Below are positions 1 through 64,000 of a stretch of 64,000 bases of DNA, one piece after another (the first letter of the stretch is position 1; each line of letters starts with the position of its first letter). The stretch lies in contig NZ_FOJA01000001.1 in assembly GCF_900110535.1 (NCBI RefSeq), forward strand, positions 930,001 to 994,000. The letters are read 5' to 3'. A program made the translations under genes and the position numbers. Origin of the DNA: Halobacterium jilantaiense. Its GTDB lineage: Archaea > Halobacteriota > Halobacteria > Halobacteriales > Halobacteriaceae. Below the pieces are notes generated by a model, which was not told the origin of the DNA, made no database searches, and was given only the letters and a program-made list of their open reading frames with translations.

Positions 1-84
1 ACCACCGCCGTCCGTGACGTGACCGCCGACGCCCGGCAGTCCGCGGGAGCGCGACCCGCTGTCGGGCAGTCCGGGAGTCGGTAG
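1..84 (+). CDS. Possible 3' end of an upstream gene (partial)
   Basis: The first 27 codons from base 1 are open on the plus strand and end at TAG (82-84). Third positions are almost all C or G, as in real genes here. The fragment (ending VGQSGSR) is too short to assign. The minus strand is also open over 1-139 from an ATG, but that reading is arginine-rich and has weaker codon bias. Confidence 0.3.
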   Translation, partial: TTAVRDVTADARQSAGARPAVGQSGSR

Positions 85-145
85 CTGCCGCCGCTCCGCC
101 GGGGTCGCCTGTCAGCCCACTCCCGCCAGCGTCTGCCATCGCCCC

Positions 146-153
146 GATTTAAG
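146..153 (+). promoter_or_regulatory. TATA-like box for coaBC
   Basis: GATTTAAG lies about 30 bases before the ATG at 180. With the usual archaeal TATA-to-start distance of 25-27 bases, transcription would begin within a few bases of the ATG, giving a nearly leaderless mRNA. Confidence 0.5.
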
Positions 154-179
154 TCCTCACCCCACAGACTCACAGGGGA

Positions 180-1331
180 ATGCTCTCCGGAGTGAACGTC
201 GCCCTCGGCGTGACGGGCAGCATCGCGGCGGTGAAGGTCGTGGAGCTCGCCCACGAGCTGCGCCGCCGCGGCGCGAGCGTACGAGCCGTTGTGACCGAGA
301 GCGCGCAGGGAATCGTCCACCCGTGGGCGGTCGAGTTCGCGACCGACGCGCCGGTCGTCACGGAAATCACGGGGAGCGTCGAGCACGTCAAACTCTGCGG
401 CCGCGACGGCTGGGCGGACGTCTTCCTGATTGCGCCGGCGACTGCGAACACCGTCGGGAAAATCGCGGCCGCCGTCGACGACTCACCGGTGACGACGACC
501 GCCACCACCGCGCTCGGGGCGGGCGTCCCGGTCGTCGTCGCGCCGGCGATGCACGAGCCGATGTACGACCACCCGGGCGTCCTCGACGCCATCGACCGCG
601 TGGCGTCGTGGGGCGTGGACTTCGTCGACCCGCGCGTCGAAGAAGGAAAGGCGAAAATCGCCAGTGAGGAGGCGATAGTCCTCGCAGCCGCGCGTGCCGC
701 CGGTGACCGCCCGCTGGACGGCGAGCACGTCGTCGTGACCTCGGGCGCGACGAGCGAACCCATCGACCCGGTGCGCGTGCTGACGAACCGGTCCTCGGGG
801 AAAACCGGTCGCGCCGTCGCCGCCGCCTGCTACGTCCGGGGTGCCGACGTGACGCTCGTCCACGGCGACGGCGACGTTCCGTACGCCGACGTGTGCGACG
901 TCGAGACGGCCGCGGAGATGACGGCGGCGACACTCGACGCCTGCGAGGACGCCGACGCCCTCGTCTCCGCGGCCGCCATCAGCGACTACACCGTCGAGCC
1001 GAGCGAGGAGAAGATTCGCTCCGGGCGGGAACTCACGCTCGACCTCCAGCCGACGCGGAAGCTTCTGGACGCCGTTCGCGACGAATACCCCACTCTCCCG
1101 ATAGTCGGCTTCAAGGCGGAGACGTCGGGCGAGGACGACGCGATGGTCGAGGCAGCCCGCGGCATCCTCGACCGAAGCGCGCTCTCGTTCGTCGTCGCGA
1201 ACGACGCCAGCGTGATGGGCGGCGACGAGACGCGCGCGCTGTTCGTCACGGCCGACGACGCCAGCGAGTTCGTGGGCGACAAACAGGGGCTCGGGCGGCG
1301 AGTCGCCGGCGAACTCGCCGACCGCCTCTGA
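180..1331 (+). CDS. coaBC: Bifunctional phosphopantothenoylcysteine decarboxylase / phosphopantothenate-cysteine ligase
   Basis: Cytosolic coenzyme A enzyme that joins cysteine to 4'-phosphopantothenate and decarboxylates the product. The N-terminal half (about residues 1-175) is a CoaC flavoprotein, with the opening GVTGSIAAVKV (10-20) and the FMN-site motif APAMHEPMYDHP (121-132). The C-terminal half (from about 182) is CoaB, with TSGATSEPIDPVR, the RSSGKTG loop (204-210) and an SAAISDY segment followed by the EEKIRSG lysine. The 383-residue length is normal for fused CoaBC. The ATG at 180 sits just after the predicted transcription start. It stands alone, with 240 bases before the antiporter operon. 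Confidence 0.93.
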   Translation: MLSGVNVALGVTGSIAAVKVVELAHELRRRGASVRAVVTESAQGIVHPWAVEFATDAPVVTEITGSVEHVKLCGRDGWADVFLIAPATANTVGKIAAAVDDSPVTTTATTALGAGVPVVVAPAMHEPMYDHPGVLDAIDRVASWGVDFVDPRVEEGKAKIASEEAIVLAAARAAGDRPLDGEHVVVTSGATSEPIDPVRVLTNRSSGKTGRAVAAACYVRGADVTLVHGDGDVPYADVCDVETAAEMTAATLDACEDADALVSAAAISDYTVEPSEEKIRSGRELTLDLQPTRKLLDAVRDEYPTLPIVGFKAETSGEDDAMVEAARGILDRSALSFVVANDASVMGGDETRALFVTADDASEFVGDKQGLGRRVAGELADRL

Positions 1332-1571
1332 GGACGGGGCGCTGCCACCGGACCGCGCGCGTCGTCCGGTACGGTTCACGCGGCTCCCACAGTGTGTCAC
1401 CGCCACTCCTCGAACGTGATGCAGCCAGAGCAACCCTCACGGGGCGAAACCGGCCGACAGCCGGGGAAACCGAAGGTATCATCATCGGTCACCGCCACCT
1501 GCCGAACACGACAATGACGACAGCTACGCGGCCGCCCGACGGGGTGCGGCCCGAACCACCGGAGGTGAGAG

Positions 1572-2681
1572 ATGTCGGGGGCTGACCTGCTCGTCCCGGT
1601 CGAGGACTCCGTGTCGCTCAGGCAGACGGTCGCGCACGTCGCCGAGCGCGCCCGGGACGCCGGCGTCCCGGTGACGCTACACTTCGTCTGCCCGATCTCC
1701 GAGCGTCCGGTCGGCGGCGGGGACAGCGAGGTCGCGGGCGACGCCGAAGCGTTGCTCGACCGCATCGAAGTGTGGGCCGAGGAGGACCTCGGGGAGCACA
1801 GCGAGGACGTCTCCGTGGTGACTAGCGTCGTCGGGGCCGACGTGTACCTGTTCAATCCCGGCGACTACGCAGACGTGCTGGTCGCGTACGCGCGGCGGAA
1901 CGGCGTCGATACCGTCGTCCTCGACCCAGAGTTCAATCCGCTCGGCATGGCACCGCTACTGCCGCCGCTGGAGCGCGAGCTGGAGGCGGCGGGTCTGAAC
2001 GCCGAACTCGCACCGGTAGAGCGCGCGACCCGGCGCGGGCCGCTCACGCGGCCGGCCGGCCTCGACCAGTTCGTGTTACTGTTCGCGTCGACGTTCGGCT
2101 TCTACCTCCTGATTGCTGGCGAGCTGACCGTGTTCAATGTTGCGACCGGGGCGGTCACGGGGACAATCGTCGCCGCGCTGCTCCGGCGCATCACTACTCG
2201 CGGGTCCGTCGACCTGCCGGGGTTAGCTGGTCGCCTCGGTCGGATGGCGCTGTACGTGCCGTACCTGCTGTGGGAGATCGTGAAAGCGAACATCAGCATC
2301 GCGAAGGTTGTGCTCCACCCGCGGCTCCCCATCGACCCGAAAGTCGTGGAGTTCGACGCCGCGGTCTGGTCTGAGCTCCCGGCGACGACGCTCGCGAACA
2401 GCATCACACTCACACCGGGGACCCTCACCGTGGACGTGACCCAGCGACACTTCACCGTCCACAGCCTGACGACGGGGTCGCGGTCCGACCTGCTGGCGGG
2501 CGGCCTGGAGCGCGCCGTGCGGTTCGTCTTCTACGGGCGTGCAGCGATGCGGCTGCCGACCCCAGCCGAACGCGGCGAGACGATGGACGGCAGCGTCGAC
2601 GGGGCCCGCAGCGACGACGCCGACGAGGTGCAGGCGGCCATCGAGCGCGTCGAATCCGACACCGGGGGTGGTGAAGAGTGA
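1572..2681 (+). CDS. mnhE: Mrp antiporter subunit E with an N-terminal USP-like domain
   Basis: First gene of the Mrp-type Na+/H+ antiporter operon. A strong Shine-Dalgarno GGAGGTGA lies five bases before the ATG. Residues from about 160 form the membrane MnhE domain (hydrophobic FVLLFASTFGFYLLIAG, then a segment with LPATTLANSITLTPGTLTVDV, the family hallmark). The first 150 or so residues are soluble and resemble a universal-stress-protein fold (opening LLVPVEDSVSLRQTVAHVAERA, then VDTVVLDPEFNP). This makes the protein about twice the length of bacterial MnhE. It overlaps mnhF by four bases (GTGA). Confidence 0.9.
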   Translation: MSGADLLVPVEDSVSLRQTVAHVAERARDAGVPVTLHFVCPISERPVGGGDSEVAGDAEALLDRIEVWAEEDLGEHSEDVSVVTSVVGADVYLFNPGDYADVLVAYARRNGVDTVVLDPEFNPLGMAPLLPPLERELEAAGLNAELAPVERATRRGPLTRPAGLDQFVLLFASTFGFYLLIAGELTVFNVATGAVTGTIVAALLRRITTRGSVDLPGLAGRLGRMALYVPYLLWEIVKANISIAKVVLHPRLPIDPKVVEFDAAVWSELPATTLANSITLTPGTLTVDVTQRHFTVHSLTTGSRSDLLAGGLERAVRFVFYGRAAMRLPTPAERGETMDGSVDGARSDDADEVQAAIERVESDTGGGEE

Positions 2682-2953
2682 GCCTCGTCCCCGATATTCT
2701 GCTGGCCGGTGCGGGCGCGTTCATCCTCGTGTCGCTGGTCGTGCTCTACCGGGTGCTCGACGGACCGACGATGCAGGACCGCGTCATCGCGGTGAACGCC
2801 ATCGGAACGAACATCGTCGTCATTCTGGCGCTCGTCGGCGCGGCGACGAACACGCCGGCGGCCCTCGACGTCGCCATCGTGTACGCGCTGTTGAACTTCC
2901 TGATGAGCATCGCCATCTCGAAGTTCACGGTCGAGCGGGGTGGTGTGCTGTGA
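2678..2953 (+). CDS. mnhF: Mrp antiporter subunit F
   Basis: Small membrane subunit (91 residues, three hydrophobic helices) of the antiporter complex. The family motif GPTMQDRVIAVN follows helix 1, and the length is normal for MnhF/MrpF. The GTG start overlaps the mnhE stop and its TGA overlaps the mnhG start, so translation is probably coupled. Confidence 0.93.
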   Translation: MSLVPDILLAGAGAFILVSLVVLYRVLDGPTMQDRVIAVNAIGTNIVVILALVGAATNTPAALDVAIVYALLNFLMSIAISKFTVERGGVL

Positions 2954-3273
2954 CGCCGACGGAGATTGCGGTGGCAGTGCTGGTCGCGGGCGGCGTGTTC
3001 TTCACGTTCGTCGCTGGCGTCGGGCTGCTCCGACTGCCGGACATCTACACGCGCACGCACAGCGCGTCGAAGAGCGACACGCTCGGCGCTGGGCTGGCGC
3101 TGGCGGCGGTCGGTGTGACGTTCGGTGCAGACCTGCCGACCGTGAAGGCCGGACTGCTCGTCGTGTTCATGTTCATCACGAACCCGACCGCGGCCCACGC
3201 CATCGCGCGGGCCGCAGCCGACCAGGGTATCGAGCCGTGGACCACCGAGGACGAAGGAGGTGAGGCCGAGTGA
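2950..3273 (+). CDS. mnhG: Mrp antiporter subunit G
   Basis: 107-residue membrane subunit with three hydrophobic segments and the MnhG signature GLLRLPDIYTRTHSASKSDTLG (about residues 27-48). It starts at GTG overlapping the mnhF stop (GTGA) and ends with GTGA shared with the next gene. Confidence 0.93.
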   Translation: MTPTEIAVAVLVAGGVFFTFVAGVGLLRLPDIYTRTHSASKSDTLGAGLALAAVGVTFGADLPTVKAGLLVVFMFITNPTAAHAIARAAADQGIEPWTTEDEGGEAE

Positions 3274-3800
3274 ACATCGAACTGCCGCTGCTGGCGTTCG
3301 TACTCGCTGCGGCACTGGCGACGACCGTTCTCCGGGACGTGCTGGCGTCCATTATCGCGTTCGCCACGTACAGCCTCGGTATCGCGGTCATCTGGGTGGT
3401 GCTGCAGGCACCGGACGTCGGCCTGACGGAGGCCGCCGTCGGTGCGGGCGTGACGACGGTGTTGTTCCTGCTCACCATCGCGAAGACGGTGCGGCCGTCC
3501 GGCGAGCGCGTCTTCGAGCGGCTGGACCTGCCGGCGCTCGGCGTGTCCGTCGTGCTCGTCGGCGTGTTGTTGCTGACACTCGGCGGACTCCCGGAGATAG
3601 GGAACCCGGACACCGCCGTGCTCACGTCTGAGGTGACGACGTACTACCTCGAGAACGCGTACACGGAGGCCGGCGTGAAGAACGCCGTGACGGCCGTGCT
3701 CGCGTCCTACCGCGGGTTCGACACGCTCGGTGAGGCGGTCGTCGTCTACTCGGCGGGCGTCGGTCTGCTGGTCGTGCTCGGCAAGGAGGTGTTCGCATGA
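3270..3800 (+). CDS. DUF4040/MbhD-MbhE-like antiporter subunit
   Basis: 176-residue membrane protein corresponding to the C-terminal part of bacterial MrpA, which in archaeal Mrp/Mbh complexes is encoded separately. The first half is MbhD-like (APDVGLTEAAVGAGVTTVLFL, about 48-68). The second half is MbhE-like, with a long extracytoplasmic segment (VLTSEVTTYYLENAYTEAGVKNAVTAVLASYRGFDTLGEAVV) before a last helix. It overlaps both neighbours by four bases. Confidence 0.88.
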   Translation: MNIELPLLAFVLAAALATTVLRDVLASIIAFATYSLGIAVIWVVLQAPDVGLTEAAVGAGVTTVLFLLTIAKTVRPSGERVFERLDLPALGVSVVLVGVLLLTLGGLPEIGNPDTAVLTSEVTTYYLENAYTEAGVKNAVTAVLASYRGFDTLGEAVVVYSAGVGLLVVLGKEVFA

Positions 3801-4273
3801 GCCAGTCGAAGTCCGACGCGAGCGCGACGGACACGACCGCGACGCCGTCGTACGTCGAGAGCTCCATCATCATGGCGACCGTCCGCGTGGTGTCGCCGTT
3901 CGTGTTCACGTACGGCCTGTTCGTGATGTTCCACGGCGCAGACTCCGCGGGCGGCGGCTTCCAGGGCGGCGTCATCGTCGCCACCGTGATGTTGATGCTG
4001 GGAATCGCGTTCGGCATCGACCCGCTCCGGGAGTGGGTCGGTGAGTCGACGCTGGTAGGGGTCATCGTCGGCGGCGTCGCGGCGTTCCTCGCCGTCGCCG
4101 TCGGCACCGTCGCACTGGGCGGCTCGTTCCTCGACTACCACGCGCTGCCCATCCACCACGCCAGCAAGTACGGTATCGAGACGGTCGAGCTGTTCATCGG
4201 CGTCATCGTGGCAGGTACCATCACGGGCCTGTTCTTCGCGATCGACGCCGGCAAGGAGGGCGACGACGAATGA
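3797..4273 (+). CDS. mnhB: Mrp antiporter subunit B
   Basis: 158-residue membrane subunit with about four helices. The hallmark is PFVFTYGLFVMFHGADSAGGGFQGGVIVATVMLM (about 35-68), the conserved H-G-x-x-x-x-G-G-G-F-Q-G-G region of MnhB. The N-terminal 20 residues are hydrophilic. It starts at ATG in an ATGA overlap with the previous gene and overlaps mnhC in the same way. Confidence 0.93.
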   Translation: MSQSKSDASATDTTATPSYVESSIIMATVRVVSPFVFTYGLFVMFHGADSAGGGFQGGVIVATVMLMLGIAFGIDPLREWVGESTLVGVIVGGVAAFLAVAVGTVALGGSFLDYHALPIHHASKYGIETVELFIGVIVAGTITGLFFAIDAGKEGDDE

Positions 4274-4626
4274 TAGAGACACTCGCAGCCAAGGACTACT
4301 ACGTCGCGACGTTCCTGCTGCTCGGCATCGGAACGTACGTGATGATTGCGGCCGGTAACCTCGTGAAGAAGGTCATCGGCATGAACATCTTCCAGACGGG
4401 CATCTTCCTGTTCTTCATCGCGTCCGCGTACGTGGAGGGCGGCACCCCTCCGATACTGACAGTCGAGGGGCCGCACGTCAGCCCAGTGCCGCACGTGCTC
4501 ATCCTGACGGCTATCGTCGTCGGGGTGGCGCTGACGGCGGTCGCCCTCGGCATGATCGTCCGCATCTACGCGGAGTACGGGACACTGAACGAGGACACGC
4601 TCCAGGAGGTGCGTCACAGTGAGTGA
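4270..4626 (+). CDS. mnhC: Mrp antiporter subunit C (NuoK-like)
   Basis: 118-residue homologue of NADH dehydrogenase subunit K with three transmembrane segments. It shows LLGIGTYVMIAAGNLVKKVIGMNIFQTGIFLFFI and the PVPHVLILTAIVVGVALTAVALG helix typical of MnhC. It follows mnhB with an ATGA overlap and overlaps mnhD by eight bases. Confidence 0.92.
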   Translation: MIETLAAKDYYVATFLLLGIGTYVMIAAGNLVKKVIGMNIFQTGIFLFFIASAYVEGGTPPILTVEGPHVSPVPHVLILTAIVVGVALTAVALGMIVRIYAEYGTLNEDTLQEVRHSE

Positions 4627-6142
4627 CCTCGTTCCGTTCGCGGTCGCGGTCCCCATCCTTGGGTCGCTGGTCGCGTTCGCCGCGGGCGTCCTGCGGTCGA
4701 AGAGCGGGTGGGCGGTCGCCGTCGCGGCGTCCGTCGCCCAGCTCGCCGTCGCGGGCACGCTCGCGGCGTCGGCGTTCGGCGACGGCCGCATCGAGTACGT
4801 CGTCGGCGGCTTCGAGGTGCCGTACGGCATCGAACTCGTCGTCGACGGGCTGTCCGCGACGATACTCGTGCTGGTCGCCGCCGTCTCGCTGGGCGTGCTC
4901 GCGTACGCTCGGCGCGCTGGACCGCGCTCGAACGCGTTCTACGCGATTTACATGCTGCTGGTCGCCGGGCTCTCCGGGATGACCATCACCGGCGACCTGT
5001 TCAACATGTACGTCTTCCTCGAAATCACGGGGCTGGCGGCGTACGCGCTCGTCGCCAGCGGCGACCGCGGCCGGTCGGCGGTCGCGGCGCTGAAGTACCT
5101 GCTCGTCGGAACGGTCGGCGCGTCGCTGTTCCTGCTCGGCATCGGGTACGCGTACATCGGCACCGGCACCCTGAACATGGTCGACCTCGGTCAGAAGCTC
5201 GCGGAGAGCGCGGCCGTGGACCCGACGCTGGCGCAGGCGGCGTTCGCGCTCATCGTCGTCGGCCTCTTCATCAAGGTCGCCGTGTTCCCGCTGCACACCT
5301 GGCAGCCGGACGCCTACGCCGGCGCGCCCGACACCGTCAGCGCGCTCATCTCCGCGCTCGTGTCGACGGTCGCGGCGTACGCGCTGTTGCGCGTCGTCTA
5401 CACCGTCTTCGGCACCGGCTTCCTCGACGCGAACCCGGTCGCCCACAGCATCCTCCTCGGCGGCGCGGTGATCAGCATCGTCGTCGGCAGCCTGCTGGCC
5501 GTCTCACAGAACGAGGTCAAACGCATGCTGGCGTACTCCTCAGTCTCCCAGTTCGGGCTCATCGTCGCGGCAATCGCCATCGGGAACGGCACCGCACTCG
5601 TCGGCGCGACCATCCATCTGGTCGGACACGCCGTGATGAAGGGCGGGCTGTTCCTCTCTGCGGGCCTGGTTGCGACCGAGACCGGCGCGCGAACCGTCGA
5701 CGAGTTCGACGGGCTCGTCGAGCGCAGCCCCGTCGGTGCGGGCGCGTTCGGAGTGCTCGTCGTCTCGATGGTCGGCGTTCCGCCGACCATCGGCTTCGCG
5801 GGCAAGTGGTACGTCGCCCTCGGCGCAGTCGAGGCGGGCGCGTGGTCGCTGCTGGCGGTCATCGTCGCCAGCACGCTGCTCACGCTCGCGTACTTCGGCC
5901 GGCTCGTCGAACGCATGTTCTTCCGCGAGCCGGACCCCGAGTCCGCCACCAAGCGGGCCGGGGCGACGAACGCGACCGAGAACGCGGACGCCGTCGCCGA
6001 CGGCGGCCCGCGCAGCGCGTCCCCCGGCATGTACGCGACCGTCGCCGGCGCGGCGGTGCTCGCCGTCGCCCTCGGGTTCGCCGCGTTCGGCTACGGCGAC
6101 CACCTCCAACCGACCATCGACACCCTCCTGCTCTCGCCATGA
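4619..6142 (+). CDS. mnhD: Mrp antiporter subunit D (NuoN/L-type proton channel)
   Basis: 507-residue polytopic membrane protein of the proton-conducting transporter family, one of three large channel subunits in this operon. The key charged residues are present: glutamate in the YVFLEITGLAAYAL helix (about E135) and lysine in LFIKVAVFPLHTWQPDAY (about K219). QNEVKRMLAYSSVSQFG is the conserved loop-helix of the family. The GTG start lies inside the end of mnhC, and the stop overlaps the ATG of the next gene. Confidence 0.92.
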   Translation: MSDLVPFAVAVPILGSLVAFAAGVLRSKSGWAVAVAASVAQLAVAGTLAASAFGDGRIEYVVGGFEVPYGIELVVDGLSATILVLVAAVSLGVLAYARRAGPRSNAFYAIYMLLVAGLSGMTITGDLFNMYVFLEITGLAAYALVASGDRGRSAVAALKYLLVGTVGASLFLLGIGYAYIGTGTLNMVDLGQKLAESAAVDPTLAQAAFALIVVGLFIKVAVFPLHTWQPDAYAGAPDTVSALISALVSTVAAYALLRVVYTVFGTGFLDANPVAHSILLGGAVISIVVGSLLAVSQNEVKRMLAYSSVSQFGLIVAAIAIGNGTALVGATIHLVGHAVMKGGLFLSAGLVATETGARTVDEFDGLVERSPVGAGAFGVLVVSMVGVPPTIGFAGKWYVALGAVEAGAWSLLAVIVASTLLTLAYFGRLVERMFFREPDPESATKRAGATNATENADAVADGGPRSASPGMYATVAGAAVLAVALGFAAFGYGDHLQPTIDTLLLSP

Positions 6143-7782
6143 CTGACATCACATCACTCCGGCCGCTCGCTGCGGTGCTCGCTCCGGCGGTCGCCGTCGC
6201 GCCCATTCTGGCGTCCGGCGCTCGCCCGAATCTCAGGGAGGCCTGGACCGTGCTCGCGTCCGTGCTGACGCTCGGGCTCGTGGCGAGCATGGTGCCGGCC
6301 GTCCTCGAGGGCGACGTCTACGTCACGGAACTCGGAACGCTGCTCCCGTACGTGGACCTCGCGCTGCAGGCCGACGCCCTCGGCGTGCTGTTCGGGCTGC
6401 TCGCGAGCACGCTCTGGCTCGCGACCAGCTTCTACAGCATCGGCTACATGCGGGGGCTCGACGAACACAGCCAGACCCGCTACTTCGCGGCGTTCGCGGG
6501 CAGCGTCGCGTCCGCCGTGGGCGTGGCGTTCGCCGCGAACCTCGTAATGCTGTACCTGTTCTACGAACTGCTGACGGTCGCGACCTACCCGCTGGTCGCC
6601 CACGACGAGACCGACGAAGCCAGGGCCGCGGGCCGGAAGTACCTCGCGTACACCTTCGGCGGCGGCGTCGCCGTCCTCGGTGGCATCCTGCTGGTCGTCC
6701 ACCTCACCGGGACCGTCGGCACCGCGACGACGGCGTTCGCGCCGGGCGGCATCCCCCTGCTCGCCGAGGCAGCGTCCGCGGACCCGGCGCTCGCGAAGGC
6801 GGCGTTCGCGCTGCTCGTCGCCGGCTTCGGCGTGAAAGCGGCGCTGATGCCGCTGCACTCCTGGCTCCCGGACGCGATGGTCGCGCCGACGCCCGTCTCC
6901 GGGCTGCTGCACGCCGTCGCGGTCGTCAAGAGCGGCGTGTTCGGTATCGCGCGCGTCCTTCTGGAGGTCTTCGGCGTCGACGTCGTCGCCATGCTCGACG
7001 TCGGCACGCTGCTGGCGGTCGTCGCGGCGTTCACGCTCGTCGTCGCGTCCGTCATCGCGCTCCGACAGGACAACCTGAAGCGCCGGCTCGCGTTCTCCAC
7101 GGTGAGCCAGCTCTCGTACATCGTTCTCGGGCTGGCCGTGGGCGCGGCGGCCGCACCCAGCGAGGCGACGAAGTGGGCGCTCATCGGCGGACTGCTGCAT
7201 ATCCCCGCCCACGCGTTCATGAAGCTCACCCTGTTCTTCTGCGCGGGGGCGTTGCACGTCGAGACCCACACCGACGACATCTCGGACATGGCGGGCATCG
7301 GCAAGCGCATGCCGCTGACGATGGGTGCGTTCGCCGTCGCGGCCGCCGGGATGGCCGGCATCCCGCTGGTCGCCGGGTTCACGAGCAAGTACTTCCTGCT
7401 CATCGGTACCGTCTCGGCCGGCAACGTCGTGTTCACGGCTGCGCTGCTGGTGTCTGGCGTGCTCAACATCGCGTACTTCTGGCCGGTCGTCTACACCGCG
7501 TTCTTCGAGTCGCAGGGCGACAGCGACGAGAAGCCCCTGCTCTCGGGCGTGTTCGGCGGCCGGTTCGGTCGCGCGGCTCGCGCCGACGGCGGCCACGACG
7601 ACCACGGGCCGTTCGAGCGTCGCGCGCCGAACGGTGCCGAGGGGTCGTGGTTCGTCGTCGCGCCCATCCTGTTCGCGGCCGCTGGCTCCGTCGTACTCGG
7701 CGTCGCGCCGGACGCAGCGGTGTTCCTGCAGGTCGTGCGTGAAATCGTCTCGAACGCCACGGCGATGGGGGTGGTGGTCTGA
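6139..7782 (+). CDS. Second large Mrp channel subunit (NuoM/MrpD-like)
   Basis: 547-residue membrane transporter subunit of the same family as its neighbours. It has the glutamate in LYLFYELLTVATYPLVAH (about E143), the lysine in GFGVKAALMPLHSWLPDAM (about K233) and the loop QDNLKRRLAFSTVSQLSY. A histidine/aspartate-rich hydrophilic loop (ADGGHDDHGPFERR) precedes the last helices. ATG at 6139 overlaps the mnhD stop, and its TGA overlaps the next ATG by one base (TGATG). It may act as MrpD or as part of a split MrpA. Confidence 0.9.
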   Translation: MTDITSLRPLAAVLAPAVAVAPILASGARPNLREAWTVLASVLTLGLVASMVPAVLEGDVYVTELGTLLPYVDLALQADALGVLFGLLASTLWLATSFYSIGYMRGLDEHSQTRYFAAFAGSVASAVGVAFAANLVMLYLFYELLTVATYPLVAHDETDEARAAGRKYLAYTFGGGVAVLGGILLVVHLTGTVGTATTAFAPGGIPLLAEAASADPALAKAAFALLVAGFGVKAALMPLHSWLPDAMVAPTPVSGLLHAVAVVKSGVFGIARVLLEVFGVDVVAMLDVGTLLAVVAAFTLVVASVIALRQDNLKRRLAFSTVSQLSYIVLGLAVGAAAAPSEATKWALIGGLLHIPAHAFMKLTLFFCAGALHVETHTDDISDMAGIGKRMPLTMGAFAVAAAGMAGIPLVAGFTSKYFLLIGTVSAGNVVFTAALLVSGVLNIAYFWPVVYTAFFESQGDSDEKPLLSGVFGGRFGRAARADGGHDDHGPFERRAPNGAEGSWFVVAPILFAAAGSVVLGVAPDAAVFLQVVREIVSNATAMGVVV

Positions 7783-9545
7783 TGGACGCCATCGTCCCGC
7801 CGTTCGTTCCGGTGTTACTCGCCGCGGTCCTGCTGCCGTTCCTCGGCCGTCGGACCGGGCACGCGCTCGGCGCGCTCGCGTCGGCGGCGGTCGTGCCGTA
7901 CGTCTGGCTGGTCTCCGAGGGCGTCTACTTCCAGACCCAGCTGTTCGGGTTCGACGCCGTGCTGTTCAACGTCGACCCGTTCTCCACGCTGATGGGACTC
8001 ATCTTCGGCTTCATCGGTGCCGCGGGCGTGCTGTACTCGTACGCGAGCGACGCCGACAATCTCCAGACCGCGTTCGCGCTCGGGTACGTCGGCACCAGTC
8101 TGGGCGCGGTCTTCGGCGGGGACTGGCTCAGCCTCGTCTTCTTCTGGGAGCTGATGGCCGTCACCAGCACGCTGCTCGTCTGGCACTACGGCGGGAAGGC
8201 CGTCCGCGCGGGCTTCCGGTACGCGCTCGCCCACGGCATCGGCGGGACGCTCCTGCTGGGTGCCGTCGTCTGGCACTACACCCAGCCGGGCGTCGACTCG
8301 TTCCTGTTCACCGGCGCGGGGCTCGCCGGCGACGTGGCACCCGTGCTCGCCGCCGTCGGCATCGGCGTCAACGTCGGCTTCATCGGACTGCACGCGTGGC
8401 TGCCCGACACCTACCCGCGGCCGCACATCGCCGCCAGCGTCTTCCTCTGCGTGTTCACCACGAAGACCGGCGTCTACGGCATGTACCGCGTGTTCCCGCA
8501 GGACGGCAACGTCGCCGTCGCCTACATGGGCGGCCTGATGGCCGTCTTCGGCGCGACGATGGCGCTGTTCCAGAACGACATGCGGCGGCTGCTCTCCTAC
8601 CACATCCAGTCGCAGGTCGGGTACATGATCGCCGGCGTCGGCATCGGCGGTGCGCTCGCGCAGGCCGGCGCGTTCGCCCACGTCTTCAACCACATCCTCT
8701 ACAAGGGGCTGCTGTTCATGACGGCGGGCGTCGTCGTCTACCGCACCGGCGAGGAGAGCCTGAAGAAACTCGGCGGCCTCGCCCGGGAGATGCCGATTAC
8801 GGCGGGTGCGTTCAGCGTCGCGGCGCTGTCCATCGCGGGGTTCCCCGGGTTCAACGGCTTCGTCTCGAAGGGCATCGTCATCTCCGCGAGCCACTACTCC
8901 TTCGAGAAGGGGCCGCTCGTGCTCGGTGAGTTCTACACGCTCGAACTGCTGCTCCTGCTCGGGGGCGTCGGGACGTTCATGTCCTTCATCAAGTTCGGTT
9001 ACTACGCGTTCTTCCACGGCAGCTACGACGGCTCCGTGAAGGACGCGAACCGCGGGCAGTCCGTCGCGATGGTGGCCGTCGCCGCGCTCTGCGTGTTCTA
9101 CGGCGTCTTCGACGGCGCGCTGTTCGCCATCCTTCCGTACGACGTGACGAGCGAGGCGGTCGTCCACCACGTCTACCACACGTACACCGTCCCCCACATC
9201 GGCGAGGGGGTCGCGCTGGCCGTCCTCGGCCTCGTCGGGTTCGCGCTCGTGAAGAAGCCGCTGTCGGGGCTCGGGCGCGTTCCGGACGTCGACAACCTCT
9301 ACAACCCGGCGCTGTTCTACGGCACGCGCTGGCTGGTCGTCGGCGTCACCGAGCTGTACGCCGCCGTCGACCGCGTCGTCGTCCGGGGCGCTGCGGTCAC
9401 CGCCGGGTTCGTCCGGTCGCCCGGTGACGCCACCGGCCGCATGCTCGGAGACGAACGGCTCTCGCTGCGGGCGGACTACAGCACGAGCATCCTCCTGGTC
9501 GCCGTCGTGCTTGCCGTGCTCGTCGCCGCCAGCGTCACCCTGTAG
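7782..9545 (+). CDS. Third large Mrp channel subunit (NuoL/MrpA-like), atypical
   Basis: 587-residue polytopic subunit, last gene of the operon. It keeps the TM5 glutamate (VFFWELMAVTSTLLVWH, about E123) and the loop QNDMRRLLSYHIQSQVGY. The TM7 region reads GVNVGFIGLHAWLPDTYPRPH (about 195-215), so the lysine present in both sister subunits at this place is missing. About four extra helices follow the usual family core, as in NuoL/MrpA proteins. Complex membership is inferred from the operon. Confidence 0.88.
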   Translation: MDAIVPPFVPVLLAAVLLPFLGRRTGHALGALASAAVVPYVWLVSEGVYFQTQLFGFDAVLFNVDPFSTLMGLIFGFIGAAGVLYSYASDADNLQTAFALGYVGTSLGAVFGGDWLSLVFFWELMAVTSTLLVWHYGGKAVRAGFRYALAHGIGGTLLLGAVVWHYTQPGVDSFLFTGAGLAGDVAPVLAAVGIGVNVGFIGLHAWLPDTYPRPHIAASVFLCVFTTKTGVYGMYRVFPQDGNVAVAYMGGLMAVFGATMALFQNDMRRLLSYHIQSQVGYMIAGVGIGGALAQAGAFAHVFNHILYKGLLFMTAGVVVYRTGEESLKKLGGLAREMPITAGAFSVAALSIAGFPGFNGFVSKGIVISASHYSFEKGPLVLGEFYTLELLLLLGGVGTFMSFIKFGYYAFFHGSYDGSVKDANRGQSVAMVAVAALCVFYGVFDGALFAILPYDVTSEAVVHHVYHTYTVPHIGEGVALAVLGLVGFALVKKPLSGLGRVPDVDNLYNPALFYGTRWLVVGVTELYAAVDRVVVRGAAVTAGFVRSPGDATGRMLGDERLSLRADYSTSILLVAVVLAVLVAASVTL

Positions 9546-9604
9546 GCGGCTGACATGCCCGATTCGTTCCGTCACCTTTTCGTCCGGCGGCGAGTATTCC
9601 CTGC

Positions 9605-10171
9605 ATGGATAGGCTCAAGCAGTCCCTGCTCGACGCGCCGATCATCGAGAAGGACGGCTACCACTACTTCGTACACCCCATCAGCGACGGCGTCCCGATG
9701 CTGGAGCCGGAGCTGCTGCGGGAAATCGTCATCCGAATCATCCGGAAGGCCGAACTCGACGAGGTCGACAAGATCGTCACGCCGGCCGCGATGGGCATCC
9801 ACATCTCCACGGCGGTCTCCCTGATGACCGACATCCCCATCGTCGTCATCCGCAAACGCGAGTACGGCCTCCCCGGCGAGGTCGCGCTCAGCCAGCAGAC
9901 CGGCTACTCGGAGAACGAGATGTACATCAACGACGTCCACGAGGGCGACCGCGTGCTCGTCCTCGACGACGTGCTCTCGACGGGCGGGACGCTGCGAGCC
10001 ATCACGGACGCCCTCGAACACATCGGTGCCGACGTCGCGGACGTGGTCGCCGTCATCAAGAAGGCGGGGCCGAACGAGCTCGACGACACGGACACGAACG
10101 TGAAGACGCTCATCAACGTCGACGTGCAGGACGGCGACGTCGTCATCGCGGACGCGGAAGGCGACGGATAA
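9605..10171 (+). CDS. hpt: Hypoxanthine/guanine (adenine-type) phosphoribosyltransferase
   Basis: 188-residue purine-salvage enzyme that transfers a purine base to PRPP. The PRPP-binding motif [16 protein letters not shown] is near residues 118-133, preceded by a [15 protein letters not shown]-like loop that contacts the base and pyrophosphate. The N-terminal [13 protein letters not shown] is typical of the haloarchaeal Hpt group. Substrate (hypoxanthine/guanine or adenine) cannot be settled from motifs. Transcribed alone, with 59 bases after the antiporter operon. Confidence 0.85.
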
Positions 10172-10291
10172 CGGAGCCTGCGCGGGTCCCGGTGTGGCGG
10201 ACTCGGCGCAGACAGCCGGTACTGACGGACCCGGCGGGACTCGCGGACGGCAGACGCCTTTTCCTCCGCCCCGTGCTACACTGGGACGGCT

Positions 10292-10972
10292 ATGTCTTCG
10301 GCACTACTAGTCGTGAGCGAAGAGGGATACTGGGGCGAAGAGTGCGTGGAGCCGCTGACCACGCTGGACGACGCGGGCTTCGACGTGACGGTCGCGACGC
10401 CGAGTGGCGGCCCCGCCGTCCTCGACGAGCGCTCGGTCGACCCCGAGGAGGTCGACGAGGAGACCGCGGAGTGGGTCCGCGACGTTCACGAGAACGACGA
10501 CCGACTGAACGACCCGGAGCCGGTCGCCACCGAGGAGGCCGCCGACTACGACGCAGTCGTGTTCCCGGGCGGCCACGGCACCGCGTGGGACGTCAATCAG
10601 GACGAGGACGCACGGCGCATCCTCCGGAACGCGGTCGCCGGCGACAGCGGGAAGGCGCTCGTCGTCTGCCACGCCGTCGGCATTCTCGCGTGGACGCGGA
10701 CTGACGACGGCAGCTTCCTCGTCGACGGGCGCTCCATCACCGGCTTCCCGAACGCCTGGGAGGAAGGCATCGTCGACGACCTCGGCCGGATGCCGGACGG
10801 CCGGAAGCTCCCGTACTGGGTCGAGGACGAAGTGAAGACGGCGGGGGCCGACTGGGACGCCGAACTGGACGCCGCCACCAGCGTCACGGTCGACGGCGAC
10901 CTCCTCACGGCCCGTGGGCCCGGGTCCTCTGCGGCTGCCGCCGAGACCCTGCTGGACGAGCTGGACGTGTAG
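10292..10972 (+). CDS. DJ-1/PfpI family protein (class I glutamine amidotransferase-like)
   Basis: 226-residue cytosolic protein of the DJ-1/PfpI superfamily. The nucleophile elbow is GKALVVCHAVGILAW (Cys about 129), with an upstream conserved glutamate in GYWGEECVEPLTTLDDAGF and the PGGHGTAWD loop. The size and GYWGEE motif fit the Hsp31/YhbO-like subgroup (chaperone, glyoxalase or deglycase activities). The exact role is not evident. No operon partners. Confidence 0.85.
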   Translation: MSSALLVVSEEGYWGEECVEPLTTLDDAGFDVTVATPSGGPAVLDERSVDPEEVDEETAEWVRDVHENDDRLNDPEPVATEEAADYDAVVFPGGHGTAWDVNQDEDARRILRNAVAGDSGKALVVCHAVGILAWTRTDDGSFLVDGRSITGFPNAWEEGIVDDLGRMPDGRKLPYWVEDEVKTAGADWDAELDAATSVTVDGDLLTARGPGSSAAAAETLLDELDV

Positions 10973-11035
10973 GGATTTCTCCCACACGGCGGCCGAATCA
11001 GAACCCTTAACTGTAAAACCGGGTTACGATGGAGT

Positions 11036-11110
11036 AGCGGGATGGGATAGCCAGGAGATTCCGCCGGGCTCATAACCCGGAGATCGGTAGTTCAAATCTA
11101 CCTCCCGCTA
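11036..11110 (+). tRNA. Initiator tRNA-Met (CAT)
   Basis: A 75-base cloverleaf: acceptor AGCGGGA/TCCCGCT with discriminator A, D-stem GGA/TCC, anticodon stem CCGGG/CCCGG with loop CTCATAA (anticodon CAT at 11071-11073), and T-stem GGTAG/CTACC with loop TTCAAAT. The A1-U72 pair and the GGG/CCC anticodon stem mark it as the initiator rather than the elongator. No intron is seen and CCA is not encoded. Confidence 0.95.
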
Positions 11111-11175
11111 CTTCTGGCGTGCAACCGAACGCGGAGGGTCGTCTCCACGTTCGTTACCATCTGTAGTTCGGGTGT

Positions 11176-11225
11176 AGATTTGAACGAGAGAGCCGAGCGT
11201 CAACGAGGCTCGCTCGTTCGAATCT
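11176..11225 (+). repeat. 19-bp near-perfect hairpin related to the tRNA T-arm
   Basis: Arms 11176-11194 and 11207-11225 pair over 19 positions with one G-T wobble and one mismatch around a 12-base loop. The left side contains GTAGATTTGAAC (11174-11185), the exact reverse complement of the tRNA T-arm (11090-11101). The right side begins a degenerate direct copy of the tRNA 3' end (11216-11237, 17 of 22 bases equal by eye). It could be a terminator, a small RNA or a decayed tRNA-end duplication. Confidence 0.6.
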
Positions 11226-11370
11226 GTCGCCTGCTACGTCTCTGCAATACACTTCCTGAGCGCCGCTTCCGTCCGACGCCTCCCTGACAGTCTGTCGTCC
11301 GTCATCGGGTAGCGGGACGGGCGACAGCGAACCCGAAAGCGTTTGACGAGTCACGCCGACGGTTCCAGCA

Positions 11371-13776
11371 ATGGAGTACGGCGTGGTCGTCCGGTGGTGG
11401 CTGTTCTTCCAGGTGTTGCTCGTGGCGGGGCTCCCGCTTGCGGCGCGCCTGCTGCCGAACGCGCCGGACCGCGGTGCGTCGGTCGCGATGCCGCTGTCAC
11501 TGGTCGTGGTGACGCTGGCGACGCTGTGGGTCGGCCAGGTCGCGTTCGGGCAGTGGGTGGTCGTCGCGCTGTTCGTCCTCTTCCTCGCGCTCTCGGCGTG
11601 GCTGGCGCGGGGCGGCGTCGAGGTTGACGCGCGGCCGCTCGCGGAGGTCGTGGCGGTGTTCACGGTCGCGTTCGTGTTCCTCGTCGCGGTTCGAGCTGCC
11701 GCCGACGGCGTCCACCCGTACGGCGGCGAGAAGTTCCTCGACATGGGGCTCGTCCAGAGCCTGCTTCGGGGCGACAGGCTGCCGCCGCAGGACATGTGGT
11801 TCGCGGGCGAGCGCGTCGTCTACTACTACGGCGGCCACCTGATGACTGCAATCGGGGCGCACCTCACCGGGACCGAGGGCCGGTTCGCGTACAGCCCGGC
11901 GCTCGCCGGGTTCTACGCGATGGCGGTGACGGGCGTGTACGGGCTCGCCGGGACGATAGCGACGCGGTTCTGGGACGGCGACGAATCCGAGGCGGACGGC
12001 GGGCGAGTGCAGGCGGTGACGGCGCTCGGTGCGGCGGGCGTTGCGTTCGCGGTCGTCCTGCTCGCGACGGGCGTCCACTGGCTGCTGCTCGCGGTGCCAG
12101 CGGCGTTCGTCGTCGCGGTCGTCACGCGCTCGCGGCGGGTGCGGGCGGGTGTGCTCGCGGCGTTCGCGTTCGGGTTCGCGAGCAACCTCGTGACGCCCGT
12201 GCGGCTGCTCGCGTCCCGCAGCGACCTCGTCCGGGAGGCCGTGGCCGCAGCCGGCATCAAGTCGAGCCGGGAGCCGACCATCACGCCGGACGCCTTCGAC
12301 TCGTGGGACGCGAGCCGAATCGTGGAGACTGGCATCAACGAGTTCCCGCTGTTCGCGTACCTGAACGGCGACCTGCACGCGCACATGATGAGCGTCGCCG
12401 TGCTCGTCCTCGCGGTCGCGGTCGGTCTGGCCTACTACCGGACGCCTGAGGGCGCTCGCCGTCGCCGGTGGGCGCTGCTGTTCGGCGGGTTCCCCGTCGC
12501 GGCGGCGGCCATCCTCGCGGTGAACACGTGGAGTTTCCCGTCCGTCGCCGGCCTCGCGATGCTCTCCGTGGCGCTCGCCGACCCCCCACCCGGGACGCTC
12601 CTTCCGGAGCGCGTGGCGCACTGGGGAGAACGGGACTCGGCGGTCGCGGCGGAACTCCAGCGGTACGCGCTGGCCGTCGTCGTCGCCGTGGTCGTCACCG
12701 TGCTGGGGCTCGCCGCGGCGTGGCCGTTCGTGCGTAGCGTGCTGCTGTCGGGCGCGAGCAACCAGACCCCGGCCGCGCTCCCAGAGCCGTCCCAGCTGGG
12801 CGCGTTCGTGCTCGCCCACGGCGTGTTTCTGGTGGCGTTTGCGGCGTATCTCACCGCACGGATTGCACGAACCAGACTGGGCTGGGCCGCGGCGGGGCTG
12901 GCGGCCTGGGGCGCGCTGCTGCTCGCGTTCTCGTTCGACCCCGTGGTCGGCGGGACCCGGGTCGGCATCGTCGCCGCGGTGCTCGCCGGGCCGCTGCTCG
13001 CCGCCGCGTGGGTGCTGCGGCGGCGCGACGAGGTCGGCTTCGAGGGCGTACTCGTCGTCGCGGGCGCTGGCCTCGTCGTGCTCGTGGAGTACGTCTACCT
13101 CGCCGACGCCGCCTCCTACGAGCGCTTCAACACGGTGTTCAAGGTGTACGCGCAGGTGTGGGCGCTCTGGACGATTCCCGCCGGCGCGGCGTTCGCAGCG
13201 CTCGCCAGCCGAGCGCCCTCGCGCTCTCACGCGCGGACGGTCGGCGGCACGGCGCTGGTGGCCGTGCTCGTCGTGTCGGCGTCCGTCTACGGCGGCCTCG
13301 CGCTCACCGCGCACTTCGGGAGCGCCGACGACGCGACCATCGACGCCTTCGAGCACGTCAACGACGAGCGGCCGGGCGAAGCGGCCGCTATCGAGTGGCT
13401 GCACGACAAGCCGGGACAGCCGCACATGGTCTCCGCGCCGGGCGTCGAACCGTACTCCTGGCAGAACCCGGCGTCGAGCCTGACCGGCATCCCCACGGTC
13501 GCGGGCTGGGTCCACGAAGCGAACTACCACAGCCAGGCGGCGTGGGACCAGCGCGTCAGCGACGTCGGCGTCGTCTACGAGACGACGGACGCGGCGTCGC
13601 GGGCGGCGCTGCTCTCGAAACACGAGGTGCGGTACGTCTGGGTCGGCCCCGTCGAGCGCGAGCGCTACGACGTGGCGCGGATGGCCGACGAGCCCGGTAT
13701 CAGTACCGCGTACGCGACGCCGACCGTGGTCGTCTACGAGGTGAACCAGACGGCGCTGACCGAGTACAGAACTTAG
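11371..13776 (+). CDS. DUF2298 (YYY-domain) multi-pass membrane protein
   Basis: 801-residue protein with more than a dozen hydrophobic helices. It carries the diagnostic ERVVYYYGGHLMTAIGAHLTG motif (about 148-168) that names the archaeal/Chloroflexi YYY-domain family, the acidic site FLDMGLVQSLLRG before it, and NGDLHAHMMSV (about 331-341). These resemble the catalytic loops of GT-C membrane glycosyltransferases, so a lipid-linked sugar transferase role is a reasonable inference but unproven. The C-terminal soluble part (from about 655) includes HFGSADDATIDAFEHVN. It stands alone, convergent with the next gene (four-base overlap of the 3' ends). Confidence 0.85.
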   Translation: MEYGVVVRWWLFFQVLLVAGLPLAARLLPNAPDRGASVAMPLSLVVVTLATLWVGQVAFGQWVVVALFVLFLALSAWLARGGVEVDARPLAEVVAVFTVAFVFLVAVRAAADGVHPYGGEKFLDMGLVQSLLRGDRLPPQDMWFAGERVVYYYGGHLMTAIGAHLTGTEGRFAYSPALAGFYAMAVTGVYGLAGTIATRFWDGDESEADGGRVQAVTALGAAGVAFAVVLLATGVHWLLLAVPAAFVVAVVTRSRRVRAGVLAAFAFGFASNLVTPVRLLASRSDLVREAVAAAGIKSSREPTITPDAFDSWDASRIVETGINEFPLFAYLNGDLHAHMMSVAVLVLAVAVGLAYYRTPEGARRRRWALLFGGFPVAAAAILAVNTWSFPSVAGLAMLSVALADPPPGTLLPERVAHWGERDSAVAAELQRYALAVVVAVVVTVLGLAAAWPFVRSVLLSGASNQTPAALPEPSQLGAFVLAHGVFLVAFAAYLTARIARTRLGWAAAGLAAWGALLLAFSFDPVVGGTRVGIVAAVLAGPLLAAAWVLRRRDEVGFEGVLVVAGAGLVVLVEYVYLADAASYERFNTVFKVYAQVWALWTIPAGAAFAALASRAPSRSHARTVGGTALVAVLVVSASVYGGLALTAHFGSADDATIDAFEHVNDERPGEAAAIEWLHDKPGQPHMVSAPGVEPYSWQNPASSLTGIPTVAGWVHEANYHSQAAWDQRVSDVGVVYETTDAASRAALLSKHEVRYVWVGPVERERYDVARMADEPGISTAYATPTVVVYEVNQTALTEYRT

Positions 13777-14039
13777 ACCGCGAGGTCGCCGGCGCGCTTC
13801 ACGACGGTCACGTCCTCGGCGTCGACGGCGGTGACATCGAGCCAGTGGGGGACGTAGTTGCGCTTCTCGTAGTCCTCGAGTTCGTCCTCGTCGCCGACCA
13901 CGCACCACAGCTGGACCTCGTCGGGGCCGTGCCAGTCCCCGTTGCGGGTGACCTGGAAGACGTGCTGCTCCTCGCCGTCGACCTCGACGATCCCGTCCCG
14001 GCGGATGCCAGGGTCGCCGTGGATGATGAGCCGCTCCAT
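13773..14039 (-). CDS. HAH_0734-type small conserved haloarchaeal protein
   Basis: 88-residue acidic soluble protein (start MERLIIHGDPGIRRDGIVEVDG) with a predicted all-beta opening and no known catalytic motif. It closely fits the haloarchaeal HAH_0734 family as I remember it. The ATG at 14039 is preferred over longer upstream readings because those overlap the neighbouring gene and lose haloarchaeal composition. Function unknown. Confidence 0.8.
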   Translation of the reverse strand: MERLIIHGDPGIRRDGIVEVDGEEQHVFQVTRNGDWHGPDEVQLWCVVGDEDELEDYEKRNYVPHWLDVTAVDAEDVTVVKRAGDLAV

Positions 14040-14064
14040 GCGCCCGGCTTCGGCGTAACGCGGA

Positions 14065-15441
14065 TTAAACGCTTCGAAGCCCCCCTGCGACGGTGCGCCC
14101 GAACCAGTACGCGGGATGGGCGGCGACGACGAGCAGCGGCAGCCACGCGACGAGCAGGAGCGTCGGACCGACCACGGCGACCACCACGAGAGACGGTGCG
14201 AGGACTGCGGCGAGCCGCCGCCAGCGGCTCGCGGGGTCGCTCTGCCGGGATGCACCGACCACGACGAACGCGCCGAGTTGCGCGACGAGGCTGCCGGCGA
14301 TGACCGCCTTGCGGGCGGTCGGTACCGCGACTGCCGGGTGTGTGAGTGCGCCGACGGCGGCACCGAGCGCAGCGAGCGCGACCGGCGTACCGACCGCCGC
14401 TACCGCGAGGGCGCGTATCGTTCGGAGCCGCCCACTGGCTGCGAGCGCGCCGACCGCGACGGCGGTGAGCGCGGCGAATAGCGCAGCGGCGATAGGGAAC
14501 TCAAAATACGTAGAGACCGCGCCGGACGCGACGAGCGTGACGGCCGCGGCCCCGCCAGCAGCCGCGACGACGGTGCCGGCTCGGGCGGAACCGACGGTCG
14601 GCACGCGCGTGCCGACCGCGCGCGTCGACCACAGTAACCCGGCGAGCACGACCAGCGTCGGCGCGAGCACGATAGCGGCGTACCGGAGGAACGCGGGGCC
14701 GGTGTCGACGACGAGGGCGACCTGCGTGGCGGCGGTGGCGACGAGGCCGCCGTCGGTCGCGTACGCGACGACTGCGTCATCGATGTGGTCGCCGCTCGTC
14801 CACGCGGTCACGGGCGCGTCTGCGGGACCGTGCGTGACAACGTGGGTCTTGGGTGCGTGCAGGCGGACGGCGTCGGCGTCGACTTCCCAGCCGGTGGGTC
14901 TGCCGTCGGCGAAGGCGTCGACGACGACCACGCCGCCCGGCGAGGTGTGTGCGACGCCGGGCGCGTCGTACTCGATGGTGACGCTGTCGCCACTGGCTTG
15001 GAGTGTCGCGTCGGCCGGGACTGGCGCGACGCCGTCGGTGACGCTGGGGTCGTCGCCGGCTGCGAGTTCGGCGAGGACGGCGTCGGCGTTGGCGGCGACC
15101 CAGTCGGCGTCCCGTGACCCGACAGTCACGTCGACGGCGGCGCGCGCACTCCCGTTCGCTGCGACGTGAACGTCCCTCGTGGACGCGTCGACCGTGACGT
15201 CGCCACCGGCTGCTGTCGCCGCGTCCTCGAAGGTCGGTCCGCAGACCCCGCAGACGTCCGCAGGCGGTGGTGCTGCAGCGGCCGGTGCACCGACACCGAG
15301 TGTGAGCGCCGACACGGCGAGCGCGACGGCGGCAAGTGTACTGGGGGAGGGCAGGCTCGTTGCGGGACGGAGCGAACCCGAGCGGCTGGTGGACACGGGC
15401 GTCAAGTCGCGGCGAACTGACAAAAGTACTGGCCTCGCCAT
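14065..15441 (-). CDS. Haloarchaeal membrane protein with exported N-terminal domain
   Basis: 458-residue protein, not assigned to a named family. A signal-peptide-like stretch (SLPSPSTLAAVALAVSALTL, then GAPAAAAPPP) is followed by CGVCG, so a CxxC sits at the start of the mature protein. An exported region of about 180 residues follows, then about seven or eight transmembrane helices to the C-terminus. The ATG at 15441 (MARPVLLS) is chosen; the frame is open for 21 further codons. The CxxC might bind metal or form a disulfide outside the cell. It is divergent from the L44e operon. Confidence 0.7.
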   Translation of the reverse strand: MARPVLLSVRRDLTPVSTSRSGSLRPATSLPSPSTLAAVALAVSALTLGVGAPAAAAPPPADVCGVCGPTFEDAATAAGGDVTVDASTRDVHVAANGSARAAVDVTVGSRDADWVAANADAVLAELAAGDDPSVTDGVAPVPADATLQASGDSVTIEYDAPGVAHTSPGGVVVVDAFADGRPTGWEVDADAVRLHAPKTHVVTHGPADAPVTAWTSGDHIDDAVVAYATDGGLVATAATQVALVVDTGPAFLRYAAIVLAPTLVVLAGLLWSTRAVGTRVPTVGSARAGTVVAAAGGAAAVTLVASGAVSTYFEFPIAAALFAALTAVAVGALAASGRLRTIRALAVAAVGTPVALAALGAAVGALTHPAVAVPTARKAVIAGSLVAQLGAFVVVGASRQSDPASRWRRLAAVLAPSLVVVAVVGPTLLLVAWLPLLVVAAHPAYWFGRTVAGGLRSV

Positions 15442-15508
15442 CGACACCGCGGACCGGCTGCCGTCCGCCGAATCGAATCGAGGACACCGACGCCACCGAA
15501 CCAAACGG

Positions 15509-15516
15509 ATTTTAAA
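15509..15516 (+). promoter_or_regulatory. TATA-like box of the L44e-S27e-aIF2alpha operon
   Basis: ATTTTAAA stands about 42-49 bases before the L44e ATG in the divergent intergenic region, followed by a second AT-rich patch (GTATTAT, about 15523-15529). Either could serve as TATA element for this ribosomal operon. Confidence 0.45.
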
Positions 15517-15557
15517 CAGCCGAGTATTATCGACGGGTAACAGAGCTGATTCCGCCT

Positions 15558-15839
15558 ATGGAGATGCCACGCCGATTCAACAGCTACTGCCCGAACTGTG
15601 ACGAACACCACCAACTCGAGGTCGAGAAGGTCCGTTCCGGCCGCTCGTCCGGCATGAAGTGGGACGCTCGCCGCACGAAGCGCGCGAACGCCTCCATCGG
15701 GAACCACGGCCGGTTCTCGAAGGTGCCGGTCGGCAACAAGCCGACGAACCGGACGAACCTCAAGTACCGCTGCAGCGAGTGCGGCAACGCACACCTGCGC
15801 GAGGGATGGCGCGCCGGCAAACTGGAGCTTCAGGAGTAA
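15558..15839 (+). CDS. rpl44e: 50S ribosomal protein L44e
   Basis: 93-residue zinc-ribbon ribosomal protein. The start [26 protein letters not shown] supplies the first CxxC and [22 protein letters not shown] the second. The [27 protein letters not shown] basic stretch is typical of archaeal L44e. First gene of an operon with S27e, aIF2-alpha and Nop10; two bases separate it from S27e. Confidence 0.97.
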
Positions 15840-15841
15840 CT

Positions 15842-16015
15842 ATGTCAGGAGGATTCTACAAAGTCGAGTGTCCGGATTGCGAGAACGAACAGACCGTCTT
15901 CGGGAAGGCCTCGACCGAGGTCGCCTGTGCCGTCTGCGGGACGACGCTCGCGCGTCCGACCGGCGGCGAGGCCGACCTCCTCGGTGAGGTCGTCGAGACC
16001 GTCGAGGCGAGATGA
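15842..16015 (+). CDS. rps27e: 30S ribosomal protein S27e
   Basis: 57-residue zinc-ribbon protein ([24 protein letters not shown], then [18 protein letters not shown]). The two CxxC pairs form the zinc site, and the length is typical of archaeal S27e. It overlaps the aIF2-alpha ATG by four bases (ATGA). Confidence 0.96.
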
Positions 16016-16812
16016 AGTACGAGGGCTGGCCCGACGAGGGCGAACTGGTCGTCGGGAAGGTCGACGATATCGAGGACTTCGGGGTCTTCGTCGACCTCGA
16101 GGAGTACCAGGACAAGCGCGGGCTGGTCCACGTCAGTGAGGTGGCCAGTGGCTGGATCAAGAACGTCCGCGACCACGTCAACGAGGACCAGACGGTCGTC
16201 GCGAAGGTCCTGGACGTCGACGAGTCCGCCCAGCAGATCGACCTCTCGCTGAAGGACGTCAACGACCACCAGCACTCCGACAAGATTCAGGAGTGGAAGA
16301 ACGAGCAGAAGGCCGACAAGTGGCTGACGCTGGCGTTCGGCGAGGACATGGCCGACGACCAGTTCCGCCACATCGCCAACGGCCTGCTGGCGGACTTCGG
16401 CAGCCTCTACGACGGCTTCGAGCAGGCGGCCATCCACGGCCACGAGGCCCTGGAGGGCACCGACCTCGACGAGGACGAGCGAGACGCCATCGTGGAGACC
16501 GCTCGCGACAACGTCTCCGTGCCGTACGTGACCGTCACGGGCTACGTGACGCTCACGTCCCCGGACGCGGACGGTGTCGACGACGTGAAGGCGGCGCTGC
16601 AGGCCGCGGAGGGCAACGGCGAGGTGCCCGACGAGGTCGAGATGGACGTGACGTACGTCGGCGCGCCGGAGTACCGCGTCCGCGTGCAGGCTCCGAACTA
16701 CAAGACGGCGGAGAGCGAGCTGGAGGCCGCGGGCGACCGCGCTGTCGCGGAGATCGGCGACCTCGGCGGGAACGGCGAGTTCCACCGGGAGCGCCAGCTC
16801 GACGAGGAATGA
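16012..16812 (+). CDS. eif2a: Translation initiation factor aIF2 subunit alpha
   Basis: 266-residue subunit of the heterotrimeric factor that brings initiator Met-tRNA to the ribosome. The N-terminal S1/OB domain (about 10-85) has [43 protein letters not shown] helical middle domain and a C-terminal alpha/beta domain ([15 protein letters not shown]-like start near 165) follow. Length matches archaeal alpha subunits. Overlaps S27e and Nop10 by four bases each. Confidence 0.96.
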
Positions 16813-16991
16813 AGTCCGACATCCGGGTGTGTGCGTCGTGGCGCGACCGCCACGACCGCCCGGTGTACACGCTTTCTGACACCTGTCCCGAGTGCGGCGG
16901 CGACGCCGAGAACAGCGCGCCCGCGCCGTTCGACCCCGAGGACCCGCACGGACGGTACCGACGCGCTCTTAAGGAGCGCCGCCGGGCCTAG
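16809..16991 (+). CDS. nop10: H/ACA RNP protein Nop10
   Basis: 60-residue component of the archaeal H/ACA ribonucleoprotein, which guides rRNA pseudouridylation with Cbf5, Gar1 and L7Ae. It shows the zinc-binding [32 protein letters not shown] segment; the P-x-P-x-x-F-x-P-x-D-x-x-x-x-Y-R block is diagnostic. The first Cys pair is reduced to a single VCAS cysteine, as in several haloarchaeal copies. Confidence 0.95.
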
Positions 16992-16995
16992 ACGC

Positions 16996-17748
16996 ATGGA
17001 CGAAATCAGCACGGAGTGGGTCGCGGAGCCCGACCTCGACGACCCCGCGTTCGTCGAGGGGCTGCCGGGCGTCGGTCACGTCGGCAAGCTCGTCGCCGAA
17101 CACGTCATCGAGGAGGCCGACAGCGAGGTCGTCTGCCGCATCCACAGCGAGCACTTCCCGCCGCAGGTCACCGTCGACGACGACAGCGTCGCGGAGCTGG
17201 CGGCGGCGGAGATTCACGCCGTGGAGACCGAGGGCCGAGACCTCCTGGTCCTGACGGGGAACCACCAGGCGCAGGACAACGTCGGACACTACCGCGTGAC
17301 CGGGGCGTTCCTCGACGTCGCCGCGGAGTTCGACACCACGGACGTGTTCGCGCTCGGTGGCGTGCCGACGGGCGAGCTCGTCGAGGACCACGACGTGGTC
17401 GGGTCGGTGTCGAGCGCGGACCTCAAGGAGGACCTCGCCGAGGCGGGCGTGGAGTTCCGCAGCGAGGAGCCCGCGGGCGGCATCGTCGGCCCCAGCGGCC
17501 TCCTGGTCGGGCTCGGCGGGAAGCGGGGGTTCGACGCGGTCTGCCTGATGGGCGAGACGTCGGGCTACCTCGTCGACCCGAAGGCGGCGAAGGCCGTCCT
17601 CGCCGTCCTCGAAGACCTGCTGGGCTTCGACGTGGACGAGGAGGCGCTCGACGACCGCGCCGACGAGATGGAGGAAGTCGTCTCCCGGCTCCAGGACATG
17701 GAGGAGGGGCCGAGCCCGGGCGACGAGGACCTCCGGTACATCGGGTAG
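16996..17748 (+). CDS. PAC2-family proteasome assembly chaperone-like protein (copy 1)
   Basis: 250-residue soluble protein of the PAC2 family (archaeal PbaA/PbaB relatives). Markers are FVEGLPGVGHVGKLVAEHVI near the start, LVLTGNHQAQDNVGHYRVTGAFLDVA and the PSGLLVGLGGKRGFDAVCLMGETSGYLVDPKAAKAVL region. The C-terminal tail is acidic. It starts four bases after Nop10 and so belongs to the same operon. A second PAC2 gene lies at 56785-57531. Role in 20S assembly or in binding the core particle is inferred from the family. Confidence 0.88.
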   Translation: MDEISTEWVAEPDLDDPAFVEGLPGVGHVGKLVAEHVIEEADSEVVCRIHSEHFPPQVTVDDDSVAELAAAEIHAVETEGRDLLVLTGNHQAQDNVGHYRVTGAFLDVAAEFDTTDVFALGGVPTGELVEDHDVVGSVSSADLKEDLAEAGVEFRSEEPAGGIVGPSGLLVGLGGKRGFDAVCLMGETSGYLVDPKAAKAVLAVLEDLLGFDVDEEALDDRADEMEEVVSRLQDMEEGPSPGDEDLRYIG

Positions 17749-17796
17749 GGCACCGCGGGCGAACGATTCTTCTTCGACGCGCCCACAGTGGTGGGT

Positions 17797-18381
17797 GTGC
17801 AACCGGGCTGGCTCGCGTGGGGACTGGGCATCACGGCCGTCGTGACCGTGGTTGTCGCGGCGCTGTTCGTCGTCGGTGAGCGACTGTTTCCGACGGAGCC
17901 AGTGACGCCTGCGGGGGAGCGCTCCGGTGAGTGGAAGCGCCGCCGCGAGATACGCGAGTACCTGCGAGCTATCGGTGAGCCGTTCGCGGAAGACCACTTC
18001 GTCGCCGGCACGCACGTCGCGTTCTACCTGCCGCAGCGGGACGTGGCCGTGACGTTCGACGCGCCGGCGTACTTCCGCATCCGGAACGCCGAGACGTTCG
18101 TCGTGCTCGCTGAACACGAGATGCCGGGCCGCGCGCTCGGCGGTCGGCTGCCGTTCGAGACGCCCGACCCGGAGGACCTCTTCGACGACGAGGACGAAGA
18201 CGACGAGCAGAGCGTCGCAGACGCCTTCGACACACTCGGCGTCGCCCGAGGGGCGAGCGACGCCGAACTGAAGGCCGCCTACCGGGAGCGCGTGAAGGAA
18301 GCCCACCCCGACCACGGCGGCGACCAAGAGACCTTCGAGCGCGTCCGCGAGGCGTACGCGGCCGCCCAGCAGGCGTCCTGA
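17797..18381 (+). CDS. Membrane-anchored J-domain protein
   Basis: About 194 residues. A single N-terminal transmembrane helix (WLAWGLGITAVVTVVVAALFVV) is followed by a soluble haloarchaeal domain and an acidic linker (DDEDEDDEQ). The C-terminal J domain (from about 140: DTLGVARGASDAELKAAYR) has the HPD tripeptide in KEAHPDHGGDQETF. J domains stimulate DnaK ATPase, so this is a membrane-tethered co-chaperone candidate. GTG at 17797 is preferred; in-frame GTGs at 17788 and 17791 are alternatives. Confidence 0.82.
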   Translation: MQPGWLAWGLGITAVVTVVVAALFVVGERLFPTEPVTPAGERSGEWKRRREIREYLRAIGEPFAEDHFVAGTHVAFYLPQRDVAVTFDAPAYFRIRNAETFVVLAEHEMPGRALGGRLPFETPDPEDLFDDEDEDDEQSVADAFDTLGVARGASDAELKAAYRERVKEAHPDHGGDQETFERVREAYAAAQQAS

Positions 18382-18435
18382 CGCTTGACACCAGTGACCG
18401 CCGCGCCTAACTCCCCGGAAGCCGCAGGGAGTGGT

Positions 18436-19131
18436 GTGACGAAGCCGCCCGACTGGGTCGAGTTCGCGCGCCGCGCCGCCTACTTCCCGGCGGCAGACGC
18501 GCTCGTGTTCGCCGACGTTCACGTGGGCCGGGACGCCGCGTCCGACGTGGCGCTCCCGCTCGGCGAGCACGAGGACCTCCTCGACCGGCTGCGGGCGCAC
18601 CTCGACGACTTCGAGCCGGGGCGCGTCGTGCTGGCGGGCGACCTCCTGCACGTCCACGGCTCGGTTCCGGACGGCGTCCGGGACACCGTCGACGACCTCC
18701 GGGCAGCGATCGAGGCGTCGGGCGCGACCCTCGACGTCCTCGAAGGCAACCACGACACGATGCTGGACGCGGTCGGCGTCGACGCCGTCGACCACGCCGA
18801 ACTCTCGGACGGCACGGTGGTCGCTCACGGCCACGAACCCCCGCCCCGAGATGCCTCGCGCTACGTGGTCGGCCACCAGCACCCCGCCGTCGAAATCGAG
18901 GGGCAGCGCCACCCGTGTTTCCTCTACGGTCCCGGCCAGTACGCCGGCGGCGACGTCCTCGTCCTGCCGGCGTTCACGCGGCTGGCCGCCGGTACGCCCG
19001 TCGAGTCGCTCTCCGACGGCACGGCGGTCTCGCCGCTGCTCGCCGACCCCTCGGGCTACCGGCCGGTCGTCGTCAGCGAGGGCGAAGCCCTCGGTTTCCC
19101 CGCGCTCGGGGACCTCCGCGGGCTGCTCTGA
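18436..19131 (+). CDS. Calcineurin-like metallophosphoesterase
   Basis: About 231 residues with the binuclear-metal phosphoesterase motifs in order: FADVHVGRD (D-x-H), VVLAGDLLHVHG (GDxxH), EGNHDTM (GNHD) and VVAHGHEPPP followed by VVGHQHPAVEI (GHxH). This matches the archaeal YbbF-like phosphoesterase group often placed near helicases; the substrate is unknown. GTG at 18436 is preferred because a GGGAG sits just before it and the protein then begins close to the first motif. In-frame TTG at 18385 and GTG at 18394 are alternatives. Confidence 0.85.
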   Translation: MTKPPDWVEFARRAAYFPAADALVFADVHVGRDAASDVALPLGEHEDLLDRLRAHLDDFEPGRVVLAGDLLHVHGSVPDGVRDTVDDLRAAIEASGATLDVLEGNHDTMLDAVGVDAVDHAELSDGTVVAHGHEPPPRDASRYVVGHQHPAVEIEGQRHPCFLYGPGQYAGGDVLVLPAFTRLAAGTPVESLSDGTAVSPLLADPSGYRPVVVSEGEALGFPALGDLRGLL

Positions 19132-19135
19132 GCCG

Positions 19136-20401
19136 TCAGTGCAGGTCCTCTCCGACCGCGGCGGCGGCCGCCCGGCCGCTGTCCATCGCGCCGTTGATAG
19201 AGGAGTCGTGGGTGTAGTCGCCGGCGAGGTAGACCGCGCCGGCGGGGTCGCGGACGTCCGGCAGGGTCTCGTGGACGCCGGGCGGCTGTGCGAACTGCGA
19301 GTACGGGACGCGGTGCGTGTGCAGCACCTCGAAGTCGGTGGCGGAAGCCTCCGGGTACCACGAGCCGATGGCGTCCCGCGCGGCCTCGGCGAGGTCCGTC
19401 GACGACCGGTCGGGCGTCCCGAGCGTCGTGACGGCCGCGATTTCCCGGTCGTCGGGCGCGTACTCGGGTGCGACGCCGGACATCGGCGCGACCGTGTTCG
19501 GCACCTCGCCGCCGGCGTTGAGGTGGATGCGGTCGCTATCAGCGAGCGGGTGACCGGCCTGCAGCGCGACGTGCTGGGTAACACAGCCTATGCCGTCGGT
19601 CGGAATCGCGTCGACGCCGGTGAGGTCGCGGGCGCTCTTCGGGTCCGCGGCGACGACGACGGCTTCGGCGTCCAGCGTCTCGCCCGGAATCTGGACGGTG
19701 GCGTTTTCGGCGTTGACCGCCTCGACGGGCGTCTCCGTCTCGATGCGGACGCCCGCCTCGCGCGCTCGCTCGGCGAGCTGTGCCGACATCGCGCCCATCC
19801 CGTCGGCGGGGACGACGGTCTTTCCCTCCGCGAGCATCTTGAACGTGAACTCGAAGACGCGCTTGGACGTGGACAGCGACCGGTCGAGCGTGATGCCGCC
19901 GTAGAACGGCCGCACGAACCGGTCGACGTACCGCTCGGAGAACCCCCGCGCCGCGAGGTACTGCTCGATGGTCGCGTCCTCGCTCGTCCAGATGTCGTCG
20001 ACGGACTTCGAGGACAAGTCGCGTTTCAGCGCGAGCGTCCGGAGCTTGTCGGCCGTCGTCACCTGCCGATTCAGGATGGACGGGACGAGCGCGCCGGGGT
20101 CCCTGAGCGGGTCTCCGAGCGTCGCTCGCTGGTCGCCGCGGCAGATGACGGCTCCGGGCGAGAACGCCCGCAGGTCCAGCGCGTCGAAGTCGAGTTCGCG
20201 GCGCGCGGCCGGGTACGACGTGAACAGCACCTGGAACCCTCTGTCGAACGTGAAGCCGTCTGCGTGCGTGGAGCGGACTCGGCCGCCGACCGTCGGCTCG
20301 CGCTCGAACAGCGTCACGCCGAACCCGTCCTCGGCCAGCTGGCGCGCCGCCACCAGTCCCGCCAGCCCCCCGCCCACCACGACGACGTCCTCGTCAGTCA
20401 T
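19136..20401 (-). CDS. FAD-dependent amine-oxidase-fold oxidoreductase
   Basis: 421-residue flavoprotein of the protoporphyrinogen oxidase/phytoene desaturase superfamily. The N-terminal dinucleotide fold is VVVVGGGLAGLVAARQLAEDGFGVTLFEREPTVGGRVRS. The C-terminal FAD motif is AVYLAGDYTHDSSINGAMDSGRAAA. The substrate domain includes ADGMGAMSAQLAERAREAGV. Carotenoid desaturation or another hydrophobic substrate is possible but not resolved. ATG at 20401 begins directly before the nucleotide-binding motif. Convergent with the phosphoesterase, four bases apart. Confidence 0.85.
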   Translation of the reverse strand: MTDEDVVVVGGGLAGLVAARQLAEDGFGVTLFEREPTVGGRVRSTHADGFTFDRGFQVLFTSYPAARRELDFDALDLRAFSPGAVICRGDQRATLGDPLRDPGALVPSILNRQVTTADKLRTLALKRDLSSKSVDDIWTSEDATIEQYLAARGFSERYVDRFVRPFYGGITLDRSLSTSKRVFEFTFKMLAEGKTVVPADGMGAMSAQLAERAREAGVRIETETPVEAVNAENATVQIPGETLDAEAVVVAADPKSARDLTGVDAIPTDGIGCVTQHVALQAGHPLADSDRIHLNAGGEVPNTVAPMSGVAPEYAPDDREIAAVTTLGTPDRSSTDLAEAARDAIGSWYPEASATDFEVLHTHRVPYSQFAQPPGVHETLPDVRDPAGAVYLAGDYTHDSSINGAMDSGRAAAAAVGEDLH

Positions 20402-20508
20402 GGCCGAGATTTGGGCCGGTGGCGTCATCAACGTGGGTGCTTTCGACGTGGGGTTCTACTGGGGACCGGACGTGTTCTGGTGACTACCGATTCGTGGGTT
20501 ACACGACC

Positions 20509-20630
20509 TCGAAAGCCCCGACCGGCTCACCGACCAGCAGGGAGGGACTGAAAGAGGCGACTGGCTCGGCGAGCGAGACGACGCAAGGACCGCAGCGAGT
20601 CGCAGCCGTCGAGCCAGTCGGGGCTTTCGA
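20509..20630 (+). repeat. Intergenic element bounded by a 21-bp inverted repeat
   Basis: The 330-base gap 20402-20731 has no credible gene. Its main structure is an inverted repeat: TCGAAAGCCCCGAC and extension at 20509-20529 against 20610-20630, 20 of 21 positions pairing. Between the arms is GACTGGCTCGGCGAGCGAG (about 20559-20577), which resembles the arm sequence again. ACAC flanks the arms on both outer sides. Similar GGGGCTTTCGA-type palindromes are, from memory, frequent between haloarchaeal genes. No transposase is present. Confidence 0.6.
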
Positions 20631-20731
20631 AGTGTAGAACGCGCCCGAAACGGAGCAAGGGCAGATAGCTCACGATGCGTCTCGCGCCGGAAGGGACAGG
20701 GCCTTTGTCGAGGGGTCCAAAGCGACACGGC

Positions 20732-21925
20732 ATGGAGACGACGCCGGCGTTCGAGGGGCTGGAGTGCGTGGACTGCGGGGAATCGTTCGACGCCGAGGCG
20801 GCGACGCATCGGTGTCCGGACTGCGGGGGCATCCTCGACCCGACGTACGACCTCGACAGCCTCGACGTGGACCGGGAGACCTTCGAGTCGCGGCGGTTCG
20901 ACTCGATGTGGCGCTACGAGGAGCTGTTGCCGTTCACGCGCGAGTCCGCCGTGTCGATGGACGAGGGGGCGACGGCGCTCGTGGAGTGCCCGGGACTGGC
21001 CGAGGAACTGGGCGTCGGCGAACTGTATATCAAGGACGAGGGCCGGAATCCGACGGGAACGTTCAAGGACCGCGGGCAGACCGTGGCGATGACGGCGGCA
21101 CATCAGCACGGCGCGAGCGACGTGGCGCTGAACTCCGCGGGGAACGCGGGTCAGTCGGCCGCTGCGTACGCGGCTCGCGCTGACCTCGACGCGCACGTGT
21201 TCCTGCCGTCGCGGGCGGGGTTCACGAACAAGGCGATGGTGAACGTCCACGGCGGCGACATGAACGTCGTCGGCGGCCGCATCGGGGACGCGGGCGCGGC
21301 CTACGAGGACGCGATGGACGAGCACGGGGACTGGTACTCGGTGAAGACGTTCGAGACGCCGTACCGCCACGAGGGCAAGAAGACAATGCTGTACGAGACG
21401 GTCGAACAGCTCGACTGGCAGGTCCCCGACCACGTCGTCTACCCGACCGGCGGCGGCGTCGGCCTCGTCGGCATGCACAAGGCCGCGACGGAACTCCGAG
21501 AGCTCGGCATCACCGACGAGCTGCCGGCGATGTACGCGGCGCAGTCCGAGGGGTGCGCGCCCATCGTGCGCGCCTTCGAAGAGGGGCGGGACGTCCACGA
21601 GCCCTGGGACAGTCCCGACACCATCTGTGGCGGCATCGAGATTCCGGACCCGGGCGCGAGCCCGCTCGTTCTGGACGCGCTCCGGGAGAGCGACGGCGGC
21701 GCGGTGGCGACCAGCGACGACGAGATTCTGGAGGCGGGCACGGCAGTCGCGAGCCGGGCGGGCGTCGAGATGGGCGCGACGTGCGCGGCGGCGGCCTCCG
21801 GCGCGTGGGAACTCGCTGACCGCGGCGCGTTCGACGGCGACGAGACGGTCGTCCTCCTGAACACGGGCACGGCGAACAAGGACGCCGACGTGCTGCGCTC
21901 GCACCTGATGAGCAAGGGCATCTGA
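20732..21925 (+). CDS. thrC: Threonine synthase (PLP-dependent, zinc-ribbon N-terminus)
   Basis: 397-residue fold-type II PLP enzyme making threonine from O-phosphohomoserine. The N-terminal zinc ribbon is LECVDCGESF...HRCPDCGGIL. The PLP lysine lies in RNPTGTFKDRGQTVAM (about 106-121), the phosphate-binding loop is YPTGGGVGLVGMHKA, and NSAGNAGQSAAAYAARADL follows the lysine region. ATG at 20732 is chosen because upstream sequence lacks haloarchaeal coding bias. Divergent from the FAD oxidoreductase across the repeat-bearing gap. Confidence 0.88.
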   Translation: METTPAFEGLECVDCGESFDAEAATHRCPDCGGILDPTYDLDSLDVDRETFESRRFDSMWRYEELLPFTRESAVSMDEGATALVECPGLAEELGVGELYIKDEGRNPTGTFKDRGQTVAMTAAHQHGASDVALNSAGNAGQSAAAYAARADLDAHVFLPSRAGFTNKAMVNVHGGDMNVVGGRIGDAGAAYEDAMDEHGDWYSVKTFETPYRHEGKKTMLYETVEQLDWQVPDHVVYPTGGGVGLVGMHKAATELRELGITDELPAMYAAQSEGCAPIVRAFEEGRDVHEPWDSPDTICGGIEIPDPGASPLVLDALRESDGGAVATSDDEILEAGTAVASRAGVEMGATCAAAASGAWELADRGAFDGDETVVLLNTGTANKDADVLRSHLMSKGI

Positions 21926-22017
21926 CGAACGCCTCGGCCGGTCGGCTTGTCGCGCAGGCACGCCCCGGCGCGTCGTTGCGCTCGCCGGCGAGAAGACTGT
22001 CTCTACTCGCGGTACGC

Positions 22018-22026
22018 GCTAAATAA
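22018..22026 (+). promoter_or_regulatory. TATA-like box for the TAXI-TRAP operon
   Basis: GCTAAATAA lies 31-39 bases before the ATG at 22057, placing the likely start of transcription about 5-10 bases before the gene. It is the most AT-rich spot of the 131-base gap after threonine synthase. Confidence 0.5.
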
Positions 22027-22056
22027 CCATACGGGAGAGCGTCGACCTACTACCGT

Positions 22057-23004
22057 ATGTCAGATAACCAGACACGTCGGCGGTTCCTGCAGGCGAGCGG
22101 GTTCGCGGGCGTCGCGGCCCTCGCTGGCTGCCTCGGCGGCGACGACGACGGGAGCAACCGTCTCTCCTGGCACGCGGGCGGCCAGGGCGGGACGTACTTC
22201 CCGCTCTCGAACGAGATCAAGACTATCGTCGAGGACAACACGGACTACACGCTGAACGTCCAGTCCACGGGCGCGAGCGTGGAGAACGTCGGCAGCCTCG
22301 CCGACGGCGACGCCGACTTCGCGCTCATCCAGAACGACGTCGCGTACTTCGCGAAGAACGGCACCGGCATCGACGCCTTCCAGGACGACCCCGTGGAGAA
22401 CCTCATGGGCGTCACGACCCTCTACCCCGAGACCATCACGCTCGTGACGCTCCAGAACACGGGCATCGAGACCGTCTCGGACCTCGAAGGAGCCACAATC
22501 AACACCGGCGACCTCGGCTCCGGCACGCAGGTCAACGCCCTCCAGATTCTGGAGGCTGTCGGCGTCTCGGACTTCGACGAGCAGAACGCGTCGTTCTCGC
22601 AGGCGGCCGACCAGCTCCGGAACGGCGACATCGACGCCGCGTTCGTCGTCGGCGGCTGGCCGGTCGGCGCGATCGAGGAGCTCGCGAACACGAACGACAT
22701 CCACATCGTCCCCATCGAGGGCGACAACCGCGAAGCCGTCAAGGACGCCGCGTCCTGGTTCGCGGACGACACCATCCCCGGCGGGACGTACTCGGGTGTC
22801 AGCGAGGACGTGGAGACGGTGTCCGTGCAGGCGATGATTGCCACCAACGAGGGGGTCGACGATACCACCGTCGAGGAGGTGACGGCCGCCATCTTCGACA
22901 ACGTCGGCGACCTCACCATCAAGACCGACTTCATCAGCGCCGACTCCGCGCAGGACGGGATGTCCATCGAACTCCACCCCGGCGCGCAGGCGTACTTCGA
23001 GTGA
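22057..23004 (+). CDS. TAXI-family TRAP transporter solute-binding lipoprotein
   Basis: 315-residue extracellular binding protein. A Tat signal (RRRFLQASGF, arginines at 7-9) is combined with a lipobox LAGC (22-25), so it is exported folded and lipid-anchored. The mature part starts WHAGGQGGTYFPLSNEIKTIVED, the TAXI signature, and continues with TGASVENVGSLADGDADFALIQND. It binds an organic anion (glutamate or C4-dicarboxylate in studied relatives; substrate not readable here) for the permease at 23603-26290. Confidence 0.92.
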   Translation: MSDNQTRRRFLQASGFAGVAALAGCLGGDDDGSNRLSWHAGGQGGTYFPLSNEIKTIVEDNTDYTLNVQSTGASVENVGSLADGDADFALIQNDVAYFAKNGTGIDAFQDDPVENLMGVTTLYPETITLVTLQNTGIETVSDLEGATINTGDLGSGTQVNALQILEAVGVSDFDEQNASFSQAADQLRNGDIDAAFVVGGWPVGAIEELANTNDIHIVPIEGDNREAVKDAASWFADDTIPGGTYSGVSEDVETVSVQAMIATNEGVDDTTVEEVTAAIFDNVGDLTIKTDFISADSAQDGMSIELHPGAQAYFE

Positions 23005-23115
23005 CGCCGTGCGTCGCTCGCGCCGCGAGAGCCCCGTAGCTGAGTCGACACGCCCGGCGCGGACCGGCGGCTGCACCGTCGAGCCGCGGCCCCACCAGCA
23101 GCGACGCCCCACTGA

Positions 23116-23610
23116 ATGAAACGCACCCGACTGGCCGTCGTCGCTGTCGTCGCGCTCGCGGTCGCGACAGCCCTGGCTGCGGTGGCCGTCCCCGGCGACC
23201 GCGTGCTGGTCGTCGAGGACACCGACACCGGTGAGACCTACCTGACCGCGCCCGTCGAGGACGGGTCGACAGTGGCCCTAGAGTACACGCACAGCGTCGA
23301 GAAGACCCGCGTGTACGACGAGTACACCGTCCGGGGCGACGTGCTCGTGATGACGCGCATGGAGTTCGAGTCCTACGGCTGGGGGCTGCCCAGCCGCGCG
23401 AACGTCACCGAGGAGAACGGGACGTTCGTCTACGACCCGCCCGGGGAGACGACCCGGCTCACCGTCGCGCCCGGGCGGGTCGCGGGCCACCGCCTCCACG
23501 TCGACGGCGAGACCTACGACCTGGTGGCGCTCGCCGACGGGGAGTCGGTCGACCTCCACGTCACCCGCCGGTCGCTATTGACTGACATCACCGCCAGCAT
23601 CCATGGCTAA
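23116..23610 (+). CDS. DUF1850 protein of the TRAP operon
   Basis: 164-residue protein with an N-terminal hydrophobic signal/anchor (LAVVAVVALAVATALAAVAV) and an exported beta-rich domain. EYTHSVEKTRVYDEYTVRGD and MEFESYGWGLPSR are the hallmarks of DUF1850, a family almost always encoded between TAXI binding proteins and fused TRAP permeases. Its role in transport is unknown. It overlaps the permease start by eight bases. Confidence 0.88.
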   Translation: MKRTRLAVVAVVALAVATALAAVAVPGDRVLVVEDTDTGETYLTAPVEDGSTVALEYTHSVEKTRVYDEYTVRGDVLVMTRMEFESYGWGLPSRANVTEENGTFVYDPPGETTRLTVAPGRVAGHRLHVDGETYDLVALADGESVDLHVTRRSLLTDITASIHG

Positions 23611-26290
23611 CGACACACCAGACGAGGAGACGCCGGACGCCGACGCGGTGTTACAGGAGATCGAACGCAAGCGCTCCCTCCGGGGCGTGTCCGTGGTCGC
23701 CGTCGCGGTCATCGGTATCGCCTTCTCCGTGTTCCAGATGTGGCTCGCCGCGAAGGGGTTCGAGCTCTCCGTGACCGTGCCGTTCTACGGCGTGTTCGAG
23801 CTCGCGACGCTGCAGTTGCTCCAGATCAACGCGGTCCACGTCGCCTTCGCGCTCGCGCTGGCGTTCCTGCTGTACCCCGCCAGCACGGGCGACGGCCCGT
23901 TCGCCCGGCGGTGTGTCGCGCTCGCCCGCGGGCTGGACGACCGACTCGGCGCGTCCCATCCCGCGACGCGGGGCGTCCGACGCGTCGGCTCGTCGCTGGA
24001 GTGGGCGCTCGTCGACGAGGACATGGACCGCGTGACGCCCGTCGACGTCGTGTTCGTCGGTATCACCGCGCTCGCAGCGGCGTACTTCGTCACGGACTTC
24101 GCGGAGATTCAGAACATGCGGCGGTTCGGCCTCGACGCCGGGCGGCCCGTTCAGGAGGTGTTCACGTTCCTCGAACCCGTGTCGGTGCTGCTCGGGCCGC
24201 TGGCCGACACGTCGTACGCGCTCGTGCTCGGCGTCGTCGGCGTCCTGCTCGTTCTGGAGGCGACCCGGCGGGCAATCAGCCTCTGGCTGATGGTCATCGT
24301 CGCGCTGTTCATCGTCTACGCCCGCTTCGGCCACCTCATCCCCCAGAACGCCGCCTACGTCGGCGTGCTCTCGATTCCGCCGTTCGACTGGGCGAGCATC
24401 GTCCAGAACCTCTGGTACAACACGGAGAACGGCGTGTTCGGCATCCCGGTGACGGTCTCGGTGCAGTTCATCTACATCTTCATCCTGTTCGGCGCGTTCC
24501 TGGAGATGTCGGGCGCGGGCCAGTGGTTCATCGACCTGGCGTACGCCGCGACCGGCACCCGGAAGGGCGGCCCGGCGAAGGCGTCCATCCTCGCCTCGGG
24601 GTTCATGGGCACCATCTCCGGGTCCTCCATCGCGAACACGGTCACCACGGGCGCGTTCACGATTCCGCTGATGAAGCGCTCCGGCTACCGGCCGGAGTTC
24701 GCGGGCGCGGTCGAAGCGTCGGCGTCCTCGGGCGGCCAGATTCTCCCGCCGGTGATGGGGGCGGCGGCGTTCCTCATCGTCCAGTACACGGGGACACCGT
24801 TCGCGGACGTCATCGTCGCCGCGGCCGTCCCCGCCGTCGTGTTCTTCTTCGGCGTCTGGGTGATGGTCCACTTCGAGGCGAGCAAGGAGGGCATCGGCGG
24901 TCTCGACGCCTCGGAGCTCGTGGACGTCCGCCGGCACCTCGTCGCCGGCTGGTTCTACCTGGTGCCCATCGGGCTGTTGCTGTACTACCTCATCGTCGAG
25001 CGGCTGTCGGTCGCCCGCTCGGCGTGGTTCACGCTCGTCGCCATCGGCGCGCTGATGGCGCTCATCGCCGCCTACGGCGACGAGACCAGAGGCCTGCTCG
25101 CCACCGCCCTCGCCGCGCTCGTCGGCGGGACCTTCCTCACGGAGTGGCTGGCCGGCGGCTCCATCGTGGAGACGCTGACCGGAGCCGCGGCGGGCGGCGG
25201 GTCGGTGGACGCCGCGCTCGCGGCGACACTCGGCGACCTCGGCTGGCTGCTCGTCGCCTCGGGAGTGCTGACGATGGCGCTGCGGCCGCGAGCGCCGACC
25301 AGCCTCCTGAACTTCGACGACGCCGTCGACGACGCCACGGCCGAAGTCGCCGCGGCCGTCGGTCGACCGTCGCTCACACAGCACAACCTCTTCGACTACG
25401 GCATCTTCACGCTGAAGTCGATGGAGGACGGCGCGCGCACCGCCGTCCCCGTGGTCGTCGCCGTCGCCGCCGCCGGCATCATTCCGGGCGTCATCAGCAT
25501 CTCCGGGCTCGGCCCGAATCTGGTGGCGCTCATCCGCTCGGTCGCCGGCGGGTCGCTGGTACTCGTCCTCGGCATCACCGCCGTCTCCTCGATCATCCTC
25601 GGGATGGGGATGCCGACGACGGTGACGTACATCATCCTCTCCGTGCTGCTCGCGCCGGTGCTCACGCCGTTCGGCATCCCCGAGCTGGCCGCCCACCTCT
25701 ACATCCTCTACTTCGGCGTCATCGCGGACATCACACCGCCGGTCGCGGTCGCGGCCTACGCCGCCTCCGGGGTGGCGAAGTCCGAGCCGTTCGAGACCGG
25801 CGTGGAGGCGTTCTCGCTGTCGCTGAACAAGGCCATCGTGCCGTTCGCGTTCGTCGTGACGCCCGGCATCGTTCTGCTGCGGCGCAACCCCGGCGACCTC
25901 CCGGTCGGCGACCAGTACAGCGTCGTCGGCGTCCCGGACCTGCTGGACCTCGCCTACTCGGTGCCCGAGATTCTGCTGCCCGTCGGGGGCGTGTTCCTCG
26001 GCGTCGTCGCGCTCGCCGCGACCGTCATCGGGTTCGTCTACACGGACGTGGGCGGCACCGAGCGGGCCGCCTACGCCGCCAGCGCCCTGCTGCTGATGGC
26101 ACCGTCACTGGCGGTCTCGACGCTGTACGACCTGCTCGGACTGCTCGGCGTGTCGGCGGGCGAGACGACCGTCGCACTCGACTTGGCGCTGCGGGGCGTG
26201 GGCCTCGTCCTGTTCGCGGGGCTGCTTGTGCGGAACCGCCGCGCGAGTCGGAGCGCCGCGCCGGCACCGGAGTCCCACGAGTCGGCGTGA
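23603..26290 (+). CDS. Fused TRAP transporter permease (4TM + 12TM subunits)
   Basis: 895-residue membrane protein combining the small and large TRAP subunits. The DctM-like core includes GFMGTISGSSIANTVTTGAFTIPLMKR (about 331-357), VEASASSGGQILPPVMGAAAFL (about 370-391) and LGMGMPTTVTYIILSVLLAPVL (about 668-690), the paired hairpin regions that form the sodium and substrate site. Extra helices extend both ends. With the TAXI lipoprotein it forms a sodium-driven secondary uptake system. The last 25 residues are a hydrophilic tail. Confidence 0.93.
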   Translation: MANDTPDEETPDADAVLQEIERKRSLRGVSVVAVAVIGIAFSVFQMWLAAKGFELSVTVPFYGVFELATLQLLQINAVHVAFALALAFLLYPASTGDGPFARRCVALARGLDDRLGASHPATRGVRRVGSSLEWALVDEDMDRVTPVDVVFVGITALAAAYFVTDFAEIQNMRRFGLDAGRPVQEVFTFLEPVSVLLGPLADTSYALVLGVVGVLLVLEATRRAISLWLMVIVALFIVYARFGHLIPQNAAYVGVLSIPPFDWASIVQNLWYNTENGVFGIPVTVSVQFIYIFILFGAFLEMSGAGQWFIDLAYAATGTRKGGPAKASILASGFMGTISGSSIANTVTTGAFTIPLMKRSGYRPEFAGAVEASASSGGQILPPVMGAAAFLIVQYTGTPFADVIVAAAVPAVVFFFGVWVMVHFEASKEGIGGLDASELVDVRRHLVAGWFYLVPIGLLLYYLIVERLSVARSAWFTLVAIGALMALIAAYGDETRGLLATALAALVGGTFLTEWLAGGSIVETLTGAAAGGGSVDAALAATLGDLGWLLVASGVLTMALRPRAPTSLLNFDDAVDDATAEVAAAVGRPSLTQHNLFDYGIFTLKSMEDGARTAVPVVVAVAAAGIIPGVISISGLGPNLVALIRSVAGGSLVLVLGITAVSSIILGMGMPTTVTYIILSVLLAPVLTPFGIPELAAHLYILYFGVIADITPPVAVAAYAASGVAKSEPFETGVEAFSLSLNKAIVPFAFVVTPGIVLLRRNPGDLPVGDQYSVVGVPDLLDLAYSVPEILLPVGGVFLGVVALAATVIGFVYTDVGGTERAAYAASALLLMAPSLAVSTLYDLLGLLGVSAGETTVALDLALRGVGLVLFAGLLVRNRRASRSAAPAPESHESA

Positions 26291-26381
26291 CCGCGTCGTC
26301 GCCAGAAGCACGCCTAGTCCCGGTCCGCCGGCCGACAGCCAGCAGCCGTAGACAATCACAAACCATACTTCGCCCACCGTC

Positions 26382-26406
26382 AAATACATACTTTAGACTG
26401 GGCTAA
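26382..26406 (+). promoter_or_regulatory. Promoter and candidate metal-regulator operator
   Basis: AAATACATA (26382-26390) is a TATA-like element about 30 bases before the ATG at 26421. Directly after it lies TTAG-ACTGGG-CTAA (26393-26406), an inverted repeat resembling half sites of DtxR/MntR operators (TTAG/CTAA). Its place between TATA box and expected transcription start would suit autorepression. Confidence 0.45.
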
Positions 26407-26420
26407 TTCGAGCCAGCTAG

Positions 26421-27113
26421 ATGCTCTCAGACGTAATGGAGGACTACCTGAAAGCCGTCTACACGCTCGAACGCGAACACGGGCCGCCGGTGAAGACGTC
26501 CACCATCGCCGACTACCTCGACGTCACCTCCCCTACGGTCACCAGCATGGTCGAGAAGCTGGCCGACCGCGGACTCGTCGAACGCGAGAAGTACAAGGGC
26601 GTCGAACTCACTCCCGACGGCGAAACCGTCGCCGTCGAAGTCCTGCGCCACCACCGGCTGCTGGAAGCGTTCCTCGCCGACCACCTCGACTACGAGTGGG
26701 ACGAAGTCCACGACGAGGCCGACGCGCTCGAACACCACATCAGCGAGGAGTTCGAGCGCCGGCTCGCCCGCAAGCTCGGGGACCCCACTGTCGACCCCCA
26801 CGGCGACCCGATTCCGGGCGCGGACCTCGAACCACCCGAACACGGCGACACCGAAGTGCTCGCCGACCACGACGAAGGCGACCGCCTCGTCGTCGCGCGC
26901 GTGAGCGACCGCGACACCGACGAACTCCGCTACCTCGCCGACGTGGGCGTCCAGCCCGGCACCGAACTCACGCTCCGCGAACACGCCCCCATCGGGATGT
27001 TCGTCGTGCGCATCGACGGCGAGGACGTCCACCTCCCCGAACGCGTCGCGGGGACTCTCGAAGTGCGGCCGGCCGACGATGGCGACGGCGACCAGGAGGT
27101 GGCGGACGCGTGA
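26421..27113 (+). CDS. DtxR/MntR-family metal-dependent regulator with SH3-like domain
   Basis: 230-residue repressor. The N-terminal winged helix (about 1-70) contains KTSTIADYLDVTSPTVTSMVEKLADRGLVE. The dimerisation/metal domain (about 70-135) has RHHRLLEAFLADHLDYEWDEVHDEADALEHHISEEFERR with the His/Glu/Asp ligand pattern. A FeoA/SH3-like C-terminal domain runs from about 140. Manganese or iron is the likely corepressor. It overlaps the GDT1-type transporter by four bases, so the pair looks like a metal-homeostasis operon. Confidence 0.9.
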   Translation: MLSDVMEDYLKAVYTLEREHGPPVKTSTIADYLDVTSPTVTSMVEKLADRGLVEREKYKGVELTPDGETVAVEVLRHHRLLEAFLADHLDYEWDEVHDEADALEHHISEEFERRLARKLGDPTVDPHGDPIPGADLEPPEHGDTEVLADHDEGDRLVVARVSDRDTDELRYLADVGVQPGTELTLREHAPIGMFVVRIDGEDVHLPERVAGTLEVRPADDGDGDQEVADA

Positions 27114-27835
27114 GCACGTTCCTCGAAATCGCGGGCATCGCGTTCGCCGCCCAGCTCGCCGTGCTGCCGGGGGAGAAAGTCCAGTTCATCATCGCCGGCC
27201 TCAGCACCGAGTACGACCCGAGAGTCGTGGTCGCCGCCGCCGGCTCGGCGTTCGCCATCTGGACCGCAATCGAGATTGTCGTCGGCGAAGCCCTCCAGCG
27301 CGCCATCCCCGGCGTCGTCCTCGACGTCGCCACGGCGGCCCTCTTCGTCGTCTTCGGGCTGTTGCTCCTGCGGTCGATGCCCGCCGACGGCGCTGACAGC
27401 CAGATGACCAGCGACGGCGGCTTCGTCGATGTCGGCGGCCGCATCGGGAACGCCTCCCTGTTCGGGCGCAGCCTCACCACCGCCGCCGGCGGCTTCCTCC
27501 CCATCTTCGCCATGATGTTCGCGGGCGAGTTCGGCGACAAGACCCAGCTCATCACCATCGGGCTGGCCGCCGACTACGGCGCTACCCCCGCAATCTGGGT
27601 CGGCGAGATGCTCGCCATCATTCCGGTCAGCATGGTGAACGCGTACTTCTTCGACCGGTTCTCCGGTGCCTTCGACGCCCGGAAAGCGCACCTCGCGTCG
27701 GCCGCCCTGTTCTTCTTCTTCGCGCTGGACACCGTGCTCGCCGTCACCGTCGGCGTCTCCATCTGGGAGCGCGTCGTCGCCGCCGGCGCGTGGGTCCTCG
27801 ACGCCGTCGTCCCCGCGCTCGCTGTTCTGCCGTGA
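27110..27835 (+). CDS. TMEM165/GDT1-family cation transporter (asymmetric motif)
   Basis: 241-residue membrane protein with six helices in two repeats. The family motif E-x-G-D-K-T is intact in the second repeat (AGEFGDKTQLITI, about 138-150). The first repeat reads AVLPGEKVQFII (about 17-28), so the acidic residue before Gly and the Thr are changed and Asp is Glu. GDT1 proteins exchange Mn2+ or Ca2+ for protons. Coupling to a DtxR/MntR-type regulator by a GTGA overlap points to manganese export, as an inference. Confidence 0.87.
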   Translation: MSTFLEIAGIAFAAQLAVLPGEKVQFIIAGLSTEYDPRVVVAAAGSAFAIWTAIEIVVGEALQRAIPGVVLDVATAALFVVFGLLLLRSMPADGADSQMTSDGGFVDVGGRIGNASLFGRSLTTAAGGFLPIFAMMFAGEFGDKTQLITIGLAADYGATPAIWVGEMLAIIPVSMVNAYFFDRFSGAFDARKAHLASAALFFFFALDTVLAVTVGVSIWERVVAAGAWVLDAVVPALAVLP

Positions 27836-27872
27836 CCGGCGGGCTTTAGTCGGAACGCAGCCACCTCCCGCT

Positions 27873-28505
27873 GTGCTCGACGCAGCCGTCTCGCTGGCCG
27901 CCGGCGTCGTCCTCGGACTGTCGCTGGCCGCGCCACCGGGCCCGATGAACGCCGTCATCGCCGAGGAGAGCGTCGCCCGCGGCTGGACGTCCGGATTCGC
28001 CGCCGGTCTCGGCGCGATGACGGCCGACGCCGTCTTCCTGGCCCTCGCGCTCGTCGGCGTCGTCGCCGTCGTCGAAGAGTACCCGACGCTGGAGGCGGGG
28101 CTGTTCGCGGTCGGCGGCCTGCTGATGCTGTACTACGCCTACGGCGCAGCCCGAGACGCCGGGTCGTTCTCGGAGGCCGAGGCCGCAGACGGCCGAGGGT
28201 TCCGGAAAGCGTTCGCGCTCGCGCTCGCGAACCCCTACCAGATTACGTGGTGGCTGACGGCCGGCGTCGGCCTCCTCGACCCCGGCCGAATCTCCGCGTT
28301 CGGCTACTCGCTGCCGGCCAACAACGGCGCGCTCACGGTCGCCGGCTTCTTCGGCGGCATCCTCGTCTGGATAACCGTGTTCCCGGCGTCGCTACGGGCG
28401 GCCGGCGACCGCGTCGACGCGTTCGGTACGACCGTCGCGTACGCGAGCGCGGCGGTGCTCGCGCTGTTCGGGCTGACGTTCCTCGGGACGGCGGCCGGCC
28501 TGTAG
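27873..28505 (+). CDS. LysE-family export permease
   Basis: 210-residue six-helix protein. The LysE/RhtB start LGLSLAAPPGPMNAVIAEESVARGW (about 14-38) carries the conserved PGP, and AFALALANPYQITWWLTAGVGLL matches the family's N-P motif. The family exports basic amino acids or homoserine-type compounds; the substrate here is unknown. GTG at 27873 gives a normal N-terminus, 37 bases after the GDT1 gene. Confidence 0.85.
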   Translation: MLDAAVSLAAGVVLGLSLAAPPGPMNAVIAEESVARGWTSGFAAGLGAMTADAVFLALALVGVVAVVEEYPTLEAGLFAVGGLLMLYYAYGAARDAGSFSEAEAADGRGFRKAFALALANPYQITWWLTAGVGLLDPGRISAFGYSLPANNGALTVAGFFGGILVWITVFPASLRAAGDRVDAFGTTVAYASAAVLALFGLTFLGTAAGL

Positions 28506-28521
28506 AAACAGATGCGGGCGG

Positions 28522-29199
28522 CTACAGGTCGTCCGTGCCCGCTATCTCCTCGTGCAGCCACTCCTTCAGCCAGCGCACGCGCTTGAGACGCCGGTGCGCG
28601 ATGGACTCGGCGACGTCAGAGGCGACGCGGTCGGCGGCGTCCTCGCCGCGCTCCTGGACGCGCCCGACCATCTCAGCGGCGTCGACGTGCGTGCGAGCCT
28701 CGTAGCCCATCCGCAGCAGCATCAGAATAGCGCCGTTCGCACCGGCCTTGTCGAGGAGGTCGGCCTCGACGAGACAGCGGGTCTCAAGCGGGAGGTCGGC
28801 GAGGTCGCCCTGATAGGAGTGGCGGGCGACCGCCTCCGCGACCTGGTCGATGAACGACGGCGGGAAGTCGCCGTGAGTCTCCAGATACTTCCGCGCGATG
28901 CGCGCACCCTCGTCGGCGTGCGCCTCCTGATCGGCTTCGAGTTTCGCGATGTCGTGGAACAGCGCCGCAACCCGCACCACGTCGACGTCGGCACCGGTCT
29001 CTTCCGCGATTTGCTCGGCGATGTCGACGACGTTGAGGATGTGGGTGAACCGGTACTCCGCGGAGTGCCAGGGGTACCACCGCATCCGGCCGCCGTCGTC
29101 CTCGTTCTCGACGCTGGCCTCCAGGTAGTCCCGGACGAACGCGGCCATCTCGTCGAACTGCCCGTCCGTGACCGGGGACTCCTTTATCTCGACTCCCAC
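28522..29199 (-). CDS. HD-domain phosphohydrolase
   Basis: 225-residue cytosolic protein with the HD metal site spread over WYPWHSAEYRFTHILNVVDIAEQ, VRVAALFHDIAKLEADQEAHADEGA (the H-D pair) and VAEAVARHSYQGDLADL. The ALFHDIAKLE motif is canonical for HD hydrolases acting on nucleotides. The GTG at 29199 is chosen because GGAGGTGA lies six bases before it; the frame is open further upstream. Convergent with lysE, 16 bases apart. Confidence 0.87.
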   Translation of the reverse strand: MGVEIKESPVTDGQFDEMAAFVRDYLEASVENEDDGGRMRWYPWHSAEYRFTHILNVVDIAEQIAEETGADVDVVRVAALFHDIAKLEADQEAHADEGARIARKYLETHGDFPPSFIDQVAEAVARHSYQGDLADLPLETRCLVEADLLDKAGANGAILMLLRMGYEARTHVDAAEMVGRVQERGEDAADRVASDVAESIAHRRLKRVRWLKEWLHEEIAGTDDL

Positions 29200-29316
29200 C
29201 GTCTCACCTCCGTTATCAGGCGAACTGTCTGTATCATTACGCCAATAGACGACTGTTTCGGTCTTAGGCCTTTTGCAGCCCAGGTGGTTATGTGGCGGCG
29301 ACACCGACGGGAAGCC

Positions 29317-30036
29317 GTGACTGAGAAGCGATATCTCGACGAGAGTGCGGTCACGACCTTCGAGGCCACCGTCGCCGACGCGGGCTCCGACGGCGTCGTC
29401 CTCGACCGGACGTACTTCTATCCGACCGGGGGCGGTCAGCCCCACGACACGGGCGTGCTACGCGACGAAGCGGGAGAATCGTACCGCGTCGTGGACGTCC
29501 GGGGCCGAGAGACGGTCCGGCACGTCGTCGACGGTGAGCCGCCGGAGCCCGGGACGACAGTGACCGGTGAGATAGACGCCGCGCGACGCCGCGCGCACAG
29601 CCGCTACCACACCGCCCAGCACGTCCTCTCGGCGGTCCTGCTGGACGAGTTCGACGCCGAGACGACCGGGAACCAGCTGTACGCCGACCGGGCCCGCCTC
29701 GACTGCGCGCACGAGCGCTTCGACGACGGCGACCTCACCGCCCTCGAAGCGGCAGTGAACGGCGTGCTCGACGCGGGTCACGACGTGGAGTGGTACACGC
29801 TCGACCGCGAGACCGCAGAGCAGCGCCTCGACCGCGAACGCACGAGACTCGACCTCCTGCCGGACTCCGTCACCGAGGTCCGCATCGTCGACATCGGCGG
29901 CGGCGAGGTCGACCGAACGGCCTGCGCGGGGACGCACGTCGAGAACACGAAAGAGGTCGGGTCGTTCGTCGTCACCGGACGGGAGACGGCCGGCAGCGGC
30001 GAGGAGCGCGTGCGCTTCGAACTGCGCGAGTCGTAG
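29317..30036 (+). CDS. alaX: Alanyl-tRNA editing protein AlaX
   Basis: 239-residue free-standing editing enzyme that removes wrongly attached serine (or glycine) from tRNA-Ala. The metal ligands are visible: HTAQHVLSAVL (HxxxH) and CAGTHVENTKEVGSF (CxxxH). The N-terminal barrel has DRTYFYPTGGGQPHDTG, homologous to the AlaRS C-terminal region. GTG at 29317 is chosen; an in-frame ATG at 29290 would add nine basic residues. Divergent from the HD gene. Confidence 0.9.
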   Translation: MTEKRYLDESAVTTFEATVADAGSDGVVLDRTYFYPTGGGQPHDTGVLRDEAGESYRVVDVRGRETVRHVVDGEPPEPGTTVTGEIDAARRRAHSRYHTAQHVLSAVLLDEFDAETTGNQLYADRARLDCAHERFDDGDLTALEAAVNGVLDAGHDVEWYTLDRETAEQRLDRERTRLDLLPDSVTEVRIVDIGGGEVDRTACAGTHVENTKEVGSFVVTGRETAGSGEERVRFELRES

Positions 30037-30043
30037 TCGCCGG

Positions 30044-30349
30044 TCAGGCCTCGTAGTCGGCGACGGCCGCCTCGCAGTCCCGCATCGCCTCGAAGCGCTC
30101 CTCGTCGGGGTCGTCGACGGCGACCGACTCGACGACGACCCAGCCGCCGTCGTACACCAGTCCCTTCACCCAGTCGTCTGTCCCGAGGATGAGCCGTTCG
30201 GTCACCACGACCGGCTCCCGAGTCTCGGCCTCCACGGCCTCCTCGCGGTCCACCGGCACCACGAGTGTGAACGCGTCGGCGTGGTTCAGCGCCGTCACCT
30301 CCCGCTGGCGAAGCGGTCGCGCGGGAAGCGAGTCCAGAGCGTCGCTCAT
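30044..30349 (-). CDS. Conserved haloarchaeal protein, function unknown
   Basis: 101-residue acidic soluble protein (start MSDALDSLPARPLRQREVTALNHAD). It has a central predicted beta region (ADAFTLVVPVDREEAVEAETREPVVVTERLILGTDDWVKGLVYDGGWVVVES) and a short helical tail. No catalytic motif is seen. Composition fits a real halophilic gene. Convergent with alaX, seven bases apart. Confidence 0.7.
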   Translation of the reverse strand: MSDALDSLPARPLRQREVTALNHADAFTLVVPVDREEAVEAETREPVVVTERLILGTDDWVKGLVYDGGWVVVESVAVDDPDEERFEAMRDCEAAVADYEA

Positions 30350-30428
30350 ACCGGCGGCAGGCGGCGGCTACGGGTAGGTCTGTCGTTCCGGTCCGTCGTT
30401 TTATTCACTCTACGACAATCCACACAAA

Positions 30429-30437
30429 GTATATATA
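30429..30437 (+). promoter_or_regulatory. Strong TATA box
   Basis: GTATATATA (about 30429-30437) lies 26-34 bases before the ATG at 30463, the classic spacing for a leaderless haloarchaeal transcript. It is one of the clearest promoters in the window. Confidence 0.7.
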
Positions 30438-30462
30438 CAGAAACTTCCTTGCTCCAATCGAG

Positions 30463-30618
30463 ATGCCTGAATGCAAGAACTGCGGGTCGTTCGTCACCAC
30501 AGACTACGCCCGCGTGTTCACCCCGCCGGGCGTCGACCGCCCCCGCGTCTGCCCCGAGTGCCCGGACATGGTCCGGGACGGTGCCGACGTCCGCGAGGCG
30601 CGAGCCACACGGTCGTAA
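30463..30618 (+). CDS. Small zinc-ribbon protein (DUF7563-like)
   Basis: 51-residue protein with two CxxC knuckles, MPECKNCGSFVTTDYARVF and PRVCPECPDMVRDGADVREARAT. The sequence fits the haloarchaeal DUF7563 group as I remember it. Small single-ribbon proteins of this sort are abundant in haloarchaea; some affect stress responses or biofilm formation, but no role can be assigned here. Leaderless ATG from the TATA box at 30429. Convergent with cspA. Confidence 0.85.
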   Translation: MPECKNCGSFVTTDYARVFTPPGVDRPRVCPECPDMVRDGADVREARATRS

Positions 30619-30633
30619 CGAGAAGAAAACCGC

Positions 30634-30828
30634 CTACAGTCGCGTCAGGTTCGTCGCTCGCGGGCCACCGGCGGCCCGCTCGACGTCGAACGCTACCTCC
30701 TGGCCCTCCCGCAGTGCGGGCCCGCCGACGTCAGCCACGTGAACGAACACCGGCTCGTCGGCGTCGTCGCTCTCGATGAATCCGTAGCCCTTCTGCTCGT
30801 TGAACGAGTCGACCGTCCCTCTGGCCAT
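30634..30828 (-). CDS. cspA: Cold-shock domain protein
   Basis: 64-residue single OB-fold RNA/DNA-binding protein. RNP1 is KGYGFIES (13-20) and RNP2 is VFVHVADV (27-34). Length and motifs are standard for haloarchaeal CspA, with more acidic surface residues than bacterial ones. It acts as an RNA chaperone or regulator. Confidence 0.95.
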   Translation of the reverse strand: MARGTVDSFNEQKGYGFIESDDADEPVFVHVADVGGPALREGQEVAFDVERAAGGPRATNLTRL

Positions 30829-30882
30829 CGTCGCTATCGACTCGGAGCGACGCCCGCTGCGTACTTAGACGCTCCGGCGAGC

Positions 30883-32739
30883 CTACGTCTCGGACTCGTC
30901 GCTACCGACAGTCACGTCGACGCGAGCGCCGCCAGCGTCGCTCGTCCCGACGCTCACCGACCAGCCGTGCGCGTCCGCAATTTCTTCGACGATGGCGAGC
31001 CCGTAGCCCGTCCCCTCGTCGCTCGTCGTGAACCCCCGGTCGAAGACGGCCTCGCGGTTGCCGTCCGGGATGCCGGGGCCGTCGTCTTCGACGAAGAAAC
31101 CGTCCGCCGTCCCGCCGACGCGAACGGTCACGTCGCGGCCGCCGTGCACGAGCGCGTTCCGCAGGAGGTTCTCGAGGATCTGCTGGAGGCGGTTCTCGGC
31201 GGCCGCCACGGTCGCGTCCGACACGACGTCGAGAGTCGCGCCGTCGGTCGTTAACCGACCCCAGCACTCCCGGGCGACCGCGGCCACCGACACCGGCTCC
31301 GTCTCCGTCACCAGTTGCCCCTGGCGGGCGAGCGCGAGCGTGTCCGAGATGAGCGAATCCATCCGGTCGAGTGCGTCCCGGACGGCGGGGATGTGTTCGC
31401 TGTCGCACTCCTCGGCCGCCAGCTCCAGGCGGCCGCCAGCGACGTTCAGCGGCGCTCTGAGGTCGTGGCTCACGATGGCTGCGAACTCCTCCAGACGGTC
31501 GTTCTGGCGTTCCAGTGCCTCCGTCCGCGAACGGAGCTCGCGCGCTCTCGCCAGGCGCTCCAGCGCCTCCCGCGCGTGGCCGACCAGTAGCTCCGTGAGC
31601 TCTCGGTCGGCGTCGTCGAACGCGCCGACGTCCCGGGAAACGGCCTGGAACGTCCCGCGGTCGCCGATGGGGACGGTCAACGCCGACCGATACTCGGGGT
31701 CCGCTGGCGCGATCTCTGCCGTCCGCAGGTCGTCGACCGTGATGGTCTTCTGGCGGTTGTACGCCCGCGTCACGAACGTGTCCTCGTCGAGCGCCGTCTC
31801 CTGCCAGTAGCCTTCTGTGTCGAGGTCGAGCGTCCAGGCCTGCTGCACGAGCACGCCGTCTTCCACGACGTCGACCGCCACCAGGTCGAACTCCAGGATG
31901 TCCTCGGCGGCCGCCAGCAAGACATCGTAGACCTCGGACTCCGACTCCGCGCCCTCCAAGTCGGTCGCCGCGTCGTGGAGCGCCGCCAGTGCGCGCTCGC
32001 GCTGCTTGCGGGCGCTGACGTCCCGGACCGTGCAGACGAACTCGCCTTCGTCGGTCGCTGCGACAGTGTGGTCCTCCACGAACGTCGACCCGTCCGCGCG
32101 CTCGCCGACGGACTCGCCGTGCCAGCTGCCCTGCTCGTCGACGCCGGATAGTATCACGTCGGACGCGTACGACACCTCGTCGTCGGGGTACAGCAGCGCC
32201 CAGTGCTCGCCGAGGAGTTCCCCGCGGTCGTACCCGTAGATGTCCGTGTACGCCTCGTTCACGTAGATGAACTCGCCGTCCGCGTCCAGAATAGCGATTC
32301 CCTCGCGGGCCGCCTCGATGGCGTTCAGCTGGCGTTTGCGCTGGGCCTCGGCGCTCGCCGTCTCCACGTAGTTCGACACGCGGTTGGCGAGAACCGTGTA
32401 CTGGTCGGTACCGCCCTCCTTCTGGAGGTAGTCGGTCGCGCCGGCCGAGAACGCGTCGCTCGCGACCGCCTCGCTGCCCTTCCCCGTGAACAGCACGAAC
32501 GGCAACTCGGGGTGGGACTCGCGGACCGCCTCTAGGAACTCGATGCCGTTCCGGCCCGGCATGTCGTAGTCCGAGACCACGCAGTCCACCGGCTCCGATT
32601 CCAGCACCGCCAGCCCCGCCTCGGCGTCCGTCGCCGTCACGACCTCGATGCGGTCGTCTTCACGCTCCAGGAACTCCCCCGCCAGCTCCGCGAACCCGGG
32701 CTCGTCGTCGACGTGGAGCACTCGGACCCGTTCGGTCAT
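30883..32739 (-). CDS. Receiver-PAS-GAF histidine kinase
   Basis: 618-residue cytosolic sensor kinase without transmembrane helices. Domain order: N-terminal receiver (about 1-120, phosphoacceptor Asp in CVVSDYDMPGRNG, Lys in VLFTGKGS), PAS (about 140-250, LDADGEFIYVNEAYTDIYGYD), GAF/bacterio-opsin-activator-like sensor (about 265-400), HisKA (about 410-470, H-box AAIVSHDLRAPLNVAGGR) and HATPase (VEDDGPGIPDG, DEGTGYGLAIVEEIA). Haloarchaea often place the receiver first. No partner regulator is adjacent. An ATG at 32745 is an alternative start. Confidence 0.9.
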   Translation of the reverse strand: MTERVRVLHVDDEPGFAELAGEFLEREDDRIEVVTATDAEAGLAVLESEPVDCVVSDYDMPGRNGIEFLEAVRESHPELPFVLFTGKGSEAVASDAFSAGATDYLQKEGGTDQYTVLANRVSNYVETASAEAQRKRQLNAIEAAREGIAILDADGEFIYVNEAYTDIYGYDRGELLGEHWALLYPDDEVSYASDVILSGVDEQGSWHGESVGERADGSTFVEDHTVAATDEGEFVCTVRDVSARKQRERALAALHDAATDLEGAESESEVYDVLLAAAEDILEFDLVAVDVVEDGVLVQQAWTLDLDTEGYWQETALDEDTFVTRAYNRQKTITVDDLRTAEIAPADPEYRSALTVPIGDRGTFQAVSRDVGAFDDADRELTELLVGHAREALERLARARELRSRTEALERQNDRLEEFAAIVSHDLRAPLNVAGGRLELAAEECDSEHIPAVRDALDRMDSLISDTLALARQGQLVTETEPVSVAAVARECWGRLTTDGATLDVVSDATVAAAENRLQQILENLLRNALVHGGRDVTVRVGGTADGFFVEDDGPGIPDGNREAVFDRGFTTSDEGTGYGLAIVEEIADAHGWSVSVGTSDAGGARVDVTVGSDESET

Positions 32740-32924
32740 TGCCATCGCATACCGTACCACCGCACCTAACAGTGTTGATTACGGCCACTGACGGGTGCGA
32801 ACCAACGACTACCGACCAGCAAAACCACTGGGCACGTGGCCGACGACTGCCGCCACGCTCGGGTCAGAGGACAGCGTACGATCTGATTCACCGACGGCTG
32901 TTCACTGCTCGTCTCCTCGCAGAA

Positions 32925-32997
32925 TAGTCCCGGGCGGATTCGAACCGCCGTCATGGGCTCCAAAGGCCCATATGATTGGCCACTACACCACGGGACT
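32925..32997 (-). tRNA. tRNA-Gln (TTG)
   Basis: A 73-base cloverleaf on the minus strand: acceptor AGTCCCG/CGGGACT with discriminator A, anticodon stem TGGGC/GCCCA with loop CTTTGGA (anticodon TTG, plus-strand 32961-32963) and T-stem GGCGG/CCGCC with loop TTCGAAT. No intron, and CCA is not encoded. The 164-base stretches on each side hold no other credible gene. Confidence 0.95.
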
Positions 32998-33161
32998 TCG
33001 CTTGCATCGTCTGCTCCCCCGCGCACCTCGCAGTTCCTCCGGAACTCCTCACCGCCACGGGGCTGTACCGCGCGAGACGCACGAACGCGACGGCCGTTTC
33101 GCCACGCGAGACGCCTCGTCAAGTCAAAAGTCGACGGCCCACTTCAGTCGTGCGGTCCCCG

Positions 33162-33599
33162 TCAGTCGTCGGCTTCCACGGCTTCTTCCTCGACGAGGTA
33201 GCCACAGGCGTCGGCCTCGGCGTCGAAGCAGTCGGGACACTGCGGCTCGCGGTCGATAATCATGTCCAGCCGGTCCGCGACCGTCTCGTCGATGACGGGC
33301 TCGAGCTGGCGGGCTTCCGCGCGGTAATCGTCGACCTCGAGGACGTTCGCGAGGAAGCGTTCGAGGATGCAGTACGTCTGGAGCGCCTCGCGAGCGCGGG
33401 CTTCACCGTCGTCGGTCACGGTCGCACCCTTGTACTTCTCGTGTGCGACGAGGCCGCGCTCCTCGAGTTTCCCTACCATCTCGTTGACGCTCGCCGGGCT
33501 GACGCCGAGTCGGTCGGCGAGTTCCCCGGTCGCCGCGGGGCCGTCGTTCAACTCCTCCACGAGGAAAATCGTCTTCAGGTACTGGTCTGCGGTGTTCAC
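33162..33599 (-). CDS. DtxR-family iron-dependent regulator with C-terminal cysteine motif
   Basis: 145-residue repressor without the SH3 domain found in the 26421 protein. The winged helix is AATGELADRLGVSPASVNEMVGKLEERGLV. The metal/dimer domain is LQTYCILERFLANVLEVDDYRAEARQLEPVIDETVADRL. The tail CPDCFDAEADACGY adds three cysteines, as in several haloarchaeal iron regulators. GTG start with GAGGTGA seven bases before. It ends the sufCBD-ferritin run on the same strand, suggesting control of iron-sulfur assembly and storage. Confidence 0.88.
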   Translation of the reverse strand: MNTADQYLKTIFLVEELNDGPAATGELADRLGVSPASVNEMVGKLEERGLVAHEKYKGATVTDDGEARAREALQTYCILERFLANVLEVDDYRAEARQLEPVIDETVADRLDMIIDREPQCPDCFDAEADACGYLVEEEAVEADD

Positions 33600-33639
33600 T
33601 GGTGGTCACCTCGGGGCCCGCGCGCGTCGGTGTCGCCGG

Positions 33640-34134
33640 TCATGTTCGGTCCTCCATCAGTCCCGCGACGGCTTCGACGCCCTCCGCTTCGGCCGCCCGA
33701 ATGTCCCGGAGCGTCGCCAGCAACGCTTCGCGGTCGACGCCGAACTCGGCGTCGCTGGCCTCGATGGCGTCCACGAGGTCGTCGTAGAACTTGTACGCGG
33801 TCTCCTCGCCGTGCAGTTGGTCGTAGAGCACGCCGTCGAAGTCCTCCGGGCCGGTCTGCCCGTAGCTCTCCGCGACCAGCGCCTCCACCTCCTCGAAGGG
33901 AATGCTATCGGCGTCCAAGTCTTCGATGACGGATTCGAGAAGTTCCCGGTGCTCGGCGGACTCCTCGCTGGCCTCCGAGAGCAACGCCTCGATGTCGTCG
34001 TCGCGGTCGGTCTCCGGCAGCGACTGGTAGTGCCGGTGGGCGCGCACCTCGACGACCTCCTCGAGGACGACGCCGATCTGCAGCAGGCGCGCGAGCTGCG
34101 TGTCGGTGTCGACGCGCGCTGCGACGGAACTCAC
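33640..34134 (-). CDS. Ferritin-like diiron protein
   Basis: 164-residue helical protein of the ferritin/rubrerythrin-like superfamily. It shows four-helix-bundle features: LLQIGVVLEEVVEVRAHRHYQSL, EASEESAEHRELLESVIEDLDAD (E-x-x-x-H pattern) and YDQLHGEETAYKFYDDLVDAIEAS (E-x-x-x-x-K/Y helix). Role: iron storage or delivery near Suf and DtxR. GTG at 34134 is chosen since GAGGTG lies six bases upstream; a GTG three codons earlier is an alternative. The stop overlaps a 15-codon frame leading to dtxR. Confidence 0.8.
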   Translation of the reverse strand: MSSVAARVDTDTQLARLLQIGVVLEEVVEVRAHRHYQSLPETDRDDDIEALLSEASEESAEHRELLESVIEDLDADSIPFEEVEALVAESYGQTGPEDFDGVLYDQLHGEETAYKFYDDLVDAIEASDAEFGVDREALLATLRDIRAAEAEGVEAVAGLMEDRT

Positions 34135-34219
34135 GGCAGCCACCTCGCGAGCGGTACAGTCTCCATGTTGTCGGGTAGTCGTCCGAAGCGGACTTAAGCC
34201 GTTCCCTCTCGGGGGCGGC

Positions 34220-35434
34220 TTACGCGAGGCGCTCGGCGATGCGCGTCTCGAGATCCTCGCGGAGTTCGTCGACCTCCACTTCCTCGAGCACGGGGACGAA
34301 GAAGCCCTCGACGAGCATGTCCTTGGCCTGCTGCTCGGTGAGGCCGCGGCCCTGCATGTAGAACAGCGTCTCCTGGTCGACCTGACCGACGGTCGCCGAG
34401 TGCGACGCCTCGGTGTCGTGGTTGTTGATGATGAGCTTCGGGGAGGCGTCGGCCTCGCTCTCGTCGCTCAGCATCAGGGTGTTCTCGCGCTGGTAGCTCG
34501 ACGTGTCCCAGGCCTCGCGGCCGACGTCCTGGACGCCCTCGTAGACGCTTCGGGCCTCGTCGTCGATGACGCCGCGAGTCACGAGGTCGGCAGTCGTGTG
34601 CTCGGCTCGGTGCCAGACCTTCGCGTCGAGGTCGAAGTGCTGGTCGTCGTGGCCGAAGAACGCGCCGACGATCTTCGTCTCGCTGCCGTCGCCGTTCAGC
34701 TCCGTGGCAACGCCGGTTTTCGTCAGCCGGCTGCCGAGGTTCCCCTCGATCCAGTTGACCGTACTGTAGGTGCCGGCGTCGCCGCGTTTGACGGTGTAAT
34801 TGTACGTCTGCTGGTCGAAGTCCTGAAGACTTCCGTACTGGACGTAGGAGTTCTCGCCCGCGTCGACTTCGACGATGCCGCTGTAGTAGCGCTCGCCCTC
34901 GACCTCGTCGCCGGTGTCCTGGCGCTCCAAGATGGTGGCGGAGGCGTTCGTCTCGGTGACGACGAGCGTGTAGTTGAACAGCGACCGCGAGTTCATGGAC
35001 GTCCGGATGGTGACGTCCTCGGCGTCGACGCCCTCGGGGACGTAGACGACCGTCCCCGTCGTGAACAGCGCCGTCGACAGCGCCGTCAGGCGGTTCTGCT
35101 GCGGGTCGACGACGCTGCCGAAGTGCTCCTCGACGAGGTCGGCGAGGTCGTCGTCCTGCAGGGCGTCGTGGAATGACTCCACGCGGGCGTTCTCAGCGCC
35201 GACCTGGTCTTTGTCCTCGGTCTGCGTGAGCGGGTCGACGAGCGCCTCGAAGTCGAGGTCCTCGAGGTTCGTCCACTTCCGACCGGGCGTCTGGATGACG
35301 CTCGGGTAGTCGAGGTCGTCGAGCGTGTCGAGCGCGTCGAGTCGCGTCTCGAGGAGCCACTCGGGCTCGTCGCGCTCCTCGGCGAGCTGGCGTACCGTCT
35401 CTTCGGAGATGTCCTTGTGTAGCTGCGTGCTCAT
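34220..35434 (-). CDS. sufD: Fe-S cluster assembly protein SufD
   Basis: 404-residue partner of SufB in the SufBC2D scaffold that builds iron-sulfur clusters. Right-handed beta-helix core, with LRGV-type rungs such as VNWIEGNLGSRLTKTGVATELNGDGSETKIVGAFFGHDDQHFDL, and the C-terminal ESEADASPKLIINNHDTEASHSATVGQVDQETLFYMQGRGLTEQQAKDMLVEGF typical of SufB/SufD. One base separates it from sufB. Confidence 0.95.
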   Translation of the reverse strand: MSTQLHKDISEETVRQLAEERDEPEWLLETRLDALDTLDDLDYPSVIQTPGRKWTNLEDLDFEALVDPLTQTEDKDQVGAENARVESFHDALQDDDLADLVEEHFGSVVDPQQNRLTALSTALFTTGTVVYVPEGVDAEDVTIRTSMNSRSLFNYTLVVTETNASATILERQDTGDEVEGERYYSGIVEVDAGENSYVQYGSLQDFDQQTYNYTVKRGDAGTYSTVNWIEGNLGSRLTKTGVATELNGDGSETKIVGAFFGHDDQHFDLDAKVWHRAEHTTADLVTRGVIDDEARSVYEGVQDVGREAWDTSSYQRENTLMLSDESEADASPKLIINNHDTEASHSATVGQVDQETLFYMQGRGLTEQQAKDMLVEGFFVPVLEEVEVDELREDLETRIAERLA

Positions 35435-35435
35435 G

Positions 35436-36860
35436 TTATCCGAGACTCCCCTCCATCTCGAGCTCGATGAGGCGGTTCAGTTCGACCGCGTACTCGATGG
35501 GTAGCTCCTCCGTGATCGGCTCGATGAACCCGGAGACGATCATCTGCTTGGCGTCGTCGTCGTCGAGGCCGCGGCTCTGGAGGTAGAAGACGTCCTCGTC
35601 GCCGATCTTCCCGACGGTCGCCTCGTGGGCGACGTCGACCTTCGACTCGTTGATCTCCATGTACGGCATGGTGTCGCTGGTCGACTCGTTGTCGAACATC
35701 AGCGCGTCGCACTCGACGTTCGTCTTCGAGTCCTCCGCGCCGTCCGCGATGTGGACGAGGCCGCGGTAGTTCGTGCGGCCGCCGTCTTTCGCGACGGACT
35801 TCGACTCGATTGTGGACTTCGTCTCCGGGGCGTTGTGGTAGACCTTCGCGCCGGTGTCGATGTTCTGTCCCTCGCCCGCGAACGCGATGGTGATGTGGTT
35901 GTCAGTCGCGCCGCGGCCCTTGAGGATGGTCGACGGGTACAGCATCGTCGCCTTCGACCCCATGGAGCCCGAAACCCACTCCATCGTGCCGTTCTTCTCG
36001 CAGATGGCGCGCTTCGTGTTGAGGTTGAACGTGTTCTTCGACCAGTTCTGGACGGTCGAGTACTGCACGTGCGCGTCCTCGCCGACGTACACTTCGACGC
36101 CGCCGGAGTGGAGGTTGTGGCTCGCGTACTTCGGAGCCGAGCAGCCCTCGATGTAGTGGACCTCGGAGCCCTTCTCGGCGATGATGAGCGTGTGCTCGAA
36201 CTGGCCCATGCCCTCGGAGTTCATCCGGAAGTAGGCCTGCACCGGCATGTTCACCGTGACGTCCTCGGGGACGTACACGAACGACCCGCCCGACCAGACA
36301 GCGCCGTGGAGTGCGGCGAACTTGTTGTCGCTGGCGGGCACGCAGTCCGTCATGAAGTGCTCTTTGACGAGCTCCGGGTGCTCCCGAACGGCCTCGTCCA
36401 TGTTGCAGAAGACGACGCCCTTCTCCTCCCAGCGCTCCTGCATGTTCTGGTAGACGACCTCCGACTCGTACTGCGCGCCGACGCCGGAGAGCGCGTTGCG
36501 CTCCGCCTCGGGGATGCCCAGCTGCTCGAAGGTGTCCTGAATGTTCTCGGGGAGTTCGTCCCAGTCGTCGACGCCCTCGCGCTTGTCAACGTCCGGTCGG
36601 ATGTACGGGACGATCTCCTCGATGTCGAGCTCGGAGAGGTCCGGCTGGCCCGGCCAGTCCGTCGGCATCGGCATCTTCTTGTACTGTTCGAGTGCGCGGA
36701 GGCGGCGCTCGAGCATCCAGTCGGGCTCGTCTTTGTCCTCGGAGATGACGCGAATCGTCTCCTCGGTCAGGCCCTTCTCGGACTCGAAGGCGGACTCCTC
36801 CTCCTTCTTGAACTCGAAACGCGCCTCGGTGTCAGTGTCTTGTATGTCTTCGGAACTCAT
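35436..36860 (-). CDS. sufB: Fe-S cluster assembly protein SufB
   Basis: 474-residue scaffold of the Suf complex. Marker segments are VVYQNMQERWEEKGVVFCNMDEAVREHPELVKEHF, EGCSAPKYASHNLHSGGVEVYVGEDAHVQYSTVQNWSKNTFNLNTKRA (cluster-scaffold cysteine in GCSAP) and VECDALMFDNESTSDTMPYMEINESKVDVAHEATVGKIGDEDVFYLQSRG. Lies 33 bases after sufC on the minus strand. Confidence 0.97.
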   Translation of the reverse strand: MSSEDIQDTDTEARFEFKKEEESAFESEKGLTEETIRVISEDKDEPDWMLERRLRALEQYKKMPMPTDWPGQPDLSELDIEEIVPYIRPDVDKREGVDDWDELPENIQDTFEQLGIPEAERNALSGVGAQYESEVVYQNMQERWEEKGVVFCNMDEAVREHPELVKEHFMTDCVPASDNKFAALHGAVWSGGSFVYVPEDVTVNMPVQAYFRMNSEGMGQFEHTLIIAEKGSEVHYIEGCSAPKYASHNLHSGGVEVYVGEDAHVQYSTVQNWSKNTFNLNTKRAICEKNGTMEWVSGSMGSKATMLYPSTILKGRGATDNHITIAFAGEGQNIDTGAKVYHNAPETKSTIESKSVAKDGGRTNYRGLVHIADGAEDSKTNVECDALMFDNESTSDTMPYMEINESKVDVAHEATVGKIGDEDVFYLQSRGLDDDDAKQMIVSGFIEPITEELPIEYAVELNRLIELEMEGSLG

Positions 36861-36893
36861 GGTGTGTGTTGGTGGGGTGGCGTCCGGGGGCCG

Positions 36894-37805
36894 TTACGCG
36901 GTCTCGTAGACCTGCTCGCGGACCCAGTCGTAGCCCTCGTCCTCGAGCTTCTCGGCGAGTTCGGCGTCGCCCTCCATGACGACCTCACCGTCGAGCATGA
37001 TGTGGACGCGGTCGGGTTCGACGTAGTCGAGGATGCGCTGGTAGTGCGTAATCTGGAGGATACCGGTGCCCTGCTCGTCGCGGAGCGCGTTGATGCCCTC
37101 GGAGACGTCCTGCAGGCGGTCGATGTCCAGCCCGGAGTCGATCTCGTCGAGCACGGCGATGCTCGGCTCGAGGATGGCGGCCTGAAGGACCTCGTTCTGC
37201 TTCTTCTCGCCGCCGGAGAAGCCCGCGTTCAGGTAGCGGTTCGCGAACTTCTCGTCCATGTCGAGCAGCTCCATCTTCTCGGAGAGCAGCTCCTGGAACT
37301 CGGCGACGCCGATTTCGCCCTCGTCGGCGGGCCCCTCCATCGGGGAGTTCTCGTAGCCCGCGTCGTCCTCTTCGTCGTCCTCGTCGCCCTCACCGAAGAG
37401 GAGTTCGTCGCGCTCTTCGAGGCTGGCGTTGAGCGCCGTGCGGAGGAAGTTCACGAGTGTGACGCCCTCGATTTCGGCGGGGTACTGGAAGCCGAGGTAG
37501 ATGCCGAGCGCGGCGCGCTCGTTCGGCTCCAGGTCAAGCAGGTCGAAGGTGCGTTCGTCCTCGGGGACGTCTTCGACGCCCTCGAAGTCGCCGTCTTCGA
37601 GCGTGAGCAGTACTTCGCCGTCGGTGACGTCGTAGGCGGGGTGGCCGGCGATGACCTTCGCCGTGGTGGACTTCCCGGAGCCGTTGGGGCCCATGAGGGC
37701 GTGAATCTCCCCGGAGGGAATCTCGAGGTTCACGCCTTCGAGAATCGTCTCACCGCCGTCCTCAGCCACTTCCGCGTGTACGTCGTTGAGTTGGAGCGTA
37801 GCCAT
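36894..37805 (-). CDS. sufC: Fe-S cluster assembly ATPase SufC
   Basis: 303-residue ABC-type ATPase that powers the SufB-SufD scaffold. Walker A MGPNGSGKSTTAKV (about 38-51), signature GFSGGEKKQNEVLQ, Walker B SIAVLDEIDSGLDID and the switch ITHYQRILDY. An acidic insertion (FGEGDEDDEEDDAGYENSPMEGPADEGE, about 135-165) makes it longer than bacterial SufC, as in other haloarchaea. First gene of the sufCBD transcript, with a DtxR-like palindrome right before the start codon. Confidence 0.96.
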   Translation of the reverse strand: MATLQLNDVHAEVAEDGGETILEGVNLEIPSGEIHALMGPNGSGKSTTAKVIAGHPAYDVTDGEVLLTLEDGDFEGVEDVPEDERTFDLLDLEPNERAALGIYLGFQYPAEIEGVTLVNFLRTALNASLEERDELLFGEGDEDDEEDDAGYENSPMEGPADEGEIGVAEFQELLSEKMELLDMDEKFANRYLNAGFSGGEKKQNEVLQAAILEPSIAVLDEIDSGLDIDRLQDVSEGINALRDEQGTGILQITHYQRILDYVEPDRVHIMLDGEVVMEGDAELAEKLEDEGYDWVREQVYETA

Positions 37806-37808
37806 CGA

Positions 37809-37822
37809 TTAGGTCATCCTAA
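37809..37822 (-). promoter_or_regulatory. Perfect TTAGG-N4-CCTAA palindrome before sufC
   Basis: TTAGG-TCAT-CCTAA lies three bases upstream of the sufC start codon. A TATA-like CCGTTATAGG (minus strand, 37838-37847) is about 25 bases further upstream, so the palindrome covers the predicted transcription start. TTAGG/CCTAA are the outer half sites of DtxR/IdeR operators, and a DtxR gene ends the same gene run. Confidence 0.6.
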
Positions 37823-37911
37823 ACAACGTCCGTGAGGCCTATAACGGTTGCGGATTTCACCGTCGTTGTTTCCTCGACGAGAAAAATGAATTTGTGAATC
37901 GGAAAATCACG

Positions 37912-38215
37912 TCAGTCGTCGGCGACGACGGGGTCCCCGTGTTCCACCCGGGTTCCGAGGACGTCGAGGAACTGCGAGAGCCACTCGGCGTGGTCGGGCC
38001 AGGCCTGCGCAGTCACGAGGTTTCCGTCGGTCGTCACCTCGTCGACCCACGTGCAGCCGGCCGCCTCGCACTCGGGTCGAACGGCCGGATACGACGTCAG
38101 CTCGTACCCGTCGAGGACCCCAGCGGCCGCCAGCACCTGTGGCCCGTGGCAGAGCGTCGCCACGGGCTTGTCCGCGTCGAAGAAGTGCTGTACGGTCTCG
38201 ATGACCTCGTCTTCG
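37912..38215 (-). pseudogene. DJ-1/PfpI gene fragment (5' end lost)
   Basis: The minus frame encodes the C-terminal half of a PfpI-type protein: DEVIETVQHFFDADKPVATLCHGPQVLAAAGVLDGYELTSYPAVRP (nucleophile Cys kept) to the natural end FLDVLGTRVEHGDPVVADD. Homology stops near 38215; further upstream the frame is only antisense to the neighbouring SDR fragment and lacks the N-terminal Rossmann half. It is therefore a truncated remnant. Confidence 0.75.
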
Positions 38216-38216
38216 T

Positions 38217-38535
38217 CGGGAGTTTCGCCGGTCAGTACCCCCGGCCGTTCAACCCCGTCTACGCCGTGACGAAGTGGTGGACGCGCGGCTTCGCGCACAG
38301 CGTCGAAGCCCGCTACGGCGACGACGGCGTCGCCGTCACCGTCGTCAACCCCAGCGAGGTCCGCACCCGGTTCAACGAGGCCGACGGCACCGCCTTCGAG
38401 GACGCCTTCGACGAGGGCGAGGTCTGCGAACCCGAAGACGTCGCCGACGCCATCGCGTTCGCCGCGACGACGGACGCACCCGCGACCGCGAGCGAAATCG
38501 ACGTCTACCGGCAGGACAAGTTCTCGCACTTCTGA
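38217..38535 (+). pseudogene. Short-chain dehydrogenase gene fragment (5' end lost)
   Basis: The plus frame from about 38217 encodes the last 105 or so residues of an SDR: GSFAGQYPRPFNPVYAVTKWWTRGFAHSVEARYGDDGVAVTVVNPSEVRTRF to VYRQDKFSHF. The catalytic YxxxK (YAVTK) is present, but the N-terminal NAD-binding half is missing. Upstream in this frame is antisense of the PfpI fragment. The two remnants meet head to head. Confidence 0.75.
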
Positions 38536-38565
38536 ACGGCAGCCGGACGGGGTGCGCTCGGAGCG

Positions 38566-41274
38566 TTACGTGAAACTGCCGAGCCCGGTCTGCGTCTGGC
38601 CGGACTTCACCTCGTTCCAGGAGATGTTCAGAGCTTCGAGGATGCGCTCGATGGGTCCCTTCAGCGTCTTGTCCAGCATCTTGTCGTAGTCGACCTCGAA
38701 CTCGCCGGGAATCTGGTCGGCGTACTCGTAACAGATGACGTCCGGGTCGCGCTTGAACTCGATGTACAGCGGGTCGTCGTCGGCACCCGGGTTGTCGGTC
38801 TCGAAGCCCCGGAAGAACTCGGGGTGGACCTTCGCGAGGTAGAGCCGTTTCGGCTTCGACCCGCGGTCGAAGTTCGTCCCGAGCAGGAGGTTCGCGTACT
38901 TCGCGCCCCGCACCTGTGCGGTGTCGGTGTCGTAGTTGTCCAGGCGTTTGCCGATGCCGCCCGGGATGCCGATGTCGTCGAGGTCTACCTCGCCCTCGCG
39001 GAAGTCCTCGATGACGCCGTGGACGTAGTCCTCGACGCCGTCCACGTCGCCCTCGCGCACCACGAGGTCGATGACCTCCTTCTGGACGCGCTTCGTGATG
39101 GGCGCGATGTCCGAGCGCTGGTACTCGAAGCCCGTGATGTCGACGTCGTCGACGTCCTTGCCCTCCTTCCAGACGATGTGACCGGCGTAGCGCTTCTTCT
39201 TGCCCGCCTGGAAGAACCGCCGGTAGAGCTTCTCGAACTCGATCTGGAAGCGGTGGTCGTCGGCGTTCAACTGCTCGCGGGCGAACTCGTCGTAGGCGGC
39301 GTTGATGTGGTCCTCGATGTCGAAGGACTCCTCGATGGCCTCCTCCTTGGTCATCCCGCCGCCGAGTTCGAGCATCACCGAGTCGGTGTCACCGTACGCG
39401 ACCTCGTAGCCGAAGTCCTCGGCAGCCGCCTCGGTGAACGAGATGACCTCCCGGTTCGTGGACGTGACGCCCGCGCTCATCGCGCGGTCGTACAGCCGGA
39501 AGCGGTCCCAGCCGAACACGCCGTAGAGGCTGTTCATGATGACCTTCACGGCGGCCTGCTGGCGGTCGTAGCGCTCGTAGTCCTCGCTGTCCGGATCGTG
39601 CTGGTCGCGGAGTTCCTTCTTGTCCTCGCGCTCGGTGAGCAGTTCGTCGACCATCTCCCGGATGATGCCGTCCGGTTCCTTGCGGAAGTGGACGCCCGTC
39701 GGCGTCTGGTAGGTGTCGCCGTCGAACGTCTCGGGGTCGACTTTCGTCTCCGGGCTGGCGTTGATGGTCACCATCGACATCGGGTAGAGGCTCTTCAGGT
39801 CCAGCACGGAGACGTTCTCCCGGACGCCCGTGATGGGGTCGAAGACCGCGCCGCCCTCGAACTCCTCGGCCTCCTGTTGGCCCTTCGACGGCAGCACGAA
39901 GTTCCCGAACGCCTTGTGGAGGACGTACATGTCCACGGCGTCGCCGGGCGTCGTTGCGTCTTCGAGTTTGCAGCCCACCAGCTTGCGGGCCTCGTCCCAG
40001 AACGCGACGATGGACTGCTTGCGGTCGATTTCGACGCAGAGCTCCACGTCCCGGAGGTTGTACTCCAGGAGGCGTTCGGGGTCGTCCTCCCAGAGGTCGC
40101 CGATGTCGCCCGGGTAGCGCTCCTTCCCGACGCCGAGTTCCTGCTCGCCGACGGCGTCCAGCCGGTAGGAGTCGAGTTCGGAGTACTTCGTGCGCTGGTA
40201 GGCGTACAGCAGGTCGAAGACGACCCGGCCCTTGACGTTCGGGCCGCCCCAGCCGGAGGTCCAGACCTCGCTCACGCGCGACAGCCGGTCGGAGTCGAGG
40301 TCGTGACTCGTTCCAGAGTCGAGCTCGTCCAGCCGGTCGATGAGGTACGGCGCGTCGAAGTCGTCGAAGTTCCAGCCAGTCAGCACGTCGGGGTCCGTCT
40401 CCTCGATGTACGAGAGGAACGCCTCGTGCATCGCCTCCTCGCTGTCGAAGACCCGGACGTCGACGTCGAAGTCGTCCGTCAGCGGGTCGTAGCCCGGCAC
40501 CTCGCCGGGGCTCTCGACGGTCGCGTCGGGGGCCGTGTACAGCCACGCGACGTACTCGTCGCGGTAACTGTCGTGGCTCGTCAGGCAGACCACCGGCTCC
40601 TCGCCGTCCTCCGGGAAGCCGTTGCGGTCGTCGACCTCGATGTCGAACGTGTTCACGCGCAGGTCGGCCGCCACCTCGCAGGCCTCGACCTCGTCGTGGT
40701 GGACGTAGACGGCACCGTCGTCGGCGCGGCGGTCCGGCACCCGGACACCCTCGGTGATGTCCTTGTCGATGAGCAGCCGGTTCGGGAACAGGATGTCCGC
40801 CTCGTAGTGCTCGAACTCGTCGCGGATGTTCCCGACGTCCCGCGGCGTCCGACCGAATATCCGGGTCAGTTCCTCGCCCCGGATTGACTCGTAGCCGTCC
40901 TCGGTGCCCGTGATGACGTCCCGGGTGAGGTCGTCCTCGGAGAGGCTGTCCGTCGGCGCGTAGAAGTACGGCCGGAAGCCGTGAACGCGGACGTGCTCGG
41001 CCTCGTTGTCCTCGGTGCGACCGAAGACGTGGAGGACCGGGCGCTCGCGGTCGCCGGACCCCTCGACGGTGTAATCGACCTGTGTCACCATCAGCTCGAC
41101 CTCGCCCTCGGCGTCCGGCAGCGCGTCCTGCTCCGCGGTCAGCACCTCGTTCACGACGGGGTCGGCGTCACCCGCGACGACTTCGGCCTCCGCGCGGACC
41201 GTCTCCTCACCGGGACCGTCGCCGCCGTTCCCGTCGCTCTCGTGCATGAACTCGGAGAGCTCGGTGTTTCCCAT
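38566..41274 (-). CDS. polB: Family B replicative DNA polymerase
   Basis: 902-residue polymerase. The 3'-5' exonuclease motifs are FDIEVDD (Exo I) and GWNFDDFDAPYL (Exo II). Polymerase motif A is LDLKSLYPMSM (about 490), motif B KVIMNSLYGVFGW (about 575) and motif C AYGDTDSVML (about 626). No intein interrupts these motifs, although haloarchaeal polB is a frequent intein site. The extreme C-terminus QTGLGSFT resembles a PCNA-binding PIP box. A TATA-like TTTTTAGGG (minus, about 41297-41305) precedes the start. Confidence 0.96.
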   Translation of the reverse strand: MGNTELSEFMHESDGNGGDGPGEETVRAEAEVVAGDADPVVNEVLTAEQDALPDAEGEVELMVTQVDYTVEGSGDRERPVLHVFGRTEDNEAEHVRVHGFRPYFYAPTDSLSEDDLTRDVITGTEDGYESIRGEELTRIFGRTPRDVGNIRDEFEHYEADILFPNRLLIDKDITEGVRVPDRRADDGAVYVHHDEVEACEVAADLRVNTFDIEVDDRNGFPEDGEEPVVCLTSHDSYRDEYVAWLYTAPDATVESPGEVPGYDPLTDDFDVDVRVFDSEEAMHEAFLSYIEETDPDVLTGWNFDDFDAPYLIDRLDELDSGTSHDLDSDRLSRVSEVWTSGWGGPNVKGRVVFDLLYAYQRTKYSELDSYRLDAVGEQELGVGKERYPGDIGDLWEDDPERLLEYNLRDVELCVEIDRKQSIVAFWDEARKLVGCKLEDATTPGDAVDMYVLHKAFGNFVLPSKGQQEAEEFEGGAVFDPITGVRENVSVLDLKSLYPMSMVTINASPETKVDPETFDGDTYQTPTGVHFRKEPDGIIREMVDELLTEREDKKELRDQHDPDSEDYERYDRQQAAVKVIMNSLYGVFGWDRFRLYDRAMSAGVTSTNREVISFTEAAAEDFGYEVAYGDTDSVMLELGGGMTKEEAIEESFDIEDHINAAYDEFAREQLNADDHRFQIEFEKLYRRFFQAGKKKRYAGHIVWKEGKDVDDVDITGFEYQRSDIAPITKRVQKEVIDLVVREGDVDGVEDYVHGVIEDFREGEVDLDDIGIPGGIGKRLDNYDTDTAQVRGAKYANLLLGTNFDRGSKPKRLYLAKVHPEFFRGFETDNPGADDDPLYIEFKRDPDVICYEYADQIPGEFEVDYDKMLDKTLKGPIERILEALNISWNEVKSGQTQTGLGSFT

Positions 41275-41344
41275 TATCTCTCGGTTCGTTCGTCCACCCT
41301 AAAAACTCGCCCTTCGCCGCGGCAGATTCGGACACGGGGAGAAG

Positions 41345-41353
41345 GCTTATATC
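41345..41353 (+). promoter_or_regulatory. TATA box for the small gene at 41388
   Basis: GCTTATATC is 35-43 bases before GTG 41388, predicting a short leader that contains the Shine-Dalgarno GAGGTGA (41376-41382). It lies in the divergent region with polB. Confidence 0.6.
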
Positions 41354-41387
41354 ATGTGACTCCATACCAAACTTCGAGGTGACAGAC

Positions 41388-41573
41388 GTGACAGACCACG
41401 CAGCGGGCGACCGGCATCGCCACAACGACGTCCCACAGCTGCCCGAGGGTGACGACGCACGAGACAGCGTCGAAGCCTACGACACAGACGACGGCGTCGT
41501 ACTCTACGACGCGGAGAATCCGCTCGCGTGGCTCAAAGGCACGAACGCCGTGCCACTGGGCGACGCCCTCTAG
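41388..41573 (+). CDS. Small conserved haloarchaeal protein (VVLYDAENPLAW motif)
   Basis: 61 residues, hydrophilic N-terminus and a conserved-looking end DSVEAYDTDDGVVLYDAENPLAWLKGTNAVPL. I recognise it as a widespread haloarchaeal family of unknown function (DUF7331-like, from memory). GTG at 41388 has GAGGTGA five bases upstream; a GTG three codons earlier overlaps that site. First of a plus-strand run of small genes between polB and rad50. Confidence 0.75.
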   Translation: MTDHAAGDRHRHNDVPQLPEGDDARDSVEAYDTDDGVVLYDAENPLAWLKGTNAVPLGDAL

Positions 41574-41613
41574 AACCAGTAACGCTTTCCTCCCACACAC
41601 CCCAGTTCTGGTC

Positions 41614-41895
41614 GTGCTCGACGACCTCCCGTTCGCCGACGAGGAATCCGAGGCCGAGCAGGAGCTGGCTCCCTCGGTCGACATCCCGGACTCGTCGGCC
41701 GCCAGCACCGAGCTCAAGCGACAGTTCTGGTCGCTCGTGCTCGTGTTCAACGCCGCGCTGCTCGCCCTCAGCGTCGGCGCGATGCTCGTCGGCTTCCAGG
41801 GCGACTGGGACGCCGGCGGCAGTCTGCTCGCAGCCGGCGCTATTCTCTCGGTCTACGGCTCCTACAAGTACCGCGTCTACAGCCGGAAGGACTAA
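41614..41895 (+). CDS. Small haloarchaeal membrane protein
   Basis: 93 residues: an acidic N-terminus (LDDLPFADEESEAEQELAPSVDIPDSS), an amphipathic ELKRQFW segment and two transmembrane helices (SLVLVFNAALLALSVGAMLVGF and GSLLAAGAILSVYGSYKYRVY). Not assigned to a characterised family. GTG at 41614; the upstream part of the frame overlaps the previous gene antisense-like and is not used. Confidence 0.7.
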   Translation: MLDDLPFADEESEAEQELAPSVDIPDSSAASTELKRQFWSLVLVFNAALLALSVGAMLVGFQGDWDAGGSLLAAGAILSVYGSYKYRVYSRKD

Positions 41896-41920
41896 CGCCG
41901 TCGACGGCCTCGCCGTAGGC

Positions 41921-42349
41921 ATGCGGACGGTAGTCGACGGCGACGACCGGCGCTGGGTGCTCCTCAAGCAGAGCAGCGAGAGCAGTCGCGTCCGCGACCC
42001 GGAGACCGGCGAGGAGACGTTCCGACCGAACGACGACCTCGAACCGGCGGGCGGCGAGTCGCCGTTCGAGGCGCTCGCCCGGGCAGTCCCCGGGCCCGCC
42101 CGCCGGATTCTGCGCGCCTGCCACGAGGACTGGCAGGTCGGGCTGCTCGTCTCGCTCGCCGACGACGGCCCCCGGCCGGTCCGGGCGCTGCTGGGCGAGT
42201 CCGCGGCCTGCGAGAGCGACTTCCTCGGAGCCGTCACCGAACTCCGCGCAGCGGGGCTGCTCGCGGAGACCACGGTCGCAGGCGAACGCGCCTACGAACT
42301 CACCGACGCCGGCCGCGACGGCGTCGACGCGCTCCGTCAGACGGACTGA
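41921..42349 (+). CDS. Winged-helix-like haloarchaeal protein
   Basis: 142 residues. The N-terminus MRTVVDGDDRRWVLLKQSSESSRVRDPETGEE looks like a small beta unit. The C-terminal part (VGLLVSLADDGPRPVRALLGESAACESDFLGAVTELRAAGLLAETTVAGERAYELTDAGRDGVDAL) reads as a winged helix. Conserved near rad50/mre11 in haloarchaea as far as I recall; function unknown, perhaps DNA binding. Confidence 0.72.
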   Translation: MRTVVDGDDRRWVLLKQSSESSRVRDPETGEETFRPNDDLEPAGGESPFEALARAVPGPARRILRACHEDWQVGLLVSLADDGPRPVRALLGESAACESDFLGAVTELRAAGLLAETTVAGERAYELTDAGRDGVDALRQTD

Positions 42350-42588
42350 GCGCGGCCGTGGTAGCCGGTCACCGCCAGCACGGACAGCGACACCGCAGAC
42401 GCCCCGATGCCGAACGCCCACACGAGCGGCACCGACGCGGCGACGCCTGCGACGCCGAGACCGGCACCCGCAAGCGCCAGCGCGCCGCCGAGAAGCAGCA
42501 GCTGCCGGAGTGCTGTCCACCCGATATCCTGTTCCGTATCCCCTGTCGTCGTCTTGGTGCCCGAGGACGTACCCTGACTCGTCGACAT
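42337..42588 (-). CDS. Small two-helix membrane protein
   Basis: 83 residues with a Ser/Thr-rich polar start (MSTSQGTSSGTKTTTGDTEQD) and two hydrophobic stretches (LRQLLLLGGALALAGAGLGVAGVA and PLVWAFGIGASAVSLSVLAVTG). Unknown function. It overlaps the end of the previous gene tail to tail and sits 39 bases downstream of rad50 on the same strand. Confidence 0.65.
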   Translation of the reverse strand: MSTSQGTSSGTKTTTGDTEQDIGWTALRQLLLLGGALALAGAGLGVAGVAASVPLVWAFGIGASAVSLSVLAVTGYHGRAQSV

Positions 42589-42627
42589 GGTAGCTGTTTG
42601 TCCGCTACCCGTGAGAACCTTCCGGCG

Positions 42628-45291
42628 CTACTCGGAGACTGGGACGGTCTCGCCGCGCACCACACGGGAGCGATTCGACGTGGCGTCTTTCTCGACGCGC
42701 ACCACGTCGTCGGCTGCGTCCACGAGCTCGTCGTCGTGGCTCACCACGACAATCTGCTCGACGCCGAGCTTGCGCATCGACTCCACGAGCTCCACGAGCT
42801 GCGAGACGTGCCCGGAGTCGAGGAACACGGTCGGTTCGTCGAGGATGAGCGGCGGCAGCGGCGCTTCCCCCTCGATGCCCTCCGCGAGCAGCCGGTAGAT
42901 GGCGGTCCGCAGACTGAGGTTGAACAGCGCGCGCTCCCCGCCGGAGAGCTGCTCGGGCTCCAGCGGCTCACCGTCCTTCTGGTAGACCGTGAGCTCGTAC
43001 TCGCCGGAGAGCTCGATGCGGGCGTACGAGTCGTTCTGGTAGACCAGCTCGAACGTCTCGTTCAGCAGGCGTTCGAGCTTCGAGACGTTCTGCTGGCGGA
43101 GTTCGGCCCGGAGCTCGCCGTACGTCGACTCCAGCTCCGAGACCTCGTCGTGGAGCGCCTGCAGGTCCTCGTAGCGGGACTGCACGCGCTCGCGCTCCTC
43201 GCGCAATTCCTCTAATCGCCGAATTTCGCCTTTCAGGTCTCCGATGTTCTCTGTGAGCTCGTCTTTCCGTTCTCGGAGATTCTTGAGTTCCGGCTCCACG
43301 TCCGCCAGGTAGTCCTCGGCGCGCGCCTTGTCGTCGCGGGCGGCCTGGACGCGGTCCTCGTCGAACTCCGCCTCCAGGTCGCGCTTGCGGTCCCGCAAGT
43401 CAGAGAGCCGGTCGCGGCGCTCCTCGTTCTGGTCGGCCAGCGACTCGCGTCTCTCCGACAGCCGCTCGGCCTCCGTCCGGTGCTCCGCGGCGTCAGTCAG
43501 AACGTCGACGAGTTCGTCGAGGACCGCCAGACGCTGCTTCAGCTCGGTCTGCTCCGCGTTCAGGTCGGCGAGCGTCTCGCGCTTCTCGGTCTCCTGCTCC
43601 CGCTTCGCCTCAGCCTCCTCGCGGGCCTCCGCGGACTCCTCGGCGAGTTCGTCGGCGCGCTCCCGTTTCTCGGTGGCCTGCTCGCGTTTCGACTCGGCGG
43701 CGTCGGCTTTCTCCTCGCGGCGCTCGACGGCAAGGTCTCGGTTCTGTTCGAGGTCCGAGACCTCGCGTTCGGCGTTCACGAGCGCCTCCGCGCGGTCGAC
43801 GCGCTCGGTCGCGTCTTCGAGGTCGCGCTCGACGGCTTCCACGTCGTCTTGCAGCTCGGCGACGCGCTTCCGGTACTCGTCGACGCTCTCGACGTGCGGA
43901 GAGCCCTCGACGGGCTGCCCGCACTCGGGGCACTTCCCCTCGTCGAGCAGCGCCTCGGCCTCGGAGACGCGGTCCTCGGCGGACTGGAGGTCGGCTCGGA
44001 GCGCCTCGCGCTGCTCACGGAGGTCCTCGCGCTCGCGCTCGGCGTCGGACAGGAACGACTCGGCGTCGCCGAACTCCACGGGTGCGTCCTCGAACGCCGC
44101 CTTCTCGTCCGCGATTTGCTCGTCCAGTTCCTCAATTCGCTCGACGGCGGCCTCTCGCTCGCCGTCGGCCTCGTCGGCTTCGGCGGCGAGCGCGTCGGCC
44201 TCCTCGCGCAGGGATTCGGCGCGCTCTTCGAGGTCGTCGGCGCGCTCCGCGGCGCTGTCGGCCTGCTCGGAGAGCCGGGAGGCCTCCGGAGCCACCTCGC
44301 TCACCTGCTCGGTCACGGCCTCGCGCTCTGTCTCGACGGCCTCGCGTTCGGCTTCGGCAGCCTCGACGTCGGGGTCGTCGAGGCCGGCCTCGGTCGCGAG
44401 GTCGGCGGCCTTGTCGCCGCGGTCGCTCGCGCGCTCGCGGTGCTCGCTGGCGCGTTCGGCGAGGTCCTCGCGCTCGCTCTCGGCCTCGGCGACGGCCTCC
44501 CGGACCTCCCCGATTTTCTCCGTGACGGCTTCGAGTTCCTCGCGTTTCTCCTCGTAGCGCTCCAGGACGTCCTCGGCGTCGTCGAGGGTCTCCTGGGCGC
44601 GCTCGCGCTGCGCCTCGTAGTTCTCGACGTTCTCGGTCACCTCGGCGAGCTCGGATTTCAGGGCCGCGAGCCGGTCGTGGGGGTCCTGGTCTTCCTTCTC
44701 CGCAATCTGGTCGTCGAGCCTGTCGAGTTGCCCCTCGACGTTACTCTTCACGTCCTCCACGCCGAGGCGGGCGTCGCTGGCGCGCTCCCGGTAGTCTTCG
44801 AGTTTCCCGAGCTGGAGCAGGTCGTCGATCATGTCCTGTCGCGTGCTCGGCGAGGCGTTGATGAGCTTGTTCACCTCGCCCTGCCGGACGTACGCGCAGT
44901 TCACGAACGCCTCGGCGTCCATCCGCAGGAGGTCCGCGACGTGGGCTTCCACGTCCCGGGCACCCTCGACCTGGCCGGAGGGCGTCTCCAGCACGCAGTC
45001 CGCCGTCGTCGCGCGGTCACCGGTGTACCGCACGCGCCGGTGGACGTGGTAGTCACCGCCCGCGTGCTCGAACCAGAGGTCGATTTCGGCCTCCTCCTCG
45101 CCGATGGTCACGACCTCGTCGAGGGTCTTGTCGAGCGCGGTGGCACCGTACAGCGCGAAGAAACACGCCTCCAGCAGGCTGGACTTCCCGCTGCCGTTCA
45201 GCCCGTGGATGACCGTCACGCCTCGGTCGAGGGTGACGTCGGCGTCCTCGTAACACTTGAAGTTCCGCAGCGAGAGTCGCGTGAATTTCAC
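42628..45291 (-). CDS. rad50: DNA double-strand break repair ATPase Rad50
   Basis: 887-residue SMC-like ATPase. Walker A is [23 protein letters not shown] (about 30-50); two long charged coiled-coil arms are separated by the zinc hook [11 protein letters not shown] (CxxC about 452-455); the C-terminal lobe has [21 protein letters not shown] (signature) and [18 protein letters not shown] (Walker B, D-loop). It tethers DNA ends with Mre11. Overlaps mre11 by four bases. Confidence 0.97.
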
Positions 45292-46511
45292 AGGAAGTCC
45301 TCCATGGTGGCGGTCTGAGAGTCGTCGTCTCCGGCGTCGGCACCCGCCTCGGTACCGGAGTCAGTCGCACTCGCTTCGTCCTCGTTCCCGTCCTCGTCGC
45401 TCCCGGCGTCGAGGCCGCCGTCGTCGCCGTCGAGGACCGCTTCAGCGCGCTGTTTCACGCGCTCCCGGACGTTGCCGCCGGCAATTGTGGCGTCCCGAAC
45501 CGTCTGGTCGACGTCCAGCGCCGGCTCGCTGAGCCCCATCTCACGGACGCGCTCTCTGACGGCGTCGTCGGGGTCGGCGAACGACACCTCGACGTCGGAC
45601 TCGCTGTCGACCTCGCGGCGGTCGTTCACCCGCGTGAGGAGCGCGCCGTGGTCGTCGCCGAAGCGCTCGATTTCGGCCGGCGTGACGTTCTCGCCGTCGC
45701 CCTCGACGGTCACGACGACGACGGCGTCCGTGAGGTCGTGCTCGCGGAGGCGCTCCTGAACGAACGCCGTGCCGTCCTCCGAGCCCAGGTCGACGTCCAC
45801 GAACACGAAGTCGCGGGTGTCGATGCCCTTCCGGGAGATGGCGACGTCCTCGTCGAACTCGACGACGTTGTAGCCGCGGGGGTCGCGTTCGCTCGCGCTC
45901 GCGCGCTCTGTCGACCCGCAGTAGGTCACCCAGGTGTCGTCGACCTGGGCGGTGTCGGCGGCGTGGTTGTCCCCGAGCAGGACGGCGTCGAAGTCGACGG
46001 TCGATTCGCGCAGGACGGCGTCGAGGTCCCAGTCGGCGTGCGGGAACGGCGTGAACAGGCCGTGGGAGACGAGCGCCGCGCGGTCGGCGTCGTGGGCGTC
46101 GAACTCGTAGTCGAGGTCGTCGCGCTTCGACTCGGGGACGTAGTCCAGCCCGTAGAACGCCGTGTCCCCGACGCGTCGTGGCGAGTCGCCGAGGCGCTCG
46201 GCGAGCCCGAGCGTCTCGAAGAGGTCGAGCCACTGGGCGTCCCGCGTGCCCTCGTGGTTGCCGACGACGGCGAGGAAGGGGATGTCGGCGTCCCGGAGCG
46301 GCCGCAGCACCGAGATGGTGTCGAGGATGTCCCGGAGGCCGGGCTGTCGGTCGTGGTAGAGGTCGCCGGCGTGGACGACGGCGTCGACGTCCTCGGCGAC
46401 GGCGTCCTCGACGACCGCCCGGAAGGCGTCGAGGAAGTCCTGTCTGCGCTCGGGGGCGTGGTACTGGCGGTACCCGAGGTGGGTGTCCCCCGTGTGGATG
46501 ACGCGAGCCAT
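45288..46511 (-). CDS. mre11: DNA repair nuclease Mre11
   Basis: 407-residue phosphoesterase-fold nuclease, partner of Rad50. Motifs in order: [51 protein letters not shown] and [10 protein letters not shown]. The C-terminal region is acidic and ends with a low-complexity tail ([32 protein letters not shown]). A TATA-like TTTATCC (minus, about 46537-46543) lies near 27-30 bases before the ATG. Confidence 0.96.
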
Positions 46512-46670
46512 GTACTGCCAGAGTGTAGCGGTACCCCGGATAAAGCTTCGGCGCTCGGCGCGCCGGAGAGTGCGCGTGGCGTCGGCTGTTCGGGAGCGAT
46601 TGACGGGAGAGCAGCGAGCGCGGGGAGTCTGGGCGACCGCTGGGTTGGCTCGACCGTCGTGGAGACCGAG

Positions 46671-46913
46671 TCAGGTCAGCGTGTAGAGGCGCTTGCGGGC
46701 GTCCGAGAACGAGAAGCGGGACTCGACCACGTCCTGTTCTTCGAGGCGGGTGAGCGCGTAGCGCACCGTACGGTCGGGCAGCAGCGTCTCCTCGGCGAGT
46801 TCGCTCTGGGAGAGCGTGTCGTTGTACTCCAGAACCTTGGCGACGAGCTTCGCGCTCGGCGGCAGGTCTTCGAGTGCTTCCACGGTGTCGGCGTCGATGG
46901 CTGTCGCGCTCAT
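46671..46913 (-). CDS. Winged-helix transcriptional regulator
   Basis: 80-residue single-domain regulator of the MarR/TrmB-like type: PPSAKLVAKVLEYNDTLSQSELAEETLLPDRTVRYALTRLEEQDVVESRFSFSDARKRLYTL. The helix-turn-helix (SQSELAEETLLPDRTVRYALTRL) and wing are clear; there is no ligand domain. Very common beside PAN in haloarchaea. ATG at 46913 sits about 28-35 bases after a TATA-like ACAATTATGC on the minus strand. Divergent from pan. Confidence 0.85.
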   Translation of the reverse strand: MSATAIDADTVEALEDLPPSAKLVAKVLEYNDTLSQSELAEETLLPDRTVRYALTRLEEQDVVESRFSFSDARKRLYTLT

Positions 46914-47036
46914 ACCCACCGATACCGAATGCACTTGCATAATTGTTCCGGATTTGAAAATGCGTGTTAGTAATTTCTTTTGGGTGAGGTACGACCACCC
47001 GAAGCCTCTTGTGCGGCAGCGACCTACCTCGGTGTG

Positions 47037-48257
47037 ATGACCGACACCGTCGAGGACGTGGAGCTCCCCTACGACGACAGCGCCTCTCAACAGGAGAAAC
47101 TCGAGGCGCTAGAGGAGCAACTCTCTACCCTCGAAGAGGAGAACGAGGAGATGCGCGACCGGCTGCTCGACGCCAACGCAGAGAACAACAAGTACCAGCA
47201 GAAGCTCGAGCGGCTCTCTCACGAGAACAAGAAGCTCAAGCAGTCCCCGCTGTTCATCGCGACCGTCCAGGAACTGAACGACGAGGGTGCCGTAATCAAG
47301 CAGCACGGCAACAACCAGGAGGCCCTCACCGAGGTCACGGATGAACTCCGCGAGGACCTCGAACCCGGCGCTCGCGTGGCCGTCAACAACTCGCTGTCCG
47401 TCGTCCGCCGGCTGGACGACGAGGCGGACGTCCGCGCCCGCGTGATGGAAGTCGAGCAGTCCCCCGACGTCGGCTACGAGGACGTCGGTGGGCTCGACGA
47501 GCAGCTCCGGGAGGTCCGGGAGACCGTCGAACTTCCGATGAAGAACCCCGGGCTGTTCGAGACCGTGGGCATCGACCCGCCGAGCGGCGTGCTGCTGCAC
47601 GGGCCGCCGGGCACCGGGAAGACCCTGATGGCGAAGGCCGTCGCGAAGCAGACCGACGCCACCTTCATCAAGATGGCCGGCTCGGAACTCGTCCACAAGT
47701 TCATCGGCGAGGGCGCGAAGCTCGTCCGCGACCTCTTCCAGGTCGCCCGCGACCACGAGCCCGCCGTCGTCTTCATCGACGAGATCGACGCCATCGCGTC
47801 GAAGCGGACGGACTCGAAGACCTCGGGCGACGCCGAGGTCCAGCGCACGATGATGCAGCTGCTCTCGGAGATGGACGGCTTCGACGAGCGCGGCGACATC
47901 CGCATCATCGCCGCCACCAACCGCTTCGACATGCTCGACCGCGCCATCCTCCGGCCCGGCCGCTTCGACCGCCTCATCGAAGTGCCGAACCCCGACGCCG
48001 AGGGCCGCGAGAAGATCTTCAAGATCCACACCCGCGACATGAACGTCGCCGACGACGTCGACTTCGCGGAGCTGGCGGCCGACACCGACGACCTCTCCGG
48101 CGCGGACGTGAAAGCCATCACGACCGAGGCGGGGATGTTCGCCATCCGCGACGACCGCCAGGAGGTCACGATGCAGGACTTCCGGTCGGCCCGCGAGAAG
48201 CTCGAACAGGACAGTGACGCGGAGGCGTCCGCCGAGCCGTCCCGGACGTTCGCCTAG
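47037..48257 (+). CDS. pan: Proteasome-activating nucleotidase (AAA+ ATPase)
   Basis: 406-residue unfoldase that feeds proteins to the 20S proteasome. An N-terminal coiled coil (about 15-75) and an OB domain are followed by the AAA module: Walker [19 protein letters not shown] (about 188-205), Walker [16 protein letters not shown], and second region of homology [21 protein letters not shown]. The C-terminus is EPSRTFA, which lacks the HbYX tyrosine used by many PANs to open the proteasome gate. ATG at 47037 chosen; the frame is open further upstream. Confidence 0.95.
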
Positions 48258-48404
48258 GCCGCTCTCTGGCTGTTTTCCGTTTCAGTTTCCAGTCGATAGC
48301 CGTCGGGCTGCTCCCGGAGTCGTCACCGACGCTGCCACGAGACAGACGGAGAGACAGCGTCGGCTGTGTGGCGTCGGAGACCGCAGCCTGCGACGGAACC
48401 CGCC

Positions 48405-48539
48405 TCAGAGCGCGGAGAACACGAAGTACGGCACGAGGAACAGCGCGACGGTCATCGCGGCGAGCACGAGGCCGTAGCTGCCGAACGTCGCCAGGGCCGT
48501 CCAGTAGGAGTCGTGGTCGAACTGGTCGAGCGCGTCCAT
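48405..48539 (-). CDS. Tiny single-helix membrane protein
   Basis: 44 residues: polar start MDALDQFDHDSYWTALATFGSYG and one transmembrane helix LVLAAMTVALFLVPYFVF. The pattern is typical of small haloarchaeal membrane proteins, with no known role. ATG at 48539. Convergent with pan; the 147-base gap between them holds no other gene. Confidence 0.65.
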   Translation of the reverse strand: MDALDQFDHDSYWTALATFGSYGLVLAAMTVALFLVPYFVFSAL

Positions 48540-48607
48540 ACCTCGATGTCCGCGCGGCGCGCCGTAAGCGTTGCCATCAGTCACCCGACCGCGGCCCGGG
48601 CGTCCAG

Positions 48608-48805
48608 TCAGTTGACGATGTCGCCGATGCGCCGGGGCTCGCCGGAGAGCGCGGGGTTCGGTTCGACGAGTTGGAGCACCTCGTGGTCGGTGACGTCGTC
48701 GTAGTTCTTCTCCGTGGCTTCCTCGATGAGGTCCTTCTCCATGCGGAACTCGGTGCCCTCGTACACCACGTCCACGCCGTCGTCTTCGAAGGAGAGCGTC
48801 GTCAT
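48608..48805 (-). CDS. Small conserved haloarchaeal protein (DUF5800-like)
   Basis: 65-residue acidic protein: MTTLSFEDDGVDVVYEGTEF, EKDLIEEATEKNYDDVTDHEV and LQLVEPNPALSGEPRRIGDIV. It matches the DUF5800 family as I remember it; no function is known. Same strand as the tiny membrane protein, 68 bases upstream of it. Divergent from the bactofilin-like gene. Confidence 0.8.
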   Translation of the reverse strand: MTTLSFEDDGVDVVYEGTEFRMEKDLIEEATEKNYDDVTDHEVLQLVEPNPALSGEPRRIGDIVN

Positions 48806-48870
48806 GTCCGAGAGTACGCGCCCACAGACTAAACCCCGTCGTCTGACGCTCGTCTGACGGTCTCGCGGGG

Positions 48871-48878
48871 TTTATAGC
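48871..48878 (+). promoter_or_regulatory. TATA box of the bactofilin-like gene
   Basis: TTTATAGC is 23-30 bases before the GTG at 48901. This fits a leaderless or near-leaderless mRNA and argues for that start rather than GTG 48880, which lies only two bases after the box. Confidence 0.6.
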
Positions 48879-48900
48879 TGTGCGACATCTGGAGGCCCGT

Positions 48901-49746
48901 GTGCTCGGCCCGAACCCGATCGACCGGCTCCGGATACCCGACGACACCACCGTCGAGGAGCACGACCTCGTCACCGACGGTGACGTGCTCGTCGGCGGGC
49001 AGTCGACGGTCGAACTCGGGGTTCGCGGCCGCAGCGTCGTCGCGGGCGAACGCGTCTCCTTCGACGGCGACATCGAAGCCGAGGGCGACTGCCGACTCGA
49101 CATGTGGTGTGAGGTCGACGGCAACGTCCTCGCCGAGAAAGACGCCTACCTCGGCGAGCGCGCCCACATCACGGGCCGGCTCGTCGTCGGCGGCGACCTC
49201 GACATCGGCGACGACGTCGACATCGAGGAGGGCTTCGAGGCCTCCGGCTGGATTGTCATCCGGAACCCGATGCCCACCCTCACGTTCTTCGTCATGTACG
49301 TCACGCACCTCCTCCAGCTCGGCGAGGAGGAGGAAGCCCAGGACCTCGTCGAGGAGCTGGCGGCCGACGGCGACCGAGACCCCCTCACGATTCCCCGGTC
49401 TGGGAGCGTCTCCGACGACGCCTGGCGCGTCTCCACGCCGGCGACCATCGGCGACAACTGCCGGCTGCACGGCAACATCCGCGCGACCGAAATCGACGTC
49501 GGGCGCGGAAACAACGTCTTCGGGAGTCTGCGCGCCCAAGACGACGTGACGGTGGGTGCCGGCACGAAGATCCACGGCGACGTGACAACCCGGGACGGGA
49601 ACGTCCACGTGCAGGGGGACGCGGTCGTCCTCGGGGACGTCTCCGGCCACGACGTGACCATCGACGAGGCCGCGGACGTCGACGGCATCATCCGCGCTCG
49701 CGGCGAGATGCGGCTCGGCAGCTCCACCGACCGGGACGCCGAGTGA
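48901..49746 (+). CDS. Bactofilin-like polymer-forming protein
   Basis: 281 residues with many short beta-helix rungs: DVLVGGQSTVELGVRGRSVVAGERVSFDGDIEAEGDCRLD, HITGRLVVGGDLDIGDDVDIEEG and, near the C-terminus, VTVGAGTKIHGDVTTRDGNVHVQGDAVVLGDVSGHDVTIDEAADVDGIIRARGEMRLG. A hydrophobic helix-like insertion (MPTLTFFVMYVTHLLQLGEEEEAQDLVEEL) interrupts the repeats. Haloarchaeal bactofilin homologues have been linked to cell shape; a scaffolding role is inferred. GTG 48901 chosen from promoter position and GGAGG upstream. Confidence 0.82.
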   Translation: MLGPNPIDRLRIPDDTTVEEHDLVTDGDVLVGGQSTVELGVRGRSVVAGERVSFDGDIEAEGDCRLDMWCEVDGNVLAEKDAYLGERAHITGRLVVGGDLDIGDDVDIEEGFEASGWIVIRNPMPTLTFFVMYVTHLLQLGEEEEAQDLVEELAADGDRDPLTIPRSGSVSDDAWRVSTPATIGDNCRLHGNIRATEIDVGRGNNVFGSLRAQDDVTVGAGTKIHGDVTTRDGNVHVQGDAVVLGDVSGHDVTIDEAADVDGIIRARGEMRLGSSTDRDAE

Positions 49747-49796
49747 CTCGGCCGGACCGCCAGGTTTCTTGATTGGTCCGCGACCATCCAGCAGTG

Positions 49797-50078
49797 ATGC
49801 CCTCCCCCGACGATGACAGTGCGACGGGCCAGTCGTTGAACGGTGACCACGAGCCGCGGTGGCTGGGCGTGCGCCTGCTCCCGGCGGCGGTGCTCGCGTG
49901 GCTCGGCGTACTCGCGTTGCTCACCGGAGTTCACGGCGTCTGGTGGATGCTCGGCGAGTCGACCCCCGCACACGCCGGATACGGCGTCCCGAGTCTGCTG
50001 TGGGACAGCGCGCTCGTGTTCGTCGGCGTCTACTTCCTGACAGTGGCCGTCGGGAGCGCTGCCGACCGACTGGGTTAG
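49797..50078 (+). CDS. Small two-helix membrane protein
   Basis: 93 residues: hydrophilic start MPSPDDDSATGQSLNGDHEPRW, helix LLPAAVLAWLGVLALLTGVHGVWWML, then ALVFVGVYFLTVAVGSAA. No recognised family. ATG at 49797; the 3' end overlaps the CNNM-type gene tail to tail by four bases. Confidence 0.65.
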   Translation: MPSPDDDSATGQSLNGDHEPRWLGVRLLPAAVLAWLGVLALLTGVHGVWWMLGESTPAHAGYGVPSLLWDSALVFVGVYFLTVAVGSAADRLG

Positions 50079-51181
50079 GACTGGGACTTCTCGGCCGCCT
50101 CGTCGAACGGGTCCTCGACGTCGCCGGCGATGGCTTCCAGCGCGTCCGTGACTGTGAGCATCCCCACCACGCTGCCCGAGTCGGGGTCGGTGACGAACGC
50201 GAGTTCCTGCCGTTCGGCCTGGAAGCGGTCGATTGCGTCACTGACGGACATGTCGGCGTCGAAGACCAGCGGCGGGTGCGCGACGTCTTCGAGGGCGAGC
50301 GTGCCGTCCCGGAGGTCGTCGAGGTCCCGGAAGACTTCGGGGAGGTAGACGACGCCCCTGAAGTCGTCCATCGACTCGCCGACCAGCGGGTACCGGACGT
50401 GGGGGGCGTCGGCCATCCTGTCGAGGTTCGTCTCCAGATCGTCGGTCGTGGAGACGGCGACGACCTCGTCGACCGGGACGGCTTCGTCGCCGACGGGGAT
50501 GCGGTCGATGTCGAGCGCGCCGATGACTTCCTCCCGGCGCTCGTCGGGAATCTCCGTTCCACTGAGCAGGTCGCCCATCCGGCTCCGGAGGTCGGAGCGG
50601 CCGTCGATTGGGGGTTCGCCCTCGGCCTCTTCTTCCGTCCACGAGCGCGTCATCTCGACGCCGACGAGAGAGAGAATCGCCTTGGCGGTGTAGTCACCGG
50701 CGCGAATGATGGGCGACATGGTTCGCGTCCACCAGTAGTGCAGCGGGGCGCAGTAGTTCGCGACCGTCTTCGCGCGCTCGACACCGAGGTAGGTGGGTGC
50801 CTGCTCGGCGAGCACGAGGTGGGCGACGTTCATCACGGCGAGGGCGACCAGCACGGAGAGCGTCGCGGTGGACGCCGCGCCGAACCCGACGAGTTCGAGA
50901 ACGGGTGCGAACAGCACTGCGAGCGCCGGTTCCGCGACGACGCCCAGCCCGACAGAACAGACGGTGATACCCAGCTGGCAGCCCGTCAGGTAGATTTCGA
51001 GGCGGTCGGTCATCTCCCACGCCCGGCGGAGCCCAGCCGTCTCCTGGAACTCCGACTCGTCGAACTGTCGGACGCGAGTGAGCGCGAACTCGGTCGCGAC
51101 GAAGAAGCCGTTGCCGGCGAGGAGGACGATGCCGCCGAGGATGCGCAGCGCGGTCACCGGCGTGATTTCGCCAGTAGACAT
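50075..51181 (-). CDS. CNNM/CorC-type transporter (DUF21 plus CBS pair)
   Basis: 368 residues. The N-terminal DUF21 membrane domain has about three or four helices and the motif NGFFVATEFALTRVRQFDESEF (about 24-45). Two CBS domains follow (about 205-350), with HPPLVFDADMSVSDAIDRFQAERQELAFVTDPDSGSVVGMLTVTDALEAI. The usual C-terminal CorC domain is absent, which matches many haloarchaeal copies. Family members handle Mg2+ or Co2+ efflux, or Na+-coupled Mg2+ transport. ATG at 51181 follows by homology. Confidence 0.87.
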   Translation of the reverse strand: MSTGEITPVTALRILGGIVLLAGNGFFVATEFALTRVRQFDESEFQETAGLRRAWEMTDRLEIYLTGCQLGITVCSVGLGVVAEPALAVLFAPVLELVGFGAASTATLSVLVALAVMNVAHLVLAEQAPTYLGVERAKTVANYCAPLHYWWTRTMSPIIRAGDYTAKAILSLVGVEMTRSWTEEEAEGEPPIDGRSDLRSRMGDLLSGTEIPDERREEVIGALDIDRIPVGDEAVPVDEVVAVSTTDDLETNLDRMADAPHVRYPLVGESMDDFRGVVYLPEVFRDLDDLRDGTLALEDVAHPPLVFDADMSVSDAIDRFQAERQELAFVTDPDSGSVVGMLTVTDALEAIAGDVEDPFDEAAEKSQS

Positions 51182-51290
51182 ACCGGGAGCATGACGAACC
51201 GGCCCCAAAGACGTGTCGACCTCGATACACGGAGCGGACGGCGGGCACCCAACCGAAAGACGCTTTCCGGCTTCGAGAGAACCGTCTGGT

Positions 51291-52472
51291 ATGCTCTCTA
51301 TCGCGCTTGCCGGGAAGCCGAACGCCGGCAAGTCGACGTTCTACACGGCGGCGACACGGTCGGAGGTGGACGTGGCGAACTACCCGTTCACCACCATCGA
51401 CGCGAACCGGGGCGTGACCCACGTGCGGACCGAGTGCCCGTGCCTGACCCGCGACGAGCGCTGCGGCCACGAGCACTGCCACGACGGGAAGCGGTACGTG
51501 CCGGTGGAGCTACTGGACGTGGCGGGGCTGGTGCCGGGCGCTCACGAGGGCCGCGGGCTCGGCAACCAGTTCCTCGACGAGCTGTCGAACGCCGACGTCA
51601 TCGTGAACGTCGTGGACGCCTCCGGCGCGACGAACGCGGAGGGCGAGCCCGTCGAGGTCGGCGAACACGACCCGGTCGACGACATCGACTTCGTGGAGGA
51701 AGAGATGGACCTCTGGCTAGCGGGCATCGTGGAGGACAACTGGGAGAGCGTCGAGCGGGCGTCTCGCTCGCCCGGCTTCGACATCGAGGAGGCCGTCACG
51801 GACATGATGACGGGATTCGGCGCGAGCGAGTATCAGGTCGCGGCCGTCCTCCGGGACATCGACTACCCCGAGGACCCGATTCAGTGGTCGGACGACGACC
51901 GGGAGGCGCTCGCCCGGGGCGTCCGCGAGCGCACGAAGCCCATCGTCGTCGTCGCGAACAAGGTCGACGTGGCACCCGAGGAGAACGTCCAGCGGCTGCT
52001 GGACCTCGACAAGCCCGTGATTCCCGCGACGGCGCAGGGCGAACTCGCGCTGCGACGCGGCGACGACGCGGGCATCCTCGACTACGACCCCGGCGACGAG
52101 GACTTCGAAATTACGGGCGACGTGGGTGACGAGCAGCGCGAGACGCTCGACGACCTCCGGGCGACGATGCAGGAGTACGGCGGCACGGGCATCCAGGGCG
52201 CACTCGACTACGCCGTCTACGACCTCCTCGACATGGTGACGGCGTTCCCCGTCCAGGACCAGTCGAAGTGGACCGACGCGAAGGGCAACGTCCTCCCCGA
52301 CGCCTTCCTCCTCGAATCGGGGGCGACGCCCGTCGACCTCGCGTACGCCGTCCACTCGGACATCGGGGACGGCTACCTCCACGCGGTCAACGCGAAGAGC
52401 AAACGAGAGGTCGGCGAGGACTACGAACTCGACGAGGGCGACGTGGTGAAAATCGTCTCCACCGCGAAGTAG
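51291..52472 (+). CDS. YchF/OBG-related GTPase with TGS domain
   Basis: 393-residue translation-associated P-loop NTPase. G1 is LAGKPNAGKSTFYTAAT, switch region YPFTTIDANRGV, G3 LLDVAGLVPGAHEGRGLG and G4 VVVANKVDVAP. A cysteine/histidine-rich insertion (TECPCLTRDERCGHEHCHDG, about 47-66) sits after switch I. The C-terminal TGS region has DAFLLESGATPVDLAYAVHSDIGDGYLHAVNAKSKREVG. The NKVD motif predicts GTP rather than ATP preference. ATG at 51291 begins directly with the P-loop domain. Divergent from the CNNM gene. Confidence 0.88.
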   Translation: MLSIALAGKPNAGKSTFYTAATRSEVDVANYPFTTIDANRGVTHVRTECPCLTRDERCGHEHCHDGKRYVPVELLDVAGLVPGAHEGRGLGNQFLDELSNADVIVNVVDASGATNAEGEPVEVGEHDPVDDIDFVEEEMDLWLAGIVEDNWESVERASRSPGFDIEEAVTDMMTGFGASEYQVAAVLRDIDYPEDPIQWSDDDREALARGVRERTKPIVVVANKVDVAPEENVQRLLDLDKPVIPATAQGELALRRGDDAGILDYDPGDEDFEITGDVGDEQRETLDDLRATMQEYGGTGIQGALDYAVYDLLDMVTAFPVQDQSKWTDAKGNVLPDAFLLESGATPVDLAYAVHSDIGDGYLHAVNAKSKREVGEDYELDEGDVVKIVSTAK

Positions 52473-52499
52473 CCGGACGGCGCTCCGTCCCGCTCGCTC

Positions 52500-53282
52500 T
52501 CACTCGGCGAGCCGCGCGACGAACACGCCGATGTCGGTTTCGACGCGCAGTTCGCCGTCCTCGAAGCGCTCGCGGAACGCGCGCTCGAGGTCGGGGCCGG
52601 CTGCGGGGTCGACGCCCGGCAGCGAGAGCACGTACGCCACCAGCGGCTCCGGCGTGTCGACGACCAGTTCTGTGTCGTAGCGGTGGCGCTCGACGCTGTC
52701 GAAGTGCTCGCGGAGCTGGTCGCCGCCGTTCGACAGCGAGAACGGGAGTTCGTCCGGGAACTCGGCGAAGGCCTCGGCCACGTCCCAGAGTTCGGCGAGG
52801 TTGTCGGAGCCGTTCGTCGACGCGTAGAGCGCGCCGCCGGGTTTCAGGACGCGCCGAATCTCGGCGAGCGCCTGCTCCCGGTCGGCGTCGTCGAGGTGGT
52901 AGAGCACGTGGTTCGCGGTGACCGCGTCGAAGGTGTCGTCGGGGTACGGGACGTCTCGGGCGTCGACGGCGTCGAAGTTGAAGTCGTGGGCGGCGTCTTC
53001 GAGGGCGTCCATCGCGCTCATCACCATTCCCTGGAACGCGTCGGTGACGGTGACGTCCCAGCCGTCCGGGACGCGGTCGGCGTTCACGGCCCAGACCGTG
53101 CCGTTGCCGCCGCCGAGCGCGAGCACCTCCGCGTCGGCCGGGAGGTCGAGTCGGTCGAACAGCCACTCGTAGCGGGACTGCTCGCTCGCGGCGAAGCGGG
53201 CGTGCAGCATCTGGCGTGCGCCGAGATTCCCGGCGTCCTCGTACTGGTCGGCGACAACGTCGTCGTCCTGCCAGTCGCTCAT
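52500..53282 (-). CDS. Class I SAM-dependent methyltransferase
   Basis: 260 residues with the Rossmann methyltransferase motifs: VLALGGGNGTVWAVNADRVPDGWDVTVTDAFQGMVMSA (motif I and the acidic residue after beta 2), DVPYPDDTFDAVTANHVLYHLDDADREQALAEIRRVLKPGGALYAST (motifs II-III). The substrate is unknown; it resembles UbiE/methyltransferase-11 proteins. ATG at 53282. Convergent with the YchF-like gene. Confidence 0.85.
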   Translation of the reverse strand: MSDWQDDDVVADQYEDAGNLGARQMLHARFAASEQSRYEWLFDRLDLPADAEVLALGGGNGTVWAVNADRVPDGWDVTVTDAFQGMVMSAMDALEDAAHDFNFDAVDARDVPYPDDTFDAVTANHVLYHLDDADREQALAEIRRVLKPGGALYASTNGSDNLAELWDVAEAFAEFPDELPFSLSNGGDQLREHFDSVERHRYDTELVVDTPEPLVAYVLSLPGVDPAAGPDLERAFRERFEDGELRVETDIGVFVARLAE

Positions 53283-53320
53283 GTCGACTGGGAGGGAACG
53301 CGCGGCCTTCAGGCCACCGG

Positions 53321-53710
53321 CTACGCGCCGAGGCGGTCGCGGACGACGTACTGGATGCGAGCGCCGGCACCGCCGCCGGCAGCCGCACACAGCCCCGGGA
53401 CCACAGAGAAGCCGAGCGCGGAGAGGTAGGCAAGCAGGCCGACGTCGACGACACTCTGGCTCAGTTCGTTCGCCGTACTCGTGCCGCCGAACGCGAACGC
53501 GACGAGTGTGACGGCGAGCGCCCAGCCGAGCGCTCCGGCGAAGAACGCGTCCAGAAACTCGGACTGGAACGACCGGCTGACAGCGCCGGTCCAGACGCCG
53601 GTCGCGAGCAGCGCGACCGCGACGGCTTCGGGCGTGCCGGCGCGCGTGACTGCGGCGGTGACTGTCGCCGCGCCGACGGCACCCCCAGCGAGGATGGCGA
53701 GTCTGTCCAT
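53321..53710 (-). CDS. Haloarchaeal membrane protein, function unknown
   Basis: 129 residues with about four hydrophobic helices (AILAGGAVGAATVTAAVTRAG, AVAVALLATGVWTGAVS, FFAGALGWALAVTLVAFAFG and VGLLAYLSALGFSVVPGLCAAAGGG). No recognised domain. It follows the prenyltransferase gene on the same strand after 31 bases and may share its transcript. Confidence 0.65.
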   Translation of the reverse strand: MDRLAILAGGAVGAATVTAAVTRAGTPEAVAVALLATGVWTGAVSRSFQSEFLDAFFAGALGWALAVTLVAFAFGGTSTANELSQSVVDVGLLAYLSALGFSVVPGLCAAAGGGAGARIQYVVRDRLGA

Positions 53711-53741
53711 GGGCGAACCGTGTCCCGACCCGACAAAAGTG

Positions 53742-54593
53742 TTAGGCCAGTGGCTCGAACCAGACGGCCGCGACGAGCACGGCCAGGAAGACGTAGCAGC
53801 CGCGGACGAGCAGCATCGTCGCGACCGTCGGCTCGCTGCGCGCGGCGAACGCGGCGACGACGCCGAACGCAGCGACGGCGAGCACGGTGCTCGGCGGGAA
53901 GACGGCGAGCGCGGCGAACGCGACGACGCCGGCCATCGCGGCCGCCATCAGGCCGTACGCGAAGCGGCGCGCGGCCGGCTTGCCGAGCACCACGGCGACC
54001 GTGCGCTTGTCGATGGAGCGGTCGTAGTCGTAGTCCTTCGAGTCGTCGACGACCTTCACGCCCGTCAGGAGGACGAGCAGGACGGCGGCGAACGCCAGCG
54101 ACCGCACGCCGAGCGCGCCGACCTGGGCGTAGTAGCCGCCGAGCAGGGAGACGGCGATGCCGGCGGGGTAGCCTGTCGTCGTGGTGACAGGGTTGGTGTC
54201 CAACTGGGGGGCGTGGTGGTAGCCGATGAGCCACGCCGGCAGCGCGAGCGCGGCAGCGCCGGGACCGACCAGCCACAGGAGGCCGGCGGCACACGCGAAG
54301 AAACCGAGGGAAGCGCCGGCCAGCGCGACCCGGCAGCCGGACTCGGTGAGCGGGTGGTCGTCGTCCTCGCCCCGGACGTGGAAGTCGACGAAGCCGTCTT
54401 TCACGTGGGCGGTGTAGACGGCGAAGAACATCGCCGCGAGGTGGACTGCGGCGACGCCGAGGGAGAACGAACCGGCGAGCACCGCGCCGAACGCAGACGC
54501 CGCCAGCGGCGGCAGCATGAACACGGGGTGGACCTGTGAGGCGAGCGCGCCGAGGTCTGCGCGGGTTCCCCGCCCGTGCCGCGAAACGTGCAT
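53742..54593 (-). CDS. UbiA-family prenyltransferase
   Basis: 283-residue membrane enzyme with about eight helices that transfers a prenyl chain to a ring or head group. The two Mg-binding Asp motifs are TAHVKDGFVDFHVRGEDDDHP (about 56-76) and VVDDSKDYDYDRSIDKRTVAV (about 180-200). The first motif begins with Lys instead of the usual Asn. Candidates are menaquinone or archaeal lipid biosynthesis; the substrate cannot be read. ATG at 54593 precedes the first helix with a basic stretch. Confidence 0.83.
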   Translation of the reverse strand: MHVSRHGRGTRADLGALASQVHPVFMLPPLAASAFGAVLAGSFSLGVAAVHLAAMFFAVYTAHVKDGFVDFHVRGEDDDHPLTESGCRVALAGASLGFFACAAGLLWLVGPGAAALALPAWLIGYHHAPQLDTNPVTTTTGYPAGIAVSLLGGYYAQVGALGVRSLAFAAVLLVLLTGVKVVDDSKDYDYDRSIDKRTVAVVLGKPAARRFAYGLMAAAMAGVVAFAALAVFPPSTVLAVAAFGVVAAFAARSEPTVATMLLVRGCYVFLAVLVAAVWFEPLA

Positions 54594-54657
54594 AGTGATA
54601 CCATGAGTCGCCGGCGGCATAACTATCGGGGCAGGCCGCGGTCCGGCGGTCCGCCGG

Positions 54658-55779
54658 CTACCGGACGGCCCGTGTCGCCTCGCGCATCGCGTCGATGGCC
54701 GCCCGCAGTGAGTCCATGTCCGTGGCGTAGGAGATGCGGGCGTACCCCTCGCCGTGGTCGCCGAACGCCGACCCCGGGACGACGACGACGCCCCTGTCGA
54801 CCACCTCGTCCACCCAGCCGTCGGGGACTTCGGGCATCGCGTAGAACGCGCCCTCGGGCGTCGGCACGTCCAGCCCCATGTCTTCGAGGCCGTCCAGCAG
54901 CACGTCCCGGCGTTCCTCGAAGGACGCCGTCATCTCGTCGACGACATCCTGTGGGCCGGAGAGTGCGGCCTCCGCGGCGTACTGGGCCGGGGCGCTGGCA
55001 CACGCCTGGACGTACTGGTGGACGCGCAGCATGCGTTCGGCGCGGCGCTCGCTGGCGGCGACCCAGCCGAGCCGCCAGCCCGTCATCGAGTACGTCTTCG
55101 AGCACGCGTTCACGACGACGACGTTGTCGGTCTCCGCGAACTCCATCGGGGAGCGGTGCTCGCCCTCGAAGACGATGTGCTCGTAGACCTCGTCGCTGAT
55201 GCAGAGCACGTCGTGTTCGTCGGCGATGCGCGCGAACTCCCGCATGTCGTCGGGCGACTGGACGGCACCCGTGGGGTTTCCGGGCGAGTTCACGACGAAC
55301 GCCGCCGTGTCGTCGGTGATGTGGTCTTCGACGGTCGCGGGGTCGAGCGTCAGGTCGTCCCGGAGCGGGAGCCCGACCGGGTCCCCGCCCGCGATGCGCG
55401 TCAGCGCGTCGTACGCCACGAACCCGGGGTCGGGGAACAGTACTTCCTCGCCGGGGTCGACGTGGGCTTCGAGCGCGAGGTGCAGCGCCTCGCTGCCGCC
55501 CGCCGTCGCGATGACGCCCTCGGGCGCGACGTCGACGCCCTGGTCGCGGGCGTGTTTGTCGACGATGGCGTCGACGAGGCCGGGCGTCCCGCGGTTCGAC
55601 GTGTAGCCGTCGGCCTTCCCCGCTTCGATGGCGTCGACGGCCGCCTGCCGGGCGTGCTCGGGCGTCGGGAAGTCGGGCTGTCCCAGCCCGAGGTTGATGG
55701 CGTCCTCGCCCGCCGCCTCGAACACCTCGCGGATGCCGCTGATGGAGACCTGCTCCACGCGCTCGGAGAACTCCGTCAT
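54658..55779 (-). CDS. Class I/II PLP-dependent aminotransferase
   Basis: 373-residue fold-type I enzyme. The Schiff-base lysine lies in VVNACSKTYSMTGWRLGWVAAS (about 225-246). Other markers are DAINLGLGQPDFPTPEHARQAAVDAI, FVVNSPGNPTGAVQSPDDM (N-P-T-G) and the C-terminal SYATDMDSLRAAIDAM. It resembles the archaeal aspartate/aromatic aminotransferase group; amino donor not resolved. ATG at 55779 chosen; the frame continues upstream without good coding signs. Confidence 0.88.
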   Translation of the reverse strand: MTEFSERVEQVSISGIREVFEAAGEDAINLGLGQPDFPTPEHARQAAVDAIEAGKADGYTSNRGTPGLVDAIVDKHARDQGVDVAPEGVIATAGGSEALHLALEAHVDPGEEVLFPDPGFVAYDALTRIAGGDPVGLPLRDDLTLDPATVEDHITDDTAAFVVNSPGNPTGAVQSPDDMREFARIADEHDVLCISDEVYEHIVFEGEHRSPMEFAETDNVVVVNACSKTYSMTGWRLGWVAASERRAERMLRVHQYVQACASAPAQYAAEAALSGPQDVVDEMTASFEERRDVLLDGLEDMGLDVPTPEGAFYAMPEVPDGWVDEVVDRGVVVVPGSAFGDHGEGYARISYATDMDSLRAAIDAMREATRAVR

Positions 55780-55947
55780 ACCACAGACGGGAACGGGACA
55801 CCTGATAACTCTTGGCGAACCGGGCAGCCGGAGACCGCGGGAGCCCCGACGAGACGGCGCACCGAACCCCCGCCGGCTATCGAAGTCTGACAGCAGTTCG
55901 CTACCTGAAAACGGTACAGTAATCAGATCGACATCCGCGGTACACGT

Positions 55948-56121
55948 ATGGCGAGTCAACGAGCCAAGATGCTCGTCGGACTGGCAATGATTGGCGCTGG
56001 TCTCGCACAGATGGCGTCTTTCGCCTGGAATAGCAATCTGCTGTTCTCGCTTTCGGGTCTTCTCTACGTGGTTCTCGGTGCCGGATTCCTCTGGGCCGAG
56101 GTGTACTCTCCGTCGGCGTGA
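55948..56121 (+). CDS. Small two-helix membrane protein
   Basis: 57 residues: MASQRAKMLVGLAMIGAGLAQ, a short polar link (FAWNSN) and LLFSLSGLLYVVLGAGFLWAEV. The codons are less GC-biased than in neighbouring genes. No family recognised. ATG at 55948 with an AT-richer upstream region (about 55910-55935) that could hold its promoter. Confidence 0.65.
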   Translation: MASQRAKMLVGLAMIGAGLAQMASFAWNSNLLFSLSGLLYVVLGAGFLWAEVYSPSA

Positions 56122-56187
56122 GCGGGCGTATCCACCGGCAGTTTCGGTAGACGCCGAACCGGGTGGTCGAGCGGTCGCTCCCGTCTC

Positions 56188-56532
56188 CTACGGTCGGTCA
56201 GGGTTCTCCAGGTGGTAGAGAAACTCGTAGTCGCCGACCTCCTCGCCGTCTTCTAGCACGTCCATCAGCACGCGCTCGTGGTCCTCGTCGATGTCGTGCG
56301 AGGAGTCTTCGAGCGCCTCGTACACCGCGTCGATGTCGTCGGCCTTCATGTAGTAGACGAGGAAGTCGCCGTCGTCGGTGTGTTCGACGAACGCCGTCTC
56401 CGAGTGCATGCCCTCGTCACGCAGCGTCACCACGGCCTCGTCTCTGCGGTTCTGTACCTCCGCTGCCCACTCCCGGAGTCGCTCGGTCTTCCCGTCGGCG
56501 ATTTTCTGTTTCGACAGGACGACATCGGCCAT
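56188..56532 (-). CDS. DUF6176-like conserved protein
   Basis: 114-residue acidic protein: MADVVLSKQKIADGKTERLREWAAEVQNRRDEAVVTLRDEGMHSETAFVEHTDDGDFLVYYMKADDIDAVYEALEDSSHDIDEDHERVLMDVLE. The pattern of a beta strand, helix with ERLREW, and ETAFVEHTDDGDFLVYYMKA suggests a dimeric alpha/beta-barrel fold like NIPSNAP or EthD proteins. It fits the haloarchaeal DUF6176 family from memory; function unknown. Confidence 0.75.
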   Translation of the reverse strand: MADVVLSKQKIADGKTERLREWAAEVQNRRDEAVVTLRDEGMHSETAFVEHTDDGDFLVYYMKADDIDAVYEALEDSSHDIDEDHERVLMDVLEDGEEVGDYEFLYHLENPDRP

Positions 56533-56647
56533 ACCGGCGCGTCGCGGCAACTCCAAATAACTGTTATCCCGACCTCGGATTTGCGGCACAGGACGTGCCT
56601 GCACAGTCAGCACCAGCACCTACCCCATCACAAGCTACGTTCAGCAT

Positions 56648-56766
56648 CCGCGAACGAAGTGAGCGCGGGGCGTTTTAGCGTCCTGGCGAGCGCAGCGAGC
56701 CAGGGCTCGGGAGAGTCGTGCTCTCCCGGCGTAGCTTTTTGCGAGGAGCGGTCGCCGCAGGCGACC
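56648..56766 (+). repeat. Cluster of four short hairpins between genes
   Basis: Four perfect palindromes follow one another: CCGCG/CGCGG (56648-56668), CCTGGC/GCCAGG (56682-56704), CGGGAGAG/CTCTCCCG (56708-56728) and GGTCGCC/GGCGACC (56750-56766). Between C and D lies CTTTTTGCG, and GTAAAAAGG follows D. GAGCGCAGCGAGC-type runs flanked by T and A tracts are common between haloarchaeal genes. Possible terminator for the PAC2 gene or a repetitive element. Confidence 0.65.
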
Positions 56767-56784
56767 CCCCGCAGTAAAAAGGTA

Positions 56785-57531
56785 CTATTGGAACATCCGC
56801 ATCGGTTTCGCTTGCGTGGACTCCTCTTCGCTGGCTTCCTGCATGCGCTGGGCGAGTTTCTCCTTCTGGTCGCGGATTTCCTCGGCGCGGTCGACGAGGT
56901 CGTCGGTGGGGATGTCGACGCCGGTGATGGGGGCGATGGCGGTGTCGATGAGGCGGCGGGCGGCGGCGGGGTCGGGGAACTGGGGGTCGGATTCGACGAC
57001 GAGGGAGACGGCGTCGAGGCCGCGTTCGGCGGCGCGGTTGACGAGCGCGCCGGTGGGGCCGCCGACGACGCCGCGTTCGGGCGGGGTGTCGATGTCGTGG
57101 TCGGTGAGGATGGTGGTCCCGGAGCCGGAGCCGATGCCGAAGACGGCGGGGAGTTCACCCATCTCGTGGTTCTCGTCGGGGAGGCCGGAGAGGTAGAGCG
57201 GAGTGACATCGTTGGAGTCGAACCAGGTGGTGAGGCAGTCGGCGAAGTCGCTGGAGCCGCTGCGGGCGACTGGTACGTCGCTCTGGAGCGCGAGGAGGTT
57301 CCGGGACTCGTCGGCGTGGATGCGGACCGGCGGGACAACGTCGTGGGAGTCGTCGTCGTAGACGGCGACGTTCGGGATGCCGTCGCAGTCGACGCTAGCG
57401 ACGAGGTCCATGTCGAAGCTCTCGACGACGTGGTCGGTGGCGATTTTGCCGACGAGGCCGACACCGGGGAGACCTTCCACGAGCGTGGGCGAGTCGAGGT
57501 CGAAGTCCGCGCGGCGGTTCACGCTGGCCAT
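56785..57531 (-). CDS. PAC2-family proteasome assembly chaperone-like protein (copy 2)
   Basis: 248 residues, paralog of the gene at 16996. Shared marks are TLVEGLPGVGLVGKIATDHVVESFDMDLVASVDCDGIP, the LPDENHEMGELPAVFGIGSGSGTTILTDHDIDTPPERGVVGGPTGALVN region and RAEEIRDQKEKLAQRMQEASEEE. The C-terminus QAKPMRMFQ carries a short hydrophobic end that could contact the proteasome alpha ring, as known for PbaA/PbaB-type proteins, but this is inference. Divergent from the RNA methyltransferase. Confidence 0.87.
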   Translation of the reverse strand: MASVNRRADFDLDSPTLVEGLPGVGLVGKIATDHVVESFDMDLVASVDCDGIPNVAVYDDDSHDVVPPVRIHADESRNLLALQSDVPVARSGSSDFADCLTTWFDSNDVTPLYLSGLPDENHEMGELPAVFGIGSGSGTTILTDHDIDTPPERGVVGGPTGALVNRAAERGLDAVSLVVESDPQFPDPAAARRLIDTAIAPITGVDIPTDDLVDRAEEIRDQKEKLAQRMQEASEEESTQAKPMRMFQ

Positions 57532-57638
57532 GCGAGTGGGTTCGGCGGACGGTCGCATAAAGCCGGGGGCGGGGAGGGACTCGGTGGTCGGGGGCGGGAG
57601 CGCAAGCCACAAACCACCCTCGGGCGTAGGAGCGAGCA

Positions 57639-58550
57639 ATGGACGCGCTGTCGCGGTACGAGCCGATTATCGAGGACTTCGAGGCGTTTCTGTCGGCCTG
57701 CGAGCGGCCGCTGCCGACGACGGTCCGCGTGAATCCGCTGGCGGTCGGGGTCGACCGGGCGGTCGACGCCCTGGAGGACGAGGGCGTGGCAGTCGAGCGC
57801 CGGGACTGGCACGAGGGCGTGCTGGAAGTGGACACGGGGAAGCCGGGGAACACGTGGCCGTACGTCCACGGCTGGCTGCACGGTCAGGAGGAAGTCTCCT
57901 GTGTGCCGCCGCGCTTGCTCGACCCCGAGCCCGGGGACATGGTGTGGGACGCGTGTGCGGCTCCGGGCGGGAAGACGACGCAGCTCGCCGCCGAAATCGC
58001 CGACGAGGGGTTCGTGGTGGCGAACGACGACAACCTCGGCCGGCTGTCGGCGCTGCGCGGGAACTGCGACCGGCTCGGCGTCACGTCGGCGGCGGTGACG
58101 AACACCGACGCGCGGCGCGCGACCCTGGACGCGTTCCCGGACGTCGACGCCTTCGACGCGGCGCTCGTGGACGCGCCCTGCACCTGCGAGGGGACGATTC
58201 GGAAGAACCCGGACGCGCTGGACGGCGCGGGGGCGTCCGCGAGCCGGAACCTCGGCCGCCTGCAGGCGGACATCCTCGAACGCGCCGTCGAACTCACCGG
58301 CGATGGCGGCGCGGTCGTCTACTCAACGTGCACGTTCGCGCCCGAGGAGAACGAGGCCGTCGTCGACGAGGTGCTGGACCGAACGGACTGCCGGCTGGTC
58401 GCGTTCGACGTGGGCCTCGACTCGTCGCCCGGGCTGACCGAGTGGGACGGCGAGTCGTACGACGACAGCCTCGCTCGGGCGCGGCGGTACTACCCCCACC
58501 AGAACGACACGGGGGGGTTCTTCGCCGCGAAACTGGAGGTGACCGCATGA
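57639..58550 (+). CDS. NOL1/NOP2/Sun-family RNA m5C methyltransferase
   Basis: 303-residue SAM-dependent enzyme for cytosine C5 methylation of tRNA or rRNA. SAM motif LDPEPGDMVWDACAAPGGKTTQLAAE (about 100-125); catalytic cysteines in VDAPCTCEGTIRKNPD (motif IV) and VVYSTCTFAPEENEAVVDEVL (motif VI). The N-terminal part is a short NSUN-type domain without a PUA domain, which may be supplied by the overlapping next gene. The ATG is divergent from the PAC2 gene. Confidence 0.93.
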   Translation: MDALSRYEPIIEDFEAFLSACERPLPTTVRVNPLAVGVDRAVDALEDEGVAVERRDWHEGVLEVDTGKPGNTWPYVHGWLHGQEEVSCVPPRLLDPEPGDMVWDACAAPGGKTTQLAAEIADEGFVVANDDNLGRLSALRGNCDRLGVTSAAVTNTDARRATLDAFPDVDAFDAALVDAPCTCEGTIRKNPDALDGAGASASRNLGRLQADILERAVELTGDGGAVVYSTCTFAPEENEAVVDEVLDRTDCRLVAFDVGLDSSPGLTEWDGESYDDSLARARRYYPHQNDTGGFFAAKLEVTA

Positions 58551-59059
58551 GAGACAACGTGAGCCGCGAGTTCGACCGGCTGCCCGCGACAGCCGACGAC
58601 CGCGAGGTCGAAGGGCGGCCGAGCCGCGAGGCCGTCGTCGACTGGTGGGTCGACCGGTTCGGCGTCCCCCAGGACACCTTCGACGAGTACACGTTCTGGG
58701 AGAAGGGCGCGGGGAAGGTGTGGGCGCTCCCGTTCGACCCCGGGACGCCAGTGCCGGTGGAGGCGCTGGGGCTGAAGGTTCTGCGCACCCGGCAGGAGCA
58801 CTGGAAGCCGACGACAATTGCCGCCCAGCGGTTCGGCCGCGAGGCGACCCAGAACGTCGTCGAGTTGGACCGCGAGCAGGCTGGGGTGTTCCTCGCGGGC
58901 GAGGAGCAGGACCTCGACTGGGACGGCGACTGGGGGTACCTCGTCGCCGCCCACGAGGTCGCCGGACGCGTCGAACCCATCGGTGTCGGGCTGTTCACCT
59001 ACGGCACGCTCCAGTCGATGGTGCCGAAGGGCCGTCGGCGAGAGTTCGACGCGGACTGA
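58547..59059 (+). CDS. PUA-like partner of the NOL1/NOP2 methyltransferase
   Basis: 170 residues starting in an ATGA overlap with the methyltransferase gene. It resembles the C-terminal RNA-binding extension of NOL1/NOP2 proteins: EAVVDWWVDRFGVPQDTFDEYTFWEKGAGKVWAL, LGLKVLRTRQEHWKPTTIAAQRFG and VEPIGVGLFTYGTLQSMVPKGRRREF, ending in the G-x-x-x-x-x-x-x-P-K-G-R-R motif. It probably helps the methyltransferase bind RNA, as an inference from coupling and motif. Confidence 0.78.
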   Translation: MRDNVSREFDRLPATADDREVEGRPSREAVVDWWVDRFGVPQDTFDEYTFWEKGAGKVWALPFDPGTPVPVEALGLKVLRTRQEHWKPTTIAAQRFGREATQNVVELDREQAGVFLAGEEQDLDWDGDWGYLVAAHEVAGRVEPIGVGLFTYGTLQSMVPKGRRREFDAD

Positions 59060-59284
59060 CGGCTACCGATCCGAGGAGACGTAAACCAGACGTTCGAATG
59101 GGAGGGAGGTCGCTGTTGAACGAGGTAGCGGCAATGGACGGGAAACAAAGGCGGAGTACAAATGATTTACCCTGCTAAACGAGATGTTCTCTACCGCCGG
59201 AACTTAGAAACAAGATTTCAAACTTGAAATTAATGCGTGTGTGGATAGATTAAATCTGAGGCAAACAATAGATTCAGGTGACCT
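59060..59284 (+). promoter_or_regulatory. AT-richer control region before the paralog array
   Basis: Composition falls sharply from about 59110. It holds a perfect palindrome ATTTCAA-AC-TTGAAAT (59215-59230), a TATA-like ATTAAAT (59249-59255) and AGGTGA (59276-59281) three bases before the ATG at 59285. No gene is evident. The palindrome lies about 20 bases upstream of the TATA box, where an activator could bind. Confidence 0.5.
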
Positions 59285-59848
59285 ATGAGTTTTAGAATTA
59301 TGTTCTGCGACGACTTGGGGATTTTAGAGGGTCGCATAGCCGACGCTTTCGGTTCTATCGTTGATGCTCGTCTACCAGCCAAGGTCATTGTGAACGGCGA
59401 GTACATACCACCGAACAGCCAAAGCTCGACCCTTCCACAGGGATACAACGACTTACTGAGCATATACCAGTTCACGAAGAATGCGGGAGAGTTCCTCACC
59501 TCAGATGATCAGACGGTAGAATTGTATCCCGAGTTCTTAGACGATCAAAATAAGCTACTATTCTCAAACGATGGTGGAGACGCCGTCAAAATAGCCTGGG
59601 AGTATACCAGAATTGACTACGAGAGGACCGCTGTAATTCCACGGCCCGAATTCGCGGGCGAGATACAACAAACTGGCCGCGAATTCGTCGACCTCGCACG
59701 GAATGTGGTGTTTCCCTACGCTGAGGACAATCCACTCTGGGCCAAAGAGTACGGGGTCAGTCAGGGAGTAGCCGTTGACCGTCCACATATAGATGACCTC
59801 GAGGAAACGTTGGACGAGGTGGCAGAAGCGTTCGATTCGGCGGAGTGA
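59285..59848 (+). CDS. Tandem paralog 1 of an uncharacterised haloarchaeal family
   Basis: 187-residue soluble acidic protein, first of five tandem relatives. Shared marks: a hairpin-like VNGEYIPP (36-43), YNDLLSIYQF (54-63), EFLTSDD, a VKIAWEY strand (101-107) and the C-terminal helix TGREFVDLARNVVFPYAEDNPLW (130-152), then a helical end rich in D/E. No signal peptide, transmembrane helix or catalytic motif is seen. It is AT-richer than its surroundings with less biased codons, so it looks acquired. The fold pattern recalls immunity-protein families, but this is only an analogy. Confidence 0.75.
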   Translation: MSFRIMFCDDLGILEGRIADAFGSIVDARLPAKVIVNGEYIPPNSQSSTLPQGYNDLLSIYQFTKNAGEFLTSDDQTVELYPEFLDDQNKLLFSNDGGDAVKIAWEYTRIDYERTAVIPRPEFAGEIQQTGREFVDLARNVVFPYAEDNPLWAKEYGVSQGVAVDRPHIDDLEETLDEVAEAFDSAE

Positions 59849-59999
59849 ATAAAGTATGGAGCAACCACCACACGCCTGACTGGAGGGTGGCAGAGACTTC
59901 TCATTCGCCAAAATGAATACAACCCAAACATTCTTTCAAGCCTCCTGCCGACCATCTCGGTCGTGAGAGTCCGGGAGATGACCGGAGTGAGCTACCACA

Positions 60000-60548
60000 G
60001 TGAGTGACGGTATCACCATCGAGTTCGGGCCGGTGGAAAGGTTCGTGTGGCGCGGGATGGCACGGGCTGGTCCAGTGGACACGGACTGGCGGCTCCGGCT
60101 CCGCGTCAACGGAGAGTATTTGCCGCCGATGGATGAGTTCCACATCGACGGCAAGTACAACGTAACGCTGCCGCCGTACAACGTCATCAAGGCGGGTGCG
60201 GAGTTCGTGCTGAGCGACAATCGGACAGCGGAGTACTCTGTAGGCCGCATCGATTGGAATCCCAACGACGCCAGCTTCACCTTCCGGCGACACGAATCCG
60301 GGGTCGACCTCTGTCTTACATACGTCAGGCGCGGTTTCTGGGCGACAGTTTCCGAGCGGGCGTTTGCCACGGAACTCATCCGGAGTGGTCGCGAGTACCT
60401 TCGGCTCGCCAGAGATGAGGTCATCCCGAGGACGCTCGAAAACACAAAATTGCACGAGCAGGAAGCCGAGTTACACCGCGAAGACCTCGACGAACTCGAA
60501 GCACTCCTCGACGACTTGGAGGACACCATCGCAGACCTCAACGAGTAG
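60000..60548 (+). CDS. Tandem paralog 2 of the same family
   Basis: 182 residues from GTG 60000. VNGEYLPP falls at 36-43, exactly as in paralog 1. SGREYLRLARDEVIP (129-143) matches the TGREY helix, and the C-terminal half ends in a helix LDELEALLDDLEDTIADLNE. The middle (FTFRRHESGVDLCLTYVRRGF) is the most diverged part. Separated by 151 bases from paralog 1 and 84 from paralog 3. GC content is nearer to the genome average than in paralog 1. Confidence 0.75.
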   Translation: MSDGITIEFGPVERFVWRGMARAGPVDTDWRLRLRVNGEYLPPMDEFHIDGKYNVTLPPYNVIKAGAEFVLSDNRTAEYSVGRIDWNPNDASFTFRRHESGVDLCLTYVRRGFWATVSERAFATELIRSGREYLRLARDEVIPRTLENTKLHEQEAELHREDLDELEALLDDLEDTIADLNE

Positions 60549-60573
60549 CGTGATAGCGATGCGTGTTGGCTTC

Positions 60574-60580
60574 GATATTT
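60574..60580 (+). promoter_or_regulatory. TATA-like box before paralogs 3-5
   Basis: GATATTT in an AT-rich patch lies 53-59 bases before the ATG at 60633, so a leader of about 30 bases is predicted. Paralogs 3, 4 and 5 follow with gaps of 23 bases and a four-base overlap, so this could be their common promoter. Confidence 0.4.
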
Positions 60581-60632
60581 TTCCACACACTCTCGAAACG
60601 ATAACGTCGAGCCCGACAGAACAGACGCGACC

Positions 60633-61187
60633 ATGAGCGTGCGGATCGAGTTCGAGAAGGAACTGGACTCAGTTTTGCCGAACCTCAAAGTCGGAACACT
60701 AGCGGACGCGATGATACCGACGAGAGTCGTAATCAACGACGAATGCGTCCCACCGGAGGACCACGGACCCAGAGAGGAGTACAACGACGTATTCAGTGTA
60801 TACATGGTGGTTAGGAATCTCACAGAATTCTTAGCGTCGAACGACGAGGTGGTGACACTCACTCCGGCCTTCCCCGATGACGACAAACAGATGCGACTCG
60901 AGAAACTCGATGAGTCGCGTGTCAAAATTGACTGGGAGTACTCGTATCCAGACTTCGAGCACACGGAAGTCGTCGACCGGAATGCGCTCGGCTCCGAGTT
61001 ACTGGCCACCGGGCGCGAGTACATCCAGTTCGCCCGTGAAGTGGTCTTTCCACATGCGGAAGCGAACCCGGATTGGGCGGGCGAGTACGGCAAAGTCTAC
61101 CAACTCGATATCGACCGAGAGTACATCGACGAACTCGAAACGCATCTCGACGACGTAGAGAAGATGCTGGCAGACTTCGACGAGTAG
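60633..61187 (+). CDS. Tandem paralog 3 of the same family
   Basis: 184 residues. INDECVPP (34-41) replaces VNGEYIPP; YNDVFSVYMVVRNLTEFLASND (50-71), LDESRVKIDWEYSYPDFEHTEVV (92-114) and LATGREYIQFAREVVFPHAEANPDWAGEYGK (124-154) follow. Paralog 4 is strikingly similar from end to end, so these two come from a recent duplication. Cytosolic, acidic, no known motif. The gene is 23 bases before paralog 4 and probably on one mRNA with it. Confidence 0.78.
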   Translation: MSVRIEFEKELDSVLPNLKVGTLADAMIPTRVVINDECVPPEDHGPREEYNDVFSVYMVVRNLTEFLASNDEVVTLTPAFPDDDKQMRLEKLDESRVKIDWEYSYPDFEHTEVVDRNALGSELLATGREYIQFAREVVFPHAEANPDWAGEYGKVYQLDIDREYIDELETHLDDVEKMLADFDE

Positions 61188-61210
61188 CGTGGTGGGCCCC
61201 AAATCTGACA

Positions 61211-61759
61211 ATGAGTGTGCATATTGAATTCAAAGAGGAATTAGAAGGGCTCTCATCAGAGCTCAATATCTGGTCGCTGGCGGACATACGGATGCCCACC
61301 AGAGTCGAAATCAACGGTGACTGCGTCCCGCCGCAGGGCGAAATGAATCGTCCCGGGAAGTACAACGATTTGTACAGCATTTACATTGTCATAAAGAAGA
61401 TTACGGAGTTCCTATCGTCGAGCGAGGAAGTAACACGTTTCCTTCGGGCTCGCCGTCCGGTGGACGACGAGCTGCGATTCGAGAAACTCGACGAGTCCAG
61501 AGTGAGAATCGATTGGGGGTACCATCCACACTACGAGCACACGGAAGTCGTCGGCCGGGACGCCCTCGCTTCCGAGGTGCTCGCGACTGGCCGGGAGTAC
61601 ATCCAATTCGCCCGCGAAGTCGTCTTCCCATACGGCGAGGCGAACCCCGACTGGGCGGGCGAGTACGGCAAAATCTATCAACTCGACCAAGACAGAGAGT
61701 TCATCGACGAACTCGAAGCAGTACTCGACGAGTTTGAAGCCGCCGATACGCCAGAATGA
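61211..61759 (+). CDS. Tandem paralog 4 of the same family
   Basis: 182 residues. INGDCVPP (34-41), YNDLYSIYIVIKKITEFLSSSEE, LDESRVRIDWGYHPHYEHTEVV and LATGREYIQFAREVVFPYGEANPDWAGEYGKIYQLDQDREFIDELEAVLDEF. It aligns with paralog 3 nearly without gaps; the largest change is a basic stretch TRFLRARRPVDDELRF (about 75-90). ATG at 61211 chosen; the frame continues upstream into paralog 3 without family similarity. Overlaps paralog 5 by four bases (ATGA). Confidence 0.78.
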   Translation: MSVHIEFKEELEGLSSELNIWSLADIRMPTRVEINGDCVPPQGEMNRPGKYNDLYSIYIVIKKITEFLSSSEEVTRFLRARRPVDDELRFEKLDESRVRIDWGYHPHYEHTEVVGRDALASEVLATGREYIQFAREVVFPYGEANPDWAGEYGKIYQLDQDREFIDELEAVLDEFEAADTPE

Positions 61760-62337
61760 CCGCAGAATTTGAGTTGGACTTCATCACGGACGTGGAAGCG
61801 TACATTAAGCGAGTGAAGATGGCTGGTGGGGCAGGCGGATTCGGTTTGGAGACGGTTCCAGTGTCAGTCCGTGTCCACGGCGAGTACGTCCCCGAGGAAG
61901 GTTGGCACAAGCGAGCTCCTGAGGGATTCAATAATATCCTCTCGCTCTGGTCGTTAATCACCGAGAGTTCAGAGGTGCTGACCTCTGATATGGAAGACAA
62001 GCAGATTCACTACGGACCGATAATAGATAGCCACAAGGAAATGTTCGTCATCCTGACTGATTGCGAAAATGATGGAAAAGTGGGGCTTGAGTGGGGCGGC
62101 GCTGACGCCTTTGAGGCCGAACAGACAATCGATCGGGAGACGTTCGCCACCGAAATCCTGACTACCGGCGAGGAATTTGTGAAGTTTATTGAAACTGAGG
62201 TCATCCCGTACTGCGAGGATCACCCCAATACGCTTGGAGTTCGGGATATACGCATGTTCCTCCCGGATTTCAAGGAGCCCGTCGAGGACCTCGCGAATCA
62301 CCTGGGACGCCAGCCAGCCTGGCAGAACGACTCGTAA
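61756..62337 (+). CDS. Tandem paralog 5 of the same family (most diverged)
   Basis: 193 residues. VHGEYVPE (40-47), GFNNILSLWSLITESSEVLTSD (57-78), VGLEWGG and ILTTGEEFVKFIETEVIPYCEDHPN (134-158) show membership, but the core differs and an N-terminal segment AYIKRVKMAGGAGGFGLET is unique. The ATG overlaps the stop of paralog 4. The AT-richer island ends with this gene. Function unknown. Confidence 0.75.
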   Translation: MTAEFELDFITDVEAYIKRVKMAGGAGGFGLETVPVSVRVHGEYVPEEGWHKRAPEGFNNILSLWSLITESSEVLTSDMEDKQIHYGPIIDSHKEMFVILTDCENDGKVGLEWGGADAFEAEQTIDRETFATEILTTGEEFVKFIETEVIPYCEDHPNTLGVRDIRMFLPDFKEPVEDLANHLGRQPAWQNDS

Positions 62338-62382
62338 CCGGATTCGACCAATTCTAGCGTCGCCGTTCCTCCTCTGGCCCGG

Positions 62383-63885
62383 TCACTGCTCGCGGAGCGT
62401 CCCGCCACTGAGTCCTTCCCACTCGACCCGGTAGCCGAGCCGGGAGAAGACGGCGCTGGCGTCGTCGACGCCGTGGTCGGCGACGACCGCCTCGGCGTCG
62501 TCCTTCGAGAGCCCGGCGGCGAGGTCGGCGTCGATTGCGTCGAGCACGTCGGGACGGACGAGCGTGCGGCCAACGCGCTCGTGGTCGGGGAAGCCGACAT
62601 CCTCGATTGCGTCCTCGCTGACGCCGTGGCGGGCCGCGAGGTCGGCCAGCGTCACCGCGTCGTCGTCGGGGGCGAGTTCGGCTGGGAGGGTGCTGGCCTG
62701 CTCGGCGACGAGGTCGGCTTCGAGGTCGCGGAGCGCGTCCACGACGTCCTTGACCCGCACCGACCCGGAATACTCGACGACCCGGTGGTCGCGGGCCGCG
62801 ATTTCCTCGCCGACGCCCAGCGACTGGTCGACCGCGACGAGCAGCGTCTCGTCGGTCTGGTCGAGCTGGTCGAGTTTCTTCGCGACGTACTCGGGCGTCC
62901 AGAACCCCATAATCTCGAAGTAGACGCGGGCGTCGCCGTGGACGTACTCGAAGGCGAAGTCCGGCACCATCAGGCGCTCGCCGGCCGCGAGCACGTCGGG
63001 CTCGCGGACCAGCGTCCAGTCGAGGTCGAGGCTCTGGAAGCGCTGGGCGAACTCGCGCTCGACGCCGCTGTCGAACGACACCTCGGCCACGGGGTCGGCG
63101 TCGGGCACCGCGAGGTCGTCGTCGGTGAGGACGAGGTGGCGCTCCGTGCTGCGGTCGTCGACGGTCGCCTCGACCCGCCAGTCGGCGGTCTCGGCGACGG
63201 TCCGCAGCACGCGCGCGAACCGGGTGCCGTACCGGCGCGTGTGCCGGAAGACGGCGTCCGGCCCCGTCAGCACGACCTCGCGGCCCTCGTCGGTCGGGAC
63301 GACCTCGTACAGCAGGCCGAGGCGTTTGACCGCCGAGACCAGCCGCCGGGGGTCCGAGCACCGTACCCGGACCTCGGTGGCGTCGAACAGCGCCGTCTGG
63401 GCCAGCGAGAGGTTGTACTGCGCGACCAGGCTCGCGGGCGTCCAGCGGTCGGGGACCTCGACGAGCACCTCCCGGGTCTCGCGGTCGGCGTACAGCGCGT
63501 CGGCGAGGTCGTCCGGCGAGAGATCGCCGGGGAAGCGACCCGCGGCCTCGGCGAGCGCCGTCTCGCGCTTGTCCTCGCAGACGACGCCCACGTCTTCCGC
63601 GGCGTCGAAGGCCGTCCTGCGGGCGCGCTCCGGGTCGACCGGAGACTGGACTTCGAAGCGGGCGTCGCGCTCGACGAGGTGCGCGAACCCCCGGACGAGT
63701 TTGAAGTCCTCGGCCTCCCCTTCGAGGTCGCGAAGCGCGTCCCGCAGCGCGCCGCGCTCCTCGCCGACGTGGCCCTGGAACACGCCGAGCACGCGGCCGG
63801 CCAGCGCCTCGTCGTCCCCCGTTGCGAACTGGGGGTGGTAGCCGCCGCCCGCGCGGGACACTCGGAGGAGGTCCTTCGTGAGCAC
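62383..63885 (-). CDS. DUF790 / Bax1-type nuclease
   Basis: 500-residue protein of the archaeal Bax1 family, known as a nuclease that pairs with helicase XPB in nucleotide excision repair. The nuclease core is LMVPDFAFEYVHGDARVYFEIMGFWTPEYVAKKLDQL (about 322-358), a PD-x-E-type site. The N-terminal half includes VLTKDLLRVSRAGGGYHPQFA and the DRWTPASLVAQYNLSLAQTALFDATEV helix block. C-terminal helix-hairpin-like repeats follow (DLAARHGVSEDAIEDVGFP). GTG at 63885 chosen by family start. No xpb gene is visible in the window. Confidence 0.88.
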   Translation of the reverse strand: MLTKDLLRVSRAGGGYHPQFATGDDEALAGRVLGVFQGHVGEERGALRDALRDLEGEAEDFKLVRGFAHLVERDARFEVQSPVDPERARRTAFDAAEDVGVVCEDKRETALAEAAGRFPGDLSPDDLADALYADRETREVLVEVPDRWTPASLVAQYNLSLAQTALFDATEVRVRCSDPRRLVSAVKRLGLLYEVVPTDEGREVVLTGPDAVFRHTRRYGTRFARVLRTVAETADWRVEATVDDRSTERHLVLTDDDLAVPDADPVAEVSFDSGVEREFAQRFQSLDLDWTLVREPDVLAAGERLMVPDFAFEYVHGDARVYFEIMGFWTPEYVAKKLDQLDQTDETLLVAVDQSLGVGEEIAARDHRVVEYSGSVRVKDVVDALRDLEADLVAEQASTLPAELAPDDDAVTLADLAARHGVSEDAIEDVGFPDHERVGRTLVRPDVLDAIDADLAAGLSKDDAEAVVADHGVDDASAVFSRLGYRVEWEGLSGGTLREQ

Positions 63886-63955
63886 ACCGACAGTTGGCGA
63901 CCGGGCGTGAAAAGGATGGCAGAAGATACTTGCCACGCGCCCGGAATCTCCGGGT

Positions 63956-64000
63956 ATGAATCGGCGGACCCTGCTCGGGCGGGCGGCCGCGGCGGCGGGC
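63956..64000 (+). CDS. Start of a Tat-exported protein (cut by window edge)
   Basis: Fifteen codons are visible, MNRRTLLGRAAAAAG, a twin-arginine type start (N-R-R-T-L-L) leading into a hydrophobic segment. Haloarchaea export many lipoproteins this way. The product cannot be named from this piece. Confidence 0.55.
   Translation, partial: MNRRTLLGRAAAAAG

Follow-up and report, generated by a model that had tools for sequence, protein, structure and literature searches.

An iron box at the sufC promoter of Halobacterium, a candidate operator of the suf-adjacent DtxR-family regulator TroR

Is the iron-sulfur (Fe-S) assembly operon sufCBD of this Halobacterium genome controlled by the DtxR-family regulator encoded in the same cluster? 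The question is raised by a palindrome at the sufC promoter, in the window (the whole 64-kb stretch of DNA analysed here). The first-pass annotation had described this palindrome as TTAGG-TCAT-CCTAA at 37809-37822, and its sequence, its coordinates and its distance of 3 nt (37806-37808) from the sufC ATG all proved correct. On the coding (minus) strand of sufC, whose leader is ccgTTATAggcctcacggacgttgtTTAGGATGACCTAAtcgATG, it reads TTAGG-ATGA-CCTAA. The two arms are complementary at 5/5 positions, and the four-nucleotide spacer is asymmetric (ATGA/TCAT). The TATA-like element reported upstream of the box is present as well, with the first T of its TTAT 22 nt before the box. The elements and genes are arranged as follows.

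37839..37844, minus strand: TATA-like element TTATAG of the sufC promoter; TTAT is conserved 22-23 or 32 nt before the box
37809..37822, minus strand: putative operator (iron box) TTAGG-ATGA-CCTAA, conserved in relatives and matching the 14-bp IdeR/DtxR consensus (PMC8464063)
37814..37817, minus strand: operator spacer ATGA, predicted transcription start region, coinciding with a class-wide initiator-like [AG]YGA(C) in the TATA-anchored leader alignment
36894..37805, minus strand: sufC, Fe-S assembly ATPase (TIGR01978)
35436..36860, minus strand: sufB (TIGR01980)
34220..35434, minus strand: sufD (TIGR01981)
33640..34143, minus strand: gene of a ferritin-like protein (Dps/bacterioferritin fold, predicted), paired with the regulator gene in relatives
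33162..33599, minus strand: DtxR-family regulator, TroR orthologue (PF01325 and PF02742)

The gene order sufC-sufB-sufD-ferritin-dtxR, which had been read as one same-strand run, was confirmed and recurs in most of the loci long enough to show it, including those of three Haloferax species. The last two genes probably form a transcription unit of their own, because ferritin and troR stay paired in relatives although the gap to sufD can grow to about 2.3 kb. Neither Pfam nor NCBIfam gave a match for the ferritin-like protein, and a search of solved structures with its profile found no relative by sequence. Its structure is predicted to be a ferritin-type bundle, closest in fold to Dps and bacterioferritin (Z about 16), and it is this predicted fold, of the ferritin superfamily, that supports the earlier ferritin-like label. 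Autoregulation of troR or of the ferritin-like gene through a TTAGG box was considered and rejected, as no site with at most one mismatch lies near either gene across 80 loci. Three further features were observed around the cluster. An 11-codon open reading frame (METVPLARWLP, 34131-34166) overlaps a start codon of the ferritin-like gene and has similar counterparts in loci L054 and L055; a tRNA-Gln gene (anticodon TTG, 32925-32997) lies just 3' of troR; and in the polB-sufC interval (37894-38535), remnants of two genes, one short-chain dehydrogenase-like and one of the DJ-1/PfpI type, overlap on opposite strands. The dehydrogenase-like copy looks truncated, since genome G093 has an intact gene of 290 aa at the same position.

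The actinobacterial IdeR/DtxR iron box is a 19-bp sequence, TTAGGTTAGSCTAACCTAA; IdeR can bind a half site as one dimer, and the 14-bp single-dimer form TTAGGNNNNCCTAA was proposed as the IdeR/DtxR target consensus (PMC8464063). The sufC box matches this 14-bp form with no mismatch, which bears out the recognition of TTAGG and CCTAA as DtxR/IdeR half sites, and it is the sole perfect match within the window. An exact match beside sufC would arise by chance with a probability of about 1.4e-5, given 21 possible positions and the rate obtained from reversed controls.

A motif scan of other iron genes, which the first-pass annotation had proposed as a check, was run on the whole genome and found 12 exact TTAGGNNNNCCTAA sites against 2 in reversed controls. 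Tolerating one mismatch removes most of the excess (20 sites against 16), so it is the exact form that counts. Genes of iron-uptake type stand behind 6 of the 12 sites, namely four Peripla_BP_2 genes or members of their cluster, one SBP_bac_8 gene and one FecCD permease gene; among the others are a DUF5059 lipoprotein, an RGP-type glycosyltransferase and a winged-helix regulator. Across haloarchaea, 190 of 194 genomes have more sites than controls, with totals of 2380 and 197. Judged by its fit to the consensus, its iron-uptake gene context and this class-wide excess, TTAGG..CCTAA is the iron box of the haloarchaeal class. The RGP-type glycosyltransferase gene was not expected among the iron-box genes, yet its membership is conserved, with boxes just before its start both here (two boxes; L002 1501-1561) and in G183 and G090 (L189; L194).

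At sufC itself, a box within two mismatches stands just 5' of the ATG in 27 of the 80 named relatives, 1-9 nt from the start codon, compared with 0.85% of shuffled leaders. In 0.96 Mb of suf loci, the sufC start holds 23 of the 25 matches with at most one mismatch. The families with the sufC box are Halobacteriaceae, Haloarculaceae and Haladaptataceae; H. salinarum DSM 3754 (L055) has the identical box in the identical place, and G093, another Halobacteriaceae genome, has a single exact box, which lies at sufC. On a tree of SufB and SufC, the box requires six changes, compared with 21.5 when labels are shuffled. A palindrome with 10 defined base pairs is expected about twice per genome by chance, and sister species have lost the box, both of which would suit a chance occurrence with no function in the Halobacterium species here; however, a probability in the order of 1e-5 at the sufC position makes this reading highly improbable, as does the presence of the box at one and the same promoter position in three families.

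The geometry of the promoter bears on a further alternative, in which the conserved sequence is a core promoter element (initiator), a translation start or an mRNA hairpin that happens to resemble an iron box. Two spacings between TATA and box occur, one helical turn apart: 22-23 nt (Halobacterium, Halospeciosus and most Haloarculaceae) and exactly 32 nt (Haladaptatus, Halorussus and Halorientalis). A class-wide conserved YGAC, probably the initiator on the basis of the leader alignment, falls inside the spacer at the shorter distance, whereas at the longer one it immediately precedes the box. Boxes of uptake genes usually have a C..G spacer. That the sufC spacer departs from this pattern counts against the operator reading, but the position of YGAC accounts for it. 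Conservation thus places the predicted start site of sufC in the box spacer. That the initiator-like YGAC occurs class-wide at the same TATA distance even where the box is missing, and that the box lies only 1-9 nt from the ATG, speak for a non-operator origin of the conservation. Against it, the flanks vary but the GG/CC cores and the outer TT/AA hardly change, box and initiator are separate in the 32-nt group, and the same box stands at unrelated iron genes. An RNA hairpin was ruled out, as arm positions are unpaired in 20 of the 27 relatives, with no compensating change in any of them. Altogether we regard this alternative as very unlikely, and favour an operator.

The sufC box is lineage-specific, because it is absent from Haloferacaceae and Natrialbaceae, which keep the suf-ferritin-TroR cluster, and has been lost in three Halobacterium species that have TTAGG boxes elsewhere in their genomes. 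Regulator and operator therefore do not always co-occur, and control of suf is evidently not essential, since two families and three Halobacterium species live without the box. The three species (G035, G094 and G067; leaders L026, L028 and L029) present a natural loss of the sufC operator within the genus Halobacterium. In G035 the box is replaced by the perfect palindrome CTCAG-ACGA-CTGAG, which was taken as decay, since its sisters G067 and G094 read TACAG-ACGA-CTGAG. An older palindrome at the same place in Natrialbaceae is also unconvincing, with a mean arm pairing of 2.5/5 at offset 22 compared with at most 2.6 elsewhere. In Haloarculaceae, one arm reads TTCGG or CCGAA. As a probe whose repeats carry G in place of T3 is not bound by IdeR (PMC8464063), these arms count against the operator reading.

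Which regulator reads the box? The genome encodes three DtxR-family proteins, SirR and the suf-adjacent TroR in the window and an Idr-like third one elsewhere (G000:C1:1538617); H. salinarum has four such genes, and a role in the homeostasis of iron or manganese has been ascribed to its Idr1, Idr2 and SirR (PMC5605881). The box might thus be a genuine iron-regulator operator whose main binder is the Idr-like protein or SirR, alone or together with TroR. The following features of the window concern SirR.

26393..26406, plus strand: distinct box before sirR, TTAGACTGGGCTAA
26421..27113, plus strand: sirR, the other DtxR-family gene of the window and rival binder

SirR is disfavoured by its own promoter, the box of which is related to the TTAGG box but distinct from it: of 17 genomes, 12 have TTAG[AC]NNNN[TG]CTAA at the sirR promoter, and not one has TTAGG..CCTAA there. 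A gene of a GDT1-family cation/proton antiporter (27110-27832) overlaps the end of sirR in the region 26393-27832; its position 3' of sirR points to manganese, and SirR looks like a manganese regulator with an exporter. As for Idr, TroR and SirR are the only two proteins with a DtxR dimerisation domain in genomes G033 and G140. Both nevertheless have TTAGG boxes, which stand at ABC transporter genes of the Fe(III) type, and the box can thus do without Idr. Given the distinct SirR box, TroR would be the protein that reads TTAGG boxes in these two genomes. By elimination, and by extension from G033 and G140, the TroR orthologue (33162-33599) is the best candidate for binding the sufC box, as the first-pass annotation had proposed for the neighbouring gene; a different main binder seems unlikely, although the Idr-like protein could share the site, which counts against a TroR-only reading.

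The other part of that proposal, if read as an ordinary iron-activated DtxR protein, was not supported in that form. TroR comprises a winged-helix domain (PF01325) and a dimerisation domain (PF02742), and its predicted fold is DtxR-like, matching DR2539, MntR, IdeR and DtxR; the model gives neither dimer nor metal geometry. The metal ligands of DtxR include Met10, His79, His98, Cys102 and His106. Alignment to solved DtxR-family proteins revealed that five of the eight canonical ligands are missing in TroR, where Gln6, Tyr76, Arg93, Arg97 and Pro101 stand at these positions, respectively, and that the ligands kept are glutamates only (Glu80, Glu95 and Glu100). In their place, all 58 of the TroR sequences compared share four cysteines, C77, C121, C124 and C132. 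With most canonical ligands gone and an invariant cysteine set instead, TroR is, by its alignment, not a classical Fe(II)-site sensor, and the missing ligands count against it as the box-binding iron regulator. Reduced Halobacteriaceae genomes (G001, G007 and G093) encode TroR-like paralogues that keep both the four cysteines and HEEAC..EH, the ligand motif of classical DtxR proteins.

L154, 1495-1908: TroR-like paralogue
L155, ~1501-1911, minus strand: TroR-like paralogue
L156, 1495-1911: TroR-like paralogue

These paralogues are apparent intermediates between DtxR and TroR, and they suggest an order of events in which the cysteine set arose before the classical site was lost in TroR. What looks like an in-frame TGA in the TroR-like genes of G001 and G007 is the normal stop codon of these genes. 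The cysteine set fits a cysteine-bound Fe or Zn ion or an Fe-S cluster in TroR, and a cluster would make biological sense beside suf.

Taken together, we propose, with a probability of about 0.68, that the sufCBD operon has its operator in this palindrome and that a DtxR-family iron regulator, in all likelihood the neighbouring TroR, acts there. In this model, a single TroR dimer on the 14-bp box would cover the predicted start in the 4-nt spacer and so prevent initiation. As long as cells are iron-replete (or Fe-S-replete), TroR would keep suf repressed along with the box-bearing iron-uptake genes, and iron limitation would release suf. We infer the binding, the repression, where transcription starts and in which direction iron acts. 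A more ambitious version, in which TroR, having given up the classical metal sites, is a DtxR-fold sensor of an Fe-S cluster or of cysteine-bound iron through its four invariant cysteines and represses sufCBD around its start in three families, as an archaeal, DtxR-derived counterpart of SufR/IscR, is tentative and on balance doubtful. TroR has in common with SufR/IscR the regulation of Fe-S assembly, the invariant cysteines and the operon linkage, but it has a different fold (DtxR family), and a cluster in TroR is hypothetical.

Compared with the actinobacterial IdeR/DtxR box, the haloarchaeal box is an exact 14-bp match and likewise stands at iron-uptake genes; it differs in belonging to an archaeal TATA promoter, where it brackets the initiator and not the bacterial promoter hexamers, and single-dimer boxes are apparently the rule in haloarchaea. 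For Corynebacterium, an earlier study predicted that DtxR controls the suf operon (PMC524172), with a DtxR-type box 5' of the Fe-S assembly operon as here; the corynebacterial cluster has a DeoR-type regulator gene, whereas the neighbour here is of the two-domain DtxR type with a cysteine set. Given this precedent, an iron box on suf is wiring of a known type, of which the present case is an archaeal member. No earlier report of the haloarchaeal sufC box was found in the literature consulted; Leyn and Rodionov 2015, Schmid 2011 and Martinez-Pastor 2017/2024 may contain it.

In Haloferax volcanii, HVO_0863 is named TroR, an iron regulator, and HVO_0819 is named SirR (PMC11349517). Three Haloferax loci have an orthologue about 70% identical to the regulator here, in the same suf-ferritin-troR order. 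From the locus numbering, we take HVO_0863 to lie beside suf. Despite the shared order, the three Haloferax loci have no sufC box, so suf is probably outside TroR control in Haloferax. Haloquadratum belongs to a family without the box, and its sufC and sufB1 rank with the most strongly expressed genes (PMC5496347), which is compatible with less repression there.

How Fe-S assembly is matched to iron supply in archaea is poorly known, and a conserved candidate operator is now found in the model organism H. salinarum, while Haloferax and Natrialbaceae, with TroR and without the sufC box, offer a natural contrast. Since the conserved residues of TroR are cysteines and not the usual DtxR ligands, what it senses becomes a sharp question; were it a sensor of Fe-S clusters or cysteine-bound iron, TroR would close a feedback loop on Fe-S assembly via the sufCBD operator. 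Iron-sulfur assembly and iron-uptake genes share the same box and are probably switched together by TroR.
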